Shown here piece by piece: positions 1-64,000 of a stretch of DNA of 64,000 bases. The translations under genes were made by a program, and so were the position numbers. The stretch comes from an uncultured Tateyamaria sp. (GTDB lineage: Bacteria; Pseudomonadota; Alphaproteobacteria; Rhodobacterales; Rhodobacteraceae). The stretch lies in NCBI RefSeq assembly GCF_947497045.1, contig NZ_CANMEU010000012.1, positions 1-64,000 on the forward strand, given 5' to 3'. Positions within the stretch are counted from its first letter, which is position 1, and each line of letters opens with the position of its first letter. A model generated the notes under the pieces. That model was not told the DNA's origin, did not search any database, and saw only the letters and a program-made list of their open reading frames with translations.

Positions 1-2931
1 CTGAACGGGACGCTGAACAACACCGGGATGTTCTCAAACACAGGCACGGCGGGGGCCACGACAAACTCGGGCACGCTCTCGAACTCGGGCACCATCGCGA
101 GCCTGACCAACAATGGCGGCACCGCAACCAATACCGGCACCATCACAACCACCGTCACGCAGTCGGCGGGCACCATCAACATGAATGCCGGGTCGGTGGG
201 TGGTTTGACCGACATCGGCGGGGGCACGTTCAACTTCAACGGTGGCACGCTTGCCAATGTCGAGAATGGCGGCACATTCGCCATTGTGGAGAGCGAGACC
301 GTCGGCGGCAGCTTTGCCAACGAAAATGGCGGTACGCTGGATGTGACCGGCCTGACCGCCCCCGGGACGTTGACCACCAGCGGCTTCAGCACCGACGGCG
401 ATATCGACACGGATGGCACGAATGCCGTCACCATCTCGTCGGCGACCATCACGATTGAGGACGATGCCACCTTTGACGGTACCAATAATCTGGATGGCAA
501 TGTGCTGTTTTCCGGCAATGTCACCAACAATGCCGATCTGGATGCGACTGCGACCCAGACCGTGACCGGCGCCTTTACCAACAACAATCAGCTTGATGTC
601 GACACGGGCACATTCACCGTGACCGGTGCTACCACCAACGCCAATGGTGGTACGCTGACTGTCGCCTCGGGTGCGACCTTGCAGGCGGGCGCGACCGGTA
701 CTGGCACGGTGACCAACCAGGATGGCGGTACGCTGGCGGTGACCGGCACCCTTGATGGTAATCTGATCAACCAGGCTGATGGCCCCGAAGGTGTGACCCT
801 GACCGGCACGGGCGCGGGGACCACCACTGGCATCGTAACCGGGACTGTCACCAATACCGGCGATCTTGATATCAATGGCGGTCGTGTTGCCACGCTGATC
901 AACAATGCCGGGGGCGACACCGATTTCACCGGCGACGGCACCGTGGACAGTGGCCTCACCCTGAATGGCGGTACGGTCGATGTGAACACTGGCACTCTGA
1001 CTGTGACCGCAGGCGGTGCGCAGATCAACGGTGGTGCCTTGTCGATCCAGTCTGCGGGCACGCTGGCCTCGACCGTGACCAATGGGGGCGGCACCCTGAA
1101 CGTGTTCGGCACGGCCAACAATGCTGTCACCAACACCAGCGGCACCGCCAACGTGAGCGGTACTGTCGGGGGTCTGTTCACCAACACCGGCACTCTGAAT
1201 TTCTCGGGCGGGACCATCGACACTCTGGACGCCAATGCGGGTGGGATCGTCAACAGCACCGGCAACACCACCGTCACGAATGCCATCACCAACGCGGGCC
1301 GTTTCGGGATCTCGGGCGGGACCTTGAACAACGCCCCCACCAACGACTTCACCAACGAGAGCGGCGGATCCTTGACCATCGCTTCGTCCGGGACGTTGGT
1401 GAGCGATTTGACCAATAGTGCGGGCGGCACTGTCAGCCTGCTTGGTCAGGTGACCGGCAATCTCATCAACAGCGGCACGTTGACCACGACCGGCACCAGC
1501 GGCACCGTCACCGGCAACCTGTCCGGTTCGGGCGGCACCATTGATCTGGGCGATGGTGACCCGACCACGCAGCTGAACGTGTCGGGCAATGCCGATATCA
1601 ACGGCACTGTGGTGCTGGATGCGGATGTCACCACCGGCTCGACCCGTGGCGATACGATCGCTGTTGCGGGCGCGCTGAGCGGTACGGCTGCGCTGCAGTT
1701 CAATACCATCGGTGAGGCGGGCAATATCGGCAACATTGATCTGTTCACCTATGGCACCTCGAACGCGCTGAGTTTCAGCAGCTTCTCGGGGCTGCCCGAG
1801 ACGGCGGCCTTTGAGTATTTCGTGAGCGACAACGGGTCGGGTGCGATCCAGTTGCAAAGCCGGGTGAATACCGGGATTGCGAACCTGGCTGTGACCGTCG
1901 GTCTGACCCAGACGCTGGTCGATGCCATCATCAACCGTCCGACCAGCCCCTTTGTCAGCGACATTGCCGGCGACAAGGAGACTGATCCGTGCGGAGCGGG
2001 TGCGTGGTCGCGCCTGACGGGCGGGAATGCGGATGCCGAGGGTGCATTTGTCGATGATACGTCGGGGGCAAGTGGCACCTCGCCTGTTGAACTGAATTAT
2101 GGTGGTTTGCAGGTCGGTGGCGATTTTGCCTGCTTTGGGGGTACCTATGGTGGTTGGGATCTGGCCTTTGGCGGGTTGCTGGGCGTGAACCAGGGCACCA
2201 CGATCAACAACGTGTTTGACGTCGATCTGAACACGGGCCTGCCCACCAACACCCTGCTGAGCGTCACCGAAACCGACATCCTGCAACGCTATGCGGGTAT
2301 CTATGCGACGGCCGCACGGGGCCGGTTCTTTGCCGATTTGCAGTATCGCTATGAGCTGACCGATTTCACCTCGACCAACACGGCCGTGGCGAGTGGGGCA
2401 GGCTTTGATCTGAACGATGAGGAATACGAAAACCGCGGCCAGACCCTATCGGGCGCGTTGGGCTATTCCTGGCCCGTGGGCAATACGCCGGGCCTGACTT
2501 TTGTATCCTCGGCGGGCTTTTCCTTTACCAACAACGAGACGGACACCATCAGCCTGGGCAGCACCGGCGAGCTGACGTTGGATGACAGCAAAAGCCGGAT
2601 CGGCTTTGCCAGCGCCACCCTTGCCAAGTCGCGGGTCCTGCCGGATGAGATCAGCGTGTTGAGCTATTTCGGGACGGCCACGCTCTACAATGACTTTGCC
2701 AATGACCGGGAGGCACAGTTCGTGTCCGCCGCAGGCGCTGTGCGGGACCTGACGATTTCGAATGTGGGCCGCTACAGCGAGATCAGCGCAGGGATCAACT
2801 ATGTCCGCCTGCTGGAACCGAGCAAGGCCGCCGGGTCACGCCAGCTGAACGCCGCCTTGCGGGTGGATGCGCGGTTCGGAGACGATATCGACAGCCTCGG
2901 GATCACAGGGCAAATCCGGTTCCAGTTTTAG
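1..2931 (+). CDS. Autotransporter-like outer membrane adhesin, 5' end missing
   Basis: The frame is open from the first base of the window, so the start and signal peptide lie upstream; 976 residues are visible. The first ~600 residues are Gly/Thr/Asn-rich, with repeated short strands of the type GGTL..NxG and TNTGT. This is typical of a right-handed beta-helix passenger domain that would be exposed on the cell surface. The last ~300 residues (from about position 1980, after DPCGAGAW) alternate aromatic and polar residues and end in RFQF, the terminal-Phe signature of an autotransporter beta-barrel that inserts in the outer membrane. Family knowledge suggests adhesion or biofilm function; no catalytic motif is visible. 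A long open frame on the opposite strand is a codon-bias shadow. Confidence 0.85.
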   Translation: MNGTLNNTGMFSNTGTAGATTNSGTLSNSGTIASLTNNGGTATNTGTITTTVTQSAGTINMNAGSVGGLTDIGGGTFNFNGGTLANVENGGTFAIVESETVGGSFANENGGTLDVTGLTAPGTLTTSGFSTDGDIDTDGTNAVTISSATITIEDDATFDGTNNLDGNVLFSGNVTNNADLDATATQTVTGAFTNNNQLDVDTGTFTVTGATTNANGGTLTVASGATLQAGATGTGTVTNQDGGTLAVTGTLDGNLINQADGPEGVTLTGTGAGTTTGIVTGTVTNTGDLDINGGRVATLINNAGGDTDFTGDGTVDSGLTLNGGTVDVNTGTLTVTAGGAQINGGALSIQSAGTLASTVTNGGGTLNVFGTANNAVTNTSGTANVSGTVGGLFTNTGTLNFSGGTIDTLDANAGGIVNSTGNTTVTNAITNAGRFGISGGTLNNAPTNDFTNESGGSLTIASSGTLVSDLTNSAGGTVSLLGQVTGNLINSGTLTTTGTSGTVTGNLSGSGGTIDLGDGDPTTQLNVSGNADINGTVVLDADVTTGSTRGDTIAVAGALSGTAALQFNTIGEAGNIGNIDLFTYGTSNALSFSSFSGLPETAAFEYFVSDNGSGAIQLQSRVNTGIANLAVTVGLTQTLVDAIINRPTSPFVSDIAGDKETDPCGAGAWSRLTGGNADAEGAFVDDTSGASGTSPVELNYGGLQVGGDFACFGGTYGGWDLAFGGLLGVNQGTTINNVFDVDLNTGLPTNTLLSVTETDILQRYAGIYATAARGRFFADLQYRYELTDFTSTNTAVASGAGFDLNDEEYENRGQTLSGALGYSWPVGNTPGLTFVSSAGFSFTNNETDTISLGSTGELTLDDSKSRIGFASATLAKSRVLPDEISVLSYFGTATLYNDFANDREAQFVSAAGAVRDLTISNVGRYSEISAGINYVRLLEPSKAAGSRQLNAALRVDARFGDDIDSLGITGQIRFQF

Positions 2932-3116
2932 GGCCGAGTGGTTTGAGAGTGGATATTTGAGCGTCTTTATGAGGGATGGGGGAACGTAGGGTTTAACCGC
3001 CGTTCCGCCATGTCGTGGACGAATCGGTGGGACGGCGGGACAAGCCAGACCTTCGCCCCGCTTGCACGAACGGCCACTTTGTTGCGCGGCATAGATTCTG
3101 GCTCGCTTGATGTATT

Positions 3117-4439
3117 GTGCATGTCGATACCAACGACGATGCTGCAAAGATGGCCACTGAAATCGAGTTCTCTTTCGCAGCACTGAACGCTTCAGCGCAA
3201 CGGCACATTCGCGTATTTCAGATACACCAGTTCCTTGACCGTTTTGCGATGGGACTGACCGTCGCCGTTGTTGCTCTGGCATTGACTGACCGTGGCATGG
3301 ACCTCTTTCAAATCTCGCTGCTTTTCGGGGTCTACTCGCTCACGACGATGGCGATGGAGCTGCCGTTCGGTGGCCTTGCCGACAGCATTGGCCGCAAGCC
3401 GGTCTTTCTGACGGCGGTCGTCACCAGCTTGATTTCGCTCGTGCTCTTTCTTTCGACGCGTGATTTTCATGTTCTGGCGTTTTCGTTTGCCTTCATCGGT
3501 TTTGGACGCGCGCTGAGGTCAGGCACGCTTGATGCGTGGTTTGTCGAAACCTTCAAGGCCGCAGCACCTGATGTGGATGTCCAACCTGCACTGGCCAAAG
3601 CGCAATGGGCCAATGCCGTAGGGTTGGCCATTGGCGCAGTCTTGGGAGGTCTTCTGCCCGATGTCTTTGGCGAGGTCGCGAAAAGCCTTGGGTTCAGCAT
3701 CTATGATGTATCCTACGTGGCAAGCTTTTGCGTAATGTCGGGCGTGTTTGTTTTCACGATGTTGGCCATTGTCGAAAAACCGCGCCCTAGAGACGTCACT
3801 GCTCTCATCCAGGGCTTTGCGAGTGTCCCAACGGTGATAAAGGACGCGGGCCTTTTGGCACTGAAACATCCCGCGCTGTCGATACTTCTGGCAGCGTTGG
3901 CGTTCTTTCTGATGGCAACCAACCCTGTCGAGGTGATCTGGCCGACCCGTGCAAAACCCATGTTGGACGAGGGGTACGCAAATACCGTCATCGGTGTCGT
4001 CACTGCGACCTATTTCTTCTCCATCGCTTTGGGTGCATCTCTATCTTCGCATATCAGCCGGATATTCAAGCGGCGGCACGCCATGACGCTGGCGGCGGCC
4101 TTTGCCTGCTTGGCAGGCGCTCAGATCGCATTGGCGGTGCAAGACGATATCGTCGGTTTTGTGACGGCATTTATCCTGTATTCCGTGATCCTTGGTGTTT
4201 CTGAGACGCCAGCCAGCAGTATTTTGCATCGCTGCGTAGAAGACCGTCAGCGCTCGACCATGCTATCTCTGAGATCGCTGGTACAACAGTTGGGGGGCGC
4301 ATTGGGTCTGGTGTTGGCCGGAACTGTCGCTGAGATTTACTCGACACCTATCGCATGGATTGTCGGTGCGGTGTTTCTGTTCATTGCAGTCATACTGATC
4401 TTGGTGTTGGCCAGACGACTGGCCGTAGAAGCCAAATAG
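3117..4439 (+). CDS. MFS-family transporter
   Basis: A 440-residue hydrophobic protein with about twelve predicted membrane helices. The loop GGLADSIGRKPV after the second helix is the classic MFS motif between helices 2 and 3, so this is a secondary transporter of the inner membrane. The substrate cannot be read from sequence; the overall look is that of drug or metabolite efflux members. A second in-frame ATG at 3150 (MATEIEF) could be the true start, and neither start has a strong ribosome binding site. It stands alone between the adhesin and a YrbL-like gene on the other strand, and has no visible link to the T6SS locus. Confidence 0.85.
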   Translation: MHVDTNDDAAKMATEIEFSFAALNASAQRHIRVFQIHQFLDRFAMGLTVAVVALALTDRGMDLFQISLLFGVYSLTTMAMELPFGGLADSIGRKPVFLTAVVTSLISLVLFLSTRDFHVLAFSFAFIGFGRALRSGTLDAWFVETFKAAAPDVDVQPALAKAQWANAVGLAIGAVLGGLLPDVFGEVAKSLGFSIYDVSYVASFCVMSGVFVFTMLAIVEKPRPRDVTALIQGFASVPTVIKDAGLLALKHPALSILLAALAFFLMATNPVEVIWPTRAKPMLDEGYANTVIGVVTATYFFSIALGASLSSHISRIFKRRHAMTLAAAFACLAGAQIALAVQDDIVGFVTAFILYSVILGVSETPASSILHRCVEDRQRSTMLSLRSLVQQLGGALGLVLAGTVAEIYSTPIAWIVGAVFLFIAVILILVLARRLAVEAK

Positions 4440-4706
4440 CAGATATTCGTGTGCCGTGCAGCACTGATCATTTTGGGCTCACTCTTGGAATCCGCGACGC
4501 TGAGGACGAACGGCAGCTTAGCCGATAAGCCTTAGAGGCTCGTTGTTCCCGTCCAGAAAAGGACCCCAGATATACACGTTCGTTCCTTATGATCCCTTGA
4601 GGCAAGACTTGATCGCCAACCCGGACTGGACATCATCTTGCCCGCCTCCGTCACCCCGATGCTGACTTGAGCCAGACCCTGCAACTCACCCCTGCCGCGC
4701 GCCGCT

Positions 4707-5351
4707 TTACGCCTTGGACGCCCGCCCCAAGGCCTCTTCCGCACGCCCCACGAACAGGCGGCGCAATTCCTCGAGCCTCCGTGTGTTCAGCCGTTTTGAC
4801 CATTTGCGCAGGGGTATACCCTGTTTGCATCCAAAGCTGTCGATCCAGACAAAGCGTCCGTGGCCCCGCCGTTCGGTCTGGAAAATGATGTTTTTGAGGT
4901 TCTTGTTGCTGACCACCACATGATGCGCGATCAGCGTATCGAAGAACGTGTGAAGCGCGGCCACGTGCCATGCCTCCAACCGCCCGGCATCCATCAACTC
5001 TCTGAGCGAAGGGGGCAGGCTGCCGTCGGGATCCGAGATGCGTTCATAGACCAACCCCAATCCCAGATCGGACGGCACCGTTCCGTGCACTGCGCTGATT
5101 GGCAGCAGCGCACCGGGGTCCTGATATTCGGCCTTGAGTTCAAGATAGGCGACGAATTCGCGCAAGAAACCCTTGTACATGGTCGCACGGCGAAAGCGGC
5201 GCGTCAGCCAGCCTGCGTCCGGCAGGTGCCCGTCGGGATCAAAGGTGCCGGGTTGGGGCACCTTGACCAGCAGGGTCGGATCGTCAGGATGCGCATAGAC
5301 GTGTTGCCGCTCACCCTTGGCAATGACGGGCTTGTCGCTGAGCTTGAGCAT
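4707..5351 (-). CDS. YrbL-family protein
   Basis: 214 residues resembling the YrbL (PhoP regulatory network) family, which has a kinase-like fold. Typical family features are the N-terminal LLVKVPQPG stretch, the central REFVAYLEL segment, the VSNKNLKNIIF stretch (placed like a kinase catalytic loop) and the later VWIDSFGCK stretch (placed like a DFG region). The family's function is unclear; Enterobacterial yrbL is Mg2+/PhoP-regulated, but nothing here shows that control. It is transcribed leftward, facing away from the T6SS FHA gene's start, with about 130 bases between them. The link to either neighbour is unknown. Confidence 0.75.
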   Translation of the reverse strand: MLKLSDKPVIAKGERQHVYAHPDDPTLLVKVPQPGTFDPDGHLPDAGWLTRRFRRATMYKGFLREFVAYLELKAEYQDPGALLPISAVHGTVPSDLGLGLVYERISDPDGSLPPSLRELMDAGRLEAWHVAALHTFFDTLIAHHVVVSNKNLKNIIFQTERRGHGRFVWIDSFGCKQGIPLRKWSKRLNTRRLEELRRLFVGRAEEALGRASKA

Positions 5352-5480
5352 ATCCTGGTCTGCGCCTTCTTGTTTTGGACAGCTCTGGGACGGCTGTCTT
5401 AATCTTGGGTTTTGTCGTTGTTTTAATCGGAGATCAAGCGGGCCGGCGCGGTGCTTCCCGTGGGCCGTGATCCGGTGCCG

Positions 5481-6896
5481 TTACAGGCTTGCCAGTGCCT
5501 CGGAATAGCGCCGTGCGAACGCATCGACAAACGCGTCCAGCATCCCGTTTTCGCCTTGATCCGCGCGGGTCGTCCAGCGCTTGTTGTATTCGTCCCAACA
5601 CTTGCGCGCGCCGCTGCCGAGCATGCCGCCACCGCCTCCGGCTGCGGCTTCGATATCCTTGGGCGCAAGCCCTTCGAGCATGTCGGCCATGGCGGGCTGG
5701 ACCGCGGCCATCATCGCCATCTGGTGTTTGCGAATATCCGTCAGCGCGTTGTCGAACCCGTCTGGCCCTGTCTGATAGCCGTCGCGGGGGGTGACAAACA
5801 TCGTCTCGAAGGCCTGATCGGGGTCAAGCATGAATTTCATCGGGTTGTTGCCCGAGGCCACGCGCATTGTCCGGTCTTCCTGCGCGACGAACAGTTTCAC
5901 CGCCGAGCGGTCTTGCAGCATCTGCATCATCTCGCGCGTGCCCATGCGTGCGCATTGCCCCAGCATCCGCCCCAGATCGCGCAGCGGGATTTGCAGGGCC
6001 GCCGCATCGTCAATTTCCGCCCCCTCAAGGAAGCCTGCCAGAAGGTCATTCGTCGCCGCGTTCACGTTGGGGGCAGGGGTGTTTTCAACTGCTTGGGGTT
6101 GTGATGTGGCGGGATCGGGAGTGGGGTCGCTGAAGGACTCCCCGAACCCGCGCGGTGCCTTGGACAGTTCAGCCCCGATGGTGGGTTTGGCTGCGGCTGG
6201 CGTGTCCACGAAAGGCCCATCCACAGAGGGCGCGCTTGGTTTGGGCAGGTCGTGGGTGAAATCGTCATCCGGGATCTGGAGATCGTTGCCACCAGCCGGG
6301 GCACCGCCAACATCGCCGGGCGGATCAGAGGGAAGCGCCCCCGTTGGCGGCACCGAGACTTTGCTGCGAAAGCGGGTGAAGTCGGGTGTTTGTGCGGCCT
6401 GTGCCGATGAACTCGCCCCGCTGCCGGGCGCTTGCACCCCGGGCTTGGGCCCATTGTCCACGAATGCCGCGCCGGGAGGCGCCTGCACGGGCTGCCCGCT
6501 TTGGGTGAGGGGCCGCGTCTGGATTGCCACCTTCGCACCGGGGCTTGGCACATTTGTCGGCCCAAACGGCCTTTCCATTTCGCGCAGTCGCGCGTGCATG
6601 ACATAGGGCCCGATCTGGAGCCGATCCCCATCCGCAATCACGTGCCCGTCCGCAATCCGTTCTTTTGACCCGTTCAGAAAGGTGCCGTTGGTGGACAGGT
6701 CGTGCACCAGATAGGCGCCGTCCGTGAACCGGATATCAAGATGGTGCCCAGAGATGTGCCGCGTCGGATCCGGCAGCACCCAGTCATTGCCCGCCTTGCG
6801 CCCGATCCGGATCGAACGCGCGGTAACATCGCATGTGGCCTCTGTTTCCAGGTCTTCGACCGCATGGCTTTCAATGGTGAGTGTCAGCGCATCCAT
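5481..6896 (-). CDS. tagH: T6SS FHA-domain protein TagH (copy 1)
   Basis: 471 residues. The N-terminal ~100 residues form an FHA phosphothreonine-binding domain with the expected marks IGRKAGND, ISGHHLDI and STNGTFLNG. A Pro/Gly/Ala-rich linker follows (~residues 110-290). The last ~180 residues form the TagH-type C-terminal domain, beginning NDLLAGFLEGAE and including SGNNPMKFML. In known T6SSs, such proteins bind phosphorylated partners near the membrane complex and help switch assembly on. It forms a leftward arm with the next small gene, divergent from tssA. A second FHA/TagH protein at 29140 has the same architecture but is clearly diverged. Confidence 0.88.
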   Translation of the reverse strand: MDALTLTIESHAVEDLETEATCDVTARSIRIGRKAGNDWVLPDPTRHISGHHLDIRFTDGAYLVHDLSTNGTFLNGSKERIADGHVIADGDRLQIGPYVMHARLREMERPFGPTNVPSPGAKVAIQTRPLTQSGQPVQAPPGAAFVDNGPKPGVQAPGSGASSSAQAAQTPDFTRFRSKVSVPPTGALPSDPPGDVGGAPAGGNDLQIPDDDFTHDLPKPSAPSVDGPFVDTPAAAKPTIGAELSKAPRGFGESFSDPTPDPATSQPQAVENTPAPNVNAATNDLLAGFLEGAEIDDAAALQIPLRDLGRMLGQCARMGTREMMQMLQDRSAVKLFVAQEDRTMRVASGNNPMKFMLDPDQAFETMFVTPRDGYQTGPDGFDNALTDIRKHQMAMMAAVQPAMADMLEGLAPKDIEAAAGGGGGMLGSGARKCWDEYNKRWTTRADQGENGMLDAFVDAFARRYSEALASL

Positions 6897-6947
6897 TTGA
6901 AACGACGATCCTTTGGCGAGAACGAGTGGGTTGGCCGCGCGGCACCC

Positions 6948-7541
6948 CTAGTGAATTCGAAACAGTCCGGCGGCCCGGTCCAGCACGTGATCAAGGGTGG
7001 CTTGTCGATGTTCGGTCTGCACCTGCCCGACGGCCCGCAGCACAGCTGCACTGATCGCCCGCGGCGCCCGCCATGGCGGCACTGTCACCAGATCATTGGG
7101 CGCGAGCGGTCCACCTGACCATCCCACCGCCATGCCCAGATGCACCACCGCCGTCCGGCGCTGCGCAAACATCGCCATTTGCAGTGTTTTCCAGCGTGCG
7201 TCCGTTGTCGGTTCTTCGAGCCATTCGGCGATCCAGTTGACCAGCATGGTTTCTTCGGGCGTCAGATCCCCCTGAATCGCCAGCACACAATCCAGCCCCC
7301 ATTGGATCGCCACCTTGGGTTCGATCGCAAAGGCGGTGAAGGTGATCGCGTCCTCGGGGGTTTGCGAGCTGCGCAGCCGGTCCAGAAAGCCCCGATAGCC
7401 TTCGTCGCCCTGAGGGCGTTCGTGCATGAACTCTTCGATTTGCGGCACCCGTCCGAACAGGTCGGCCACCCGGTCAAATCGTATAGCGCGTGCCGGGGGC
7501 AGCGTTTGTTCAGAATTTAGATCGTCCATGCAGGCCGTCAT
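6948..7541 (-). CDS. Small T6SS-associated protein (DUF6931-like), copy 1
   Basis: 197 residues, no signal peptide or membrane helix. It resembles a family of small proteins seen in T6SS loci that I believe is DUF6931 (not verified). The middle reads IQWGLDCVLA...LTPEE...AEWLEEPTTDAR, and the end VLDRAAGLF. The protein at 28223 shows the same order of landmarks (CVWWACLAG, AEAWVFEPTDDIR, IDRALDIA), so the two are probable paralogues. Function is unknown. It lies 51 bases upstream of the FHA gene in the same orientation and is probably co-transcribed with it. An alternative start is the ATG at 7529. Confidence 0.65.
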   Translation of the reverse strand: MTACMDDLNSEQTLPPARAIRFDRVADLFGRVPQIEEFMHERPQGDEGYRGFLDRLRSSQTPEDAITFTAFAIEPKVAIQWGLDCVLAIQGDLTPEETMLVNWIAEWLEEPTTDARWKTLQMAMFAQRRTAVVHLGMAVGWSGGPLAPNDLVTVPPWRAPRAISAAVLRAVGQVQTEHRQATLDHVLDRAAGLFRIH

Positions 7542-7685
7542 ATAAGTTTCTGTTTAATCACAGGCACAACTGTGCGCCGCGCAGCACCGCAGGTCAATCA
7601 TTTGGTGGCGCAAGGGCGTCACCTTGTTGCGTCTTGTGACACAGTGATCGGGGTCCGCCCTGTATTGTGGACAATTGTTCCAAGG

Positions 7686-7700
7686 TAGGGAATTCCCCTA
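7686..7700. promoter_or_regulatory. Palindrome in the tagH arm/tssA divergent region
   Basis: A perfect 10-bp palindrome GGGAATTCCC (7688-7697), flanked by TA on each side, lies about 100 bases upstream of tssA in the 253-base gap between the divergent T6SS arms. A TTGTTC/TATGTA pair with roughly sigma-70 spacing overlaps it. Position and symmetry suit an operator, but no regulator family can be named. Confidence 0.3.
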
Positions 7701-7794
7701 TGTACTTTATGTAGCCAAAGTGGATTCCTCGGATTATGGTGTCGAAGCGTCAGGCATCTAAAGCCAACCTAAACAAGGCGCACTGGGGAAAGTT

Positions 7795-8844
7795 ATGGAC
7801 GTCGAAACGCTGCTTCAGAGCCATGGGGAAGATATGCCCAGTGGTGAGGACCTGGAGTATGATCCGGCCTTCATGGAGCTTGAGATCGCAGCCCAGCCCG
7901 GCGAGGAACGCCAGGCGGGTGACGAGATCATCGCGGCTGAGGACCCCGACTATAAGGACGTGGCCGAAAAGGCTGCCACCATCATGGAGCGCAGTCACGA
8001 TCTGCGCGCAGGCGTGTTCATGGCCGAGGCCCAGTTGCGCCTGACAGGCTATGTCGGGTTCGCCAAGGCTGTCGCCTATATTGCCGGTTGTCTGGACCAG
8101 CATTGGGACACATGCCACCCGCAGCTTGATGCCGATGATGACGACGACCCGACCATGCGCGTCAACGCCGTTTTGGCCCTGACCGACGACGGGCGCATCC
8201 TGCGCGGTGTGCGCCGCGCACCCCTGACCAAAAGCCGCACCTTTGGTGGTATCTCGTTGCGCGACATCGCCGTGGCCGAGGGCGAAAGCACCCCTGCCAG
8301 CGATATGGAAAATATCCCGGATTCCGGTCAGGTCGCCGCAGCCTTTCAGGATACGGATGAAGACGACCTGCGCGAGATCGCCGAGGCCACCGCACAGGCC
8401 TATGCCGATGTGCAGGCCATCGATGCGCTGTTTGACGACAAGACACCGGGGCAGGGCCCCGATCTGGACCCCCTTCTAAAACTGCTCAAGCAGGCCAATG
8501 CCCGTCTTCAGGCTGCGGGCGGGGCCGCTGTGGCGGATGGGGATGCAGGCGAGGGCGACGAAGATGCCGCGACCGGCGGTGCCCCGATGGGTGGTGGCAT
8601 CCCCGCAGGGGGCGGTGGTGCCGTGGGTGGCATCAACTCTCCCAACGACGTTCAGAATGCATTGGACCGCATTATAGGGTATTATGAGCGCCAGGAGCCT
8701 TCGAGCCCGCTGCCGATCCTGTTGATGCGTGCGAAAAAGCTTGTGAATGCGGATTTTCTGACCATCGTAAAAAATATGGCCCCTGAAGGTGTTGATAACG
8801 TGAACCTAATCGGCGGCATAGAAGAAGACGATGATGACGATTAA
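7795..8844 (+). CDS. tssA: T6SS baseplate/sheath-capping protein TssA
   Basis: 349 residues. The N-terminal part has the ImpA_N signature (PSGEDLEYDPAFMELE, then GYVGFAKAVAYIAGCLDQHWD). The C-terminal part has the short VasJ-like ending (RIIGYYERQEPSSPLPILLMRAKKLV), followed by an acidic tail EEDDDDD. TssA proteins bridge baseplate, tube and sheath, and guide or cap sheath growth. A Gly/Ala-rich linker (~residues 240-275) separates the two parts. The ribosome binding site is GGGGAAAG just before the ATG. It is the first gene of the rightward T6SS series, 65 bases before tssB. Confidence 0.9.
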   Translation: MDVETLLQSHGEDMPSGEDLEYDPAFMELEIAAQPGEERQAGDEIIAAEDPDYKDVAEKAATIMERSHDLRAGVFMAEAQLRLTGYVGFAKAVAYIAGCLDQHWDTCHPQLDADDDDDPTMRVNAVLALTDDGRILRGVRRAPLTKSRTFGGISLRDIAVAEGESTPASDMENIPDSGQVAAAFQDTDEDDLREIAEATAQAYADVQAIDALFDDKTPGQGPDLDPLLKLLKQANARLQAAGGAAVADGDAGEGDEDAATGGAPMGGGIPAGGGGAVGGINSPNDVQNALDRIIGYYERQEPSSPLPILLMRAKKLVNADFLTIVKNMAPEGVDNVNLIGGIEEDDDDD

Positions 8845-8909
8845 GCAAATTTTGGTCCAGTTCGCGTGACCATTGAAAAAACAAACTGATTTCGAAGGAG
8901 ACAAATCGG

Positions 8910-9425
8910 ATGGCTGGGAGTTCACAGAAATTCATTGCGCGCAATCGCGCGCCACGGGTGCAGATCGAGTATGATGTGGAATTGTACGGTGCCGAGAAAA
9001 AGGTGCAGTTGCCGTTTGTGATGGGCGTCATGTCCGATCTGGCCGGTAAGTCCGAGGTCGAGCAACCTGCCGTTGCGGACCGCAAGTTTCTTGAGATCGA
9101 CGTCGACAACTTTGACGATCGTATGAAGTCGATGGCACCCCGCGCGGCCTTTACCGTGCCCAACACTCTGACGGGTGAGGGCAACATGGCCGTCGACATG
9201 ACGTTTTCGTCGATGGATGATTTCAGCCCTGCCGCCATTGCGGCCAAGGTTGAGCCCCTCAAGGAACTGCTTGATGCCCGCACGCAGCTGAGCAACCTTA
9301 TGACATATATGGACGGCAAGACCGGTGCCGAGGAGCTGATCGCCAAGATCACGCAGGATCCGACCCTGCTCAAGACCCTTGCCGCACAGCCTGCCCCCAA
9401 AGCTGACAGCGAAGATCAGGAGTAA
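8910..9425 (+). CDS. tssB: T6SS sheath small subunit TssB (VipA)
   Basis: 171 residues, a full-length TssB. Landmarks are QKFIARNRAPRVQIEYDVE at the N-terminus, KVQLPFVMGVMSDLAG, FLEIDVDNFDDRM, and the C-terminal helix LLDARTQLSNLMTYMDGK, which packs with TssC. TssB and TssC form the contractile cytoplasmic sheath. A strong site (GAAGGAGA) precedes the ATG. tssC follows after 3 bases, with its ribosome binding site overlapping the tssB stop, which fits stoichiometric coupling. A second TssB, very similar by eye over its entire length, forms the N-terminus of the fusion protein at 21658. Confidence 0.96.
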   Translation: MAGSSQKFIARNRAPRVQIEYDVELYGAEKKVQLPFVMGVMSDLAGKSEVEQPAVADRKFLEIDVDNFDDRMKSMAPRAAFTVPNTLTGEGNMAVDMTFSSMDDFSPAAIAAKVEPLKELLDARTQLSNLMTYMDGKTGAEELIAKITQDPTLLKTLAAQPAPKADSEDQE

Positions 9426-9428
9426 AAG

Positions 9429-10922
9429 ATGGCCGAGACAGAAACAGAAGTCGCAGCCGGTGGTGAAGCCACGGCGTTCGGGTCCTCCGATTTCGAGAAC
9501 CTGCTGAAAAAGGAATTCCGGCCCAAGTCGGATCAGGCGAAGTCCGCCGTTGAACAGGCCGTCAAGACGCTGGCCGAACAGGCGCTGGCCAATTCCGCCC
9601 TGATCAGCGACGACGCCCTGCGCACCATCGAAAGCATCGTGTCCCAGATCGACAAGAAGCTGACCGAGCAGGTCAACGCGATCCTGCACCACCCTGATTT
9701 CCAGCAACTTGAAAGTGCGTGGCGTGGGTTGCACTACCTCGTCAACAACACCGAGACCGACGAGATGCTCAAGGTCCGGGTGATGAACATCTCCAAGAAG
9801 GACATGCACAAGACATTGCGCAAGTTCAAAGGGACGGCCTGGGATCAGTCCCCGATCTTCAAGAAGATCTACGAAGAAGAGTTTGGCCAGTTTGGTGGCG
9901 AACCCTATGGCTCGCTTGTGGCCGACTATCACTTTGACCACTCCCCACCGGATGTGGAATTGCTGGGTGAGATGGCCAAGATTGCTGCCGCCGCCCACGC
10001 CCCTCTGATCACCGGTGCCAACCCGACCCTGTTCCAGATGGACAGCTGGTCCGAACTGGCCAACCCGCGTGACCTGACCAAGATCTTCCAGACCCCGGAA
10101 TACGCCTCGTGGCGGTCCCTGCGCGAAAGCGAGGATTCCAAATATATCGGTCTGGCGATGCCCCGGTTCCTGGGCCGTTTGCCTTATGGGTCGGCCACCG
10201 ACCCCGTCGAAGCCTTTGCCTTTGAAGAGGACACAGACGGGTCCGATGCCACCAAATATGGCTGGGTCAACGCGGCTTATGGCATGGCTGTCAATATCAA
10301 CCGCTCGTTCAAGGAATACGGCTGGTGCTCGCGGATCCGTGGTATCGAAAGCGGTGGCGCGATCGAGGGTCTGCCGTCGCACACGTTCCCGACGGATGAT
10401 GGCGGCGTGGACCAGAAATGCCCCACCGAGATCGCGATTTCGGATCGGCGCGAGGCCGAATTGGCCAAGAACGGCATGATGCCTTTGATCCACCGCAAGA
10501 ACTCGGATCTGGCCGCCTTTATCGGTGCCCAATCGCTGCACAAACCTGCGGAATATGACGACGACGATGCCACGGCGAACGCCAATCTGGCCGCCCGTCT
10601 GCCCTATCTGTTCGCGACCTGCCGCTTTGCGCATTACCTCAAGTGTATCGTGCGCGACAAAGTCGGTTCGTACAAAAGCCGCGATGATATGCAGGACTGG
10701 TTGCAGACCTGGGTCAACCAGTATGTCGATTTCAACCCTGACACCTCACCGGAATCAGTCAAGGCCCAACAGCCGCTGGCCGCCGCCGATGTTGTGGTTG
10801 AAGAAGTCGAGGGCAACCCCGGCTACTACACATCGAAGTTCTTTCTTCGACCCCATTACCAGCTTGAAGGGCTGTCCGTATCCCTTCGACTGGTGTCCAA
10901 GCTGCCGAGCGAAAAGGGCTGA
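9429..10922 (+). CDS. tssC: T6SS sheath large subunit TssC (VipB)
   Basis: 497 residues, the normal length for TssC. Landmarks are ILHHPDFQQLESAWRGLHYLV, the YHFDHSPPDVELLGEM region, PRFLGRLPYG and the C-terminal LRPHYQLEGLSVSLRLVSKLP that contributes the inter-subunit strands of the sheath. With TssB it builds the contractile tube; ClpV disassembles it after firing. The ClpV-binding N-terminal helix region is present. This copy is the reference against which the shortened TssC-like domain of the 21658 fusion can be judged. Confidence 0.97.
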   Translation: MAETETEVAAGGEATAFGSSDFENLLKKEFRPKSDQAKSAVEQAVKTLAEQALANSALISDDALRTIESIVSQIDKKLTEQVNAILHHPDFQQLESAWRGLHYLVNNTETDEMLKVRVMNISKKDMHKTLRKFKGTAWDQSPIFKKIYEEEFGQFGGEPYGSLVADYHFDHSPPDVELLGEMAKIAAAAHAPLITGANPTLFQMDSWSELANPRDLTKIFQTPEYASWRSLRESEDSKYIGLAMPRFLGRLPYGSATDPVEAFAFEEDTDGSDATKYGWVNAAYGMAVNINRSFKEYGWCSRIRGIESGGAIEGLPSHTFPTDDGGVDQKCPTEIAISDRREAELAKNGMMPLIHRKNSDLAAFIGAQSLHKPAEYDDDDATANANLAARLPYLFATCRFAHYLKCIVRDKVGSYKSRDDMQDWLQTWVNQYVDFNPDTSPESVKAQQPLAAADVVVEEVEGNPGYYTSKFFLRPHYQLEGLSVSLRLVSKLPSEKG

Positions 10923-10985
10923 TCTAGCGCCCATTGCCTGACAGAGAACCAACTGAGAAACGATCAATCATAAGGAAAATCCGAA

Positions 10986-11507
10986 ATGTCATTTGACGCA
11001 TTTATGTATATCCCCGGTGTGAAAGAAGTCGAAGGCGAGACCCAAGACGAGGACATGTCCAAAGAGAAAGCCTGGGAAATCCTGAGCTTTGAAATCGGTG
11101 CCGAGAACAACATCAACATCGGTTCGATCTCTGGTGGTGGTGGTGCCGGTAAGGCCACGTTCAAGGAATTGACCGTGACCAAAAAGACCGACACGGCCTC
11201 GTGTGGTCTGTTCCTGAAGCTGTGCGAAGGCGCTCACTTTGATGACGCTCACATCGTGCTGCGTCGTTCGGGCGGTGCCACAAGCAAATCCGGTGTGACC
11301 TTCCTGCAGTTCGATTTCAAACTGCTGATGGTTCAGGATATCAGCTGGTCCGGTTCGGACGGCGATGACATCTGCGAAGAGACGCTGGTCATGCAGTACG
11401 GTGCGATGAAAGTCACGTACCATGCGCAGGACAAGCAGGGTAAGATGAAAGAGCACTCCAAAGCCATGTGGAGCCGTGTCAAGAACAAGGCCGAGCTGGT
11501 CGTATAA
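10986..11507 (+). CDS. hcp: T6SS inner tube protein Hcp
   Basis: 173 residues starting MSFDAFMYIPGVKEVEGE, with the ISGGGGAGKATFKELTVTKKTD and YGAMKVTYHAQ stretches that mark Hcp. Hexamers stack to form the tube propelled by the sheath and also carry small effectors. A clear ribosome binding site (AAGGAAAA) lies upstream. No C-terminal effector extension is present. A hairpin immediately downstream (11544-11564) could lower readthrough into tagJ and explain the high Hcp level that T6SSs need. Confidence 0.96.
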   Translation: MSFDAFMYIPGVKEVEGETQDEDMSKEKAWEILSFEIGAENNINIGSISGGGGAGKATFKELTVTKKTDTASCGLFLKLCEGAHFDDAHIVLRRSGGATSKSGVTFLQFDFKLLMVQDISWSGSDGDDICEETLVMQYGAMKVTYHAQDKQGKMKEHSKAMWSRVKNKAELVV

Positions 11508-11543
11508 GCCCCGCGCTTTTCGCACTTTCTTGAACAACCTGGT

Positions 11544-11564
11544 CAAGCCCCCCCTCGGGGCTTG
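11544..11564 (+). terminator. Hairpin after hcp, possible partial terminator
   Basis: A perfect 8-bp stem, CAAGCCCC / GGGGCTTG, with a 5-base loop lies 37 bases after the hcp stop, followed by CCCTTTG. The T-run is short, so it is more likely an attenuator or mRNA-stabilising 3' structure than a full terminator, since the operon clearly continues. Confidence 0.45.
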
Positions 11565-11600
11565 CCCTTTGCCGCCTTATGCCCAATCTGGAGATGCCCC

Positions 11601-12428
11601 GTGCAAGCCGAAGACCTACTCAAAGCCGGTGATCTGGATGGCGCATTGGCCGCGTTGCAGGATGCCGTTCGCGCAGACGCGTCGAACCCTGCCTTGCGCA
11701 TCTTTCTGTTCCAGTTGTTGAGCGTCCGTGGCGAGTGGAAGCGCGCCATTGCCCAACTCAAAGTATCCGCCGAGATGGACGAGATGGCCGTGCCCATGGC
11801 CCAGACCTATCGCGAGGGCATCATTTGCGAGGTCTACCGCGACAAGGTGTTCGCGGGCGAAAAGGACCCTCTGATTTTTGGCGAACCTCAGGAGTGGATC
11901 GCCCTGATCCTTGAAGCCCTCAAGGCCAATGCCGCGGGCCGCCCTGACGAGGCCGCCGCCACCCGTGCCCGCGCCTTTGACGCCGCCCCCACAACCACCG
12001 GGTCCATCGACGGCACCCGCTTTGAATGGATCGCCGATGCCGATATGCGCCTTGGTCCGATCCTTGAGGTGGTGATCAACGGCAAATATTACTGGATGCC
12101 CTTCACCACGATTTCCCGCATCGAATTTGACGCCCCCGCCGATCTGCGCGACGCGGTGTGGACCCCGTGTACCCTGACCACCTCCAATGGTGGCGAGGTC
12201 GTGGGCCTGATCCCGACCCGCTATGCCGGAACCATCGAACGGGGTGGTGCGGCCGAAAAGCTGGCCCGCGCGACCAACTGGGTCGATCTGGGTGCCGAGA
12301 CCTTTGCCGGGATCGGGCAGCGCCTGTTTGCAACCGATCTGGGTGACACCGCCCTGATGGATATGCGCGTGCTGGAACTCGACACGGCCGAGGATGCGGG
12401 TGCGGACACCTCTGGCGACGGGGATTGA
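11601..12428 (+). CDS. tagJ: T6SS accessory protein TagJ (ImpE)
   Basis: 275 residues, ImpE/SciE family. The N-terminal AEDLLKAGDLDGALAALQDAVRADASNPALRIFLFQLL is TPR-like, and the C-terminal half has the family's WIADADMRLGPILEVVINGKYYWMPF stretch. TagJ binds the TssB N-terminal helix and modulates ClpV-sheath contact in T6SSs that have it. I chose the GTG at 11601 because GGAG lies 7 bases upstream and the protein then starts VQAEDLL; the longer reading from 11562 would begin inside the post-hcp hairpin. It is followed closely by tssE. Confidence 0.88.
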   Translation: MQAEDLLKAGDLDGALAALQDAVRADASNPALRIFLFQLLSVRGEWKRAIAQLKVSAEMDEMAVPMAQTYREGIICEVYRDKVFAGEKDPLIFGEPQEWIALILEALKANAAGRPDEAAATRARAFDAAPTTTGSIDGTRFEWIADADMRLGPILEVVINGKYYWMPFTTISRIEFDAPADLRDAVWTPCTLTTSNGGEVVGLIPTRYAGTIERGGAAEKLARATNWVDLGAETFAGIGQRLFATDLGDTALMDMRVLELDTAEDAGADTSGDGD

Positions 12429-12431
12429 TCC

Positions 12432-12929
12432 ATGTCCGACAAGATGATCGCCGAACGCTTGCAGCCCTCCCTTCTGGATCGGCTGACGGATGACAATCCG
12501 ACCGAGTTGACCGAGCGCCGCGAGACCCGTGTGATCGACGTGCGCCAGCTGCGCGACATCATCCAGCGCGATCTGGCCTGGCTTCTCAACACCGCCAACA
12601 GTGCCTCCCAGATTGACGGCGATCTCTATCCCAATGTCATCGCCTCGACCCTGAATTTCGGTATTCGCGAGGTTGCGGGCGACTATTCCACCGCCGAGCG
12701 GGCCGAGATGATCCGCAAGTCCATCATGGAATCGGTACAGGTTTTCGAGCCCCGCATTCACCCTGGATCGCTGGATGTGGAATTGCGTGTGGGCCAGGAA
12801 AACCACGACTCTGTCGTGTCCTACGATATCCGCGCCGACATGTGGGCCCAACCGATGCCGATTGAGTTGTATCTGCGCAGCCAGGTCGATGTGACCACGG
12901 GCGAGCTGCAACTGGAAAGGATCGCCTGA
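12432..12929 (+). CDS. tssE: T6SS baseplate protein TssE (gp25-like)
   Basis: 165 residues of the gp25/lysozyme-like baseplate family. The N-terminal LQPSLLDRLTDDNP and the middle ILQRDLAWLLN-type helix (here IIQRDLAWLLNTAN), followed by STLNFGIR, are diagnostic. TssE sits with TssF and TssG in the baseplate wedge and nucleates the sheath. It starts 3 bases after tagJ with a GGGGA site, and ends 7 bases before tssF. Confidence 0.92.
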   Translation: MSDKMIAERLQPSLLDRLTDDNPTELTERRETRVIDVRQLRDIIQRDLAWLLNTANSASQIDGDLYPNVIASTLNFGIREVAGDYSTAERAEMIRKSIMESVQVFEPRIHPGSLDVELRVGQENHDSVVSYDIRADMWAQPMPIELYLRSQVDVTTGELQLERIA

Positions 12930-12936
12930 CCCCGCC

Positions 12937-14814
12937 ATGGATACCCGACTGCTCAAACATTACGAAGGCGAACTGGCTTTCATGCGCGACATGGGTGCCG
13001 AATTTGCGCAGGCCTATCCCAAGATCGCCTCCCGTCTGGGCATGGACGGGATGGAGGTCGTGGACCCTTACGTGGAACGCTTGCTGGAGGGCGTCGCCTT
13101 TCTGTCCGCCCGCGTCCAGCTTGAATTGGAATTGCAGTATCCCGCGCTGACCTCGCACCTGCTTGAGATCATCTATCCTCACTACCTCAGCCCATCGCCC
13201 TCGATGATGATCGCCGCGTTCGAGCCTGACATGCAGAACGCCGCCCTTGAGGATGGCTATGTCATTCCGCGCCATTCCGAATTGCGCAGCGCCTTGGGTG
13301 ACGATGATCATACCGCTTGTGTGTTCCGCACCGCGGCAGATGTGAATCTGTGGCCCATCACCATCACCCAGGCCGAGTATATTGACGGCCGGGGCGAGTT
13401 GGTCGCCGCCGGTGTGTCGCGTGAGACCGAGGCCCGTGCCGGTATCCGGTTGCGTCTGAACCGCCACGGCGGATTGCCGATCTCGGAATTGTCGATGGAC
13501 AGTCTTGTGCTGTACCTGAACGGGCAGGAGGGCAAGAACTGGGCCTTGCACGAATTGCTCAGCACGCAGGTCACGGGTCTTGTGGGCCGGTCAACCGACC
13601 GCCGTGCCGACTGGATTGCCGACCTGCCCAATGGCACGGTCGAGCCGCGCGGCTATGACCCTGACGAGGCCTTGTTGCCCACCCCGCAGCGCAGCTTTGA
13701 CGGTTACCGGCTGTTGCAGGAATATTTCGCGATGCCCGAACGCTTTCACTTTGTCGAAGTGAAAGGTCTGTCGCTCGCGCTCACGCGCTGCACCGGGTCC
13801 GATGTCGATATCTACATTCTGCTCAGCAACGGGGACCCCGACATTGCCGCGGGCGTCACACCCGAGGCCTTTACCCTGAACGCGGTGCCTGCCGTGAACC
13901 TGTTTCACAAACGCTGCGACCGGGTGCATGTCACCTCGTCCAAGGTGGATCATCATGTGGTTGCCGACCGTACCGCGCCCATGGATTTCGAAATTTATGC
14001 CATCGAAAGTGTAACCGGGATTTCAGCCGATGGCGAAAAGGATGTGCCGTTTCGCCCCTTCTATTCCGCGACCGACCTCACTGCGGCGGGTGACATGCAC
14101 ACCGCCTATTTCACCCAGGCCCGCAAGATGCGCCAGCGCTCGGAAAAAGAGCGGCTGAAGGGTGTACGCACCTCCTATCTGGGATCGGAGATTTACCTGT
14201 CGCTGGTGGATTCCGAACAGGCCCCCTTTGGCCAATCGCTGGATCAGCTGGCCATTCAGGCGATGGTCACGAACCGCGATTTGCCCTTGCTGTTGCCCAC
14301 AGGTGCCAAGGATGTGTTTCACTTGCCCGTGGGTGGCCCCGTTGCCCATATCACCACGCCGGTGGGTCCAACCCGCCCCCGCCAGACCCTGGCACAGGGC
14401 GACACCGCGTGGCGGCTGATTTCGCATCTCAGCCTCAACTATATCAGCATCGCCGACAATGACGCGGATGACAGCGCGGCGGCCTTGCGCGAACTGATCG
14501 GGATTTATGCACCCTCGGGCAACAAGGTTCTGGAAAAGCAGCTTGAGGGGCTGAATGCGGTCCGCACCCGCCCCATCGTACGCCGCATGGCGGATGAGGT
14601 GTTGTCGACGGCTGTGCGTGGTCTTGAGATTTCGATCACCTTTGACGAGAGTTTTTTTGAAGGCACCAGTGCCTATGCGCTTGGTGCCGTATTGGAGCGG
14701 TTTTTCCGCAAGTATGTATCCATCAACAGTTTTACCGAAACGGTGCTTGTCACCCAGCAACGCGGGGAGATTACCCGATGGCGGCCGGAAACCGGTCTGG
14801 GGAGGATCGTCTAG
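12937..14814 (+). CDS. tssF: T6SS baseplate protein TssF
   Basis: 625 residues, the normal length. The start DTRLLKHYEGELAFMRDMG and the following FAQAYPKIASRLG...DPYVERLLEGVAFLSARVQ are the TssF hallmark, and the C-terminus has the expected FFEGTSAYALGAVLERFFRKYVSINSF. Two TssF copies pair with one TssG in each wedge. The last 37 bases overlap the beginning of tssG, which suggests translational coupling in the TssF-TssG complex. Confidence 0.95.
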   Translation: MDTRLLKHYEGELAFMRDMGAEFAQAYPKIASRLGMDGMEVVDPYVERLLEGVAFLSARVQLELELQYPALTSHLLEIIYPHYLSPSPSMMIAAFEPDMQNAALEDGYVIPRHSELRSALGDDDHTACVFRTAADVNLWPITITQAEYIDGRGELVAAGVSRETEARAGIRLRLNRHGGLPISELSMDSLVLYLNGQEGKNWALHELLSTQVTGLVGRSTDRRADWIADLPNGTVEPRGYDPDEALLPTPQRSFDGYRLLQEYFAMPERFHFVEVKGLSLALTRCTGSDVDIYILLSNGDPDIAAGVTPEAFTLNAVPAVNLFHKRCDRVHVTSSKVDHHVVADRTAPMDFEIYAIESVTGISADGEKDVPFRPFYSATDLTAAGDMHTAYFTQARKMRQRSEKERLKGVRTSYLGSEIYLSLVDSEQAPFGQSLDQLAIQAMVTNRDLPLLLPTGAKDVFHLPVGGPVAHITTPVGPTRPRQTLAQGDTAWRLISHLSLNYISIADNDADDSAAALRELIGIYAPSGNKVLEKQLEGLNAVRTRPIVRRMADEVLSTAVRGLEISITFDESFFEGTSAYALGAVLERFFRKYVSINSFTETVLVTQQRGEITRWRPETGLGRIV

Positions 14815-15824
14815 CCTCTCTTGAGAAGCTGGCCGCGTCCCCGGAAAAACACCATATCTTTCACGCCTTCCGTATGTTGGAAGCGGCGTTTCCCGATGCC
14901 CCCCGCATTGGCAAGGCCCGCCGCCCGCGCGAGGATGCGGTGCGCCATGGCCAAGAGGCTGAGCTGAAATTTCCGCCCTCGACCCTGGCCGCATTTGAGC
15001 CGCCCAAGGGCCAAAAGCCGGGCCGTCTGACCAATCGGTTCTTTGGCATGTTTGGTCCCTCGGGGCCCTTGCCGCTGCACCTGACCGAATATGCCCGCGA
15101 GCGGATGCGCAACCACCGCGACCCCACGCTGGTGCGCTTTGCCGACATGCTCACCCACCGCCTGACCACGCTGTTTTATCGCGCGTGGCGGTCGGGCCAG
15201 CCTGCACCCAGTTTTGATCGCGGCGAGAATGACGGGATCGAACAGAAGGTTGCCGCCATTGCGGGCTTTCACGGGCAGCACCTGCGCGGCAAGGATCACC
15301 TGCCCGATCTTGCCAAGCGCCACTTTGCCGGGTTGCTGTCCCAAGGCCCCAAGAATGCCGAAGGATTGCAGTCAATGATTCAGGCCTTTTTCGGGGCGCG
15401 GGTCGAGGTGCAGGAATTCGTCGGTTGCTGGCTTGAGCTGGAACCGGATGATCGCTGGCAGATGGGTGCCCCTGCCCAATTGGGCCGCACCGCCTCGATC
15501 GGGGATCGCGTGTGGACCCGCTCGGCCAAGTTCCGGCTGCGCATTGGCCCCCTCAGCTATGCTGACTATCAGCGCCTGTTGCCGGGCGGTGGATCGCTGG
15601 CCCGTCTGCGCGCGGTTGTGCGCAACTATGTGGGCGATGCACTTGATTGGGATGTGAACCTGGTCCTTGCGGCGGATGACATTCCGCAGCCGAAACTGGG
15701 CGAAACGGTCCGCCTTGGCCAAACCGGATGGATTGGCCAGAAAACCATAACAAAAGATGCGGATGATCTGTTTCTGGAGCCAAACGCCCAGACCCATGCC
15801 GCTGTACTCTCGGGAGGGACATAA
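14778..15824 (+). CDS. tssG: T6SS baseplate protein TssG
   Basis: 348 residues. The stretch KHHIFHAFRMLEAAFPDAPRIG near the start and the GPSGPLPLHLTEYARER block are typical of TssG, as is the later FVGCWLELEPDDRWQMG. It connects the TssF dimer to the VgrG hub. The start ATG lies inside tssF with GGGGAG about ten bases before it. The gene ends 3 bases before tssH. Confidence 0.94.
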   Translation: MAAGNRSGEDRLASLEKLAASPEKHHIFHAFRMLEAAFPDAPRIGKARRPREDAVRHGQEAELKFPPSTLAAFEPPKGQKPGRLTNRFFGMFGPSGPLPLHLTEYARERMRNHRDPTLVRFADMLTHRLTTLFYRAWRSGQPAPSFDRGENDGIEQKVAAIAGFHGQHLRGKDHLPDLAKRHFAGLLSQGPKNAEGLQSMIQAFFGARVEVQEFVGCWLELEPDDRWQMGAPAQLGRTASIGDRVWTRSAKFRLRIGPLSYADYQRLLPGGGSLARLRAVVRNYVGDALDWDVNLVLAADDIPQPKLGETVRLGQTGWIGQKTITKDADDLFLEPNAQTHAAVLSGGT

Positions 15825-15827
15825 CCC

Positions 15828-18563
15828 ATGACGGAAATCAGCCGCGTTGCCCTGTTTGGCAAGCTCAACAGCCTTGGTTTCAAAGCCATTGAAGGCGCCA
15901 CTGTATTCTGCAAGATGCGCGGCAACCCGTATGTCGAGGTGGTACACTGGCTGCACCAGATCCTCAACAATCAAGACAGCGACATTCACCACATTATCCA
16001 GCATTTCGATCTGGATGCGGGTGCCATCGCGACCGAGATGACCAAGGCGCTCGACAATCTGCCGCGCGGGGCCTCGTCTGTCAGTGACCTGTCGGCCCAT
16101 CTTGAGGACGTGATGGAACGCGCATGGGTCTGGGGCTCGCTGCTCTATTCCTCGAACCAGGTGCGCACGGGTCATTTGATTTTGGGGATGCTCGAAACCC
16201 CCAACCTCAAGAACATCCTGATGAGCATTTCGCCCACATTGGCAGGCATCAAGGCGGACGCGTTGGCGGATGATTTCCACACTATCACCGACGGTTCGCC
16301 CGAGGATGCGATGCGCCCGCAGGACGGGTCGGTCACGGGCGGTGGTGCCGAACCCGGCGAGGCGAGCGGTGCCATGGCCCCCTCGCAGATGGGCAAGGAG
16401 GAGGCGCTGGCGCAGTTCTGTACCGACCTCACCGAACAGGCCCGCAACGGCGATATCGACCCTATCGTGGGCCGCGACGAGGAAATCCGCCAGATTGTCG
16501 ACGTACTGATGCGCCGCCGTCAGAACAACCCGATCCTGACCGGCGAGGCGGGCGTGGGCAAGACGGCTGTGGTCGAGGGGTTCGCCCTGCGCATCGCCCG
16601 TGGTGATGTGCCCCCCGCACTGCGCGACGTGCGCCTGTTGGTGCTGGATGTGGGTCTGTTGCAGGCGGGTGCCTCGATGAAGGGCGAGTTCGAGAACCGT
16701 CTGCGTCAGGTCATTGACGAGGTGCAGGGGTCAACCACCCCCATCGTGATGTTTGTGGATGAGACCCACACGCTGGTCGGGGCAGGGGGGGCCGCAGGGA
16801 CGGGCGATGCCGCCAACCTGCTCAAACCCGCGTTGGCCCGCGGCACCTTGCGCACCATCGGCGCAACCACCTGGGCCGAGTACAAGAAATACATTGAAAA
16901 GGATCCCGCCCTGACCCGCCGTTTCCAGGTGGTTCATGTCGAAGAGCCCGACATCCCAAAGGCCGTGCTGATGATGCGCGGGATCGCCGCGATGCTCGAA
17001 AAACACCACAAGGTGCAGGTGCTGGACGAGGGGATCGAAGCGTCGGTCACTCTTTCGGCCCGCTATATCCCGGCCCGCCAGCTGCCCGACAAATCCGTCA
17101 GTCTGCTGGATACCGCCTGTGCCCGTGTCGCCGTCAGCCAGCACGCTGTGCCCGCCCAGGTCGATGACAGCCAGCGCCGGATTGAATCGCTGACCACCGA
17201 GCTTGAGATTATCGGCCGGGACGAGACCGCCGGCTATGACGTGGCCGACCGCCGCGCCGAGGTGCAGGCCAGCAGGGACGCCGAAGAGGAGCGTTTGCTC
17301 GGCCTCAGGGCCAACTGGGAGAAGGAAAAGGCGCTGGTCTCCGAAATCATCGAGTTGCGCGCCAAGCTGCGCGAGGGTGGTCAGTCAGTCGAAAATACCC
17401 ACACGCCCGAAGGTGCTGCCGCCGATGAGGCCGCCGCCGAGAGCGAAGCCGTGACCCCGATCAGCGAAGAAGACCGCGCCGCGATCATGGCCGAGTTGAA
17501 GGCCAAGAACGCCGAACTGGTAGAGCAGCAGGGCGACAGCCCCCTGATCATGCCCATCGTGGATCATCAGGCGGTGGCAAGCGTTGTCGGCGACTGGACA
17601 GGCATTCCCGTGGGCCGCATGGTCAAGGACGAGATCGAGACGGTTCTGAACCTCGAAGAACATCTGGCCAAGCGCGTCATCGGTCAGGACCACGCGATGA
17701 AGATGATCGCCAAGCGCATCCAGACCAGCCGCGCGGGCCTCGACAACCCATCAAAACCCATCGGGGTCTTCATGCTGGCGGGCACGTCCGGTGTGGGCAA
17801 AACCGAAACCGCGCTGGCCCTCGCTGAGGTTCTGTACGGTGGCGAGCAGAACGTCATCACCATCAACATGTCCGAGTACCAAGAGGCGCACACCGTGTCC
17901 TCGCTGAAAGGGGCTCCTCCGGGCTATGTCGGCTATGGCGAGGGCGGTGTGCTGACCGAGGCGGTGCGGCGCAAACCCTATTCCGTCGTCTTGCTGGACG
18001 AGGTCGAAAAGGCGCACCCGGACGTCCACGAGATCTTTTTCCAGGTGTTCGACAAGGGCGTGATGGAAGACGGCGAGGGCCGCGTGATCGATTTCAAGAA
18101 CACCCTGATCCTGCTGACCTCGAATGCGGGCACGGACCTGATCATGGACCTGTGCAGCGATCCCGAATTGCTGCCCGAACCCGAAGGCATGGCCAAGGCG
18201 CTGCGAGAGCCGCTGCTCAAGGTGTTCCCGCCTGCGTTGCTTGGGCGTCTGGTTGCGATTCCCTACTATCCGCTCAGCCCCGACATGATCGGCAAGATCA
18301 CGGTGCTGCAACTCAACCGGATCAAGAAGCGCGTCGAGGCCGCCCATGGTGTGCCCTTCGAGTATTCCGATGCGGTTGTGGCCGAGATCGTGGATCGCTG
18401 TCAGGAACTGGAAAGCGGCGGGCGCATGATCGACGCCATCGTCACAAACACCATGCTGCCTGATATTTCCGCCGAATTCCTGCGCCGCATGATGGAGGGG
18501 GGCACCATCGACAAGGTGGCCATCGACGTCGCGGACCACGAATTCACCTACAGCTTCGAGTAA
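15828..18563 (+). CDS. tssH: T6SS sheath-recycling AAA+ ATPase TssH (ClpV)
   Basis: 911 residues, ClpB/ClpV type. An N-terminal domain (~1-150) is followed by AAA domain 1 with Walker A GEAGVGKT (~residue 238) and Walker B VMFVDETH, a coiled middle domain (~residues 440-570), AAA domain 2 with Walker A GTSGVGKT (~651) and Walker [14 protein letters not shown], and the C-terminal D2-small domain. ClpV binds the TssC N-terminal helix in contracted sheaths and extracts subunits. It is the last gene of the canonical first block; three non-canonical genes and the giant sheath fusion follow. Confidence 0.96.
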
Positions 18564-18575
18564 GGACAAAGAACG

Positions 18576-19688
18576 ATGCAATTCGTCATTCAACCCAAAA
18601 GCGGGTTCGCCGCCAGCGAACTCATTCGCATGAAAAGCAGGTCAGGCCGGATCAACTTTGAAGGCTCGATTTCAGCCACATGGAAGGACCCGGGCCTTGC
18701 CAAGGTCGATCAGGCTGTCGCCTCGGATTTCCTGGTCAAACTGGGGATCAACCTTGAGCGTGCCTACAAGGCCAAGATCAGTGCCTGGAAAAGTGATTTG
18801 CAAAGCAAGATGGATGCGCTGGAGGAAAAGCTCGGCAAATCCGAAGAGAAGTTTCGCAAGGAAGCACTGAAGAAATCCAAGTCTGACAGCGAGAAACAAA
18901 AGTTCGTCGACTCCCAGAACAAGGATCAGACCAGCCGTCTGGAGAAGATCAAGAAAGAAGCGCAGGCCGCCTATACCAAGCTGATTTCGGATCTGGCCTT
19001 GCCAGCCCGCAAGGCGACGATGAAGGCGCTGGCGGATGCGCCCAAGGAGCTGAAGAAAAGCAAGCTGTCCACGGCCATCAAGATCGGCAAATGGCTTTTG
19101 ACCGCGGCTGTGATTGTGGCGGCCGCCCTTGCCCTGCCCCCCGCGGGTGTCACGGCGGCCTTCGTAGTCGCAGCAGCAACCATCGTTCACAAAAGCATGT
19201 CCGCCGCCAATGACGCTGTCGGGATCTACAAGGAACAGTTCAAGACCGCCAAGCTGAAAGTCGAAAAGGCGAATGTCTCGCTGTCGGCGGCGGATGACGC
19301 CATCGGCGAGGCCATCGCGGATATGCGCGGCGTCAAGGATGCCATCGGCGCGATGCGCGTCAAGAAGGCCACGACCGAGATTGCGATCAACAAGTACAAG
19401 ACCCAGATCGCCGCGTCAGGCAAGGATTCCCCGGCTGCAACCAAGGCAATCGCCAAGTCCACGGCCAAGGCGGACGAGGCCCAGAAATACATGACTGAAC
19501 TCGACGCTGCCGTGGGTGGCGACCCGGATGCTGTCTTGGCCAACCTGCAAGCCGCACGCACAGCCCTCAAAAAGGCGATAAATGCCATGCCCGAACCGAA
19601 GAAGGCCAAGGACAGCAAGTTGCAAAAGATCGTGGATTGTCTGGATGCCGTGTCCGGCATTGCCGATGATGTGAAGGAGTTGGCCTGA
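18576..19688 (+). CDS. Helical protein with a hydrophobic hairpin, T6SS-linked unknown
   Basis: 370 residues, not recognised as a named family. There is no signal peptide. Residues ~55-150 are Lys/Glu/Ala-rich and coiled-coil-like. Residues ~170-205 hold two hydrophobic helices (WLLTAAVIVAAALAL and GVTAAFVVAAATIV) joined by PPAG. A second long Ala/Lys-rich helical part follows. This soluble-coils-plus-hydrophobic-hairpin plan resembles alpha-helical pore-formers such as colicin pore domains or XaxA-like toxins, but that is only an analogy. It sits 12 bases after clpV and before another helical protein, so it could be an effector, an effector-loading protein or a structural accessory. Confidence 0.7.
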   Translation: MQFVIQPKSGFAASELIRMKSRSGRINFEGSISATWKDPGLAKVDQAVASDFLVKLGINLERAYKAKISAWKSDLQSKMDALEEKLGKSEEKFRKEALKKSKSDSEKQKFVDSQNKDQTSRLEKIKKEAQAAYTKLISDLALPARKATMKALADAPKELKKSKLSTAIKIGKWLLTAAVIVAAALALPPAGVTAAFVVAAATIVHKSMSAANDAVGIYKEQFKTAKLKVEKANVSLSAADDAIGEAIADMRGVKDAIGAMRVKKATTEIAINKYKTQIAASGKDSPAATKAIAKSTAKADEAQKYMTELDAAVGGDPDAVLANLQAARTALKKAINAMPEPKKAKDSKLQKIVDCLDAVSGIADDVKELA

Positions 19689-19816
19689 TCGAATAGCGCG
19701 GGGCCACCGCCTGTGAATGACCTGTGATGACACGCGCGGCCCTGTGACCACCTGATGACCCCGCGGATCGGTTTGCGGTTCGCATCTGACCCGATGCTTT
19801 TGAAAGGAACTTCATT

Positions 19817-20764
19817 ATGCCTGCCGCCCCCGGAACCAAGACGATGACCGCCAAGTTGTCGGTGCTACCCACGCAGGAAATGAAGCCCGAGGTCGTCAAG
19901 TGGATCAAGACCATGCCGAAGGTCGCCAAGTTGTTCGTCAAACCGCTGACCTATGACGACAAGATTGATCTGAACCCCAAGAAGTGGACAGACAAGAAAT
20001 TGTCCAAGGCGATGGCCGCGTTGGTGCGGTACGAGTTGGCCCTTCTTGCCAACCGTGCGAGCGATGCCAAGAAAGTGTCGGACAAGGCCAAGTCCCCCAT
20101 GGAGGAAATCAAGGTGGTGGGCCTTCTTCAGAAGGCGATCAAGAAGGCCCAGGCCGACATCGACAGCAAGTGTTCGGACGCTCTTGAGGAACTCGCATCC
20201 GGCAAGGGCGAGGCCAAGGCCGGGCTTGCTGCGGGTAAAAAGGCGATGGCGCAGATCAATACGCTCGACGTCTCATCCCTGTTTTCCGGGGTCATCGACA
20301 CTGGCACCAAAGCCGCCAAGAGCCTTTATGCCCCGCTGACGGGCAGTGATGATAAGAAGAAGCAAGCGGCCATTTCCAAAGCTTCCAAGGACGTGGAAGG
20401 GGCCGTGTCCAAGCTGAACGACACGGGCAAAACCGCCCAATCCGTGGCCAAGTATCTGCTTGATACAGGTAAGAAGCTGAAGAACCACGAGAACGGCCAA
20501 CTGGCCGATTTCGGCACCAGCATCCTCAAGAAAGATGTCCAGCCCGAGTTGGAGAAGCTGGATGCGGACATGTCCAAGCTTGAAGATGCGCTGACCCCTT
20601 TTGCCGCCGCCCTCAAGAAAGGGGATTTGGACCTTGCCGCCGCCAAGGCGTATGAAAAGAACCTGTCTGCACTCAGCGGATTGCAGGCCACCGCCAACAA
20701 GGCTGTCGCCGCGATGAAGTCCTTGCAGACCAAGTTCAAGAAAATCGAAAAAGACCTGAAGTAA
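19817..20764 (+). CDS. Helical, Lys/Ala-rich protein, T6SS-linked unknown
   Basis: 315 residues, no recognised domain, no signal peptide and no membrane helix. It starts MPAAPGTKTMTAKLSVLPTQ and is then almost completely helical, rich in Lys, Ala, Asp and Leu (repeated KKAQADID, KKLKNHE, LEKLDADMSKLEDAL). It ends with a long coiled-coil-like stretch. A good ribosome binding site (AAAGGAAC) lies before the ATG. The 128-base gap from the previous helical gene holds no further gene. Size, composition and adjacency suggest that the two helical proteins work together, for example as two components of one complex; homology between them is not obvious by eye. Confidence 0.65.
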   Translation: MPAAPGTKTMTAKLSVLPTQEMKPEVVKWIKTMPKVAKLFVKPLTYDDKIDLNPKKWTDKKLSKAMAALVRYELALLANRASDAKKVSDKAKSPMEEIKVVGLLQKAIKKAQADIDSKCSDALEELASGKGEAKAGLAAGKKAMAQINTLDVSSLFSGVIDTGTKAAKSLYAPLTGSDDKKKQAAISKASKDVEGAVSKLNDTGKTAQSVAKYLLDTGKKLKNHENGQLADFGTSILKKDVQPELEKLDADMSKLEDALTPFAAALKKGDLDLAAAKAYEKNLSALSGLQATANKAVAAMKSLQTKFKKIEKDLK

Positions 20765-20791
20765 GCCCCACAGTTTACGACCGGAGATGTG

Positions 20792-21658
20792 ATGACCCAG
20801 ACGAGCAGCGATATGAACACACCCAGTGCGCCCACGGACCATCGGGCCCGGTTGCGTCTGTTTCTGGAACAGCCGCGTGTGCACAACGCCATCCTTGCGC
20901 TGATCATTTTCAACGCGATCACACTTGGGGTCGGCACATCGAAATGGGTGCAGGCCCAGACGGGTGATTTGCTGTTTGTGGTCGACAAGATCGTGCTGAC
21001 CATCTTTGTGATCGAACTGGTGCTCAAACTTTATGCCTATGGGCTGAGCTTCTTTCGCAACTCGTGGAACATCTTTGATCTGTTCGTGGTCGGGGTGGGC
21101 TTGTTGCCCCAGACGGCGGGCCTGTCTGCCTTGCGGGGTTTGCGCGTCATTCGGGCCTTGCGCCTGTTGTCCGTCATTCCGCAAATGCGCGCTGTCGTGC
21201 AGGCCCTGCTGGATGCGTTGCCGGGCATGGGCGCGGTGATTGTGATGATTTCGATCGTGTTTTATGTGTTCGGGGTCATGGCCACGATCATGTACGGTGC
21301 CGCCTTTGACGAATGGTTCGGCAGCCTTGGCCGCTCGCTGTATTCGCTGTTCCAGATTATGACGCTGGAATCGTGGTCGATGGGTATCGTGCGCCCGGTG
21401 ATGGAGGTTTACCCATCGGCATGGGCCTTCTTTGTCCCCTTCATCGTGATCACTGCCTTTTCGGTGCTGAACCTCTTTATTGGTCTGCTCGTCAACACGA
21501 TGCAGTCCGCCGTGGAGGACGAGACCGAAGCCGAGTTTGAAAAGCTGCGCGAATTGGTGCGCGAAGAGACCGATCAGGTCGACGCCCATGTCCTTGAGCT
21601 CAAGGCCGAGCTGGTGGCGTTGCGCGCTGAACTCAGCGCCGCGCGGGAGGGCAAGTGA
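20792..21658 (+). CDS. NaChBac/NavAb-type voltage-gated sodium channel
   Basis: 288 residues, one six-helix ion-channel domain that would assemble as a tetramer in the inner membrane. Segments S1 (~31-48), S2 (~60-84), S3 (~91-107), S4 (~111-135, with Arg115, 118, 121 and 124 every third residue), S5 (~144-169), pore and S6 (~210-240) are all readable. The selectivity filter TLESWSM (191-197) is identical to that of NavAb/NavMs and predicts Na+ selectivity. The C-terminal 240-288 region is a charged coiled coil, as in other BacNav channels. The ATG at 20792 is favoured over the GTG at 20789 because of the CGGAG spacing. The stop overlaps the next gene's start (TGATG), which couples it to the sheath fusion. 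Confidence 0.93.
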   Translation: MTQTSSDMNTPSAPTDHRARLRLFLEQPRVHNAILALIIFNAITLGVGTSKWVQAQTGDLLFVVDKIVLTIFVIELVLKLYAYGLSFFRNSWNIFDLFVVGVGLLPQTAGLSALRGLRVIRALRLLSVIPQMRAVVQALLDALPGMGAVIVMISIVFYVFGVMATIMYGAAFDEWFGSLGRSLYSLFQIMTLESWSMGIVRPVMEVYPSAWAFFVPFIVITAFSVLNLFIGLLVNTMQSAVEDETEAEFEKLRELVREETDQVDAHVLELKAELVALRAELSAAREGK

Positions 21659-24600
21659 TGAGCGGCAGTCAGAAATTTATCGCCCGCAACCGCGCCCCCC
21701 GTGTTCAGATCGAATATGATGTCGAACTTTATGGGGCCCAGAAAAAGGTGCAGTTGCCCTTTGTCATGGGTGTGTTTTCCGACCTGTCAGGCAAGGCCGA
21801 AACCCCGGCAGTTGCAGATCGTAAATTCCTTGAAATCGACATCGATAACTTTGATGAACGTATGGCCGCCATCGCCCCCAAAGCACAGTTTTCCGTGCCC
21901 AATACGCTGACGGGGGAGGGCAATCTTTCGGTTGATCTGACCTTTACCAAGATGGCTGATTTTTCCCCGCAAGCCATTGCCGAAAATGTCGATGCTTTGC
22001 GCCCGTTGCTTGAGGCCCGCCAGCAATTGTCGGACCTGATGACCTATATGGATGGCAAGGCGGGGGCCGAAACCCTGATTGAAAAGCTGCTGTCCGAACC
22101 TGCGTTGCTGGCCACCCTGGGTGGCTCCGAAGGCCCATCTGCTGATGTAGACGCTGCACTTGATAGTCTGCGTGGTGCGTTGCCCTCAGATAGTACTGCT
22201 GACACCGGCACGGACGACACCCTTGCCGCATTGGCCGCGCAGGCCCCCACGGATGCGGCCCCCGACACCTCTGTTGCGGACGCGCTGAGCACCCTGCAAC
22301 CCGCGCCGGAAACCGTGGTCGAGGATGCCCATGGCTCTGCCCTTGACGCCTTGCGCGCGACCCCCGTCGAAACGGCGCCCGAGGGTGACAGTGCGGAGGA
22401 CGTGTTGTCCGGCATCGCCCGGACAGAGGTTGACACCCCTTCGGAAGGTGAAGACCCATCCGGTGACATTCTGGCGGGGATCGAGCGGGTGGACGACGCG
22501 CCAGTGGCGGACACCACCGACGACGTTCTTGCCGGATTGGATGCGCCCACAGCACCTGCCGACATGGGCGACGATGCGTCAGACGTGCTGGCCGGTCTTG
22601 CCGACGCCGCGGTCGAAGAGGCCCCGCCAGAAGACACCACCACGGATGTGCTGGCCGGGCTGGATCGGATCGAAACCCCAGACGCCGCAGATGACACGGC
22701 GGACATTCTCGCCGGGCTAGAGGTGCCTGATGAAGATGTCGTAGGGGCCGATGGCGTCGCTGATATTCTTGGTGATATGGCTGCTGCGCCACTGGCCGAG
22801 GATGCCCCCGAGGACGCCACCGACGATATTCTTGCAACCCTTGAGACAACAGCGCCCACGGCTGACGCGGATCAACCCCTTGATGATATTCTGGGTGGCA
22901 TCGCGGCCGCGCCAGAGGTCGAGGACACGCGTGATGGGTTGGATGATATCCTGTCCGGGTTGGAGATCCCGGAGGCCACGCCCGAGGCGGATATGCAAGA
23001 TATCCTGGGCGATATCGCCCCTGTCGAGGATGTTGCCGAAGATAACGGCGCCGACACTATTCTGGCCGGTCTCGACGCCGCGCCCGAGGATGCGCCGGAA
23101 GCCGACATTTTGGATGATGTGCTGGCCGGTCTGGAAGCTCCGGCTGTAGATACTCCACCCGACACCCAGGCCGACGATATCCTTGCAGGGTTGGACGCGC
23201 CCGATGCTCCGCCCGAAGACGAAGACACGCTGGATGATATCCTGGGCGGGCTTGATGCAGTGGAAGACACACCCGCCGAGGACGGGCTAGATGATATTCT
23301 GGGTGGGCTGGACGCGGTGGAGGAAGACGCTCCTACAGATGATCTGGACGACATCTTGGGCGGCTTGGACACGCCGGAGGCCGCGGCCACCGATACAGAC
23401 ACCGACGATATTCTGGGTGGGCTCGACGCTGCCGCGCCCGAAGCGGCAGCGGATGATCTGGATGATATTCTAGGTGGGCTTGAGGTGGCAACGGATGCCC
23501 CCGCCGAAGACGGGCTGGATGATATCCTGTCCGGTCTGGACGCGGCGGAGGACGACACGCCCGCAGATGATCTGGACGACATCCTCGGCGGCTTGGACGC
23601 ACCAGACGCCGCGGCCTCCGACACGGATACAGACGATATACTCAGCGAGTTGGACGCTGTCGCAGCGGATGAAGCGGTGGACGATCTGGATGATATTCTT
23701 GGCGACATCGACGGCGAGGACAGCACGGATACCGACCTCTCCGATATTCTGGGCGATCTTGGTGATGATACCGAAGCGCCATCTGAGGGCGATGACCTTG
23801 ATGCGCTGCTTGGCGACAGCGATGCCGAAACGGATACTGCCGATCTGGACGCGCTGCTTGGTGATTTGGACGACGACTCCGCAGGCGATGACCTCGATGA
23901 CATTCTGGCAGGGCTCGACAATCCGAACCCACAGGAAGAGGGGCCAGCGGAGGCCCTGACCAGCATGGATGAAACCGGGGCCGAGGATGATGTCCCCGTC
24001 CCGCCTCCGCCCGCAGTGCAGTCGCCATTTGGTCTGATTTCCGCGCCACGCCCGGAACGCGACAGCCTGAACCGATCGAAATTCCGCATGGCCGTGTTTG
24101 GTGACTTTACCGGGCGCGCCGCGCGGGGGCTGATGGAGACTGGCGATGCGCTCGCCAGTCGCACACCCATCCCGCTGGATGTGGACACGATTGACGATGT
24201 GATTGCGGGTTTCGGCACCACGCTCACCCTCAAAATCGGCAAAGATGGCGGTGGTGTGGATGTGAAGCTGAAAGAGCTGGATGACCTGCACCCGGATGAG
24301 TTATACGAGAACATCGCGATCTTTGACGAGATTTCGGGACTGCGCCAGCAATTGGGCATGGGGTCGATGGCGGACAAGGCCGTCAGCCAGCTGAAGTCAT
24401 GGTCCGAGACCTATGCCACTCCGATCAAGCTGCCCAAACGGTCAGCCAGCACATCGGTACCCACGAACCTTAAACTCAGCGATTTTCAGGCGCTGATCGG
24501 AGACAGTGGCGGCGTGCTCACCCAACCGGATGCTGCCGACGATCTGATTGCCCAGATCATCGGACCTCATATCGTGAAGGCCCCCGATGCGGGTGCCGCC

Positions 24601-25752
24601 GAGATGACCAAGGCGGTGGACGAAGCGCTGAGTTCGGCCATGCGGCTTGTGCTGCACCACCCTGACTTTCAAGCGATTGAGGCGCAGTGGCGCTCGCTTG
24701 ATATGCTCGCGCGGCGGATCGAAACGGACAGCACCCTTGAGATCATCCTGTTTGATGTGTCCGCCGAAGAGTTGGCCGCCGATCTGGCCGCCCATGAGGA
24801 CCTTGCCCAAAGCGGCTTGTTCAAACTGGTAACAGATGTACTGGACCCCGAAGAGGGGGCAGGCGGCTTTTCCGCGCTGTTCGGCCTCTATACGTTCGAG
24901 GAATCCCCGCCCCACGCCGAATTGCTGGCCCGGATCGGGCAAGTGGGTGCCCATGTGGATGCGCCGTTTTTCTCGGCGATCACGCCGGGCTATCTTGATG
25001 TCGCCAAGGAAGACCGCCACCCGTTGGTCGCCAAGGCGTGGGACACCCTTCGCGCGCTGCCAGAGGCTGCCTATCTGGCGCTGTCCTCACCCCGGTTCCT
25101 GTTGCGCCAACCTTTTGGTACAAAATCCGATCCGATCTATGCGTTCGAGTTCGAGGAGTTCACACCCAAAGAGGGGCTAAAGGGCATGCTGTGGGCCAAC
25201 CCGGTCGTGATGGTCGCGATCCTGCTGGCAGGCACCTACAAGAAAGACGGCAAAGCGATGGACCTTGGCACGCTGATGTCATTGGGTGATCTGCCATTCC
25301 ATTATGTGAATGACCGGCACGGTGATCAGGTGGCGCTGCCATGCACCGAACGCAACCTGACAAGTGACGCCGCCCAGACAACCCTGGGCCGGGGCTACAT
25401 GCCTGTGGTCTGGGTCAAGGGGCGCAATGAAATCCGCCTTGGCTCGTTCCGCTCGCTTGCGGGTGACATGATCGCAGGCCCATGGGAAGCCGAAGTACCC
25501 GCCCCCCGGCCCGGTCCGGGTGCAGGCACATTGAGCCTTGAGGTGGACATTCCGACCGACGACGGTGAGGATGGCGATGACACATCGCTTGACGATCTGT
25601 TGGGCGATCTTGACGATGGATCAGATGCAGATACGGGCGATGATATGGACACATCGCTTGATGATCTTTTGGCTGGCTTTGATGATGACGATGACAGCGC
25701 GGACGCAGAGGATATGGATCCCGAGCTGGCCGCCTTGTTGGAGGGATTATAG
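21658..25752 (+). CDS. TssB / Asp-rich repeat / TssB'-TssC' sheath-like fusion protein
   Basis: 1364 residues. Residues 1-~155 are a complete TssB, closely similar to the 8910 copy. Residues ~178-760 consist of about thirty acidic repeats of the form LDDILGGLD, spaced ~15-25 residues. Residues ~790-920 read as a second, diverged TssB-like domain (FRMAVFGDFTGR, then LELYENI-like helix and GLRQQLG). Residues ~980-1290 match TssC from LHHPDFQAIEAQWRSL through TFEESPPHAELLARIG and PRFLLRQPFG, but end before the TssC C-terminal region. An acidic tail with two more LDDLL motifs closes it. Start at ATG 21658 with GGGAGGG upstream, overlapping the channel stop. It is presumably cytoplasmic. TssBC-type fusions exist in databases; this particular four-part architecture is unfamiliar to me. 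Confidence 0.88.
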   Translation: MSGSQKFIARNRAPRVQIEYDVELYGAQKKVQLPFVMGVFSDLSGKAETPAVADRKFLEIDIDNFDERMAAIAPKAQFSVPNTLTGEGNLSVDLTFTKMADFSPQAIAENVDALRPLLEARQQLSDLMTYMDGKAGAETLIEKLLSEPALLATLGGSEGPSADVDAALDSLRGALPSDSTADTGTDDTLAALAAQAPTDAAPDTSVADALSTLQPAPETVVEDAHGSALDALRATPVETAPEGDSAEDVLSGIARTEVDTPSEGEDPSGDILAGIERVDDAPVADTTDDVLAGLDAPTAPADMGDDASDVLAGLADAAVEEAPPEDTTTDVLAGLDRIETPDAADDTADILAGLEVPDEDVVGADGVADILGDMAAAPLAEDAPEDATDDILATLETTAPTADADQPLDDILGGIAAAPEVEDTRDGLDDILSGLEIPEATPEADMQDILGDIAPVEDVAEDNGADTILAGLDAAPEDAPEADILDDVLAGLEAPAVDTPPDTQADDILAGLDAPDAPPEDEDTLDDILGGLDAVEDTPAEDGLDDILGGLDAVEEDAPTDDLDDILGGLDTPEAAATDTDTDDILGGLDAAAPEAAADDLDDILGGLEVATDAPAEDGLDDILSGLDAAEDDTPADDLDDILGGLDAPDAAASDTDTDDILSELDAVAADEAVDDLDDILGDIDGEDSTDTDLSDILGDLGDDTEAPSEGDDLDALLGDSDAETDTADLDALLGDLDDDSAGDDLDDILAGLDNPNPQEEGPAEALTSMDETGAEDDVPVPPPPAVQSPFGLISAPRPERDSLNRSKFRMAVFGDFTGRAARGLMETGDALASRTPIPLDVDTIDDVIAGFGTTLTLKIGKDGGGVDVKLKELDDLHPDELYENIAIFDEISGLRQQLGMGSMADKAVSQLKSWSETYATPIKLPKRSASTSVPTNLKLSDFQALIGDSGGVLTQPDAADDLIAQIIGPHIVKAPDAGAAEMTKAVDEALSSAMRLVLHHPDFQAIEAQWRSLDMLARRIETDSTLEIILFDVSAEELAADLAAHEDLAQSGLFKLVTDVLDPEEGAGGFSALFGLYTFEESPPHAELLARIGQVGAHVDAPFFSAITPGYLDVAKEDRHPLVAKAWDTLRALPEAAYLALSSPRFLLRQPFGTKSDPIYAFEFEEFTPKEGLKGMLWANPVVMVAILLAGTYKKDGKAMDLGTLMSLGDLPFHYVNDRHGDQVALPCTERNLTSDAAQTTLGRGYMPVVWVKGRNEIRLGSFRSLAGDMIAGPWEAEVPAPRPGPGAGTLSLEVDIPTDDGEDGDDTSLDDLLGDLDDGSDADTGDDMDTSLDDLLAGFDDDDDSADAEDMDPELAALLEGL
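22189..23937 (+). repeat. Asp-rich repeat block coding 'LDDILGGLD' units
   Basis: About thirty degenerate units, each centred on (L/T)DD(I/V)L(G/A/S)GL(D/E), are encoded in frame inside the fusion gene. The copies differ widely at synonymous positions, so most are old and maintained at protein level. One clear higher-order duplication is visible: 23272-23499 and 23500-23727 encode 76-residue blocks that align without gaps for about 70 residues, both starting PAEDGLDDIL. Confidence 0.9.
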
Positions 25753-26052
25753 ATGAATTCGATGGGCAATATCCCGGAACCGGATCCTGAACGGGATGAC
25801 GAACCGGATATCATTATTCTGGGGATCCAGAAGAGCAGCTACTACCTGTACAAGGGTGACGACTATTTGAACCAATTGCTTTTGGTGGACGGGGAATATC
25901 CAAAACCTGTCCTGTGTGTACATTTTGAGACTTTGATTGATGCAAAGCTTGTGATCGGAGACGGTTTTTCCATTGCGCAATACTGGGCCATTCACCCGGA
26001 AATCATTGCGCGCCTCCGATCCGATGAATGCCTTATTGAAACGGACGCATAG
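25753..26052 (+). CDS. Small acidic protein between sheath fusion and vgrG, unknown
   Basis: 99 residues, not recognised. It starts directly after the stop of the sheath fusion (TAGATG). It has an acidic Pro-rich N-terminus (IPEPDPERDDEPD) and then a compact, beta/alpha-looking core (IIILGIQKSSYYLYKGDDYLN, VLCVHFETLIDAKLVI). There is no signal peptide or membrane segment. Its place just before vgrG suggests a role in spike assembly, loading or fusion-protein binding, but this is position only. Confidence 0.6.
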   Translation: MNSMGNIPEPDPERDDEPDIIILGIQKSSYYLYKGDDYLNQLLLVDGEYPKPVLCVHFETLIDAKLVIGDGFSIAQYWAIHPEIIARLRSDECLIETDA

Positions 26053-26081
26053 CCGCGGATTCCGAGGCGAGGAGTGCTGAG

Positions 26082-28214
26082 ATGGCCGAAAAAGACTTAA
26101 TACTGGAGAACCGAAAGGTCTGGATGGAGGGGGAGTACTCCGCCAAGACCGTGAACCTGAAAAATGCGCGTGTGGTCGAGGGGCTAAGCACCTTGACCAC
26201 AACCACCGTGGAATTCACGTCATCCGACGACAAGTTGGATCTTCAGGATATTCTGGGCTCGGATATATCGCTTGGCATGAAAGACGCTGACGAGGCAGAT
26301 CGGTTTTTCACCGGCACCTGCACATCCGTTGAATATGTGGGCCTGTCCCAGGGTCTGAACCACTTTGTTGCCGAGGTCCGCCCCTGGTTGTGGTTCCTGA
26401 CCCGCACGCAGGAAAACCGCATCTTTCAGGAAAAGACCGTTTTGGAGATTATCCAAGAGGTGCTTGAAGACGAGGATTACGGTTTCTGGTCGGACGTGCA
26501 AAAGAAGACCACGGGCAGCTACAAGCAGCGCGTCTATTGCGTGCAATATAACGAGACCGATTTCGACTTCATCTCGCGGTTGATGGAAGAAGAGGGCATC
26601 TATTACTACTTTGTGCAGGACGGCAAAAAGCTGAAAATGGTGCTGGCCGACAGCATCAGCGCGCACAAGGCCACCCCCGGCGGCCCCGAATTCGAGTTCC
26701 ACTTCAAAGAGGCACAGTACCGCCGCCGCAATGACCACATCTTTGACTGGAGCGAAGCCACGGGTGTCACTACCGGCAAGATCACCCTGAACGACTATGA
26801 TTTCGAAAAGCCGAAGGCGGACAAGAAGACCGTAAAGGCGATTTCAAAGGGCAAGCACAAACACAATAAATACGAACACTATCGCTATCCCGGTCACAGC
26901 CGGATTGAGGGGATGGGCGACGATTTCACCAAAATCCGCATGGAAGCCGAGGCCGTCAAGCACAAGCTGTCGCGCGGGGCGGGCAACATCCGCACCCTTG
27001 GTGTCGGTCAGACCCTCAAGATGAAAGGGCACCCGCGCAAGAACAACAATGCAGAATATCTGGTGACCCATGCGGTGCATCACCTACAGATCGAGACGGA
27101 TTACGAGGTTGAGGAAACCAAGAAGCCGCTCTTTGACAGCACCATTCCGGTGGATGAGGACAACAAGGACACCTACCGCGTCGTCTTTGATGTCATCCCC
27201 AAGGCCGAACCCTTCCGCGCGCCACAAACGACTGAGTGGCCCCGGTTGCTTGGCATGCAGACGGCCGTTGTGACCGGCCCCTCGGGTGACGAGATCTACA
27301 CCGACAAATATGGCCGTATCAAAGTCCAGTTTTATTGGGACCGCGTGGGCAAGAAAGACGAAAACACCACCTGTTGGGTACGTTGTGTCATGCCGTGGAC
27401 CGGCAAAGACTGGGGCATGATTTCGGTCCCGCGGATCGGACAGGAAGTCGCCATTCAGTTTGAAGAAGGCGACCCTGATCGCCCGATCTGCACCGGCATG
27501 CTTTATAATACCGACACCATGCCCCCTTATGCGCTGCCCGCCAACATGACCCAGACCGGGATCAAGACCCGCTCGACCAAGGGCGGCGGGGCGGCCAACT
27601 ATAATGAGCTGGTGTTCGAGGACAAAAAGGATGCCGAGTTCATCCGCATGCACTCCGAAAAGGACTATTTCCAGACCATCGAGAACAACGCCGAAATCAA
27701 GATCGGGCAAGAAAAGAAAGACCCCGGTGACCTGACCCAGACGATCTATCACACCAAGACCGAAACGATCGAGACCGGCGACCACATCTTTAAGGTCGAG
27801 ACCGGCAATCAGGATATCTTCGTCAAGACGAACCACACCGAAAAGATCGAAGGCACCTCGACCGAGACAATCAAGGGCAATACCGAGACGACCATCGAGG
27901 AGGGGAACTATACCCAGACCATCAGTGCAGGCAACGTGACCCGCGAGGTGTCTATGGGCAATGAGGATGTGACCGTGTCGATGGGCAACTACAGTCTGGA
28001 CACCACCGCAGGCAAAGTCGTGGTGACCGCAGGGATGGAAATTTCGCTGACGGTGGGTGCCAATTCAATCACCATCGACAACAGCGGGATCACCATTTCG
28101 GGCATCATGGTCACTGTCGAAGGGCAGGCCACGGTCGATGTCGGCTCACCCATGACCACCGTAACGGGGGATGGTATGCTGACCCTCGACGGTGGCGTGA
28201 CCATGATCAACTGA
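26082..28214 (+). CDS. vgrG: T6SS spike protein VgrG (TssI)
   Basis: 710 residues. The N-terminal gp27-like part (to ~380) includes the QYNETDFDFISRLMEEEGIYYYF block. The gp5 OB-fold region carries DKYGRIKVQFYWDR and MISVPRIGQEVAIQFEEGDPDRPICTG. The C-terminus is a repeated beta-needle (TETIKGNTETTIEEG and similar) that ends without an added toxin domain, so this VgrG is a structural spike rather than an evolved effector. The ribosome binding site GGCGAGGAG lies upstream. It is followed by a small T6SS-associated gene and the PAAR tip, the usual spike module. Confidence 0.96.
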   Translation: MAEKDLILENRKVWMEGEYSAKTVNLKNARVVEGLSTLTTTTVEFTSSDDKLDLQDILGSDISLGMKDADEADRFFTGTCTSVEYVGLSQGLNHFVAEVRPWLWFLTRTQENRIFQEKTVLEIIQEVLEDEDYGFWSDVQKKTTGSYKQRVYCVQYNETDFDFISRLMEEEGIYYYFVQDGKKLKMVLADSISAHKATPGGPEFEFHFKEAQYRRRNDHIFDWSEATGVTTGKITLNDYDFEKPKADKKTVKAISKGKHKHNKYEHYRYPGHSRIEGMGDDFTKIRMEAEAVKHKLSRGAGNIRTLGVGQTLKMKGHPRKNNNAEYLVTHAVHHLQIETDYEVEETKKPLFDSTIPVDEDNKDTYRVVFDVIPKAEPFRAPQTTEWPRLLGMQTAVVTGPSGDEIYTDKYGRIKVQFYWDRVGKKDENTTCWVRCVMPWTGKDWGMISVPRIGQEVAIQFEEGDPDRPICTGMLYNTDTMPPYALPANMTQTGIKTRSTKGGGAANYNELVFEDKKDAEFIRMHSEKDYFQTIENNAEIKIGQEKKDPGDLTQTIYHTKTETIETGDHIFKVETGNQDIFVKTNHTEKIEGTSTETIKGNTETTIEEGNYTQTISAGNVTREVSMGNEDVTVSMGNYSLDTTAGKVVVTAGMEISLTVGANSITIDNSGITISGIMVTVEGQATVDVGSPMTTVTGDGMLTLDGGVTMIN

Positions 28215-28222
28215 GCAGGCTT

Positions 28223-28828
28223 ATGTCAGACCGATTTGAAAATCTCAAAAAGATCCCGGACCAGCCCGCCGCGCGGCTGCTCGCGGGTGCCAATGCCAAG
28301 CTCAGGACAGTGCTCAAGGCACCGGCAAGTGCTGCGGTGCCCGTTGTGCTGGCCGAGTTGGAAGAGGTCGGCGCGCATGTGGATCTGATCCGGGTGCTGT
28401 CCGTGTCCTTACCGCCGCGCGAATGTGTGTGGTGGGCGTGCCTGGCGGGTCGTGACCTGATCGGTCCCGACGGTCAAAGCCTGTGCCTGACCACTGCCGA
28501 GGCGTGGGTTTTCGAGCCCACTGACGATATCCGCCTGCGCCTACAAACGGTGCTGGAAACCGAGTCCTCCGGTGACAAGACCGCGCCCTGTGCAACGGCG
28601 GCGTTTTATGCCCCCGGAAATCTGGGCCCCGGCGACATGAAAGAACACCCGGCACCGATCGGCGTGGTGGCGGCCTGCGCCTTTGGGATCAACCTCAAGA
28701 CCCTCAAACTGGGCCCCGATCCTGAAACCCGGTTTAATCTGATCATTGATCGGGCACTCGACATTGCACGCGGTGGCAATGGCAAGGTAGAGTTGACCGA
28801 ACCGACCTCGCAAGAAGGAACCGCTTGA
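28223..28828 (+). CDS. Small T6SS-associated protein (DUF6931-like), copy 2
   Basis: 201 residues, soluble, function unknown. It shares the landmarks CVWWACLAG, AEAWVFEPTDDIR and IDRALDIA with the protein at 6948, so I place both in one family (probably DUF6931, unverified). The gene sits between vgrG (8-base gap) and the PAAR gene, whose start overlaps its stop (TGATG). That position is typical of adaptors or chaperones that load the spike, but these proteins lack the sequence marks of the known DUF1795, DUF2169 and DUF4123 adaptors. Confidence 0.65.
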   Translation: MSDRFENLKKIPDQPAARLLAGANAKLRTVLKAPASAAVPVVLAELEEVGAHVDLIRVLSVSLPPRECVWWACLAGRDLIGPDGQSLCLTTAEAWVFEPTDDIRLRLQTVLETESSGDKTAPCATAAFYAPGNLGPGDMKEHPAPIGVVAACAFGINLKTLKLGPDPETRFNLIIDRALDIARGGNGKVELTEPTSQEGTA

Positions 28829-29133
28829 TGCCGGGCCCACCCCAAGCACGTGTTGCAGACATGCATACAGGTCCCTGCACCTTGGGATCGCCTTTGCCGA
28901 TCATGCCGCCTTGTTGCGTGACTGTGCTGGTGTGCAAGATGCCCGCCGCCCGGGTGACGGACATGTGCCTTGGCCTTATCGCACCTCCGGCCGCCAACTT
29001 TCCACCCCACCCGATTGCCAAAGGATCCGCGACAGTCTTGATCCAGAAGTTGCCTGCCGCCCGGATCGGTGACATGTGCTCATTAGGTGGTGCGATCGTT
29101 GCGGGCGCGCCGACGGTATTGACGGGCGGCTGA
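28828..29133 (+). CDS. PAAR-domain spike tip protein
   Basis: 101 residues. The chain contains three related units, ARVADMH, PAARVTDMC and PAARIGDMC, the last two with the full PAAR motif, and ends in a Gly/Ala-rich turn region. PAAR proteins cap the VgrG trimer with a metal-bound cone and can carry effectors; this one has no extension. The ATG overlaps the previous stop and follows AAGAAGGAA. The next gene starts 6 bases downstream. Confidence 0.9.
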   Translation: MPGPPQARVADMHTGPCTLGSPLPIMPPCCVTVLVCKMPAARVTDMCLGLIAPPAANFPPHPIAKGSATVLIQKLPAARIGDMCSLGGAIVAGAPTVLTGG

Positions 29134-29139
29134 GGCGAT

Positions 29140-30597
29140 ATGGCAATTACACTAAGGTTCCAGTCTACAGGCAGTATTCCGGGCAACGGCGACCCTGTGT
29201 CGATGCACGGAGCCAGCCTGACCATCGGGCGCGGCAACGAAAATGATCTGGTATTGCCCGATCCCAACCGCGAGTTGTCCAAGCGGCACTGCGCCATCGA
29301 GGATCACAACGGCAACGTCATCGTTGTCGACTTTTCGACCAATGGCACCTTTCTGAACTACGGCAAGCTGGCGCTAGGCAGCACGCCCACCCCGCTTAAT
29401 GACGGCGATATCCTGTCGGTCGGCCCCTACGAAATTCTGGTGACCATCGCCTCGGACGCCACCGAGGACGTGATTGCAGCCCCTGTGGCGGATACCCCCA
29501 TTTCCCATGGGCTGGCCTCGAACGCGCCAAGCAAATCGGATTTGCTGGATGCGCCCGGCGACGGCGGTGATTTTCTGGACGATTTGTTGGGCGGACGCGA
29601 AGCGGCCCCCAAAGGCCCCGGCAGCGTCAATCGCGAAGAGCCCGACGATGATGGATTGTTGCCTCCGCTTGGCGAGGACGACGATATTCTGCCCCCCGCA
29701 TCCGATCCCTTTGACGGGCAGGGGGCCAGTGTCGGCATGCACAACGCGGCAGCGCAGGATCATTTCAACGTGGCGGCCCCCTCATCGGGTGGCGGGGCGA
29801 TCCCGGATGATTGGGATGATGATTTTCTGTCGCCCAACCCGCCTGCGCGCGGTGCTCCTGCGGGCCAGAGTGACCCCTTTGCGGCCCCAACGCCACCCTC
29901 CGCCCGCATCCCGGACGAGCCGAAAACACAGCCCTTGCAGCCCGTGGCCGAACCCCGTCCGGTGCCCGCGGCCCATGTCGTCCCGTCCCAAACCGCACCC
30001 GTTGGTGGTAGCGGTGGCAGTGCCCCGGCGCGCGGATTTCTGGCGTCCCTTGGGGCTGAAGGTGTCGATGTGCCAGACGCCGAGTTGCCCGCCACGATGG
30101 TGCGCATGGGCAAGGTGCTGCGGGTGATGATTGAAGGGATGCGCGAAATTCTGATGACGCGCAGTTCGATCAAATCCGAATTCCGCATCGAGCAGACCAT
30201 GATCCAGGTGGGCGGCAACAACCCTCTGAAATTCTCGATCAGCCCCGAACAGGCGATCGAGGCGATGGTCCGCCCCAAAGCCCAAGGCTATCTGGATGCC
30301 GCAGACGCCACGACCGAGGCCCTCAAGGACATCAAGGCCCACGAAGTTGCGATGATCACGGGCATGGAAGCCGCGCTGAAAGGTATCCTGAAGAAACTCG
30401 ACCCGGCTGTGCTTGAGGGCAAGATCAGCAAGGACAGCAGCCTGAGCGGTATGCTCAAGAGCCGCAAAGCCCGCTATTGGGAAATTTACGAAAGCATGTA
30501 CACCGAAATTGCAGACCAGGCCGAAAACGATTTTCAAGAGCTGTTCGCCAAGGAGTTCGCCCGCGCCTATCAGGACCAATTGGATAAGTTAAAATGA
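29140..30597 (+). CDS. tagH: T6SS FHA-domain protein TagH (copy 2)
   Basis: 485 residues, same plan as the 5481 protein: an N-terminal FHA domain (LTIGRGNENDLVLPDP, LSKRHCAIED, STNGTFLNYG), a long acidic/Pro-rich linker (~residues 105-310), and a C-terminal TagH domain with GNNPLKFSISPEQAIEAM. The linker includes FLDDLLGG and DDDILPP, short acidic motifs similar to the repeats of the sheath fusion. By family, it binds a phosphothreonine partner and promotes assembly. It lies between PAAR and tssK, the usual place for this gene. Confidence 0.88.
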   Translation: MAITLRFQSTGSIPGNGDPVSMHGASLTIGRGNENDLVLPDPNRELSKRHCAIEDHNGNVIVVDFSTNGTFLNYGKLALGSTPTPLNDGDILSVGPYEILVTIASDATEDVIAAPVADTPISHGLASNAPSKSDLLDAPGDGGDFLDDLLGGREAAPKGPGSVNREEPDDDGLLPPLGEDDDILPPASDPFDGQGASVGMHNAAAQDHFNVAAPSSGGGAIPDDWDDDFLSPNPPARGAPAGQSDPFAAPTPPSARIPDEPKTQPLQPVAEPRPVPAAHVVPSQTAPVGGSGGSAPARGFLASLGAEGVDVPDAELPATMVRMGKVLRVMIEGMREILMTRSSIKSEFRIEQTMIQVGGNNPLKFSISPEQAIEAMVRPKAQGYLDAADATTEALKDIKAHEVAMITGMEAALKGILKKLDPAVLEGKISKDSSLSGMLKSRKARYWEIYESMYTEIADQAENDFQELFAKEFARAYQDQLDKLK

Positions 30598-30625
30598 TGA
30601 CGCGTGACCGCCGGGAGGACACATA

Positions 30626-31966
30626 ATGTCCTGGGACAGCAAGGTTTTGTGGAATGAAGGCCTGTTCCTTCAGCCCCACCATTTTCAGCAGGCCGACCGC
30701 TATACCGAAAGCCTTGTCGCGGGTCTGGCGCGCCGCATTGCGCCCTATGCCTGGGGTGTGAACGCGCTTGAGATTGACGAAGAGGTCCTGAAGTTCGGTC
30801 AGTTCGCAATCAAGTCCTGTTCGGGTCTGACCCATGATGGCACCGTGTTCCGCGTGCCCGCCTCCGAAGATCACCCGCCCGCACTGGATGTGCCCGAGGG
30901 GATCAAGGACTGCGCCGTCTACCTGACCGTCCCGCAGCGCCGCCAAGGCGCGCTTGAGGTCGACATGACCGGTGCCGAACTGTCCGCCGCACGTCTGCGC
31001 CCCGGCGAGATCGAAGTGACCGACGTCACATCGACCGGGAAAAAGGCCGTGACCATGGGCGTGGGCAAACTGCGCCTGCAATTCGCGCTTGAGGTCGATG
31101 ATCTCGCGGATCGGCTGTGCATCCCCGTCGCCAAGATCATGGAAGTAAAGCCCGACAAGGAAGTCGTGCTCGACAAGTCCTTCATCGCGTCCTGTCTGGA
31201 TTGCAATGCCGCCGGGCCGCTCAAGGATTTCGTGCGAGAGCTCGATGGGCTGCTTGGGCATCGCAAGACGGCTTTGGCCGGACGGTTGTCCGAAGGGGGG
31301 GGCACCAAGGGCGTTGCCGAGATTTCGGATTTTCTGTTGTTGATGTGTGTAAACAAGATGCACCCGCTGGTGCAGCATCTGGCCCAGATCGAAAACGTAC
31401 ACCCGCAGGATATGTACCGCGTGTGCCTGATGCTGGCAGGCGAGTTGTCGACCTTTATGGCCAACGACAAATCCGCGCCCGAGTTTCCGCCCTATGCCCA
31501 TGACAAGCTGACCCAGACCTTTAACCCCGTCATCAAGGTGCTGCGCCAGTATCTGTCGTCCGTGCTGGAACAAACGGCGGTATCCATCCCGCTTGATCCG
31601 CGCAAATACGGGATCAGCGTGGGCGTCATTGCAGATCGCAAACTGTTGTCGACCGCTGGTTTTGTGCTGGCCGTACAGGCCGACATCCCGGCCGAGAACA
31701 TCCGCCGCCATTTCCAGAACCAGGCCAAGATCGGCCCGGTCGAGGAAATTCGTCAGCTGGTGAATTCGGCCCTTCCGGGCATCCCGCTGCGCCCCTTGCC
31801 TGTGGCACCGCGTCAGATCCCATATCACGCAGGTGTGGTGTACTTTGAACTGGACGGTGACAGCACCCATTGGGGTAAGATGTCGACATCCGGGGGTGTG
31901 GCCGTGCATGTGTCCGGGGAATTTCCAGGATTGAAAATGGAACTTTGGGCCATTCGGCAAGGCTGA
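30626..31966 (+). CDS. tssK: T6SS baseplate-membrane connector TssK
   Basis: 446 residues, starting SWDSKVLWNEGLFLQPHHFQQADRY-like, the strongest TssK signature (its W-x-EG-x-FLQPHHFQ block). TssK trimers link the baseplate wedge to the cytoplasmic parts of TssL and TssM. The C-terminal half shows the expected YGISVGVIADRKLL and LPGIPLRPLPVAPRQIPY stretches. GGGAGGA lies before the ATG. tssL follows after 36 bases. Confidence 0.95.
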   Translation: MSWDSKVLWNEGLFLQPHHFQQADRYTESLVAGLARRIAPYAWGVNALEIDEEVLKFGQFAIKSCSGLTHDGTVFRVPASEDHPPALDVPEGIKDCAVYLTVPQRRQGALEVDMTGAELSAARLRPGEIEVTDVTSTGKKAVTMGVGKLRLQFALEVDDLADRLCIPVAKIMEVKPDKEVVLDKSFIASCLDCNAAGPLKDFVRELDGLLGHRKTALAGRLSEGGGTKGVAEISDFLLLMCVNKMHPLVQHLAQIENVHPQDMYRVCLMLAGELSTFMANDKSAPEFPPYAHDKLTQTFNPVIKVLRQYLSSVLEQTAVSIPLDPRKYGISVGVIADRKLLSTAGFVLAVQADIPAENIRRHFQNQAKIGPVEEIRQLVNSALPGIPLRPLPVAPRQIPYHAGVVYFELDGDSTHWGKMSTSGGVAVHVSGEFPGLKMELWAIRQG

Positions 31967-32002
31967 TAGCCAATTCGGGGCTAAAATTGGGGGACAGAAC
32001 GC

Positions 32003-33406
32003 ATGTCTGACAAGGATCCATTCGCCGAACCGGATGATGCGGATCGCACGATCATCCGCCCCAACCCCGGTGGGCGACGCCCTGCGCCGTCCAGCCCATC
32101 CCCCTTTGCGCAACAACCCGAGCCCACACCGCAGGTTACTCCGAACCCGCAGGCCATGGGCATCCCTTCGGCCTCTTCCGCGACCCGCGATACATCCAGC
32201 GAGCCCAGTGTCGAACAGGGGATGACGGGTATGAACAAGATCAACGCGGCGGCGGCCACGTTGTTCTCCCTGGTGTCGCGCATCCGCAACCGCGCCCAGC
32301 ACATGGACCCCGAAAAGCTGCGCCGCTCGGTGGTGGCCGAAGTGCGCGAGTTCGAGAACCGCGCGCTTCAGGTCGGTGTCGATGCCCAGGACGTCAAGAT
32401 CGCCCGCTATGCGATTTGCGCCACTTTGGACGATGTGGTGCTGAACACGCCCTGGGGTGGTCAATCGATCTGGGCGCAGCAATCCATGGTCGGTACCTTC
32501 CACAAGGAGACCGTGGGCGGGGATCGCTTTTTCGATCTGCTTGCACGGCTTGAGAAAGAGCCGAGCAGCAATATCGACCTGCTAGAGTTCCTGTATATGT
32601 GTCTTTCGCTTGGGTTTGAGGGGCGTTTGCGCGTCGAACAGAATGGTTCGGACAAGCATCTCCAGATCCGCGCCGGGTTGTCCCGCATCATCCGGGCCCA
32701 ACGTGGTCCGGTGGAAAAGGACATGTCGCCCCATTGGAAGGGTGTCGAACAACCCCACAAGGTGCTGTCGATCTGGCGTCCACTGTGGATCACCACCGCC
32801 AGCGTGGCGGTCGTTATGACGGCGGTGTTCCTGACCTTTAACTGGGTGCTGAACCGTTCGACCAATCAGGTGATCGGGCAGTTATCCGTGCTTGACAGTG
32901 GGCAAGTGGCCGAATTGATGCGCCGTGCCCCGCCACCGCCGCCGCCCCCTCCACCCCCGGATGTTCAGTTGAAACGCGTGCAGGGCTTTCTGGAACAGGA
33001 AATCACCGACGGTATCGTCGAAGTGTTCCAGGACCAGCAAACCATCACTGTGCGGCTGGCAGGATCCGGCATGTTCGGCTCGGGCTCTGACCGCCTTCAG
33101 CCTGCGTTCGAGGAGCCGCTGCGCAAGGTCGCGCAGGCTCTGGACGAAACCGCTGGCCCGATCATCGTGGTCGGCCACTCCGACAACGTCCCGATCCGCT
33201 CGTCCCGCTTTCCATCGAACGAACATCTGTCGCTTGCCCGCGCCGAGGCTGTGATGAACACACTGGCCGGTAAGGTCGAAAGCTCTGATCGGCTTGAGGC
33301 CGAAGGACGCGCCGACAAGGAACCCATCGCCGATAATGGCACCCGCGACGGACGCGCCAAGAACCGGCGCATCGAGATCGTATTGGTCAGGGAAGACGCA
33401 ACATGA
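32003..33406 (+). CDS. tssL: T6SS membrane protein TssL with OmpA domain
   Basis: 467 residues. A disordered Pro-rich N-terminus precedes the DotU-like cytoplasmic domain (~residues 75-245). One membrane helix lies near residues 261-284. A Pro-run (ten prolines, ~residues 312-321) leads into an OmpA-like peptidoglycan-binding domain (~345-465) with VVGHSDNVPIRSSRFPSNE and GRAKNRRIEIVLV. This 'specialised' TssL anchors the complex to the cell wall. The stop overlaps the tssM start (ATGA). Confidence 0.95.
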   Translation: MSDKDPFAEPDDADRTIIRPNPGGRRPAPSSPSPFAQQPEPTPQVTPNPQAMGIPSASSATRDTSSEPSVEQGMTGMNKINAAAATLFSLVSRIRNRAQHMDPEKLRRSVVAEVREFENRALQVGVDAQDVKIARYAICATLDDVVLNTPWGGQSIWAQQSMVGTFHKETVGGDRFFDLLARLEKEPSSNIDLLEFLYMCLSLGFEGRLRVEQNGSDKHLQIRAGLSRIIRAQRGPVEKDMSPHWKGVEQPHKVLSIWRPLWITTASVAVVMTAVFLTFNWVLNRSTNQVIGQLSVLDSGQVAELMRRAPPPPPPPPPPDVQLKRVQGFLEQEITDGIVEVFQDQQTITVRLAGSGMFGSGSDRLQPAFEEPLRKVAQALDETAGPIIVVGHSDNVPIRSSRFPSNEHLSLARAEAVMNTLAGKVESSDRLEAEGRADKEPIADNGTRDGRAKNRRIEIVLVREDAT

Positions 33407-36400
33407 TTTTCACCCTTTTGCGCCGCATCCGATCCGGTATCACCACCACCATTCTGGTGGCGATCGCCCTGTCCTTGCTGATCTGGTTCTTTGGTCCATT
33501 TCTGGGTTTCGGCAGCGTTACACCCTTTGCCAGCGTACTGGCCCGCCTGATCTCCATCGGGGTGATCGTGCTGCTGGCCCTGACCACAATCCTGATCATC
33601 ATCATGCGCCGCGCCAAACGCGAAAAGCAGATGGAGGACGATATTGTCGAGTCCATCGACGAGGATGCGGGGGACGAAGACGACGAGTTGGTCAAGGCCG
33701 AACTGCTCGAACTCAAGGGCAAGCTGAAAGAAGCGCTTGGCACGTTGCGCAAATCCAAGCTTGGCAAACGTTCGCTTTATGAGTTGCCATGGTACGTGAT
33801 GATCGGCCCACCCGGTGCGGGCAAGACCACGGCCATCATCAACTCCGGCCTCAACTTTCCGCTCGCCGAAAGCGTGGGCAAGGCCAGCATCGGCGGGGTC
33901 GGGGGCACACGCAACTGCGACTGGTGGTTCACCAATGACGCGGTCCTGATTGACACTGCGGGCCGCTACACCACCCAGGACAGCGAAGAATCCGAGGACA
34001 ACGCAGGCTGGCAGGGCTTTCTCAGACTACTCAAGAAGCACCGCACCCGCCAGCCGATCAATGGTGCCATTCTGGCCGTGTCCCTGTCGGATCTGTCCTT
34101 GCAGGACGAGGCCACCCAAAAAAGCCACGCCGCCGCGATCCGCCGTCGTCTGCACGAGTTGCGCGAGAAGCTGGGCGTCCGCTTTCCGGTCTATGTGCTG
34201 TTCACCAAATCCGATCTGATTGCCGGGTTCACCGAGTTCTTTGACCATCTTGGCAAAGAAGACCGCGAACAGGTCTGGGGCTTTACCCTGCCTTTGCAGA
34301 AAAAAACCAAGGCCGAACTGTCCCCCGTGGCGGCCTTTGACGAGGAATTCAGCCTGCTTTTGGGGCAGGTCAACGCCCAATCTCTGGAGCGGATGCAGCA
34401 GGAAACCGATCACCAGCGCCGCTCGCTCATCGCGAGCTTTCCTTCGCAAGTGGCGTCTGTGCGCGCCACGGCACGTACGTTTCTGGATGAGGTGTTTCAG
34501 GACAATCGGTTCGAAAAACGCCATCTGCTGCGCGGAGTCTATTTCACATCCGGCACGCAGGAAGGCACGCCCATTGACCGTTTGATGATGGGTATGGCCC
34601 GCACATTCGGCATTGGCCGTCAGGCCATCGGGACGGGGCGGGGCACCGGGCGCTCGTTCTTTCTGACCCGGCTGTTTGAGGGTGTCATGTTCCCCGAGGC
34701 CGGTCTTGTCAGCGCCGATGACAAGGTCGAACGCCGCTATCGCTGGACCAAGCGCATCGCCATAACCGCCGCCCTTCTGGGCGGTATTGGCATGACGGGC
34801 CTGTGGGCGCGCAGCTATGTGGGCAACGCCGAATTGCTGGAAGAAGCCGCCGAAAGCGTCGAACTCTACCGCACGGCCGCGGCGCAAATTCCCGGCAGCC
34901 CCATTGAAGACAGCGATCTGCCCGGCGTCGTCCCTGCGCTCAACATCCTGCGTGGCATGCCCGCCAACCCGGCGGCAGGGGACCCAAGCCCGGATGGGTC
35001 CGTCACATGGGGTCTTTATCAAGGCAAGGTGCTTGGCAATCAGGCTGGCCAATCCTACCGCGCCGCGCTGAACGAACACCTGCTGCCGCGCCTTCTTCTG
35101 CGTCTTGAGGACCAGATGCAGGCCAACATGAACAACCCTGACTTCTTGTATGAAAGCCTCAAGATCTATCTCATGCTTGGCCAACAGGGCCCGATGAATC
35201 AGGATTTGATCAAGGAGTGGATGGCGCTGGATTGGTCCGTCGCATTCCAGGGCAGCGGGCGCGACGAGTTGCGCAATAATCTGACGCAGCACCTGAACGC
35301 ACTACTCGACGCACCGCTGGACAAGATCGGGTTGAACGGCCCGCTGGTCGAGCAGATCCAGGGACTGCTATCAGAAATGCCGCTGGCCCAACGCATCTAT
35401 AACGGGATCATCAACTCCCCCCGCGCCAAGGAACTGCCGCAGTGGCGCCTCACGGATATTGGCGGCCCAGCCATCAGCCGCGTGATCGTGCGGTCCTCCG
35501 GCAAGCCGCTCAACGAAGGGGTAGAGGGCATCTTTACCTATGACGGGTTCAACAACGTGTTCCTCGAAGAGGCGCTTGGCGTGGCCCAACGGATCCAGCG
35601 TGAAAGCTGGGTACTGGGCGCGCGCGGTGAGGCCGAACAATCCGAGACCGTGCTTGTCGCGATGAGCCGCGATGTTCTTGATCTTTACTACACCGACTAT
35701 ATCTCGCGCTATGATCAGATCCTCGGCGATATCGACATCATCCCGATGGAAAGCCTGAGCCACGCGGTCGAAGTCACCAATGTGCTGTCGGGGCCGACCT
35801 CGCCTTTGGTGAATATCCTCACCGCCGTGTCCGACGAAACCAAACTGACGGAAACCCGCGAAATCGATGCCTCTGGCCTTGCTGACGGGGCGCAGGAGAT
35901 CGGCGCGCTCGAACTGCAATCCACCCTGTCCAGCCGCAGCCAGTTGTTCCTGAATGCCCTGACGTCCAACCTGCCCACCGATCAAGGCCCGCCGCCCAAA
36001 GAGCCCGGCGAATTTGTTGTCGAACGCTTTGCATGGCTCCATGAGCTGGTCGCAGAAATCGACGGCCAGCCGTCACAACTGGCCGAACTGACCGGGCGGC
36101 TGACGGAAGTCTACCAAGAGCTTAACAAGCTCAGCTTTGCGGGCGGTGTCGGGGCAGGGGCAGGGGACGCCACTGCGATTGTCCGTTTTCAGGAGCTCGC
36201 CAACCGTCTGCCTGGACCGATCCAGCGCTGGTCCACCCAGATTTCCACGGGGTCCTCGGGGATCACAGCGGATGGGACCCGCGCCTCGATCAACGCCAAG
36301 TGGCAGGCACAGGTGCTGCCGTTCTGCACCCAAGCGCTCGACAACCGCTATCCGTTTGAGCGCGGAGCCAAGGCGGATGTCGCCATGGGTGACTTTGCCC

Positions 36401-36981
36401 GGCTGTTCGGTCCCAACGGGATGATCGACGGGTTCTTTAACGACAATTTGCGCGAATACGTCGACACGCGGGCAAGACCATGGGCCTGGAAACGGGTCAA
36501 TGACACCGATCTGGGGATCAGCCCGGCGGTTCTGCAACAACTGCAATACGCTGCCGAAATTCGCGACGCGTTCTTTGCCGGTGGCGCGAACCCTGCCGTG
36601 TCGTTCCAGATCACACCCGAAGCGCTGGACCCGAAGGCGCAGGAAGTCGTGTTGGACATTGACGGCACCGAGGTGAAATTCGCCCACTCCGTCGCGCCCA
36701 AACCTGCCGCGATCACGTGGCCCGGCACGGTCGGATCGGCGCGCATCGTGTTGCAACCCGTGGTCAACAACACCTCCAACGCGATCACGCGCGATGGGCC
36801 GTGGGCCTGGTTCCGCCTGCTGAGTGCGGCCGAAGTGCGCCGCACCAACGTATCAGACCGCAACCGCGTGATCTTCAACGTGGGGGGGCGCATCGCAATC
36901 TTCCAGTTGCAGTCCGGCTCGGTGCTCAACCCCTTTGCTTTGCCCGCGCTCAGCAAATTCAGCTGCCCCAAGTCGTTCTGA
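33403..36981 (+). CDS. tssM: T6SS membrane complex protein TssM (IcmF)
   Basis: 1192 residues. Two N-terminal membrane helices (~14-37 and 47-67), a cytoplasmic domain with Walker A GPPGAGKTT (~residue 135) and the DTAGRY motif, then a third membrane helix (~450-470), followed by the large periplasmic part that spans to the outer membrane. The protein ends KFSCPKSF. TssM forms the transenvelope channel with TssL; in many systems it also contacts the lipoprotein TssJ, which is not seen in this window. The last base is shared with the tagF start. Confidence 0.95.
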   Translation: MIFTLLRRIRSGITTTILVAIALSLLIWFFGPFLGFGSVTPFASVLARLISIGVIVLLALTTILIIIMRRAKREKQMEDDIVESIDEDAGDEDDELVKAELLELKGKLKEALGTLRKSKLGKRSLYELPWYVMIGPPGAGKTTAIINSGLNFPLAESVGKASIGGVGGTRNCDWWFTNDAVLIDTAGRYTTQDSEESEDNAGWQGFLRLLKKHRTRQPINGAILAVSLSDLSLQDEATQKSHAAAIRRRLHELREKLGVRFPVYVLFTKSDLIAGFTEFFDHLGKEDREQVWGFTLPLQKKTKAELSPVAAFDEEFSLLLGQVNAQSLERMQQETDHQRRSLIASFPSQVASVRATARTFLDEVFQDNRFEKRHLLRGVYFTSGTQEGTPIDRLMMGMARTFGIGRQAIGTGRGTGRSFFLTRLFEGVMFPEAGLVSADDKVERRYRWTKRIAITAALLGGIGMTGLWARSYVGNAELLEEAAESVELYRTAAAQIPGSPIEDSDLPGVVPALNILRGMPANPAAGDPSPDGSVTWGLYQGKVLGNQAGQSYRAALNEHLLPRLLLRLEDQMQANMNNPDFLYESLKIYLMLGQQGPMNQDLIKEWMALDWSVAFQGSGRDELRNNLTQHLNALLDAPLDKIGLNGPLVEQIQGLLSEMPLAQRIYNGIINSPRAKELPQWRLTDIGGPAISRVIVRSSGKPLNEGVEGIFTYDGFNNVFLEEALGVAQRIQRESWVLGARGEAEQSETVLVAMSRDVLDLYYTDYISRYDQILGDIDIIPMESLSHAVEVTNVLSGPTSPLVNILTAVSDETKLTETREIDASGLADGAQEIGALELQSTLSSRSQLFLNALTSNLPTDQGPPPKEPGEFVVERFAWLHELVAEIDGQPSQLAELTGRLTEVYQELNKLSFAGGVGAGAGDATAIVRFQELANRLPGPIQRWSTQISTGSSGITADGTRASINAKWQAQVLPFCTQALDNRYPFERGAKADVAMGDFARLFGPNGMIDGFFNDNLREYVDTRARPWAWKRVNDTDLGISPAVLQQLQYAAEIRDAFFAGGANPAVSFQITPEALDPKAQEVVLDIDGTEVKFAHSVAPKPAAITWPGTVGSARIVLQPVVNNTSNAITRDGPWAWFRLLSAAEVRRTNVSDRNRVIFNVGGRIAIFQLQSGSVLNPFALPALSKFSCPKSF

Positions 36982-37661
36982 TGTCCGCTGTAACAAATGG
37001 GCGGTTTGGCGCATTCGGAAAGATCCCCGCACTTGGGGATTTCCTGCGGCTGAACGTCAGCGCCGGATTTGTGCAGCCATGGGACGCCTGGATGCAGCAG
37101 GGCATGATCGAGGTGCGCGCAGCACTCTCCGAGGCATGGGATAACGCCTATATGTCCGCGCCGATCTGGCGGTTCACGCTGCCCAAGGGGATAGCTGGCG
37201 ACACCGGTATGATGGGACTGTTGATGGCCTCGGTCGACCGGGTCGGGCGGCAATATCCGCTGACGCTGGCAACCCCGATTGATGCAGCGGACACAGCGCT
37301 CAGCCATTTTGCAAACGCCGCGCTTTTTGAACATCTCGAACAGATCGCTTTGTCGATGCTGGATGATGGCAACACCCGCGAGGTGCTGGCAGGGGCGCTG
37401 GAACCGCTTGGCCCGATGCCCCCATTGCCAACGCATGCGCCCGCACTGCCCTATGCCGGCCCGATGCCCCTTGAGCATATGTGGGCAGGCCAATTGCTGT
37501 CGCAACAGACCGGGGGTACGACCGCCATCTGGTCAACTGCCATGGATCACGACCACCGCCTGATGCTGACGCGCGGGCTGCCCGAAGGGCGCAACATGCG
37601 CGCCCTGTTCGATCTGTCTCCCCACGCATGGGGCACCCAAGGTATGGCCGCGCATATATGA
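36981..37661 (+). CDS. tagF: T6SS post-translational repressor TagF (ImpM)
   Basis: 226 residues. The start MSAVTNGRFGAFGKIPALGDFLRL carries the typical GxxGKxPxxGDF block of TagF/ImpM, followed by WDAWMQQGM. In Pseudomonas and Agrobacterium, TagF holds the system off by binding the FHA protein or membrane parts. I chose the ATG at 36981, which overlaps the tssM stop (TGATG); longer in-frame readings would sit inside tssM. The stop overlaps the start of the phosphatase gene (ATGA). Confidence 0.9.
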   Translation: MSAVTNGRFGAFGKIPALGDFLRLNVSAGFVQPWDAWMQQGMIEVRAALSEAWDNAYMSAPIWRFTLPKGIAGDTGMMGLLMASVDRVGRQYPLTLATPIDAADTALSHFANAALFEHLEQIALSMLDDGNTREVLAGALEPLGPMPPLPTHAPALPYAGPMPLEHMWAGQLLSQQTGGTTAIWSTAMDHDHRLMLTRGLPEGRNMRALFDLSPHAWGTQGMAAHI

Positions 37662-38371
37662 CCCAAATACGATATTCCGCCTCCACCCATGTGGGGCTGA
37701 AACGCAAGGTAAACGAAGACAGCATTCTCGCGCTGCCCGATCAACGGATCTGGGTCGTGGCCGATGGGATGGGGGGCCATGAGGGTGGCGATTTCTCGTC
37801 GCAGGCCGTTGTCGACAGCGTCGCGATGATCGACCCGACATTGCCACCCGTCGGGTTGCTGCACGCATTGCGCGACACGCTGGCGCGGTCACACGAGTTG
37901 ATCCTGAAAGAATCCGAGGCGCGCGGCGGTCTGACAATGGGCACGACCGTCGTGACCTTTGCCATCGCCGAAGACCACTTTGCGACGTTCTGGGCCGGGG
38001 ACAGCCGCCTTTATCGCCTTCAGGGCGGGGTGCTGGACATGTTGACCACCGATCATTCCGTCGTCGCCGCCTTTGTTATGGCGGGTGAGATGACGTGGGA
38101 CGAGGCCGAACACCATCCACAATCCAATGCCGTCACCCGTGCCGTGGGGGTCGGTGACGAGTTGGAGTTGGAAAAGATCCGCGGTGAAATCCTGCCCGGC
38201 GACCGTTTTCTGTTGTGTTCGGATGGGCTGACCAAATACGCGACATTCGGTATTCTGGAGAGGGTCCTGTCCGAAGAACCCATCGAAACCGTGACTGAAC
38301 GCCTCCAGCAGATCGCGCTCGACGGGGGCGGGGCAGACAATATCTCGATCATTGTGATCGACGTGATCTGA
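37658..38371 (+). CDS. pppA: T6SS PP2C-family protein phosphatase PppA
   Basis: 237 residues with the full PP2C motif set: NEDS, VADGMGGHEGGD, MGTTVV, WAGDSRLYR, TTDHS, NAVTRAVG, LCSDGLTK and GGADNISIIVI. It is a Mn/Mg-dependent Ser/Thr phosphatase of the cytoplasm. In threonine-phosphorylation-controlled T6SSs, PppA removes the phosphate placed by kinase PpkA that the FHA protein reads. No PpkA-like kinase gene is visible in the window. The start overlaps the tagF stop, so the two negative regulators are co-translated. Confidence 0.9.
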   Translation: MTQIRYSASTHVGLKRKVNEDSILALPDQRIWVVADGMGGHEGGDFSSQAVVDSVAMIDPTLPPVGLLHALRDTLARSHELILKESEARGGLTMGTTVVTFAIAEDHFATFWAGDSRLYRLQGGVLDMLTTDHSVVAAFVMAGEMTWDEAEHHPQSNAVTRAVGVGDELELEKIRGEILPGDRFLLCSDGLTKYATFGILERVLSEEPIETVTERLQQIALDGGGADNISIIVIDVI

Positions 38372-38472
38372 GGCACATGATCACGCCAGCGCCTTGCTGT
38401 GATGCGATTTGTTGACTTGGTCAAATCGGTCATTCACTGTTTCCCAAACCCCGTTTTTCAGGCCAACATATT

Positions 38473-39348
38473 ATGGACAATCGTATAATTCCCGCAATTC
38501 TCGGCGTTATGGCCCTGATCTTTGTCGGGTTGGGCGTGCTGATCTATTTGCAGTTTCGGCCCGAACAGGAAATTCGATACGAGTCCGATGGCGACACCGA
38601 ATTTGCAGCCTCTGCCATCGACAGCGGTGCCCGGATCGAGATTGAAGTACTGCGTTCACAAATCGAGGCCCTGACCGAGGCGGTCCAGAACCTCGAAAAG
38701 GAAATCGGGCGTGTCGAGTTTTCCAGCCGTGGCCCGACCAACACAACACCCGGTGCAGGCACCGAGCCTGTATTCCAAGGTGACGGCACCAACGACATCA
38801 TCGATTCCTACGCGCAGGTCGTCCTGATTGCGGGACGGCGTGATCTGAACAAAGGTCTCAAGATCGCGTCGCCATCGTACCTCGAAAGCGTGTTTGGCAA
38901 ACCGCGCGACGTGCTGACATCAGAGTGTCAGGGCATGACCAATACCCGGCTCGCCGACAAGCTCAAGACAGAACAGGTTGGCCCTGTGCGTGTGCGCATG
39001 CTGACCCCCGCTATCGAGTCCCTGGGCAGGGTATTTGACAAGATCAAGGCGACCGACCCCGATCTTTATGCCCGGATCAACACGGCAGGTGCCTTGTGCG
39101 TGCGCCACATCCGTGGGGCACCGGGGCGCACCTCAACCCACGCCTTTGGCTTGTCCCTTGACCTGAACATTGATGGCAAACTCGACCGGCTCGGCGATGG
39201 CAAGACGCAGCTTGGCCTCACGATCCTTGCTGACTTTTTCCGCAACGAGGGCTGGTACTGGGGGGCCGGCTTCTCGCGCGAGGACAGCATGCATTTCGAA
39301 GTGAGCCGCGGTTTGGTCGAACAGTGGATCGAGGAAGGCAAGCTGTAG
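38473..39348 (+). CDS. Membrane-anchored M15-type (VanY/D,D-peptidase-like) peptidase
   Basis: 291 residues. One N-terminal membrane helix (~6-27), a short coiled coil (~54-80), then a periplasmic domain resembling M15 zinc peptidases. The likely zinc ligands are His223 and Asp230 in STHAFGLSLDLN and His274 in SMHFE, with WYWGAGF between. Such enzymes cut peptide crosslinks of peptidoglycan. A membrane-anchored cell-wall hydrolase at the end of a T6SS locus recalls TagX of Acinetobacter, which is needed to pass the apparatus through the wall; an extensin-like or effector role is less likely given the anchor. It is 101 bases after pppA, perhaps in the same transcript. Confidence 0.75.
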   Translation: MDNRIIPAILGVMALIFVGLGVLIYLQFRPEQEIRYESDGDTEFAASAIDSGARIEIEVLRSQIEALTEAVQNLEKEIGRVEFSSRGPTNTTPGAGTEPVFQGDGTNDIIDSYAQVVLIAGRRDLNKGLKIASPSYLESVFGKPRDVLTSECQGMTNTRLADKLKTEQVGPVRVRMLTPAIESLGRVFDKIKATDPDLYARINTAGALCVRHIRGAPGRTSTHAFGLSLDLNIDGKLDRLGDGKTQLGLTILADFFRNEGWYWGAGFSREDSMHFEVSRGLVEQWIEEGKL

Positions 39349-39409
39349 GGTCTATGGATCAAACGGCCCATTGATGATCGCAGTGTGAACTATAGCTGAC
39401 TTGCGTCCC

Positions 39410-39695
39410 CTATTGGCGTTGAGGATGGGAGGATCGTGTGATCTCATCCATTATCTTTTCATGGAACACCTCGGTGGGTATACTCCATACTAAGCATTTA
39501 CGCGGCGTGTTATCGGGGCGGTTGCAGATTGTTGTCATATCCTGATCTGTACATATCCGGATGTCGCGCTTGCGGAAAAGCTATCTCGCGTACGGGCACC
39601 TTGGTGAGCCGCAAGATCTCAATCTTGCGACGTTCTTGAAGCGAAAGTTGCGTATGGACGGTTCTCGTACGATGTTTGCCCGCATGGTTAAACAT
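39410..39695 (-). pseudogene. IS30-family transposase relic A
   Basis: Only the ends of an IS30-type transposase remain. The N-terminal part reads LSLQERRKIEILRLTKVPVREIA, and after an internal deletion a short part reads RHPDMYRSG. In another frame, the C-terminal part reads NTPRKCLVWSIPTEVFHEKIMDEITRSSH up to a stop near 39410. The large catalytic DDE core is gone. A relic of the same family and orientation with a very similar internal-deletion plan lies at 54440-54843, on the other side of the glycan island. Confidence 0.7.
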
Positions 39696-39784
39696 CGTTT
39701 TTGAAGATAAGTTTCAACTCAAAGTAGCGCGCTACGCTTTGTGCCGCCCGATGGGTCACGACACTCTCGACTGTTTATCCTGTC

Positions 39785-40741
39785 TCACCCGTTTGATCCG
39801 GGCCGTTTAGATGTAGAATCCGTTCCTGTTTCTTTCTCGTGATTAGGTTGCGGTCAAGGCCGCTGAGCGGAGCCCTTGCGTAGCTCAATCGAAGCAGGCC
39901 GGGTGGCCACGGTTGAGATTGGCGTAAACGGCTGGAGCCAGCCCGCCAAGTGATGTGTGTCGTCACTGTGTGTTACAATCGATCCTCTAGTTTTCGATGA
40001 TCTTTCGGGCTTCGGCGAGATTGCCGAAGATATGCTCATTCAAACACCCATCTCGCAGACGGCCATTGAAGCGTTCCACGGGCGCGATGTAATGCCAGCC
40101 CACTCCAGTATCTTGGCACCATCTCAGCACTGCATGAGACGTCATTTCCGTTCAGTTGTCAGAGACGATCATTTCGGGCTGGCCACGCCGACGGATCAGG
40201 TCATCCAGTTCACGCGTCATCCTCGCGCCAGACAAAGAGCGATCCACGGCAGTTGCCAGCGCCTCACGGGTGCAGTCATCCACGATGCACAAGATGCGGA
40301 ACCGCTGTCCATCTTCGAAGGCGTCGGAGACAAAATCCAACGACCGCTGATTGGCGCGATCCGGCATCAGAATGGGGCGCCGCATGCCCAAAGCCCGCTT
40401 ACGTGACCGCCTACGGCGCACCGCAAACCCTTCCTCGCGATAGAGCCTGAACAGCTTCTTGTGGTTCACCTCGAAACCTTCCCTGCCCAGCAAGATGCCG
40501 AAGCGACGATAGCCGAACCAACGACGTTCATTTGCCAGCTCGCGCAGCCGCTTGCACAAGGCATCATCGCCCTGATCCCGCTTCTGATACTGAAAGACTG
40601 ACCTATGCAGCCCGGCCAATTCACACGCCCCCTCTCGGCAGATTTGCCATGCAAATCGCCTGCCGGGCAACGGACGCTCGGACAAGCCGCGCCAATCCAT
40701 CACAGCGCGCACGGCTCGTCGCTTCACATCAGGCGTCAGTA
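39785..40741 (-). pseudogene. IS3-family transposase orfB, degenerate
   Basis: The N-terminal two thirds is intact, from LLTPDVKRRAVRAVMDWRGL through VNHKKLFRLYREE and FVSDAFEDGQRFRILCIVDDCTRE (IS3 DDE core start) to IVSDN, where a TGA replaces the usual Gly codon. Beyond it, the reading continues [25 protein letters not shown] short deletion removes the usual GKPMQNGFVES stretch, and after [12 protein letters not shown] there are more stops and a frameshift before ELRKGSAQRP. The element is therefore inactive. Confidence 0.85.
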
Positions 40742-40999
40742 GTTTTTTGTCGCCAGATCCTTCGATGCGGCATTGTCCAGCATCGCATCCGCCAGCATAC
40801 GCTTCAGCTTGTTGTTCTCGTCTTCCAGCGCCCGCAGCTTCTTGGCATCCGATACGTTCATGCCGCCAAACTTTGCTTTGCATTTGTAGAAGGTCGCATA
40901 GCTAATGCCGTAGCGGCGACAAAGCTCCTGGGCTTTCACGCCCGCCTCGTACTCCTTGATCATTCCAATAATCTGCTCGTCTGAAAATCTGCGTTTCAT
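40736..40999 (-). CDS. IS3-family transposase OrfA
   Basis: 87 residues from the ATG at 40999 (MKRRFSDEQIIGMIKEYEAG). It has the HTH of IS3 OrfA (CRRYGISYATFYKCKAKFGG) and a leucine-zipper-like stretch (KKLRALEDENNKLKRMLADA). In active elements, a -1 frameshift near the end joins it to OrfB; here OrfB is broken, so OrfA alone cannot move the element. Confidence 0.88.
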   Translation of the reverse strand: MKRRFSDEQIIGMIKEYEAGVKAQELCRRYGISYATFYKCKAKFGGMNVSDAKKLRALEDENNKLKRMLADAMLDNAASKDLATKNY

Positions 41000-41042
41000 G
41001 GTCCATCCTTTTCTCGGACGGATTGCTAACACCTCAATGGCC

Positions 41043-41063
41043 TGACTTCAGGGGGCTGGGTCA
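41043..41063. repeat. Right end of the IS3 element (terminal repeat)
   Basis: Read on the minus strand, this begins TGACCCAGCCCCCTGAAG, which matches the usual TG-starting IS3 (IS51-like) terminal repeat just upstream of orfA. The partner repeat near 39.75 kb could not be found, consistent with decay of that end. Confidence 0.55.
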
Positions 41064-41131
41064 AGAGCACTTAAACTTCATCGATGCTGAAGTTCGAGAT
41101 GGACCGACTATGACTAGTTTGTTAACCGTGC

Positions 41132-42307
41132 ATGGCAATCGAAAAGCGTTCTGCAGATCCAGTGAAGGCAGCGACACGACACATGGCAAGTGAAGAAACT
41201 ACCGATCGTTTCAAGCGCATATTTGGTTGCGACATACTTCCCGAAATACCAGATGTAGGTATTACAGCCATTGTGCTCAGTTATAATGAGGCAATTCGCT
41301 TACCACATTTCATAGAGCATCATGCGGCACTGGGAGTCGGACATTTCATCGTCATTGATAACGACTCTACCGACGAAACGGCGCAAATTCTTGATGGTGA
41401 TGCTCGGGTTACCCGGCTTCATACGAGCAATCCTTACTCTGAGCATAAAGCTGCATGGCGCGAGGTTCTTGCTGACCTGTTTTGCGACGGAAAATGGGTT
41501 GTGTTCATCGATGTGGATGAGTTGCTCATTTACCCTGGATGGCCAGACATCGATTTAAAGTCATATTGTGCATTGCTCGAGACGCGAAATAAGAACGCAT
41601 TGTTCACAACAATGGTGGATATGTATCCGAAAGAACCGCTTTCGAAAGTTCAATATCAAGCTGGAGCGCCTTTTCTAAGTGTTGCTCCCTTTTTCGACAG
41701 AGGGAACTACCGGCTGATCCCGCTTGAACCTAAAGCGCAGAAACTGTGGCCCACACCACACTACCGCATATTCGGTGGTGCACGGGAACGGTTATTTTCG
41801 GACGGAGAGGATCGCATACCCAGGCTTGTTGAAGAAGTTGTCGAGAAAACAGTTTTCAATCTTAAACGTCGCAATCTACGGCCGGGGAAGAAGCGCCGGA
41901 AACTTGATGCATGGGCGCGGAAATTCATTGGTGAAGGCAAGCAAAAGCTTTCGCCACCAAACATGTCAAAGGTCCCGCTCCTGTGGTGGCAAAAAGGTAC
42001 CCAGTTTCCTGGTGGGCCACACAGGGTGAGCAAAGCGTATGCAATGTCAGATGATTGGGGTGCGTTGTTGCACTTCAAGTACTTCGATGATTTCGGCGCG
42101 CGCTCCAAGGAAGCGGTAGACCGGGAACAACACGCCGCAGGGGCTGCGCACTACAAGCTTTACCTAGGCGACTTGGACAAGGTCGAGGACCAGAGCTTAG
42201 TTTTTTCGGGATCACGGCGGTTTTCGTCAACGGAAGATCTTGTTTCAGCAGGCTTGATGCGCGTTTCAAAGGCAACGCGTAGTGCACTTGAAAGATACTC
42301 CAAATGA
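41132..42307 (+). CDS. Family 2-type glycosyltransferase
   Basis: 391 residues. After ~40 residues, a GT-A fold begins with GITAIVLSYNEAIRLPHFIEHH, followed by FIVIDNDSTDET and the metal-binding motif region VVFIDVDELL (DxD). These match the Glyco_tranf_2_4 type of GT2 enzymes. It would transfer a sugar from a nucleotide donor in the cytoplasm; the acceptor is unknown. It is the first gene after the IS relics, and from here base composition becomes visibly less GC-rich than in the T6SS genes. No good ribosome binding site is seen at 41132; a start at ATG 41183 (MASEETT) is possible. Confidence 0.8.
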   Translation: MAIEKRSADPVKAATRHMASEETTDRFKRIFGCDILPEIPDVGITAIVLSYNEAIRLPHFIEHHAALGVGHFIVIDNDSTDETAQILDGDARVTRLHTSNPYSEHKAAWREVLADLFCDGKWVVFIDVDELLIYPGWPDIDLKSYCALLETRNKNALFTTMVDMYPKEPLSKVQYQAGAPFLSVAPFFDRGNYRLIPLEPKAQKLWPTPHYRIFGGARERLFSDGEDRIPRLVEEVVEKTVFNLKRRNLRPGKKRRKLDAWARKFIGEGKQKLSPPNMSKVPLLWWQKGTQFPGGPHRVSKAYAMSDDWGALLHFKYFDDFGARSKEAVDREQHAAGAAHYKLYLGDLDKVEDQSLVFSGSRRFSSTEDLVSAGLMRVSKATRSALERYSK

Positions 42308-42365
42308 GCGACACCAGCCTGACAATCGAAACCCGGAGCATGTGCGTAACGTGCAGCATTTGTCG

Positions 42366-43991
42366 ATGGGTTGCCGGATGATGATCCATAAACCAACACT
42401 AGAGCAGGATTTGGCGTCCGACAAACCAACGCTTGTAGAATTTGCCGCTGCATTTTGTTGTCTTGTAGGTTTTTTCGCATACAAATACTTGGCTCAGATG
42501 CTTTTAGGAGACAGCTTGGTCGCTGTTTGGGTTCCATTTAGCGTTCTCGCCGTTTGTATCGTGTTTCCCGGTCTTCCCAGTGCTTCTGTATCTCCAGCCC
42601 TTCGCATAGTTTGTCGTGTCGTAGCGGTAATGCTCGGATTTTATGCATATGCAGCCACAATAACTTATCCTTCGGGTGTCTCCGCAGAGGCCGACACAGT
42701 GCTTGCGATAGCCCGTTTTATTCCTCTGGCCGCCATCACTGCGGCAGTACTTACTTTCTTGTATCCAGCTTTCGTTATTGTTCCTGCGACGGCAGTTCTC
42801 GCCAAGAAAGCCATTGGAGCCAATCTATTTGAAATTCGGATAAGTCATACCGATTATCTTGCGGTCGTAGAGATGGGTTTACTGCTAGGGATCGCATGTA
42901 TCGTATTAGCACGCGGCGGCCGTATTAGGTCCGCAAAACCGACCCAGATGTTATTTAGATGCAATCAGCAAGTAGCAACAGTAATCGTATTCATGATCGG
43001 CATCGCTGCGCATTTCTCAAATTATTTCTTCTCTGGTTTCCAGAAAATTATGCTAGACGGTGGTCCATTATTTTGGGTCTTTCAAAACCCCACACACGTA
43101 CTATCCATTAATGCTTGGCTCAGTGGAAGCTTCCCATTCGGCCCGTGGCAAGAAACAGCTAAACTCGTAATCGAACTTGCCGATCAATCACACGTTCTTT
43201 TGAATATCATCATTCTTTTGGCACAGCTTGCTGCGGTCGTGTTTATCGCTAGGCGTGTTACAATGATTGGACTGACCCTATTCTATGACCTAACTCATAT
43301 CATTATATTTTTGGTCAGTGGAATTTTCTTTTGGAAGTGGATAATCCTCAATCTGGCACTCGTTGCAGCCGTACACCGATTACCGAAATGGGTTGAGAAA
43401 CGGTCTGTGGTGGCTGTATGTATAGCGGTAGTTCTTTTTGCCCCTGCAATTTTCGGGATAGTACGGCTCGGTTGGTACGATACACGCGCCCTCGTTATAT
43501 CCGAAGCATTTGCCGTTACCAATTCTGGTGAGGTTATACGAGTACCATCGAACTACTTTGGTACGATTTCGATAACAGCCGCACAGCATCGGTTAGGGCG
43601 CTATGAAAAGGGTCACTTTCCCACAGTTACTTGGGGGTCAACACAGACTGTTGATGATTTTGAGCACGCCATTGACGGTTGTTCGTTCGACATTGAAACC
43701 CGGCAACATTTTCGCCGCACATCTGAGCAAATCTCCAAGACGATACGACTCACACATCTTTACGCATTGCAACGCGAAACACTAGCAGGACGCTATAACT
43801 ACGATCTCTTCCCACATCACGTTTGGTCTAACCCGCTTTTGTACAGAGATTTCGCTGCTATTGCCGCCCACGATATCGAACACTATATTTACCGGACACG
43901 GTCAGGCTGCACGTCGTTGAGTGACGACGGTCCATTGTACGAGGAGCACAAGTCGACCGAGTTTATCGTGCCACTCCCTGATGGTTTATGA
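42366..43991 (+). CDS. Polytopic HTTM-like membrane protein
   Basis: 541 residues with about ten to twelve hydrophobic segments in the first ~370 residues and a soluble C-terminal part. The block HFSNYFFSGFQKIMLDGGPLFW recalls the HTTM (vitamin K-dependent carboxylase-like) family, and the partner downstream is a DCC-family protein, a pairing commonly seen with HTTM. The reaction is unknown in bacteria. The start is uncertain: ATGs at 42366, 42378 and 42381 are all possible, and earlier in-frame codons would overlap the glycosyltransferase gene. Its presence in a glycan island is unusual. Confidence 0.6.
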   Translation: MGCRMMIHKPTLEQDLASDKPTLVEFAAAFCCLVGFFAYKYLAQMLLGDSLVAVWVPFSVLAVCIVFPGLPSASVSPALRIVCRVVAVMLGFYAYAATITYPSGVSAEADTVLAIARFIPLAAITAAVLTFLYPAFVIVPATAVLAKKAIGANLFEIRISHTDYLAVVEMGLLLGIACIVLARGGRIRSAKPTQMLFRCNQQVATVIVFMIGIAAHFSNYFFSGFQKIMLDGGPLFWVFQNPTHVLSINAWLSGSFPFGPWQETAKLVIELADQSHVLLNIIILLAQLAAVVFIARRVTMIGLTLFYDLTHIIIFLVSGIFFWKWIILNLALVAAVHRLPKWVEKRSVVAVCIAVVLFAPAIFGIVRLGWYDTRALVISEAFAVTNSGEVIRVPSNYFGTISITAAQHRLGRYEKGHFPTVTWGSTQTVDDFEHAIDGCSFDIETRQHFRRTSEQISKTIRLTHLYALQRETLAGRYNYDLFPHHVWSNPLLYRDFAAIAAHDIEHYIYRTRSGCTSLSDDGPLYEEHKSTEFIVPLPDGL

Positions 43992-44013
43992 AGCGGCAGC
44001 AGAAAGTAGTAAA

Positions 44014-44385
44014 ATGGAAGGCATTGAGATTATCTATGACGGTGAGTGTCCGTTCTGTTCTCGTTACGTGATGATGACGCGCCTGCGCGACACTGTTGGG
44101 CGGGTTAGACTCGTAGATGCGAGATCCAACGACCCGGTTGTATCCAAAATCAAGGAATTGGGCTTCGATCTCAATGAGGGGATGGTAGCGCGATATCGGG
44201 GGCAAAATTATTTTGGCGCCGATTGCATTCATCTACTGTCGATACTGTCCAGTAAGTCCGGAACGCTCAATCGGCTTTCAAGCACCCTTTTTTCGAACCG
44301 GTACATTGCCACGATTAGCTACCCAGTTTTACGCGCGGGACGAAACGCCACATTACGTATTATGGGCAGTCGCCCAATAGGTTAG
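44014..44385 (+). CDS. DCC-family (DUF393) thiol-disulfide-like protein
   Basis: 123 residues. EIIYDGECPFCSRYVMMTRL is the DCC signature with a CPFC dithiol placed as in thioredoxin-like enzymes, followed by VRLVDARS. The protein's likely role is thiol redox chemistry in partnership with the HTTM-like membrane protein directly upstream. I chose the ATG at 44014; one at 43981 would overlap the upstream gene by 11 bases. The end of the protein is rich in Arg and Ser. Confidence 0.8.
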   Translation: MEGIEIIYDGECPFCSRYVMMTRLRDTVGRVRLVDARSNDPVVSKIKELGFDLNEGMVARYRGQNYFGADCIHLLSILSSKSGTLNRLSSTLFSNRYIATISYPVLRAGRNATLRIMGSRPIG

Positions 44386-44410
44386 GTTGGCGCGAAAATA
44401 CTACATTCCG

Positions 44411-45253
44411 TCATGGGCGTGTTAGTACGATGTATTTATTTGACAAGTTTTCTGCGACCTTGAAACCTCGCGCCTCAAGCCGCTCGATCATCGATTGGTT
44501 CGCGTCTTCACCTACAATGCGTTCGTGCGCCTCCATGACAATGACGCGCACACCCGAGAGATCACCAGAATTGTTGAAGAGGTCAATCTCTCCACCCTCG
44601 ATGTCCAGCACGATGACTGTTGCTTTATGGTCCCGCAGCACCGTTTCAAAGTCTCGTGTAGGAACGTCAAAGATTTTTTCATTACCTGAACGATCCAACA
44701 ACGAAGAAGACGAGGGGTTCTCGTTTGAACCGAATGAAACGGTTTCCGGTCTTTCGGGACCGGACCACAAGATCGCATTTTCGACGCGAACGCACTTACC
44801 GTTGAGCTCAAAATTATGCTGCGCCATCTCCAGATTTCGAGGGTCCGCCTCAAAAACGATCAACCCATCAGCTCCTACGCGATCATATAAAAACAGCGAC
44901 GTCGCCCCTAGACAAGAACCCAGTTCAACGACCCTGTCGTCTGATCGAACGTGCCTGTCAATCATGGCGATTTCACGCCACTCATAGGTTCCTTTCTCGA
45001 GCGCCTGCTGAATGCCTTCGATCATCCTCGGGTGTTTCAAGTCGAAGAGGTTCCCATGAAATTTAATATGCCCCGTTACTCGCGTCATGAGCTTGTTCCA
45101 CGTTTCCTCCAGCCCGGAAATCTGCTTTCCGCCCGGTTTTCGCACTATTCGTTTGCGTATACTGTTTTTTAAACGCCGCAGGCGTCGTTGCACACGGGGC
45201 TCTCGTGCACGGTCATCGTTTCTCGAGGTCAATATTTTTCCTTCGCTCTGCAC
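44411..45253 (-). CDS. FkbM-family methyltransferase
   Basis: 280 residues. A basic N-terminal extension is followed by a Rossmann methyltransferase domain with VVELGSCLGATSLFL (SAM loop), LIVFEADPRNLEMAQHNFELNG and, late, TVIVLDIEGGEIDLF, the FkbM hallmark. It methylates a hydroxyl, probably on a sugar of the glycan built here. The gene overlaps the end of the AsnB gene by 25 bases, so the two are translated from one leftward transcript. Confidence 0.85.
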   Translation of the reverse strand: MQSEGKILTSRNDDRAREPRVQRRLRRLKNSIRKRIVRKPGGKQISGLEETWNKLMTRVTGHIKFHGNLFDLKHPRMIEGIQQALEKGTYEWREIAMIDRHVRSDDRVVELGSCLGATSLFLYDRVGADGLIVFEADPRNLEMAQHNFELNGKCVRVENAILWSGPERPETVSFGSNENPSSSSLLDRSGNEKIFDVPTRDFETVLRDHKATVIVLDIEGGEIDLFNNSGDLSGVRVIVMEAHERIVGEDANQSMIERLEARGFKVAENLSNKYIVLTRP

Positions 45254-47097
45254 CGCATCCAGCGGTCTAAAAAGTACAGCGTCTGGATTTTCATTTTATA
45301 GCTGTGCGAACTCGGTTCCAACCGTAATCCACTTGCAGGCTTGAACAGGTTCCGGTCTTCACCTGTATTCCACAGGTCACTCAGCATATTTTTGCCGGAA
45401 AGCTGCGAGATGCCTTTCAAACTGAAACCGCGTTTCTTCTCATTCAGAAGAAAATCAAGACCCCTACCGCGCAGAATGTGTCGAACCGCATTCTTGGGTG
45501 CGGCGTCCATCCGATCGGAAATCGGCTGTGACAATCCCCACTCGATCACGCGATGGTCCAGTAGTGGCGGCCTGACCTCGAGACCAACGGCCATCGATGT
45601 TCGATCGACTTTCGGCAGAACGGAACCTTCACAAAACGTCATTAAGTCGATCCGCTGCAGCCGGCGTTTCAGCGGCAATTCAGGTGCATCGTGCCGTCGT
45701 AAAGACTCGATTGCCAATTCTTCGGCTCGTTCAGCTGAGAGCTGCGGGACGATATCCGCAACTTCGTCCGGACGGAGTGTCGGAAATACTGCGTGTAGAT
45801 GGCGATGGAATTCTGAACGCTGCATAAAGTCGGTTTCACGGCTCGAATTTGCCACACGACGCAATTTCGAAGAGCCTAATATTCCAGTGAAGCGCGTTGA
45901 CAGGCGGCCAAGGAAGTTATTGCCTTTTCCAAGGCCGCTGCGCATATCGGATTCATACCAACGATATCCACCGAAAACCTCGTCGCCGCCATCGCCCGAC
46001 AAAACAACCTTCAACCCAGCCTTACGTGCAGCGTGCGAGATTGCCATCTGGCTGACAATTGCACTGTATCCTAATGGCTCGTCGAGCGCGGTAAAAGTAG
46101 AGTTTATAAAATCTGTTGCGGTATCTTTATTGAGATTGTGGCGTTCGATAGCCATGCCGAGATACTGAGCCGTGCGTTCTGCTATCGGTGCTTCATCCTC
46201 ATCAGGCGCATCAGAATAGCCAATAGTCAGGGCCTTGACGTCTGTACCAATCGTCGCGAGAGACGACGCGATCAGTGAAGAATCGAGCCCTCCAGACAGA
46301 AATACGCCTACCGGAACATCCGAAAGAAGGTGTTCTCGGGTAACTAAGTTGACGAGATCTTCAAGTCCATCAATATCGGCGTCCTGAGAACTTGCCACAG
46401 CATCGGGGGGGTGCCAGTAAAAACGATGTTCGCTGCCCACTCCAGGTTTCCAGCGGAGCGTTTGTCCGGCTTCAAGCTTTCGTGCTCCGGAAAAAATAGA
46501 CAACGGTGTCGGGACATAACCGAGCGTCAAATAAGCACCGAGCGCATCAATGTTAATGTCGTTGGTAAATCCGAGGCGTTCAAGGACACGCAGGTCGGAA
46601 GCCAACGCAATTTGCTGACCGCTTTCCGCAATATAAAGGGGTTTGATACCCACCCGATCTCTAGCCGCGAACAGACAGTGGTCCCTTGTGTCCCAGATTA
46701 CGAAAGCGAACATGCCGTTCAACCTGTCTACAACCGCCTCTCCCCACTCTGCATAGCCATTCACAATGACTTCTGTATCGGATCGTGAAGAGAAGCGGTG
46801 CCCGCTTGCGATCAGATCGGACCTTAAAGATTCCGAATTATAGACTTCACCGTTGTATACGATCACGAAGCGGCCACAATCAGACCACATCGGCTGGTTT
46901 CCCGCATCAGAAATGTCGACGATAGCCAAACGTCTGTGTCCCATACGAATAGGGCCAGCTACGCCATCAACGAAGGTGGCGATACCCGACGCATCTGGCC
47001 CACGCGAGGTCATCAAGTCGCATGCCGATTTAAAAAGATCATCTGGTGCAGGTCGCGCGTTGTGCAGCTCACCGCTACAGAATACCAGTCCGCACAT
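45229..47097 (-). CDS. AsnB-like glutamine-dependent amidotransferase
   Basis: 622 residues. Cys2 follows the initiator Met (MCGL), which gives the N-terminal nucleophile of class II glutamine amidotransferases. The glutaminase domain ends near residue 210. The synthetase domain has the SGGLDSSLIASSL PP-loop (~residue 267) for ATP. Such proteins make asparagine or, inside surface-polysaccharide clusters, amidate uronic acids or similar acids. Given the flanking glycosyl- and methyltransferases, the second role is more likely. It begins a leftward pair with the FkbM gene and has an AGGACGG site. Confidence 0.88.
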   Translation of the reverse strand: MCGLVFCSGELHNARPAPDDLFKSACDLMTSRGPDASGIATFVDGVAGPIRMGHRRLAIVDISDAGNQPMWSDCGRFVIVYNGEVYNSESLRSDLIASGHRFSSRSDTEVIVNGYAEWGEAVVDRLNGMFAFVIWDTRDHCLFAARDRVGIKPLYIAESGQQIALASDLRVLERLGFTNDINIDALGAYLTLGYVPTPLSIFSGARKLEAGQTLRWKPGVGSEHRFYWHPPDAVASSQDADIDGLEDLVNLVTREHLLSDVPVGVFLSGGLDSSLIASSLATIGTDVKALTIGYSDAPDEDEAPIAERTAQYLGMAIERHNLNKDTATDFINSTFTALDEPLGYSAIVSQMAISHAARKAGLKVVLSGDGGDEVFGGYRWYESDMRSGLGKGNNFLGRLSTRFTGILGSSKLRRVANSSRETDFMQRSEFHRHLHAVFPTLRPDEVADIVPQLSAERAEELAIESLRRHDAPELPLKRRLQRIDLMTFCEGSVLPKVDRTSMAVGLEVRPPLLDHRVIEWGLSQPISDRMDAAPKNAVRHILRGRGLDFLLNEKKRGFSLKGISQLSGKNMLSDLWNTGEDRNLFKPASGLRLEPSSHSYKMKIQTLYFLDRWMRCRAKEKY

Positions 47098-47261
47098 TAT
47101 TCAGCCGTCCTACCTGTCGCTATCACTCTTGATATCAATTCAAGATTGCCTTCGACCAGAAATCATTGAAAGCAAGAGTAATAAGTTTAACCCCTTAAAG
47201 AAGGCCGTGTAAGACCCCTAAGATAGAGCTTTGATACATGTTGAGCAAATCGTTGAAACAC

Positions 47262-48086
47262 CTAATTTTGCTTCCTCACATTGTTAAAAAGGATCGAGAG
47301 ACCTTCTTCGTATTCCACGAACTTAAATAATTCTCTGATACTTGATAAATCAAAATACCCTAGATTTTCCACTTCGGTCAGACTCATCTCAGCTGGATTA
47401 AAGTCGTTTCGTTTCGCCCGCCAAAGCACAGTATTCGGCTTATATGCCGGGTTTTCAGGATCGTGCAGCGTCAAGTATCGTAGATTAGGGAAAAAATTGT
47501 GGATCACCGGGATTATTTTGAACACATCGCCCGTCCAAGCGCTCCCTTTTAGACCATGCTCTTCTCGTGCAGCAATTGCAAGATCTTGCGTCGCCAGCGA
47601 ACTGAAGAAGTCTCCGGGTACCGTATCATCTATCACGATAACACCCCCGTCATTTAGGACCTGCAGAGCAGCGCAAAGATCCCGGAAGCATTGTTCAAAG
47701 GTGTGTAATCCGTCAAGGAAAATGAGGTCGTATGTCTTGTCGCAAGGGCCAGAAAAGTAGGCATCTGACGTCATCGGAAAAAACCGCACGATATCGCTTT
47801 CAAACTCGGGCGTTTCGAAAAGAAAATTTGGGTCTACTGCATCACGATAGCTCACCTCAATCGCTTTAAATGTGATACCCAGTTGCACGCCAACTTCCAG
47901 ATAATCTGTGAACCCGAAGTGATCTGCAATTCTATTGAGCAACCTACTCGACTGCGCAGGATCTTGCGGCGGCTTTCGCGACGAACGCGCCGACGATTGG
48001 GCCTCTCTCTCGGCGTCGTCTTGTGTCACAGCCACATCTTTCTTGTCTTTTTTTGTAGAGCGCTTCGTGGGTCTAAACAGTTTCAT
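47262..48086 (-). CDS. Class I SAM methyltransferase (Methyltransf_24-like)
   Basis: 274 residues. A Lys/Arg/Ser-rich N-terminal ~45 residues precedes a Rossmann domain with YLEVGVQLGITFKAI, YDLIFLDGLHTFEQC and GGVIVIDDTVPGD, the pattern of methyltransferases of the cephalosporin-hydroxylase/Methyltransf_24 type found in glycan clusters. The substrate is unknown. It has its own AAGGACAA ribosome binding site and a 164-base gap from the AsnB gene in the same direction. Confidence 0.75.
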   Translation of the reverse strand: MKLFRPTKRSTKKDKKDVAVTQDDAEREAQSSARSSRKPPQDPAQSSRLLNRIADHFGFTDYLEVGVQLGITFKAIEVSYRDAVDPNFLFETPEFESDIVRFFPMTSDAYFSGPCDKTYDLIFLDGLHTFEQCFRDLCAALQVLNDGGVIVIDDTVPGDFFSSLATQDLAIAAREEHGLKGSAWTGDVFKIIPVIHNFFPNLRYLTLHDPENPAYKPNTVLWRAKRNDFNPAEMSLTEVENLGYFDLSSIRELFKFVEYEEGLSILFNNVRKQN

Positions 48087-48225
48087 TTATTGTCCTTGAC
48101 AACCTTCATGGTGGGGCCGATCCTGCGGCAGGATTGAAGAAACACGTACGCTGCCGTAACATCCTGAAATGTATATTTCCACAGCAATAGAAGCGCAACT
48201 GAGCAAGTAGGAAATCTGGATAACC

Positions 48226-49470
48226 TTGGTCGTGTATACATGCGTTTTTGGGGGATACGATATCCCAATACTTCCGAATCCCCAAGACTCGAAAGTGGAT
48301 TTCATATGCTTTACAGACAACCCAAACTTGCCGCCTAACGGCTGGAAAATTGTGCACCTGAATAGCGACGAGGAAGTTTGTGCAAGCTCAACTCGAAGCT
48401 CTCGGTTAGCAAAAATTTTACCACACAGGTTTTTGGAACGCTACGACAGCAGCATCTACATTGATGCCAATCTAAAGGTCAAAGGACCGCTGCAGAGCTT
48501 GTTTGCCCAGCTTGACAAAGCATCGTTGATTTTCTTTGAGCATCCAGAGGGTCGTCGTGACATTTACTCAGAAGTCGATATTTGCATCAAGATAAACAAA
48601 GACGATCCCGAAAAGTTGCTGGAACAGGCTGCGCGATATAAAGCGTTGGGTTTCGACGGGCGCGCTTCGGACGGTGATGCTCCGATCCCAGCAGGTATGG
48701 TAATATTGAGACGTCACAACGAACCAACCGTTGTCGAAGCCATGGAAAAATGGTGGTCAGAATATTTGGCTGGCTCGCTCCGTGATCAAATCAGCCTCCC
48801 CTTTGCACTCCGTCAAACCGGTGCGGAGTTCAACCTCATCCAAGACAACGTGCGCGACAACGAATGGTTCGAATGGCAACCTCACTATAAGAAGTGCGCA
48901 CTTAAGAAACTTTCGGCGGCATACGAGCGGGCCGATGCAATTATTCTCCACGCGCCGGGTGCCGAGCAAGTTGCGAAGCATCTAGTCTCCGATAAATTAC
49001 TTCCAGGGTCCAGAAGGCATGTGCGGCTTTTGAACTCTATTTTCCGGCCGCCCAAAAATTCCATTCTGTTTGATACAAACACTTTTGGAGTTTCTCCGCA
49101 TGGCACGTCTGGTATTGAAATGGCGGCGGCAAATTGTCTTTTGAGAAAGCCGGTCGCGCTCCTTTGTGACGATCCCGAGCTACACGAGAAACATGCCATA
49201 GAAAACGCGATTTCAACTGGTGCCATTTTTCAGAATACATCCGAAGTACTAATATCCAATGCCTACGGCACCTCGCGTCGGATCTTATTTGAGGAGTCTG
49301 TCAAAGCTTTTTTAACCACCCATCCGGGTCCTAAAGCGATCCTCCGAGCCGAGGATATTGAATGTGGGAATCTAACTGAACTTTTGACGTGGTTTCATGC
49401 TCAGAAAAGAGCCACATGGCCAGTCAGAGTTAGGTCAATGATCCGGTCCAAGAGTTCGTCAATTCATTGA
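48226..49470 (+). CDS. DUF616/TOD1-like glycosyltransferase
   Basis: 414 residues. The N-terminal VYTCVFGGYD and the later SSRLAKILPHRFLERYDSSIYIDANLKVKG match the DUF616 (TOD1/MUCI70 glycosyltransferase-like) family, with IDAN as its metal-site region. The C-terminal half holds a second, non-conserved region (from ~residue 275). The start is TTG 48226 or GTG 48232; neither is strong. It ends 6 bases from the end of a convergent methyltransferase gene. Confidence 0.75.
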   Translation: MVVYTCVFGGYDIPILPNPQDSKVDFICFTDNPNLPPNGWKIVHLNSDEEVCASSTRSSRLAKILPHRFLERYDSSIYIDANLKVKGPLQSLFAQLDKASLIFFEHPEGRRDIYSEVDICIKINKDDPEKLLEQAARYKALGFDGRASDGDAPIPAGMVILRRHNEPTVVEAMEKWWSEYLAGSLRDQISLPFALRQTGAEFNLIQDNVRDNEWFEWQPHYKKCALKKLSAAYERADAIILHAPGAEQVAKHLVSDKLLPGSRRHVRLLNSIFRPPKNSILFDTNTFGVSPHGTSGIEMAAANCLLRKPVALLCDDPELHEKHAIENAISTGAIFQNTSEVLISNAYGTSRRILFEESVKAFLTTHPGPKAILRAEDIECGNLTELLTWFHAQKRATWPVRVRSMIRSKSSSIH

Positions 49471-49476
49471 TACCCA

Positions 49477-50235
49477 TCAAGATGGGCGGAAGCGCGATCG
49501 CAGATCACTGAGGCTCAACGGATCGCCACTGTCAAATAAGACCTTAGTCCACTTCGTTTTCTTTTCGATCTGCCGAAGAAGCTGAGGGTCATCCTTTAGA
49601 AGAATGATAGCGCCAATCTGACGGTAAACAGGTTGCTTGAATTTGAGCTTCCGCTTCGAGCCATGTTTCGCAACATCGTAGTCGTGCTGGTCGCGGGGGG
49701 ACGAAACAGGGTGTACAGCAAGATCGGAACTGTCCTTGATCAAGGTCTTGGAATAGATGCGCCACCTCGCTGCATTCGTCATTTTTACCAATACGCGGTA
49801 GATCTCCAAGGATGTCATCGCATTCGGATGACCGGTCCAGTCTGACCAATAGAGCTTCAAGCCGTTCTCAAAAAGGTAACCATCGCTATCGAACCACGGC
49901 TGACGGATAAAAACAAAATCGGTAGCAGCTTCACAGGCTGCCGCTATGCACCTCTCAGCGAGATCAATACTGGGTAGATGCTCCAAAAAATCTACCATTG
50001 TCACAAAACGTGTGCAATTAGGCTGTGTGATGAGATCTGTGACGTCTCCAACAACCGCATCAAACCCTGCGTCAATAGTCTGTTCTACCTTTCGTTCATC
50101 TACATCAACGCCGATCCCTTTCGTTCCACCAAGTAGCCTATGACCCAGGGCCAGTGACCCACCCTTGCTGCAACCGAAATCGATGTAATCATATTGTCCG
50201 TTTCGAAGAACCGCATCAAAGTCACTTTGCGCCAT
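49477..50235 (-). CDS. Class I SAM-dependent methyltransferase
   Basis: 252 residues from ATG 50235. YDYIDFGCSKGGSLALG is the SAM-binding loop, followed by GIGVDVDERKVEQ and FVTMVDFLEHLPSI. It probably acts on the same glycan or its precursor; the substrate is not readable. A longer start at 50268 would encroach on the divergent promoter region and lacks a better site. Confidence 0.75.
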   Translation of the reverse strand: MAQSDFDAVLRNGQYDYIDFGCSKGGSLALGHRLLGGTKGIGVDVDERKVEQTIDAGFDAVVGDVTDLITQPNCTRFVTMVDFLEHLPSIDLAERCIAAACEAATDFVFIRQPWFDSDGYLFENGLKLYWSDWTGHPNAMTSLEIYRVLVKMTNAARWRIYSKTLIKDSSDLAVHPVSSPRDQHDYDVAKHGSKRKLKFKQPVYRQIGAIILLKDDPQLLRQIEKKTKWTKVLFDSGDPLSLSDLRSRFRPS

Positions 50236-50307
50236 AATAACCACCCATCCTACGCTACACGACGTCACTTATTCTACTCGCGCTCGTCGTTGACAAGCCC
50301 CTAAGCG

Positions 50308-50369
50308 CCCATAAACACCGAGCTTGAATGCGCTGGTTTCCGCGCTCGGATACTCCAGGTGTTTATGGG
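50308..50369. promoter_or_regulatory. Long inverted repeat between divergent glycan genes
   Basis: CCCATAAACACC (50308-50319) and GGTGTTTATGGG (50358-50369) form a perfect 12-bp inverted repeat 38 bases apart, with an inner CGAGC/GCTCG pair. It lies between the methyltransferase (leftward) and the DUF616-type glycosyltransferase (rightward). It may be a two-site operator or an mRNA hairpin. The same core, GGTGTTTAT, recurs in the hairpin at 56310. Confidence 0.5.
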
Positions 50370-50431
50370 ATTGATTTCCGTGTAGGCCAGCAGATAAGAC
50401 TGCAAGACACAACCAAGGGGTGCCACGATAC

Positions 50432-51562
50432 ATGGGACTGTCGCAATCATTCCGCCGACGCTTGAAAATCGTTAAAGGTGAATCTTTTTCGAGGGCAGTG
50501 GAAATTTTCTTTGCAGGCAGAAAAAAACGTCGCGCTTTTGAGTTCCAGAAATTTGGACACTACCTGACCGGAGACGATCTGACCCCAGGTGGAACAGTTT
50601 TATGGTCGGAAACAGACGTCATACACGGCAGCCTTGACATCGACTGGTACGCTCATTCGCATGGGATTGATGGCGGGGCAAAGGAATGCCTAGATCACTA
50701 CCTTGTCGAAGGCCGAAAACGTGCCTTAGCTCCGAACAGCGCTCTTGCAGGCACAGATGGAAAAACTCTTTCGGCTTGGGGTTTGGAATTTCTGGTGCGG
50801 TGTGGTGTTATGATTGGCGACACCGGAGAAAAATATCTTTCGCCTGGTGACGAAAGGGCAATTGATCCTTTCAGGATTTCTAATCCAGGTGGCAAGAAGT
50901 TCGCCGTCGTAACCTCCATTTTCGGCGATTATGACAAGCTCATGCCAGTCGACAGTAATTGGTCAGACACCGCGGATTTCTTCTTGTTTTCCGACCGGTA
51001 CTTTGATGCTTCCAAGACTTGGCAGCATGTTCATTCCCCTTATCATCATGTCGATCCGCGTCGAAGAGCACGTTTTGTCAAGCTGAATCTGCCGGTTTTT
51101 TTTCACGCTTACGAATGGGTAATCTGGATAGATGCCAATATGCTGCTTTGCCATAACCCTCAGGCTGTAGTCGAGGGAGTAGCAGATACACCTTTTGATT
51201 TTGCAACTTTCAGACACTCAAGTCGAAATAGCATAATGGCGGAGGCCGCGGCATGTGTTCACCTTGGGAAGGAGAACTTAAAAGATCTGTCGGAACATTT
51301 CGCGCGTATCGACATCTCCTCCCGGGAACCAGGTAAAAAACTTTTCGAGACAATGGCCATGGTGTTGCGTCCTTCTTCACCGGCGGTGCAGAAACTATTT
51401 ACTAAATGGTGGGGGCTTTTGCTGAGGGGGTCGAAACGAGATCAACTATCTTTGCCTATTGCATTGGCAGACGTCCCCGAGATTCAGTTCGAGCAATTTT
51501 CAGATACTATCGATAATTCGACTGACTTTTTCCGGGCAAAACATTCTTCGAAAGCGAACTAA
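50432..51562 (+). CDS. DUF616-type glycosyltransferase
   Basis: 376 residues. The second half has the family marks: KFAVVTSIFGDYDKLMPV, DFFLFSD, ARFVKLN and YEWVIWIDANMLL, with SKRDQLSLPIAL near the end. The first ~165 residues are a separate region with WYAHSHGIDGGAKECLDHYL, often seen attached to glycosyltransferases of this type. The start is the ATG at 50432 (AGGGG 11 bases upstream) or the GTG at 50420. It is followed 5 bases later by a GT2 gene, so they form a pair. Confidence 0.78.
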   Translation: MGLSQSFRRRLKIVKGESFSRAVEIFFAGRKKRRAFEFQKFGHYLTGDDLTPGGTVLWSETDVIHGSLDIDWYAHSHGIDGGAKECLDHYLVEGRKRALAPNSALAGTDGKTLSAWGLEFLVRCGVMIGDTGEKYLSPGDERAIDPFRISNPGGKKFAVVTSIFGDYDKLMPVDSNWSDTADFFLFSDRYFDASKTWQHVHSPYHHVDPRRRARFVKLNLPVFFHAYEWVIWIDANMLLCHNPQAVVEGVADTPFDFATFRHSSRNSIMAEAAACVHLGKENLKDLSEHFARIDISSREPGKKLFETMAMVLRPSSPAVQKLFTKWWGLLLRGSKRDQLSLPIALADVPEIQFEQFSDTIDNSTDFFRAKHSSKAN

Positions 51563-51567
51563 TTCTC

Positions 51568-52455
51568 ATGGATAGTGCAAAAAGCAGACCTCCAGTGGAT
51601 GTTGTTGTGTGTGTGCACAATAGTTTTGAGGACGTGAAGTTGTGCTTAACTTCTGTCTTAAATACGCTTTCCGCCGATGATCGAATGATCATCGTCGACG
51701 ACGGATCAGACACCGAAACTAAAGATCTATGCGAGGCCGTGAAGGCAGGTAACGAAGATTGCGTTATCCTGATCCGGCACGAAAAGGGAAACGGCTTTTG
51801 CAAAGCTGCGAATGTTGGTATGCGCAGAAGCAATCATGAGACAATCATTCTCCTAAATAGCGATACCATTGTTGTAGGCGACTGGATCGACAGATTACAC
51901 GCGTGTCTGAACGTCAACGTTCGAGTTGGCATCGCCGGGCCGCTTTCCAATGCAGGAGGATGGCAGTCCATTCCTTACCTGCCCGGACCAAATGCAGCGC
52001 CCAATATTGTGAAATCAGATTTCGACACCTTGGGAGAGATAAACGCATTCTGTGCAGATTTCGCCTCGCAATTCAATTATCCTGTCGTCGATCAAGTGAA
52101 CGGTTTTTGTCTTGCACTCAAGAAGTCCGTCTTGGATACCGTTGGCTACTTCGACGAAATACGTTTTCCCCAAGGCTACGGCGAGGAAAACGACCTCAAC
52201 CTGCGCGCACAGGAAGCCGGTTTTCTGTGTGCTGTAGCTGTCGATTGTTTCGTCTATCATGCGAAGACTAAAAGTTATTCATCCGAACAGAGGTTGCGGC
52301 TTTCCGCCAATGGCCAAGCGCAACTTCACGAATTGTACGGCCCGCAACGGATTAAGGATGCCGTGCATGGCACGCAACGAAACCCTGTACTAGTCGAAGT
52401 GCGAAAAATGGCCATGGACATGTTTGAGACAAAAGCTTGGACCGTCACACCCTGA
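51568..52455 (+). CDS. Family 2 glycosyltransferase (rhamnosyl/glycosyl type)
   Basis: 295 residues. PPVDVVVCVHNSFEDVKLCLTSVLNTL, MIIVDDGSD and ETIILLNSDTIVVGDW give the GT-A fold with the DxD-like NSD site, and INGFCLALKKSVLD... with YGEENDLNLRAQEAG is the usual acceptor-side block. It acts in the cytoplasm on a lipid-linked or protein acceptor. It is the last rightward gene of the island and converges on the ABC exporter gene. Confidence 0.85.
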   Translation: MDSAKSRPPVDVVVCVHNSFEDVKLCLTSVLNTLSADDRMIIVDDGSDTETKDLCEAVKAGNEDCVILIRHEKGNGFCKAANVGMRRSNHETIILLNSDTIVVGDWIDRLHACLNVNVRVGIAGPLSNAGGWQSIPYLPGPNAAPNIVKSDFDTLGEINAFCADFASQFNYPVVDQVNGFCLALKKSVLDTVGYFDEIRFPQGYGEENDLNLRAQEAGFLCAVAVDCFVYHAKTKSYSSEQRLRLSANGQAQLHELYGPQRIKDAVHGTQRNPVLVEVRKMAMDMFETKAWTVTP

Positions 52456-52537
52456 TAACGCTAATTCAGAGACAGTAGCGTGCACTCGACAGCACGAACC
52501 AGAAAACTGAATTGGACAACGTCGCATTTTGTAAGAC

Positions 52538-54313
52538 TTACGACTCTTCTTCCACACCCGCGGTGAACTGATGATCATAAAGTTCACGAAAGAGTCCGTT
52601 TCGTTCGAGAAGTTCGCTGACGTCACCCTGTTCAGCCACCCGCCCGCTGTCGATAACAACAATCTTGTCTGCATTCATGATCGTAGAGAGCCTATGCGCG
52701 ATCAGAACGGTCGTTCTGCCTTCCGTCAGCCGATCAAGGGCTTGCTTAATGAGTACTTCCGAACCCGAATCCAACGCGCTCGTAGCTTCGTCCATCAACA
52801 GAATCGGACTTTGGCGAAGTAAGGCCCGAGCGATGGAAATCCGTTGCCTCTGCCCACCCGAGAGATGCGCGCCGTTCTCACCAACCCGTGTATCATAACC
52901 GGCCTCAAAACCCATGATGAAATCATGCGCATTGGCGGCCTTCGCGGCATCAAAGACCTGCTCTTCTGTTGCGTCTTTCAAACCCATCGCGATGTTGGTA
53001 ATTATCGATCCATCGAACAAGAATGTGTCCTGACCGACAAAAGCAATCTGTTGCCTTAGGGAACTGAAAGTCACGTCCCGCAAATCGGTGCCACCAATTG
53101 TGATTGAGCCACTCGTCGGATCATAGAGCCGCATAATCAAGTTGATGATGGTTGATTTGCCTCCGCCAGAAGGCCCAACAAGCGCAGTGGTTTTACCAGC
53201 TTCGAACGTAATATTCAGATTTTTGATGACCGAATTTGCATCCTGATACTCAAAGTCGACATTTTGAAATTCGACACTCTGCGTCGCGGTCGTAAGGGCA
53301 ATTGCATCAGGCTTTTCAGTGACTTCAACTGGGCGGTCAAGGACCTGATACATCATGTCAACCATACGCATCCCAGTTTCAATGTTCACACGCATCTTGG
53401 CCAGTCGTTTTGCGGGTTCGTACGCCATCAGGACAGCCGTGATGAATGACATCAACTGCCCGGCGGATGTCGGCGACTGCCCGAAAAACGACAGGGTACT
53501 CAATGCGACGACGCTCGCAATTGCGAAACCTGCCAGTGTTTCCATCAAGGGGCTTGTAGCAGCTTCCAACCTTCTGATCGCGTTTCGCTTCTTTTCGACA
53601 TCACGCACAGCCCTGTCCATTCGGTCATAAACACTTTCTTCCAGATCAAAGGCTTTCACCACACGGATACCCGCAGATGTTTCTTGGATAATCTTCATGA
53701 TTTCCGCCTGACCTGTCATCTCGGACGCCATGATATCTCTTACGTAGCTGAGGATCTTGCGGACGCCTAGTATCGCAATCGGCCCAAAAATCAGCGAGAA
53801 GAGAGAGAGGAATGGCTGCTGGTAGAACATAACGAAAATCAAACCAACCAAGGTCAGAAAATCACGGGCGAAGCCTGTCACAATCGTGTCGATTACTCTG
53901 CGCGCGCCCTGTGCGGACATCGTTACGCGCATCAGCAGATCTGACGAGTTTCCCTTGTTGAAAAAGGATACACTATGCTTGAGGATATTTGAGTATAGCT
54001 TTCGTTGTTGATGGGCGACGATGCTATTCCCGGCTTTTCCAAGCCAGACCATCTGAACGTATGTCGCTAACCCCTTTACTGTGAAGATGGCTGCAACCGC
54101 GGTCGCGACGCCCAGGACCTGTGCTCTATTACCACTCTCCATCATCGAATTGATAATGTCCTTCATGATCCAGGCAGTCAGCGCCGAGGTGACGGCGATA
54201 ATAATCATGGCCACAATGGCTATCGAATAATTCAGCGCCTGCTTACGAACGTTTTCACGCAGCAATCTGACAAGGCTTTTGCTGGTCAGTTGGCTTATCA
54301 ACTTCTTGAACAT
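52538..54313 (-). CDS. MsbA-like ABC exporter (fused permease/ATPase)
   Basis: 591 residues from the ATG at 54313 (MFKKLISQL). Six membrane helices (~residues 25-310) are followed by an ATPase domain with Walker A GPSGGGKST, signature LSGGQRQRISIAR and Walker B ILLMDEATSALDSG. It is of the lipid A/MsbA type and probably flips a lipid-linked glycan or lipid across the inner membrane. A longer reading upstream (to 54421) would enter the IS30 relic and is rejected. It converges with the GT2 gene and closes the glycan island. Confidence 0.9.
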   Translation of the reverse strand: MFKKLISQLTSKSLVRLLRENVRKQALNYSIAIVAMIIIAVTSALTAWIMKDIINSMMESGNRAQVLGVATAVAAIFTVKGLATYVQMVWLGKAGNSIVAHQQRKLYSNILKHSVSFFNKGNSSDLLMRVTMSAQGARRVIDTIVTGFARDFLTLVGLIFVMFYQQPFLSLFSLIFGPIAILGVRKILSYVRDIMASEMTGQAEIMKIIQETSAGIRVVKAFDLEESVYDRMDRAVRDVEKKRNAIRRLEAATSPLMETLAGFAIASVVALSTLSFFGQSPTSAGQLMSFITAVLMAYEPAKRLAKMRVNIETGMRMVDMMYQVLDRPVEVTEKPDAIALTTATQSVEFQNVDFEYQDANSVIKNLNITFEAGKTTALVGPSGGGKSTIINLIMRLYDPTSGSITIGGTDLRDVTFSSLRQQIAFVGQDTFLFDGSIITNIAMGLKDATEEQVFDAAKAANAHDFIMGFEAGYDTRVGENGAHLSGGQRQRISIARALLRQSPILLMDEATSALDSGSEVLIKQALDRLTEGRTTVLIAHRLSTIMNADKIVVIDSGRVAEQGDVSELLERNGLFRELYDHQFTAGVEEES

Positions 54314-54439
54314 GTTCGTTCCGTCTTGTTTGGATATTCGTTGCGCGCCTTCACCGAATACTGTCGAAGAGCGTGCCCTGCAAGGTAGCCTGGTTTGTTG
54401 CAGGCTATGCGTTGAACCCATTTTGTGTGAGCGATACCT

Positions 54440-54843
54440 GAACCGCGACTCTCGTTCGTGTCAGGGTAGGGGGATCGGGTCATCTCTTCCATCATCTTTT
54501 CGCAGAACACTTCGGCGGGTGTCCTCGATCCGAGGGATTTCGGGTTGTGTTGTTGAAGCGATGGCAGACGGTTTTGATGCCCTGATCCGTGCATCGCCGG
54601 ATGTCGCGGTTGCGCTGCCGGGCAAACCGATCTGCGGCGAGCAACTGGGCTTTCATCCCGTAGTAGCCCGTTCAGATACGGCAGCTTATCATCCGTAAAA
54701 AAGCCCCGTTTGATATCGCGGTAGATGGTCGAGGCGTCACGGACTAACCGATCTGCAATCTCGGCAATCGGCATTTTGGCCTCAAGCCACTTTGCTAACT
54801 TGCGCCGTTCTTCCAGTCTCAGGTGAGAGTAGTGGGTTCCCAT
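54440..54843 (-). pseudogene. IS30-family transposase relic B
   Basis: The N-terminal HTH is intact (MGTHYSHLRLEERRKLAKWLEAK, IADRLVRDASTIYRDIKRGFF). After PYLNGLL, most of the protein is missing; then NTTRNPSDRG in one frame and SLGSRTPAEVFCEKMMEEMTRSP in another give the IS30 C-terminus. It is dead. It shares with relic A the direction and the plan of an N-terminus joined to a C-terminus. The remaining bases to 54971 hold no further feature. Confidence 0.78.
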
Positions 54844-54971
54844 TCTTCATACTCCATGCAAAGCTCTGTTTTAATACAGAATTCGCACTTCGTTTGTGAA
54901 TCCACCCCGGTATATTCCAAAATCCTATAAGGTTTGTTATGTGAAATAATGCAGCGTAAATTCGATGTTCA

Positions 54972-56180
54972 TCACTGCTCGAATGTCAGTGTCACTGTGA
55001 TCAAGTCGCCCGGTTGAATTGCGACATCATCCTGCGCCGCATTCTCGATCACCTGCCCGTCAGATCGGGTGATCGTGACATTAACAGCGGGGCCACCCTC
55101 ATCTACCACAAATCCCGCGTTCAGTGATTGCAGCTCTTCCAAAACCCCGACCATCTCCGCGCTGACCTGCGTGTGCCGGGCCAGCACATCACTCAAGTCA
55201 TCAAGCCGCTCGAGATCGACCTTGGTGAACATCTCTTCAAGCTGGAACTCTATTTGACCAACTTCCCGCTCAAGGCTCGCAAGCTCACCAGCGGTTTCCA
55301 ATCGACGGGTTGAAGCGGCCAGCCACGCGCGGCGGGCCGATGCAAGGCGGTCGACAGGTACCAACCCGTTATCGCGCAATTTGGTCAGGCGATCATATTC
55401 ACCCTTATCGACCTCTTCACCTTCCATCTCTCGGGACAGTTGGTCTTGAAGGATCTTGATTTCACGTTCGACCGCGGCCTTTGAATTGCGCAGAAACGCG
55501 CTTTCGATGATGGCGGAACTTTGCTGTGCGGACAGGATCGACGTCTCTACATCCGAAACGGTTGCATCGGAATTATCAGCGCCGGCAACGGCATCACCCT
55601 CCGGGGTAACCGGCGCGCTCAGCCGCGCAATCTTTGTCTCAAGAGTGTCAATTTCAGCCTGCAAAGCGCGCGCGCGGGTGCGCAATTGCATGATCCGTGG
55701 GGTCATGTCCTGATCCAGCGCCAGTGGTGTTCCCACACCACCTGACAGGCCAATTACCCGCAACACTGTCAAACCGGGCAGAAAGTCGAAAGAGCCGGGC
55801 ACGCGCACATCGCCAATCACATAGATCGGGACATAGCTGTCCACCTCGACCGAAATATCATCCGCATTGATGGCAAACAGCGCCTCGTCCCCGTTGATCC
55901 CTCTTTGCGTGAAAATCTTGCGGCTCATCTGTCCTGCGATCAGGTCCTCTCCGTTCGCCAATGTCATGCCTGCAACCATGATACGGCCCGCCAGCGGCAA
56001 CGAAATCTCGCCGCTGCCTTCGATGCGCACGAGGCGATCAAGGTTGGGCAAACCCGCAACCCGCACATCAAGCACATCACCGGGTTGCAGCAGATATTCA
56101 TCAGCCGCCAAAGCCGTGGATGGGCCGAGGCCAGAGAGGAAAAATATCAGGAATGACCAGAGGGAGAGAATACGCTTCAT
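54972..56180 (-). CDS. Polysaccharide export protein (OPX/Wza/ExoF-like)
   Basis: 402 residues from ATG 56180, chosen because it starts a signal peptide (MKRILSLWSFLIFFLSGLG, cleavage after STALAA). The Poly_export domain follows (YLLQPGDVLDVRVAGLPNLDR), then an SLBB-like section (VPIYVIGDVRVPGSFDFLPGLTVLRVIGLSGG), and a long coiled coil (~residues 180-340). This order resembles ExoF of rhizobial succinoglycan systems: a periplasmic/outer membrane part of the capsule or exopolysaccharide channel. No lipobox Cys is seen. It stands alone leftward. Confidence 0.85.
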   Translation of the reverse strand: MKRILSLWSFLIFFLSGLGPSTALAADEYLLQPGDVLDVRVAGLPNLDRLVRIEGSGEISLPLAGRIMVAGMTLANGEDLIAGQMSRKIFTQRGINGDEALFAINADDISVEVDSYVPIYVIGDVRVPGSFDFLPGLTVLRVIGLSGGVGTPLALDQDMTPRIMQLRTRARALQAEIDTLETKIARLSAPVTPEGDAVAGADNSDATVSDVETSILSAQQSSAIIESAFLRNSKAAVEREIKILQDQLSREMEGEEVDKGEYDRLTKLRDNGLVPVDRLASARRAWLAASTRRLETAGELASLEREVGQIEFQLEEMFTKVDLERLDDLSDVLARHTQVSAEMVGVLEELQSLNAGFVVDEGGPAVNVTITRSDGQVIENAAQDDVAIQPGDLITVTLTFEQ

Positions 56181-56309
56181 GCCTAAAAGACTGGAGCAGA
56201 TATTTCGGAAACACAAGTTGTGCCCGCGCAGAATAAGACGGATGCGCGCGAGGGTCCCGCTTGGATCGGCAATGTGTCGCCGTCCCTTTCCATAAGCTTT
56301 TAAGATGGC

Positions 56310-56335
56310 AAACACCCTGCGTGCTCAGGGTGTTT
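56310..56335. promoter_or_regulatory. Hairpin upstream of the OPX gene
   Basis: A perfect 10-bp stem, AAACACCCTG / CAGGGTGTTT, with a 6-base loop lies 130 bases upstream of the OPX start, in a 487-base spacer (56181-56667) with no other recognised gene. It may be an operator, attenuator or bidirectional terminator. It shares the GGTGTTTAT-type half with the inverted repeat at 50308. Confidence 0.45.
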
Positions 56336-56667
56336 ATAAATCTCACATCACCTTTTTAGAACACTATGTGCATCAGCGTATCATTCGCGTTTTTATCCAC
56401 CTCAATGGAGTTCGGAGGATGAAGATAAAGCGACTCACTTGGGTGGGATCCGACCGGTATGGCTGACAAACGCAGTTACGTAGTTCACGACCATCGCCCA
56501 CGTACCGGTAGATAATTTCGCATTCCGTGGTCGGACACATTATCTACTCAACAGGCGAAAACCCGGTAGGAATGCCTGCGAAGCGCACCACGAGAATTAT
56601 TATCCTAGAATAGCACTCGCCCGAAAAATCGCAGTTTCAACCCGTATGGAAGCTACCGACAGTGAAC

Positions 56668-56916
56668 CTATAAATCACTGATCTGATGGCCTTTTTTCTT
56701 CCCTGCCTTGATTTTCGCAGCGCCTTTTCCAGATGACGGGGCAAAATTCCGAAAAATGGCGCGAAAGACGATCAACCAGATAACCGCCAATATTCCGCCC
56801 ACGATGTAGCTTATGAAAACGCCCAAGACGGACCATCCGCTGATGATCGCAACCACCAGGCCAATTAGACCGCCAATTATGCCAATGAAAACCATTGCTG
56901 CCAAACCACCACCCAA
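56668..56916 (-). CDS. Small two-helix membrane protein, unknown
   Basis: 82 residues. Two hydrophobic helices (~8-27 and ~30-51), joined by a short Ser/Gly/Trp turn, precede a basic C-terminal tail (KGAAKIKAGKKKGH). Not recognised. Start is uncertain: TTG 56916 as given, or ATG 56895. Codons run open a little further upstream. It lies leftward between the OPX gene and the rightward glycosyltransferase, and could be a cryptic membrane peptide. Confidence 0.5.
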   Translation of the reverse strand: MGGGLAAMVFIGIIGGLIGLVVAIISGWSVLGVFISYIVGGILAVIWLIVFRAIFRNFAPSSGKGAAKIKAGKKKGHQISDL

Positions 56917-57194
56917 AACGTTGCCGTCGCGCTCTACCAGAGCCTCAAATCCGTTTAATATACGTTATCATAGACAACTGAAGGCCATCCTGACGGTGAT
57001 TTCCACCCTTTTTCGCGTGATCAGAGCGAAAAACATATCCCCTTGGAAGAATCCTATCTTTGCCCGGGTCCGTTCAATTCCCGAGCGGCACCTCGGCCTC
57101 CTCTGAGCGGAGGACCGCAGAGCGCCACGATCTCGTTGACCGGGCTTTGATGCGACTGCATGCTGCACCTGCACAATGGCCATGGGATTTGAGG

Positions 57195-58451
57195 ATGCAA
57201 GATACTGATCGTCGCGTGCTGATCGTCGTGGAAAACCTGCCTGTGCCCTTGGATCGCAGGGTCTGGCTGGAAGCGACGAGTATGACGGCCACCGGATATC
57301 ATGTCTCGGTGATCTGCCCGATGGGGCGGGGTTGGGACAAAGAATATGAGGTAATCGACGGCGTTCACATCTATCGCCATCCCGAACTGCCCGAGGCCCA
57401 TTCCGGCGCGCGCGCCTACGCACTGGAATATTGGACAGCGATCAAGGCATGGTTTCGGCTCGCCAAAAAGGTCCGCGCCGAACAGGGGTTCGATATCATC
57501 CATGCGTGCAATCCGCCTGATCTGATCTTTCTTCTGGCGTGGCGCTATCGTCTGGCAGGTGTGCGGTTCCTGTTTGACCACCACGATGTCTGCCCCGAGC
57601 TGTTCAAAGCCAAATTTGGTCGCAAGGGACTGTTCCATCGCGCGTTGCTTCTCTGTGAGCGGCTGACCTTCGCCACCGCGACGGTATCCATGGCAACAAA
57701 CGAAAGCTTTCGCAAAATCGCCATCAATCGCGGCCGGATGAAGCCGGATGACGTGTTTGTCGTCCGCTCGGCCCCCCGGATCGAAAAATTCCTTCCCGGT
57801 GCGGGCAATGCCGACTACCGCAAGGGCGCGCAGACCGTGTTGGGCTATGTCGGTGTCATCGGGCAACAAGAAGGCATGGACCTGCTGATCGCGGCCTTGG
57901 ATCATCTGGTGAATACGATCAAGCGCGACAGCATCCACTTGGTCATTGTCGGCTTCGGCCCGCATGTGGACGTGGTCAAAAAGGATGTCGAAGATCGCAA
58001 TCTGTCTTCGTTCGTGACCTTCACGGGAGCACTTTATGACGATGAACTGCTTGCCGCTTTGAATGTGATCGACATCGGCGTGGCCCCCGACCCTTGGAAC
58101 GAGATGAACGATATCTCGACCATGAACAAGGTCATGGAGTACATGTGTCTGGGCAAACCCGTTGTCCAGTTTGACCTGACCGAGGGGCGCGCAAGTGCGG
58201 GCGATGCATCCCTTTATGCCAAGAACAACGACCCCGCCGAATTTGCGGCGTGCATCACCACGCTGATGGACGATCCCGCCCTTGGCAGAAAGCTGGGTGA
58301 AATTGGCCGGGCCCGTGTTCTGGATACGCTGTCATGGGAGCATTCGGTGCCACATCTGTTGAATGCAGTTGATCGGGCTTTCGAGAAATCAGGTCACAAA
58401 CGAACACAACCCAAGACGGCTTCGGACGCACCTGCATCCGCGTCTCGCTAA
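57195..58451 (+). CDS. GT4-family glycosyltransferase
   Basis: 418 residues. VLIVVENLPVPLDRRVWLEAT at the N-terminus, HHDVCPELF in the middle and YVGVIGQQEGMDLLIAAL leading to the C-terminal domain with GVAPDPWNEMNDISTMNKVMEYMCLGKPVVQFD place it in GT-B/GT4 glycosyltransferases of exopolysaccharide synthesis. The start is probably ATG 57195 (GGGA 7 bases before); ATG 57150 is possible. It leads a rightward series with the beta-helix protein. Confidence 0.85.
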   Translation: MQDTDRRVLIVVENLPVPLDRRVWLEATSMTATGYHVSVICPMGRGWDKEYEVIDGVHIYRHPELPEAHSGARAYALEYWTAIKAWFRLAKKVRAEQGFDIIHACNPPDLIFLLAWRYRLAGVRFLFDHHDVCPELFKAKFGRKGLFHRALLLCERLTFATATVSMATNESFRKIAINRGRMKPDDVFVVRSAPRIEKFLPGAGNADYRKGAQTVLGYVGVIGQQEGMDLLIAALDHLVNTIKRDSIHLVIVGFGPHVDVVKKDVEDRNLSSFVTFTGALYDDELLAALNVIDIGVAPDPWNEMNDISTMNKVMEYMCLGKPVVQFDLTEGRASAGDASLYAKNNDPAEFAACITTLMDDPALGRKLGEIGRARVLDTLSWEHSVPHLLNAVDRAFEKSGHKRTQPKTASDAPASASR

Positions 58452-58501
58452 CCCGTGTCTGCCAACCAAAGTCACACCGAAAATACGGAGATGACACTGA
58501 T

Positions 58502-60760
58502 ATGCGACGCTCTGTAACGCAATATTCACTGGCAGCGATCTTCGCCTTGCTCGGTGCCGGTGCGCATGCGGACAGGGCACCTCAGGTTTCTGATCGTGGA
58601 CTTCATGCGGGTCAGATTAACCAAAAGTTTGTGTCTTCAGCCTTACAAAAACCCCCTCTGGTCCCGATTCTGGGACCCGTTGATGGCAAGATGGGGAAGG
58701 TACAGATGGCAGGTTCCGCCGCGCAACAACAGATCGTCGTTTCAACGGCGCAGGACTTGATCAAGGCGCTGGATGCAGCCACGGGCGGCGAACAGATTGT
58801 ACTGGCCCCGGGACACTACGGCAAGATCGAGTTAAGCCCTGCCAGCCTTCCGACATCAGGCGGGCAGTTTGACAAAGCAGTGCATGTTGCCTCGCTTGAT
58901 CCGGGCAACATGGCTGTCATCGAAGGTCTGGACATTCGGGGACTGTCAAACCTCCATTTTGACAACCTGTCGTTTGCGCATATACCAGAAACTGGTGACG
59001 ACAAAAATGATGCGATTGTGCAGGTGCGCGCCCATAAGGGCGTCGAATCCAGCGCTATTTCCATCTCGGGCTCCACCTTTGAAGGGCAGCCTGCTGCCAC
59101 GGACATTGGCGGCGATCCGGCCAGCGTCACAGACGTCGCCACACGCGGAGGCCTCGTTCAAGGCAACTTTGGTGGCATCGCAGTGGCGGTTGGCGAGGCG
59201 TCCGACATCCTCCTTGATGGCAACGAGATCACTGGGTTTTACCGGGGCATCAGCCTTGAGGATGTCACCGGGGTCACGCTGTCCAAAAACCATATTCACG
59301 ATCTGCGCTCAGACGGCATCGTCGTGGGCGAAGTGCGTAATCTGGTGATAGAGCAAAACGTGATCCGCGATCTTGACCCGTGGCGCCACGAGGATGCGCC
59401 GGGCCATGGCGATCACCCCGACCTCATCCAGTTTTGGACCACCAACTCCGACGCGGCAAGTACAGGTATTGTGATCCGTGACAACGTCCTGATCCAAAGC
59501 GATGCGGCGGGCGATACGTTCGCGCAAGGCATCTTCATGCGAAACCCCAAGGCGGAACAGGACCCGGGCAGTACCGACTTTTTTTACAGCGACGTCACAA
59601 TCGAGGGGAATGTCATCTACAATTCGCACATCAACAGCCTCGTCGTTGGGGAAACTGTTGGATTGACCGTGGCCAACAACATTCTGATCCAGAACGTGGA
59701 TGAAGAAATCAGGCATGTCACGACACCGATCATCGCGATTGCAGAACGCTCGCAGGATGTCAGCGTCACAGGAAACATCATGCCCGGCCTCGCGTTGACC
59801 TACTCCACCATCTCCAACATGGCGACGCTTCAAGAAGGGCGCGACAGCGGGTGGACGGTATCGACAAATGCATTCACCTCATTGGAGGGGGCTGGGCCAG
59901 ACCTATCCGCCGTGGCCGACGGCGGAACGCGGATCAACTACGCCGCGCTGGACGACCAACTCGAAACGCTCAAGGCCGAGACATTGGCACGCGATACACC
60001 CCCTTCAGATGATGGCAACCAAGAAGACATTCCCGTCGAAACCGGCATCTTGGTCACAGATATTCTGGACTCAATGGGCGCGCTGATCGGTCGGGAATGG
60101 CGTGACCTTGACGACGTGAAACCTTGGGAAAGCAAAGTCGAAGACATTGATGCCGCAACCGGCAAGACAACGGCATCCCAGACGATTTGGGACAACGGGC
60201 TGCGCGACGATCGGTTTTTTGACAACGAGGGCGCCATGGCCTCCCACATCATCACCGACGACAGCGAAGGGGCTGCGTGGACGTCCAATGCACGTCTCTA
60301 CGACCCGGACGGCACCTTGCGCCAGTCCGAATTCATCATGGCTGATGGGGAGCGCCGAACAAACAGCTACACTGAAAACGGTGACCTCTACAGCGCCAAA
60401 TGGGTCGATGAACACGACTCGGAACGATATTCCACCAAGACCACCACCTACGAAAGTGACGGATCATTCACCGTCACCAAGCTGCTGGACAGCGGTCTTG
60501 AAACGATCCGCATATATGATGTGAACGGGGCGAACCGATCCAAAGTGTTGATCGACCACAATGATGAGTTTGACTGGACAGCCCGTGGGCTGGGCTATGA
60601 CCCGAGCGGCAAGGAAATCTTTGAAACCACGCTGGATGATGAGGGATCTTTGGAGCAGCACTTGTTCAACGGCCCGTCCAACGCCCCTTCTGTCATATTG
60701 TATGATGACGATGCGCTTGAGCGCTACATACCGTGGGCCATCAACCTTGATCCCATCTAG
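58502..60760 (+). CDS. Secreted right-handed beta-helix protein
   Basis: 752 residues with a signal peptide (~1-23). From ~residue 80 (VSTAQDLIKALDAATGGEQIVLAPGHYGKI), the chain shows the pattern of parallel beta-helix polysaccharide lyases or epimerases, with repeats such as LDGNEITGFYRGISLEDVTGVTLSKNHIHDL. The last ~240 residues are Asp/Tyr/Thr-rich, with YD-like turns (RLYDPDGTLRQ, YENGDLYSAKW-like, YDPSGKEIF), and unlike the helix. It likely cuts, modifies or binds the exopolysaccharide outside the membrane. It starts 50 bases after the GT4 gene. Confidence 0.75.
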   Translation: MRRSVTQYSLAAIFALLGAGAHADRAPQVSDRGLHAGQINQKFVSSALQKPPLVPILGPVDGKMGKVQMAGSAAQQQIVVSTAQDLIKALDAATGGEQIVLAPGHYGKIELSPASLPTSGGQFDKAVHVASLDPGNMAVIEGLDIRGLSNLHFDNLSFAHIPETGDDKNDAIVQVRAHKGVESSAISISGSTFEGQPAATDIGGDPASVTDVATRGGLVQGNFGGIAVAVGEASDILLDGNEITGFYRGISLEDVTGVTLSKNHIHDLRSDGIVVGEVRNLVIEQNVIRDLDPWRHEDAPGHGDHPDLIQFWTTNSDAASTGIVIRDNVLIQSDAAGDTFAQGIFMRNPKAEQDPGSTDFFYSDVTIEGNVIYNSHINSLVVGETVGLTVANNILIQNVDEEIRHVTTPIIAIAERSQDVSVTGNIMPGLALTYSTISNMATLQEGRDSGWTVSTNAFTSLEGAGPDLSAVADGGTRINYAALDDQLETLKAETLARDTPPSDDGNQEDIPVETGILVTDILDSMGALIGREWRDLDDVKPWESKVEDIDAATGKTTASQTIWDNGLRDDRFFDNEGAMASHIITDDSEGAAWTSNARLYDPDGTLRQSEFIMADGERRTNSYTENGDLYSAKWVDEHDSERYSTKTTTYESDGSFTVTKLLDSGLETIRIYDVNGANRSKVLIDHNDEFDWTARGLGYDPSGKEIFETTLDDEGSLEQHLFNGPSNAPSVILYDDDALERYIPWAINLDPI

Positions 60761-60964
60761 GGACCTGCCGATATCACATTGAAACACGGCACCCCCTGAC
60801 ACGACCGGGCCACTGCCAGACCCGCTGACCGCCCGCATTTGGTCGCGAGGGTACGACCCACAGGCACCCCGGTGGCCTCAGATGGTTCCCGGCGCAAAAG
60901 CCTGCGGAAAAACAACGCACCCCAGCACCGATTTCATCTGCAAAACCGCCTGTTCTTTGTGCAG

Positions 60965-60995
60965 GTCCGCTCCATTCCATGCGCCAAATGAGCGG
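60965..60995 (+). other. Bulged hairpin in the spacer before the FrhB-like gene
   Basis: TCCGCT-C-CATT (60965-60975) pairs with AATG-AGCGGA (60986-60995), with a single bulged C and a 10-base loop. The 342-base spacer 60761-61102 holds no gene that I recognise; this is its only clear structure. It has no T-run and may be a 5'-UTR structure of the downstream gene. Confidence 0.3.
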
Positions 60996-61102
60996 AATTC
61001 CGTTCGTCTGCACCCTTCCTCCAGCTTTGTGCAAGCCCTCGAAGATGTCGTGTTACATCTCGCCAATATAAGCGGTTGGGCAAGGACGGTTTCATTCTGG
61101 CT

Positions 61103-62326
61103 ATGTCAAACAAACAATATGATTCGAATGTTCTGCGGCGTGTCGCATCGGCTGACATGTGTGCGGGATGCGGTGGGTGTGCGGCGGTTGCCCCGGCGCA
61201 AATCGATATGGAGATGTCGGGCAAAGGCTGGCTGCGCCCGGTGCAACATGCCCCGATTTCGGCAGACGCCGAGGCGCGCATAGCAGAGTTTTGTCCTGGC
61301 CACCGAATGACGCTTGATGCAAAGGCGCGGCCAGATCATCGGCTTTGGGGGCCCGTCATAAGGGCACGAACCGGCTACGCATCAGACCCAAATCTGCGCC
61401 ACCAAGGGTCCTCCGGCGGTGTGATCTCGGCAATCGCCACCTATCTTCTGGCCTCTCGCGAGGCGGACATCGTCCTTCAGAACCACGCATCGGCAGACAA
61501 CCCGGTTGGAAATGAGCCGATGCGAAGCCTGTCAGAGGCGGATGTGTTCGGCGCGGCGGGCTCCCGGTATTACCCGTCAGCACCGCTGGCAGGTCTCAAT
61601 GACGCACTGGATACGCGAAAAAAAATCGCGTTTGTCGGCAAACCCTGTGATGTCGCCGCGCTGCGGGGCATGGCAAAAAATGACCCGCGCATTAACGAAT
61701 ATGTCGTCATTGCGATCTCGTTCTTTTGCGCAGGTGTGCCCAGCCATGCGGGGGCAATGGAATTGCTGGACACAATGGGCACATCACCAGACGAAATCGC
61801 AGCCTTTCGCTATCGCGGAGACGGCTGGCCCGGCTACGCCACCGCCCAACTCAAGGATGGCACCAAACGATCCAAAAGCTACAGCGAAAGCTGGGGCAGC
61901 GTGTTGTCACGCCATATCCAGAAACGCTGCAAATTGTGCCCGGACGGCACAGGCGGCTTTGCCGATCTGGTCTGCGCGGATGCGTGGGAAACCGACGCAG
62001 ACGGGTATCCCCTGTTTGAAGAACGCGAAGGCATCAGCCTGATCCTGTCGCGCACCCCACCCGGCGAAGCACTGATCAGGCGCGCAGTCCAAGCGCAGGC
62101 CATCAACGTCGCTGATTTTGACGCGGAACAGATCGCACCGATGCAGCCCGGTCAGGTGCGCAAGCGTCAATTCCTGTTGTCGCGGCTTTTGGCCATGCGG
62201 GTGCTGTTTCGAAAAACACCGTATTTTCGGGGGTTTCACCTTGCTGCGAATGCAAGGCGGGCCGGATGGAAAGCGAATCTCCGCCAGTTTGCAGGGATGA
62301 GCTTTCGCGAACTCACAAGACGGTAG
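61103..62326 (+). CDS. FrhB-like (F420 hydrogenase beta-subunit family) protein
   Basis: 407 residues of the FrhB family, which in exopolysaccharide loci takes part in an unknown, possibly redox, sugar modification. The N-terminal cluster MCAGCGGCAAVAP has three of the usual Cys residues with Ala where the fourth would be; QGSSGGVISAIATYLL and VGKPCDVAALRGM are the central family blocks; RCKLCPDGTGGFADLVCADAW supplies a second Cys-rich site. The ATG at 61103 is preferred. The BY-kinase/Wzz gene follows after 60 bases. Confidence 0.82.
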   Translation: MSNKQYDSNVLRRVASADMCAGCGGCAAVAPAQIDMEMSGKGWLRPVQHAPISADAEARIAEFCPGHRMTLDAKARPDHRLWGPVIRARTGYASDPNLRHQGSSGGVISAIATYLLASREADIVLQNHASADNPVGNEPMRSLSEADVFGAAGSRYYPSAPLAGLNDALDTRKKIAFVGKPCDVAALRGMAKNDPRINEYVVIAISFFCAGVPSHAGAMELLDTMGTSPDEIAAFRYRGDGWPGYATAQLKDGTKRSKSYSESWGSVLSRHIQKRCKLCPDGTGGFADLVCADAWETDADGYPLFEEREGISLILSRTPPGEALIRRAVQAQAINVADFDAEQIAPMQPGQVRKRQFLLSRLLAMRVLFRKTPYFRGFHLAANARRAGWKANLRQFAGMSFRELTRR

Positions 62327-62386
62327 ATATCTCGGGCGCGGCGCAGCCCCATGGACAAGGGGTCCGGGTCTCAAAGGAGAACGCAA

Positions 62387-64000
62387 GTGAAAGACGTCGG
62401 CATTATCGATACGGGGCTCACCATCAGCTTCTTTCAAGTGCTGCGCACGATCCGCCGCTGGTTCCTGCCCTTGTTCGGGGTCGCCACTGTCATGTCGGCA
62501 ATCGTGTATCAAATACTCGCGCCCCTACCCCCACTGTTCACGGCAACGACCGTGCTTTGGTTTGATGAGCGTGAAAGCAGCCTGCTTGCCTCTGATTCAG
62601 CCTGGGCATCGCTGTCGGACCCCAACACGGTATCTTACGTCAACGAAGTCGCGCCCATCGTGAAAGAAGCCGAAATCATGGGTTCTCTCCCGATCTATCA
62701 GCGGGTCATCAACGAGCTTGCACTGGAACAGCAACCCGCAGTGCTGAATTCAGGCAAGCGTCTGTTGCGCAGCACGATCAAGGGGCGGTTGGCGTCAATC
62801 CTTCCCTTTTCGTCCCCCGACGATCCGGATGAAAGCGCCGTGCAAACAGGCACGCCTGAGGCAACGGATGATGCGGACAATACCGGTTACCTGCTTGAGT
62901 TGGCCAAGATGCTCGGGGCGATCATCACGGTCCAGACCAACGAACTGACCTCGGTTATTTCGGTCGAGGTGTCATCACCCAACCCCATGTTCGCCGCCGC
63001 CATCGCAAACGCCGTGCCGCAGGCTTACGTCGACGAGCACAATGAACGCATCACATTTGCCAGCCGCTCGGTTGTGAAACTTCTGTCTCAACGGGTCGCG
63101 CAAATCCGCAAACGGTTGGAGGCTGAAACCCCGGAAGAGATATCGGGCAGCCTCGCGTTGCACCAACTCACCCGCGAAGCCGAAGTGGAGCTGTTTCAAT
63201 CCCTGCTCAATCGGCTGAACGAGGTGCAACAGCTTCAGGATATCCAATCCTCACCCGTCCAGGTGCTTACACCGGCGGTGGTCCCATCTGAACCCGCAGG
63301 CGCAAGCGCATTTGACTATGCGGTCCTCACCTTCATCGGGTTGATGTTGTCTGGCATGGCCGTGATCGCGGGCGTTGAACTCGCCAGCAATCGTATCCGC
63401 TTTCCCAAGCAGATCGAGAATATGAACCTCCAGATCCTCGCCGCCGCGCCCAGCCTTGATGCGCGGGGATGGATGCCTGAATGGATCAGCAGGAGGCTCG
63501 GCAAGATCGCCAAACCGCCTGCCCCCGATGTGGCCCTGTTCAATCAGGCGATACGGCGGCTTATGACCGTGACCCGACCCAAACGGCAGGATCAATCCGT
63601 CTCTCTTTTGCTGACTTCTGCCTCTGATGGCGAAGGCACATCAACCATTGCCTATGCCCTTGCACTGTCTGCCAGCCGCAGTGGTCTGAAGACCATTCTA
63701 ATCGAAGCCGATATGCGGCCCGGCGTGGAACACGAAGGCGGGCCACGCGGTCTGGTGTCGTTGTTGCGCGGGCAATGCGAAATTGACGATGTTCTTGTCG
63801 AAAGCAAAGAAGATACGGGCGTATCACTTTGGATTTTGCCCGCCAGCGAGACCGTCGATTATTCGGCTGAACTGCTGGCCTCGCAGCCCATGCACAACCT
63901 CATGCACGAACTGCCAACCGTCTTTGACGTGGTCATCATCGATTCCGCCCCCGTCTTGTACAGCGCCGATGCCGAGGTTTTGGCAACCCTCACGGACGGT
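62387..64000 (+). CDS. Wzz/BY-kinase chain-length and export regulator, 3' end missing
   Basis: 538 residues are visible from the GTG at 62387 (AGGAGA 7 bases before); the gene continues past the window. Two membrane helices (~25-45 and ~308-332) flank a periplasmic coiled-coil region, as in Wzc/ExoP. The cytoplasmic kinase domain has Walker A-like TSASDGEGTST (~410-420), Walker A' LIEADMRPG and Walker B VVIIDSAPV. The usual Lys of GEGKS/T is Thr, so ATP binding may be weak or absent. It would control polymer length with the OPX protein. Confidence 0.85.
   Translation, partial: MKDVGIIDTGLTISFFQVLRTIRRWFLPLFGVATVMSAIVYQILAPLPPLFTATTVLWFDERESSLLASDSAWASLSDPNTVSYVNEVAPIVKEAEIMGSLPIYQRVINELALEQQPAVLNSGKRLLRSTIKGRLASILPFSSPDDPDESAVQTGTPEATDDADNTGYLLELAKMLGAIITVQTNELTSVISVEVSSPNPMFAAAIANAVPQAYVDEHNERITFASRSVVKLLSQRVAQIRKRLEAETPEEISGSLALHQLTREAEVELFQSLLNRLNEVQQLQDIQSSPVQVLTPAVVPSEPAGASAFDYAVLTFIGLMLSGMAVIAGVELASNRIRFPKQIENMNLQILAAAPSLDARGWMPEWISRRLGKIAKPPAPDVALFNQAIRRLMTVTRPKRQDQSVSLLLTSASDGEGTSTIAYALALSASRSGLKTILIEADMRPGVEHEGGPRGLVSLLRGQCEIDDVLVESKEDTGVSLWILPASETVDYSAELLASQPMHNLMHELPTVFDVVIIDSAPVLYSADAEVLATLTDG

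What the first reader, a model, noticed from the sequence alone, without database searches (positions are those of the whole stretch)
21658..25752. Four-part sheath fusion: TssB - acidic repeats - TssB' - TssC'
Seen: one 1364-residue gene in a T6SS operon that already has separate tssB and tssC carries a full extra TssB, ~30 LDDILGGLD-type repeats, a diverged second TssB-like domain and a TssC-like domain. Known: TssB and TssC form the contractile sheath in a 1:1 lattice. Inference: a protein with a lattice-competent TssB joined by a ~580-residue acidic tether to a modified TssBC unit could cap, measure, tether or modulate the sheath, or couple it to another complex.
Basis: partly seen in the sequence, partly recalled or inferred. 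Interest (0 to 1): 0.92.

Follow-up and report, generated by a model that had tools for sequence, protein, structure and literature searches.

The report
Tethered handshake-less T6SS sheath protein (TssCL)
A marine bacterium's toxin-injecting machine carries, besides its normal contractile sheath proteins, a long extra one that joins a normal sheath piece by an acidic leash to a sheath piece that has lost the parts used to polymerise; the long form was named in 2022 without a known function, and its far end belongs to a wider family of sheath-like proteins.

Summary
Window 21658-25752 is one intact 1364-codon gene: a full TssB, a ~625-residue acidic tether with 24 spaced hydrophobic motifs, a diverged TssB' and only the N-terminal part of a TssC. 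It is a real, conserved gene (63 related loci, vgrG the next recognised gene in each). The architecture is not new: it is TssCL, reported in roseobacters including Tateyamaria in 2022 (PMC9515649), function unknown. Added here: (1) the C-terminal half (TssB'C') lacks the TssB arm and the TssC gpW/gp25-like domain in 61 of 61 members scanned, and that domain is also missing in 18 of 18 stand-alone relatives, so it should not be able to join the sheath lattice; (2) TssB'C' is a separate branch of sheath proteins, also found alone (about 480-610 aa) in other proteobacteria, so TssCL is probably an elaboration of it rather than a simple recent fusion; (3) its TssC-type linker helix tends to follow the ClpV groove class; (4) the N-terminal TssB keeps its arm nearly unchanged and was re-captured or converted several times. 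Best reading: the TssB end joins the sheath and holds outside it a ClpV-facing sheath mimic that tunes sheath turnover or growth. No structure could be predicted; the mechanism is inference.

The parts
21658..25752 (+). TssCL-type four-part sheath protein, 1364 aa plus stop
   Evidence: 63 related loci
21682..22122 (+). N-terminal full TssB (residues 9-155), arm intact
   Evidence: PF05591; matches P. aeruginosa HsiB1 4uqz at 6.5e-67 with nearly identical first 35 residues
22153..24027 (+). Acidic tether, about residues 166-790, with 24 motifs of the DDILGGLD kind
   Evidence: tandem DNA repeat 23272-23699
24082..24354 (+). TssB' (residues 809-899): match starts at position 28 of PF05591, so the N-terminal arm is missing
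24472..24501 (+). Linker motif KLSDFQALIG, at the place of the TssC N-terminal helix
   Evidence: place; equivalence with the TssC helix is my reading
24604..25455 (+). TssC' (residues 983-1266): PF05943 only, no PF18945
25486..25749 (+). Acidic C-terminal tail; motifs at 25585-25617 and 25654-25689; C-terminus DMDPELAALLEGL at 25711-25749
   Evidence: C-terminal LAA[LM][LM]xx[LM] in 64 of 64 related C-termini
8910..9425 (+). tssB of the operon
9429..10922 (+). tssC of the operon, with PF05943 and PF18945
11562..12428 (+). tagJ (ImpE, PF07024)
15828..18563 (+). clpV, groove residues R6 and D87 as in P. aeruginosa ClpV1
20789..21658 (+). ion channel gene (PF00520), its stop overlaps the start of the fusion gene
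26082..28214 (+). vgrG

Best explanation
The gene encodes an accessory sheath protein of the local T6SS. Step 1 (inferred from sequence): its N-terminal TssB takes the place of a TssB in the growing sheath, pairing with the ordinary TssC through its intact arm. Step 2 (inferred from a published sheath structure in which TssB residues after the C-terminal helix were not traced at the outer edge): the acidic tether leaves from the outer sheath surface. Step 3 (domain content shown; consequence inferred): the TssB'C' head has lost the TssB arm and the TssC handshake domain, so it should not extend the lattice or enclose the tube. Step 4 (inferred, weakest): the head keeps the outer, ClpV-facing part of a sheath protomer and a class-appropriate TssC-type helix, and so acts as a sheath-held mimic or adaptor that tunes ClpV/TagJ-driven sheath disassembly. 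The core job lies in the head (plus tail in this branch), since other bacteria have it alone; TssB plus tether brings it to the sheath.
For: PF18945 absent in 61 of 61 members scanned (window plus 60 of 63 loci) and 18 of 18 stand-alone relatives, present in the operon TssC, in a TssC paralogue and the TssC of L138, in Eleftheria's TssC and in two true TssB-TssC fusions. N-TssB arm conserved at 0.98, with 92-100% amino-acid identity to the operon TssB but only 36-94% identical codons among the shared residues over the first 36 positions of 33 pairs; the N-TssB label changes at least 5 times across well supported branches of the TssB tree: repeated capture or conversion from the local tssB, as lattice fit would ask. 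The genome has two PF05943 genes, so one T6SS. Of 17 genomes with a stand-alone head, 16 have ClpV over the curated cut-off and 16 a full-size TssC elsewhere. Linker motif of the LLD kind in 6 of 7 systems with ClpV L6 and A or V87 against 1 of 10 with R6/D87 (Fisher 0.004).
Against: No structure or binding test. The motif-groove match was classed by eye after seeing the data, is not corrected for kinship (two same-genus pairs), and may only reflect inheritance together with the T6SS. The tether repeats look like the LLDEII motif of open-groove systems, yet this ClpV has the R6/D87 pair that obstructs the groove in P. aeruginosa ClpV1 (PMC4239648). In 10 of 18 stand-alone loci my queries found no T6SS gene within the stretch read (L137, L215, L216, L217, L220, L222-L225, L228). 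One of the 17 genomes, G766 (290 contigs), shows neither ClpV over the cut-off nor TagJ nor, at E 1e-45, a TssC. No clpV or tagJ was seen around Eleftheria's head, though the plasmid gene table is incomplete.
Confidence: 0.37

Rival explanations
1. Chain terminator or end cap: the head docks on the open sheath end by its body but, lacking arm and handshake domain, cannot accept the next ring; the fused TssB and leash raise its local concentration and so limit length or growth.
For: The missing parts are the lattice-linking ones; published work puts the links in the TssB N-terminal and TssC C-terminal strands (PMC5807055, passages).
Against: No evidence that the head binds sheath ends; handshake strands may also be needed for docking; TssB-anchored heads would sit all along the sheath, not at its end.
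Confidence: 0.25
2. Sheath-bound hub: the acidic, multivalent tether and tail recruit or concentrate another partner (a T6SS part or cargo), and the head is mainly an anchor.
For: The motif count exceeds all 200 shuffles in 34 of 45 long forms; C-terminal motif in 64 of 64 related C-termini and in two stand-alone relatives, Eleftheria and G765.
Against: 11 of 45 long forms do not exceed shuffles; 16 of 18 stand-alone relatives have no such tail; no partner identified.
Confidence: 0.17
3. Baseplate or spike-loading adaptor near VgrG rather than a sheath regulator.
For: vgrG is the next recognised gene downstream in 63 of 63 loci; vgrG beside the stand-alone gene in 5 of 18 loci (L218, L219, L221, L226, L227).
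Against: Gene neighbourhood is weak evidence; a full TssB fused to the head points to the sheath.
Confidence: 0.11
4. Decayed or neutral fusion without function.
For: Tether length and sequence vary widely; TssB plus tether is missing from the gene in 8 loci.
Against: Head and C-terminus conserved across many genera; arm identity far above codon identity.
Confidence: 0.05

Closest known systems
TssCL of roseobacters (PMC9515649, 2022)
   Same: Two VipA domains and one VipB domain in one long protein, beside separate tssB and tssC; same genus included (Tateyamaria sp. ANG-S1)
   Different: What I saw of that paper (passages, among them part of the abstract, and section 12) calls it a TssB-TssC fusion, not detected outside Alphaproteobacteria and probably recent, and does not mention the missing handshake domain, the acidic motif tether, the conserved C-terminus or stand-alone relatives of the C-terminal half
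TssB (VipA, HsiB1)
   Same: N-terminal part is a full TssB; the protein is over the TIGR03358 cut-off
   Different: Here followed by a leash and a second sheath-like unit
TssC (VipB, HsiC1)
   Same: TssC' shares the N-terminal sheath domain PF05943
   Different: Under the TIGR03355 cut-off; no PF18945; on the other side of a 100/100 branch from all TssC rows used
TssC40 of Agrobacterium (PMC3702570, passages seen)
   Same: A second, non-redundant TssC-like protein in one T6SS
   Different: A second TssC of G263 (L138), which I take to be TssC40-like, keeps PF18945 and lies with TssC, not with TssC'; Agrobacterium's own protein was not tested
Simple TssB-TssC fusions (L014, L043)
   Same: TssB and TssC in one chain
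   Different: Their TssB match starts at position 2 of PF05591 and they keep PF18945

Membership tests
TssCL (PMC9515649) | Two VipA (PF05591) and one VipB (PF05943) domain in one protein | tested here: met
TssCL (PMC9515649) | In a T6SS cluster that also has separate tssB and tssC | tested here: met
TssCL (PMC9515649) | Host is a roseobacter | tested here: met
   Nearest named record Uncultured Tateyamaria sp., 96%
TssC (TIGR03355 / PF05943 + PF18945) | Score over curated cut-off | tested here: not met
   134.5 vs 271.5 bits
TssC (TIGR03355 / PF05943 + PF18945) | C-terminal gpW/gp25-like domain | tested here: not met
   0 of 61; 0 of 18 stand-alone
TssB (TIGR03358), N-terminal part | Score over curated cut-off, arm intact | tested here: met
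   197.5 vs 97.25 bits (whole protein); arm
TssB (TIGR03358), N-terminal part | Assembles with TssC into sheath | not testable with these tools
   needs microscopy or structure
TssC40-like paralogue | Groups with TssC40-like rows on a tree | tested here: not met
   34 TssC' rows on one side of a 100/100 branch, 36 TssC and second-TssC rows on the other (several duplicates, long branches)
ClpV client or adaptor | Binds ClpV or TagJ | not testable with these tools
   only motif-class agreement

The most novel reading that the evidence does not exclude
TssB'C' is an old, unrecognised accessory family of T6SS: a sheath protomer stripped of its handshake, matched to the ClpV system of its host, which regulates sheath turnover or growth; TssCL is its sheath-leashed form, made by capturing the local tssB again and again.
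Probability: 0.38. Interest if true: 0.72.

Novelty: new member of a known kind. Interest (0 to 1): 0.5.

Why it matters
How T6SS sheaths stop growing and how ClpV picks contracted sheaths are, to my knowledge, not settled. A natural sheath protomer without lattice-linking parts, held to the sheath by a leash in one branch and free in others, is a ready handle on both: deleting it or its parts should show whether it acts on length, stability or recycling. It also widens the published view of TssCL, whose C-terminal half is not confined to Alphaproteobacteria.

Tried and rejected
Rejected: artefact or several genes (63 loci); plain TssB-TssC fusion (no PF18945; true fusions keep it); origin from a TssC40-like paralogue; tether as strict ruler (162-1202 residues); tether repeats docking in the ClpV N-domain groove (this ClpV has R6/D87). 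Led nowhere: no conserved partner gene beside the stand-alone forms other than vgrG and T6SS core genes, in stretches of 20-29 kb; literature searches found no functional study of TssCL (open PMC papers only, no preprints; searches list only the best 15 of 44 and 265 papers). Imperfect points: five fusion proteins were auto-labelled TssC2 by score, and I count them with TssC' in the 34; four of these repeat other rows. In one search one genome is present twice (L035, L048); searches use 33 pairs without L035. Alignment A2 leaves out L044, L061 and L099 of the 63. Whether the short forms have an N-TssB elsewhere was looked at only in L066 and L080 (none). Kinds of linker motif were partly read by eye.

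Full report
What is there. The ORF from ATG 21658 to the stop at 25750-25752 encodes 1364 residues; the stop of the upstream ion-channel gene overlaps its start. Pfam gives PF05591 (TssB) twice and PF05943 (TssC N-terminal domain) once. Places: TssB 9-155, TssB' 809-899, TssC' 983-1266. Between TssB and TssB' lies a tether of about 625 residues with 194 acidic and 6 basic residues, and 24 copies of a motif [DE][IVL][LM]xx[LIMF], mostly 19-21 residues apart; 1000 shuffles give 0.88 on average and 6 at most. A further acidic tail follows TssC' and ends in DMDPELAALLEGL.

Surroundings. The operon reads tssA, tssB, tssC, an hcp-like gene (weak match), tagJ, tssE, tssF, tssG, clpV, two genes without Pfam match, an ion channel, the fusion gene, a small ORF, vgrG, a DUF6931 gene, tagH (FHA), a gene at the place of tssK, tssL (with OmpA) and tssM (the same order is annotated in Ruegeria conchae). 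The genome holds just two PF05943 genes, tssC and this one, so the fusion belongs to a single T6SS.

Relatives with names. A scan of the GTDB genome contigs returned 63 loci, nearly all Rhodobacterales, plus two Roseibium, one Rhizobium sp. and a few MAGs named only to class or less. In 63 of 63 vgrG is the next recognised gene downstream. The ion channel is upstream in 39 of the 53 loci where that side is visible. Of the 63, 45 have the N-terminal TssB and tether, 8 are short forms without them, and 10 are cut by a contig end. On the TssB'C' tree the short forms sit in three places, which one gain and three losses would explain; separate gains are not excluded. Tethers of the 45 long forms run from 162 to 1202 residues; the motif count beats all 200 shuffles in 34 of 45. 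All 64 C-termini read (the 63 plus L037) end in LAA[LM][LM]xx[LM].

The head is a sheath protomer without its handshake. All 61 members of alignment A2 (window plus 60 of the 63 loci) match PF05943 and PF05591, and none matches PF18945, the gpW/gp25-like domain, which the operon TssC has. In the window TssB' the match starts at position 28 of its profile, so the N-terminal arm is gone as well. The profile of the head matches P. aeruginosa TssC1 (5n8n chain B) only from chain position 30 to 324 of 461. In that sheath the handshake is made of TssC beta11, beta12, a neighbour's TssC beta13 and a neighbour's TssB beta1 (PMC5807055, passages); that PF18945 holds these TssC strands follows from its name and C-terminal place, not from a structure made here.

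The N-terminal TssB, by contrast, looks lattice-competent. Its first 35 residues are nearly identical to HsiB1 of P. aeruginosa (4uqz), and the first 25 aligned residues, from QKF, are conserved at 0.98, against 0.99 in the operon TssB. Over the first 36 positions the 33 pairs share 92-100% of residues but only 36-94% of the codons of shared residues, which speaks for selection rather than recent copying alone; L041 and L042 (0.94 and 0.86) do look recently converted there. On the tree of 33 N-TssB and 33 operon TssB the label changes at least 5 times across well supported branches: N-TssB was captured or converted from the local tssB more than once, though a main group of 24 stays together. 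The tree rests on 150 columns.

Stand-alone relatives. The same head occurs alone in at least 15 of 369 genomes of the class of G263 (one more is cut by a contig end), in G479, in one alphaproteobacterium, G992, among 385 class genomes, and on a named plasmid of Eleftheria terrae, a betaproteobacterium. I read 18 of these proteins (476-679 residues as untrimmed open frames; Eleftheria's annotated protein has 592): 18 of 18 have PF05943 and PF05591, 0 of 18 has PF18945. Their surroundings are mixed: six of the 18 stretches hold several T6SS core genes, two more only vgrG, and in ten my queries (the window's own T6SS proteins) found none. Yet 16 of the 17 G genomes have a full-size TssC elsewhere and 16 a ClpV over the curated cut-off; G766, in 290 contigs, lacks both. 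On a tree of the TssC domain 34 TssC' rows lie on one side of a 100/100 branch and 36 rows of TssC, second TssC and true fusions on the other (some rows are duplicates, and the tool warns of long branches among TssC'). L214, Eleftheria and the Rhodobacterales group together (99/100), and these are the forms with the motif tail; the other 16 of 18 stand-alone forms lack it. The order suggested, as inference, is: handshake-less head first, tail next, TssB plus leash in the Rhodobacterales branch last.

ClpV link. Eleven of the 17 genomes have TagJ. In published work the TssC N-terminal LLDEII helix goes with ClpV proteins whose groove is not obstructed by charged residues such as R6/D87 (PMC4239648, passages and one section). 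Reading the linker between TssB' and TssC', where the TssC N-terminus would lie, I find the LLD kind in 6 of 7 systems with L6 and A or V87, and in 1 of 10 with R6/D87, the window being one of the ten (Fisher 0.004). Two open-groove genomes do have TagJ (G612, G992), so the motif follows the groove rather than TagJ. This was classed by eye afterwards, with related genomes among the rows. A charged groove does not exclude binding of another kind: EAEC ClpV1, bordered by charged residues, binds TssC directly (PMC5048182, passages).

Known or new. The architecture was reported as TssCL, with two VipA and one VipB domains, in the roseobacter squid isolates, Tateyamaria sp. [quoted passage not shown] its function was not known (PMC9515649; passages and section 12). 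It was described there as a fusion not detected outside Alphaproteobacteria. The long form stays within that class in my searches too, but its C-terminal half does not. I found no functional paper.

Mechanism. I favour a sheath-held, ClpV-facing mimic that tunes sheath turnover (0.37), ahead of an end cap (0.25), a multivalent hub (0.17), a baseplate or VgrG adaptor (0.11) and decay (0.05). That VipA with an elongated linker co-assembles with wild type and blocks function (PMC5797969, passages) shows that altered subunits can act inside a sheath. No structure could be predicted: the tool was busy, then switched off.

Noticed in passing
window 20789-21658: An ion channel gene (PF00520) sits inside the T6SS operon just before the fusion gene; present in 39 of 53 loci whose upstream side is visible.
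   Followed up: partly
window 18576-19688 and 19817-20764: Two lysine-rich proteins (55 K of 370 and 55 K of 315 residues) without Pfam match, between clpV and the ion channel; found by similarity only in some relatives.
   Followed up: partly
window 25753-26052: A 99-residue ORF directly after the fusion gene, before vgrG; not searched.
   Followed up: no
L043:6800-11398: In a same-genus genome (G012) a 1533-residue open frame joins an FGE-sulfatase-like domain to a full TssB and a full TssC with PF18945.
   Followed up: partly
L014:1405-3327: A true single-gene TssB-TssC fusion of 641 residues with PF18945 in an alphaproteobacterium of 1.9 Mb; 12 other genomes of 0.6-1.9 Mb have stop-free open frames of 634-732 residues at their match, not checked by domain.
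   Followed up: partly
L141:12634-16767 and L142:11809-16758: On plasmids of Ruegeria conchae and Leisingera methylohalidivorans the annotated start of the TssCL-type gene is internal: a TssB begins in frame upstream with no stop between, so the record hides the N-terminal TssB.
   Followed up: yes
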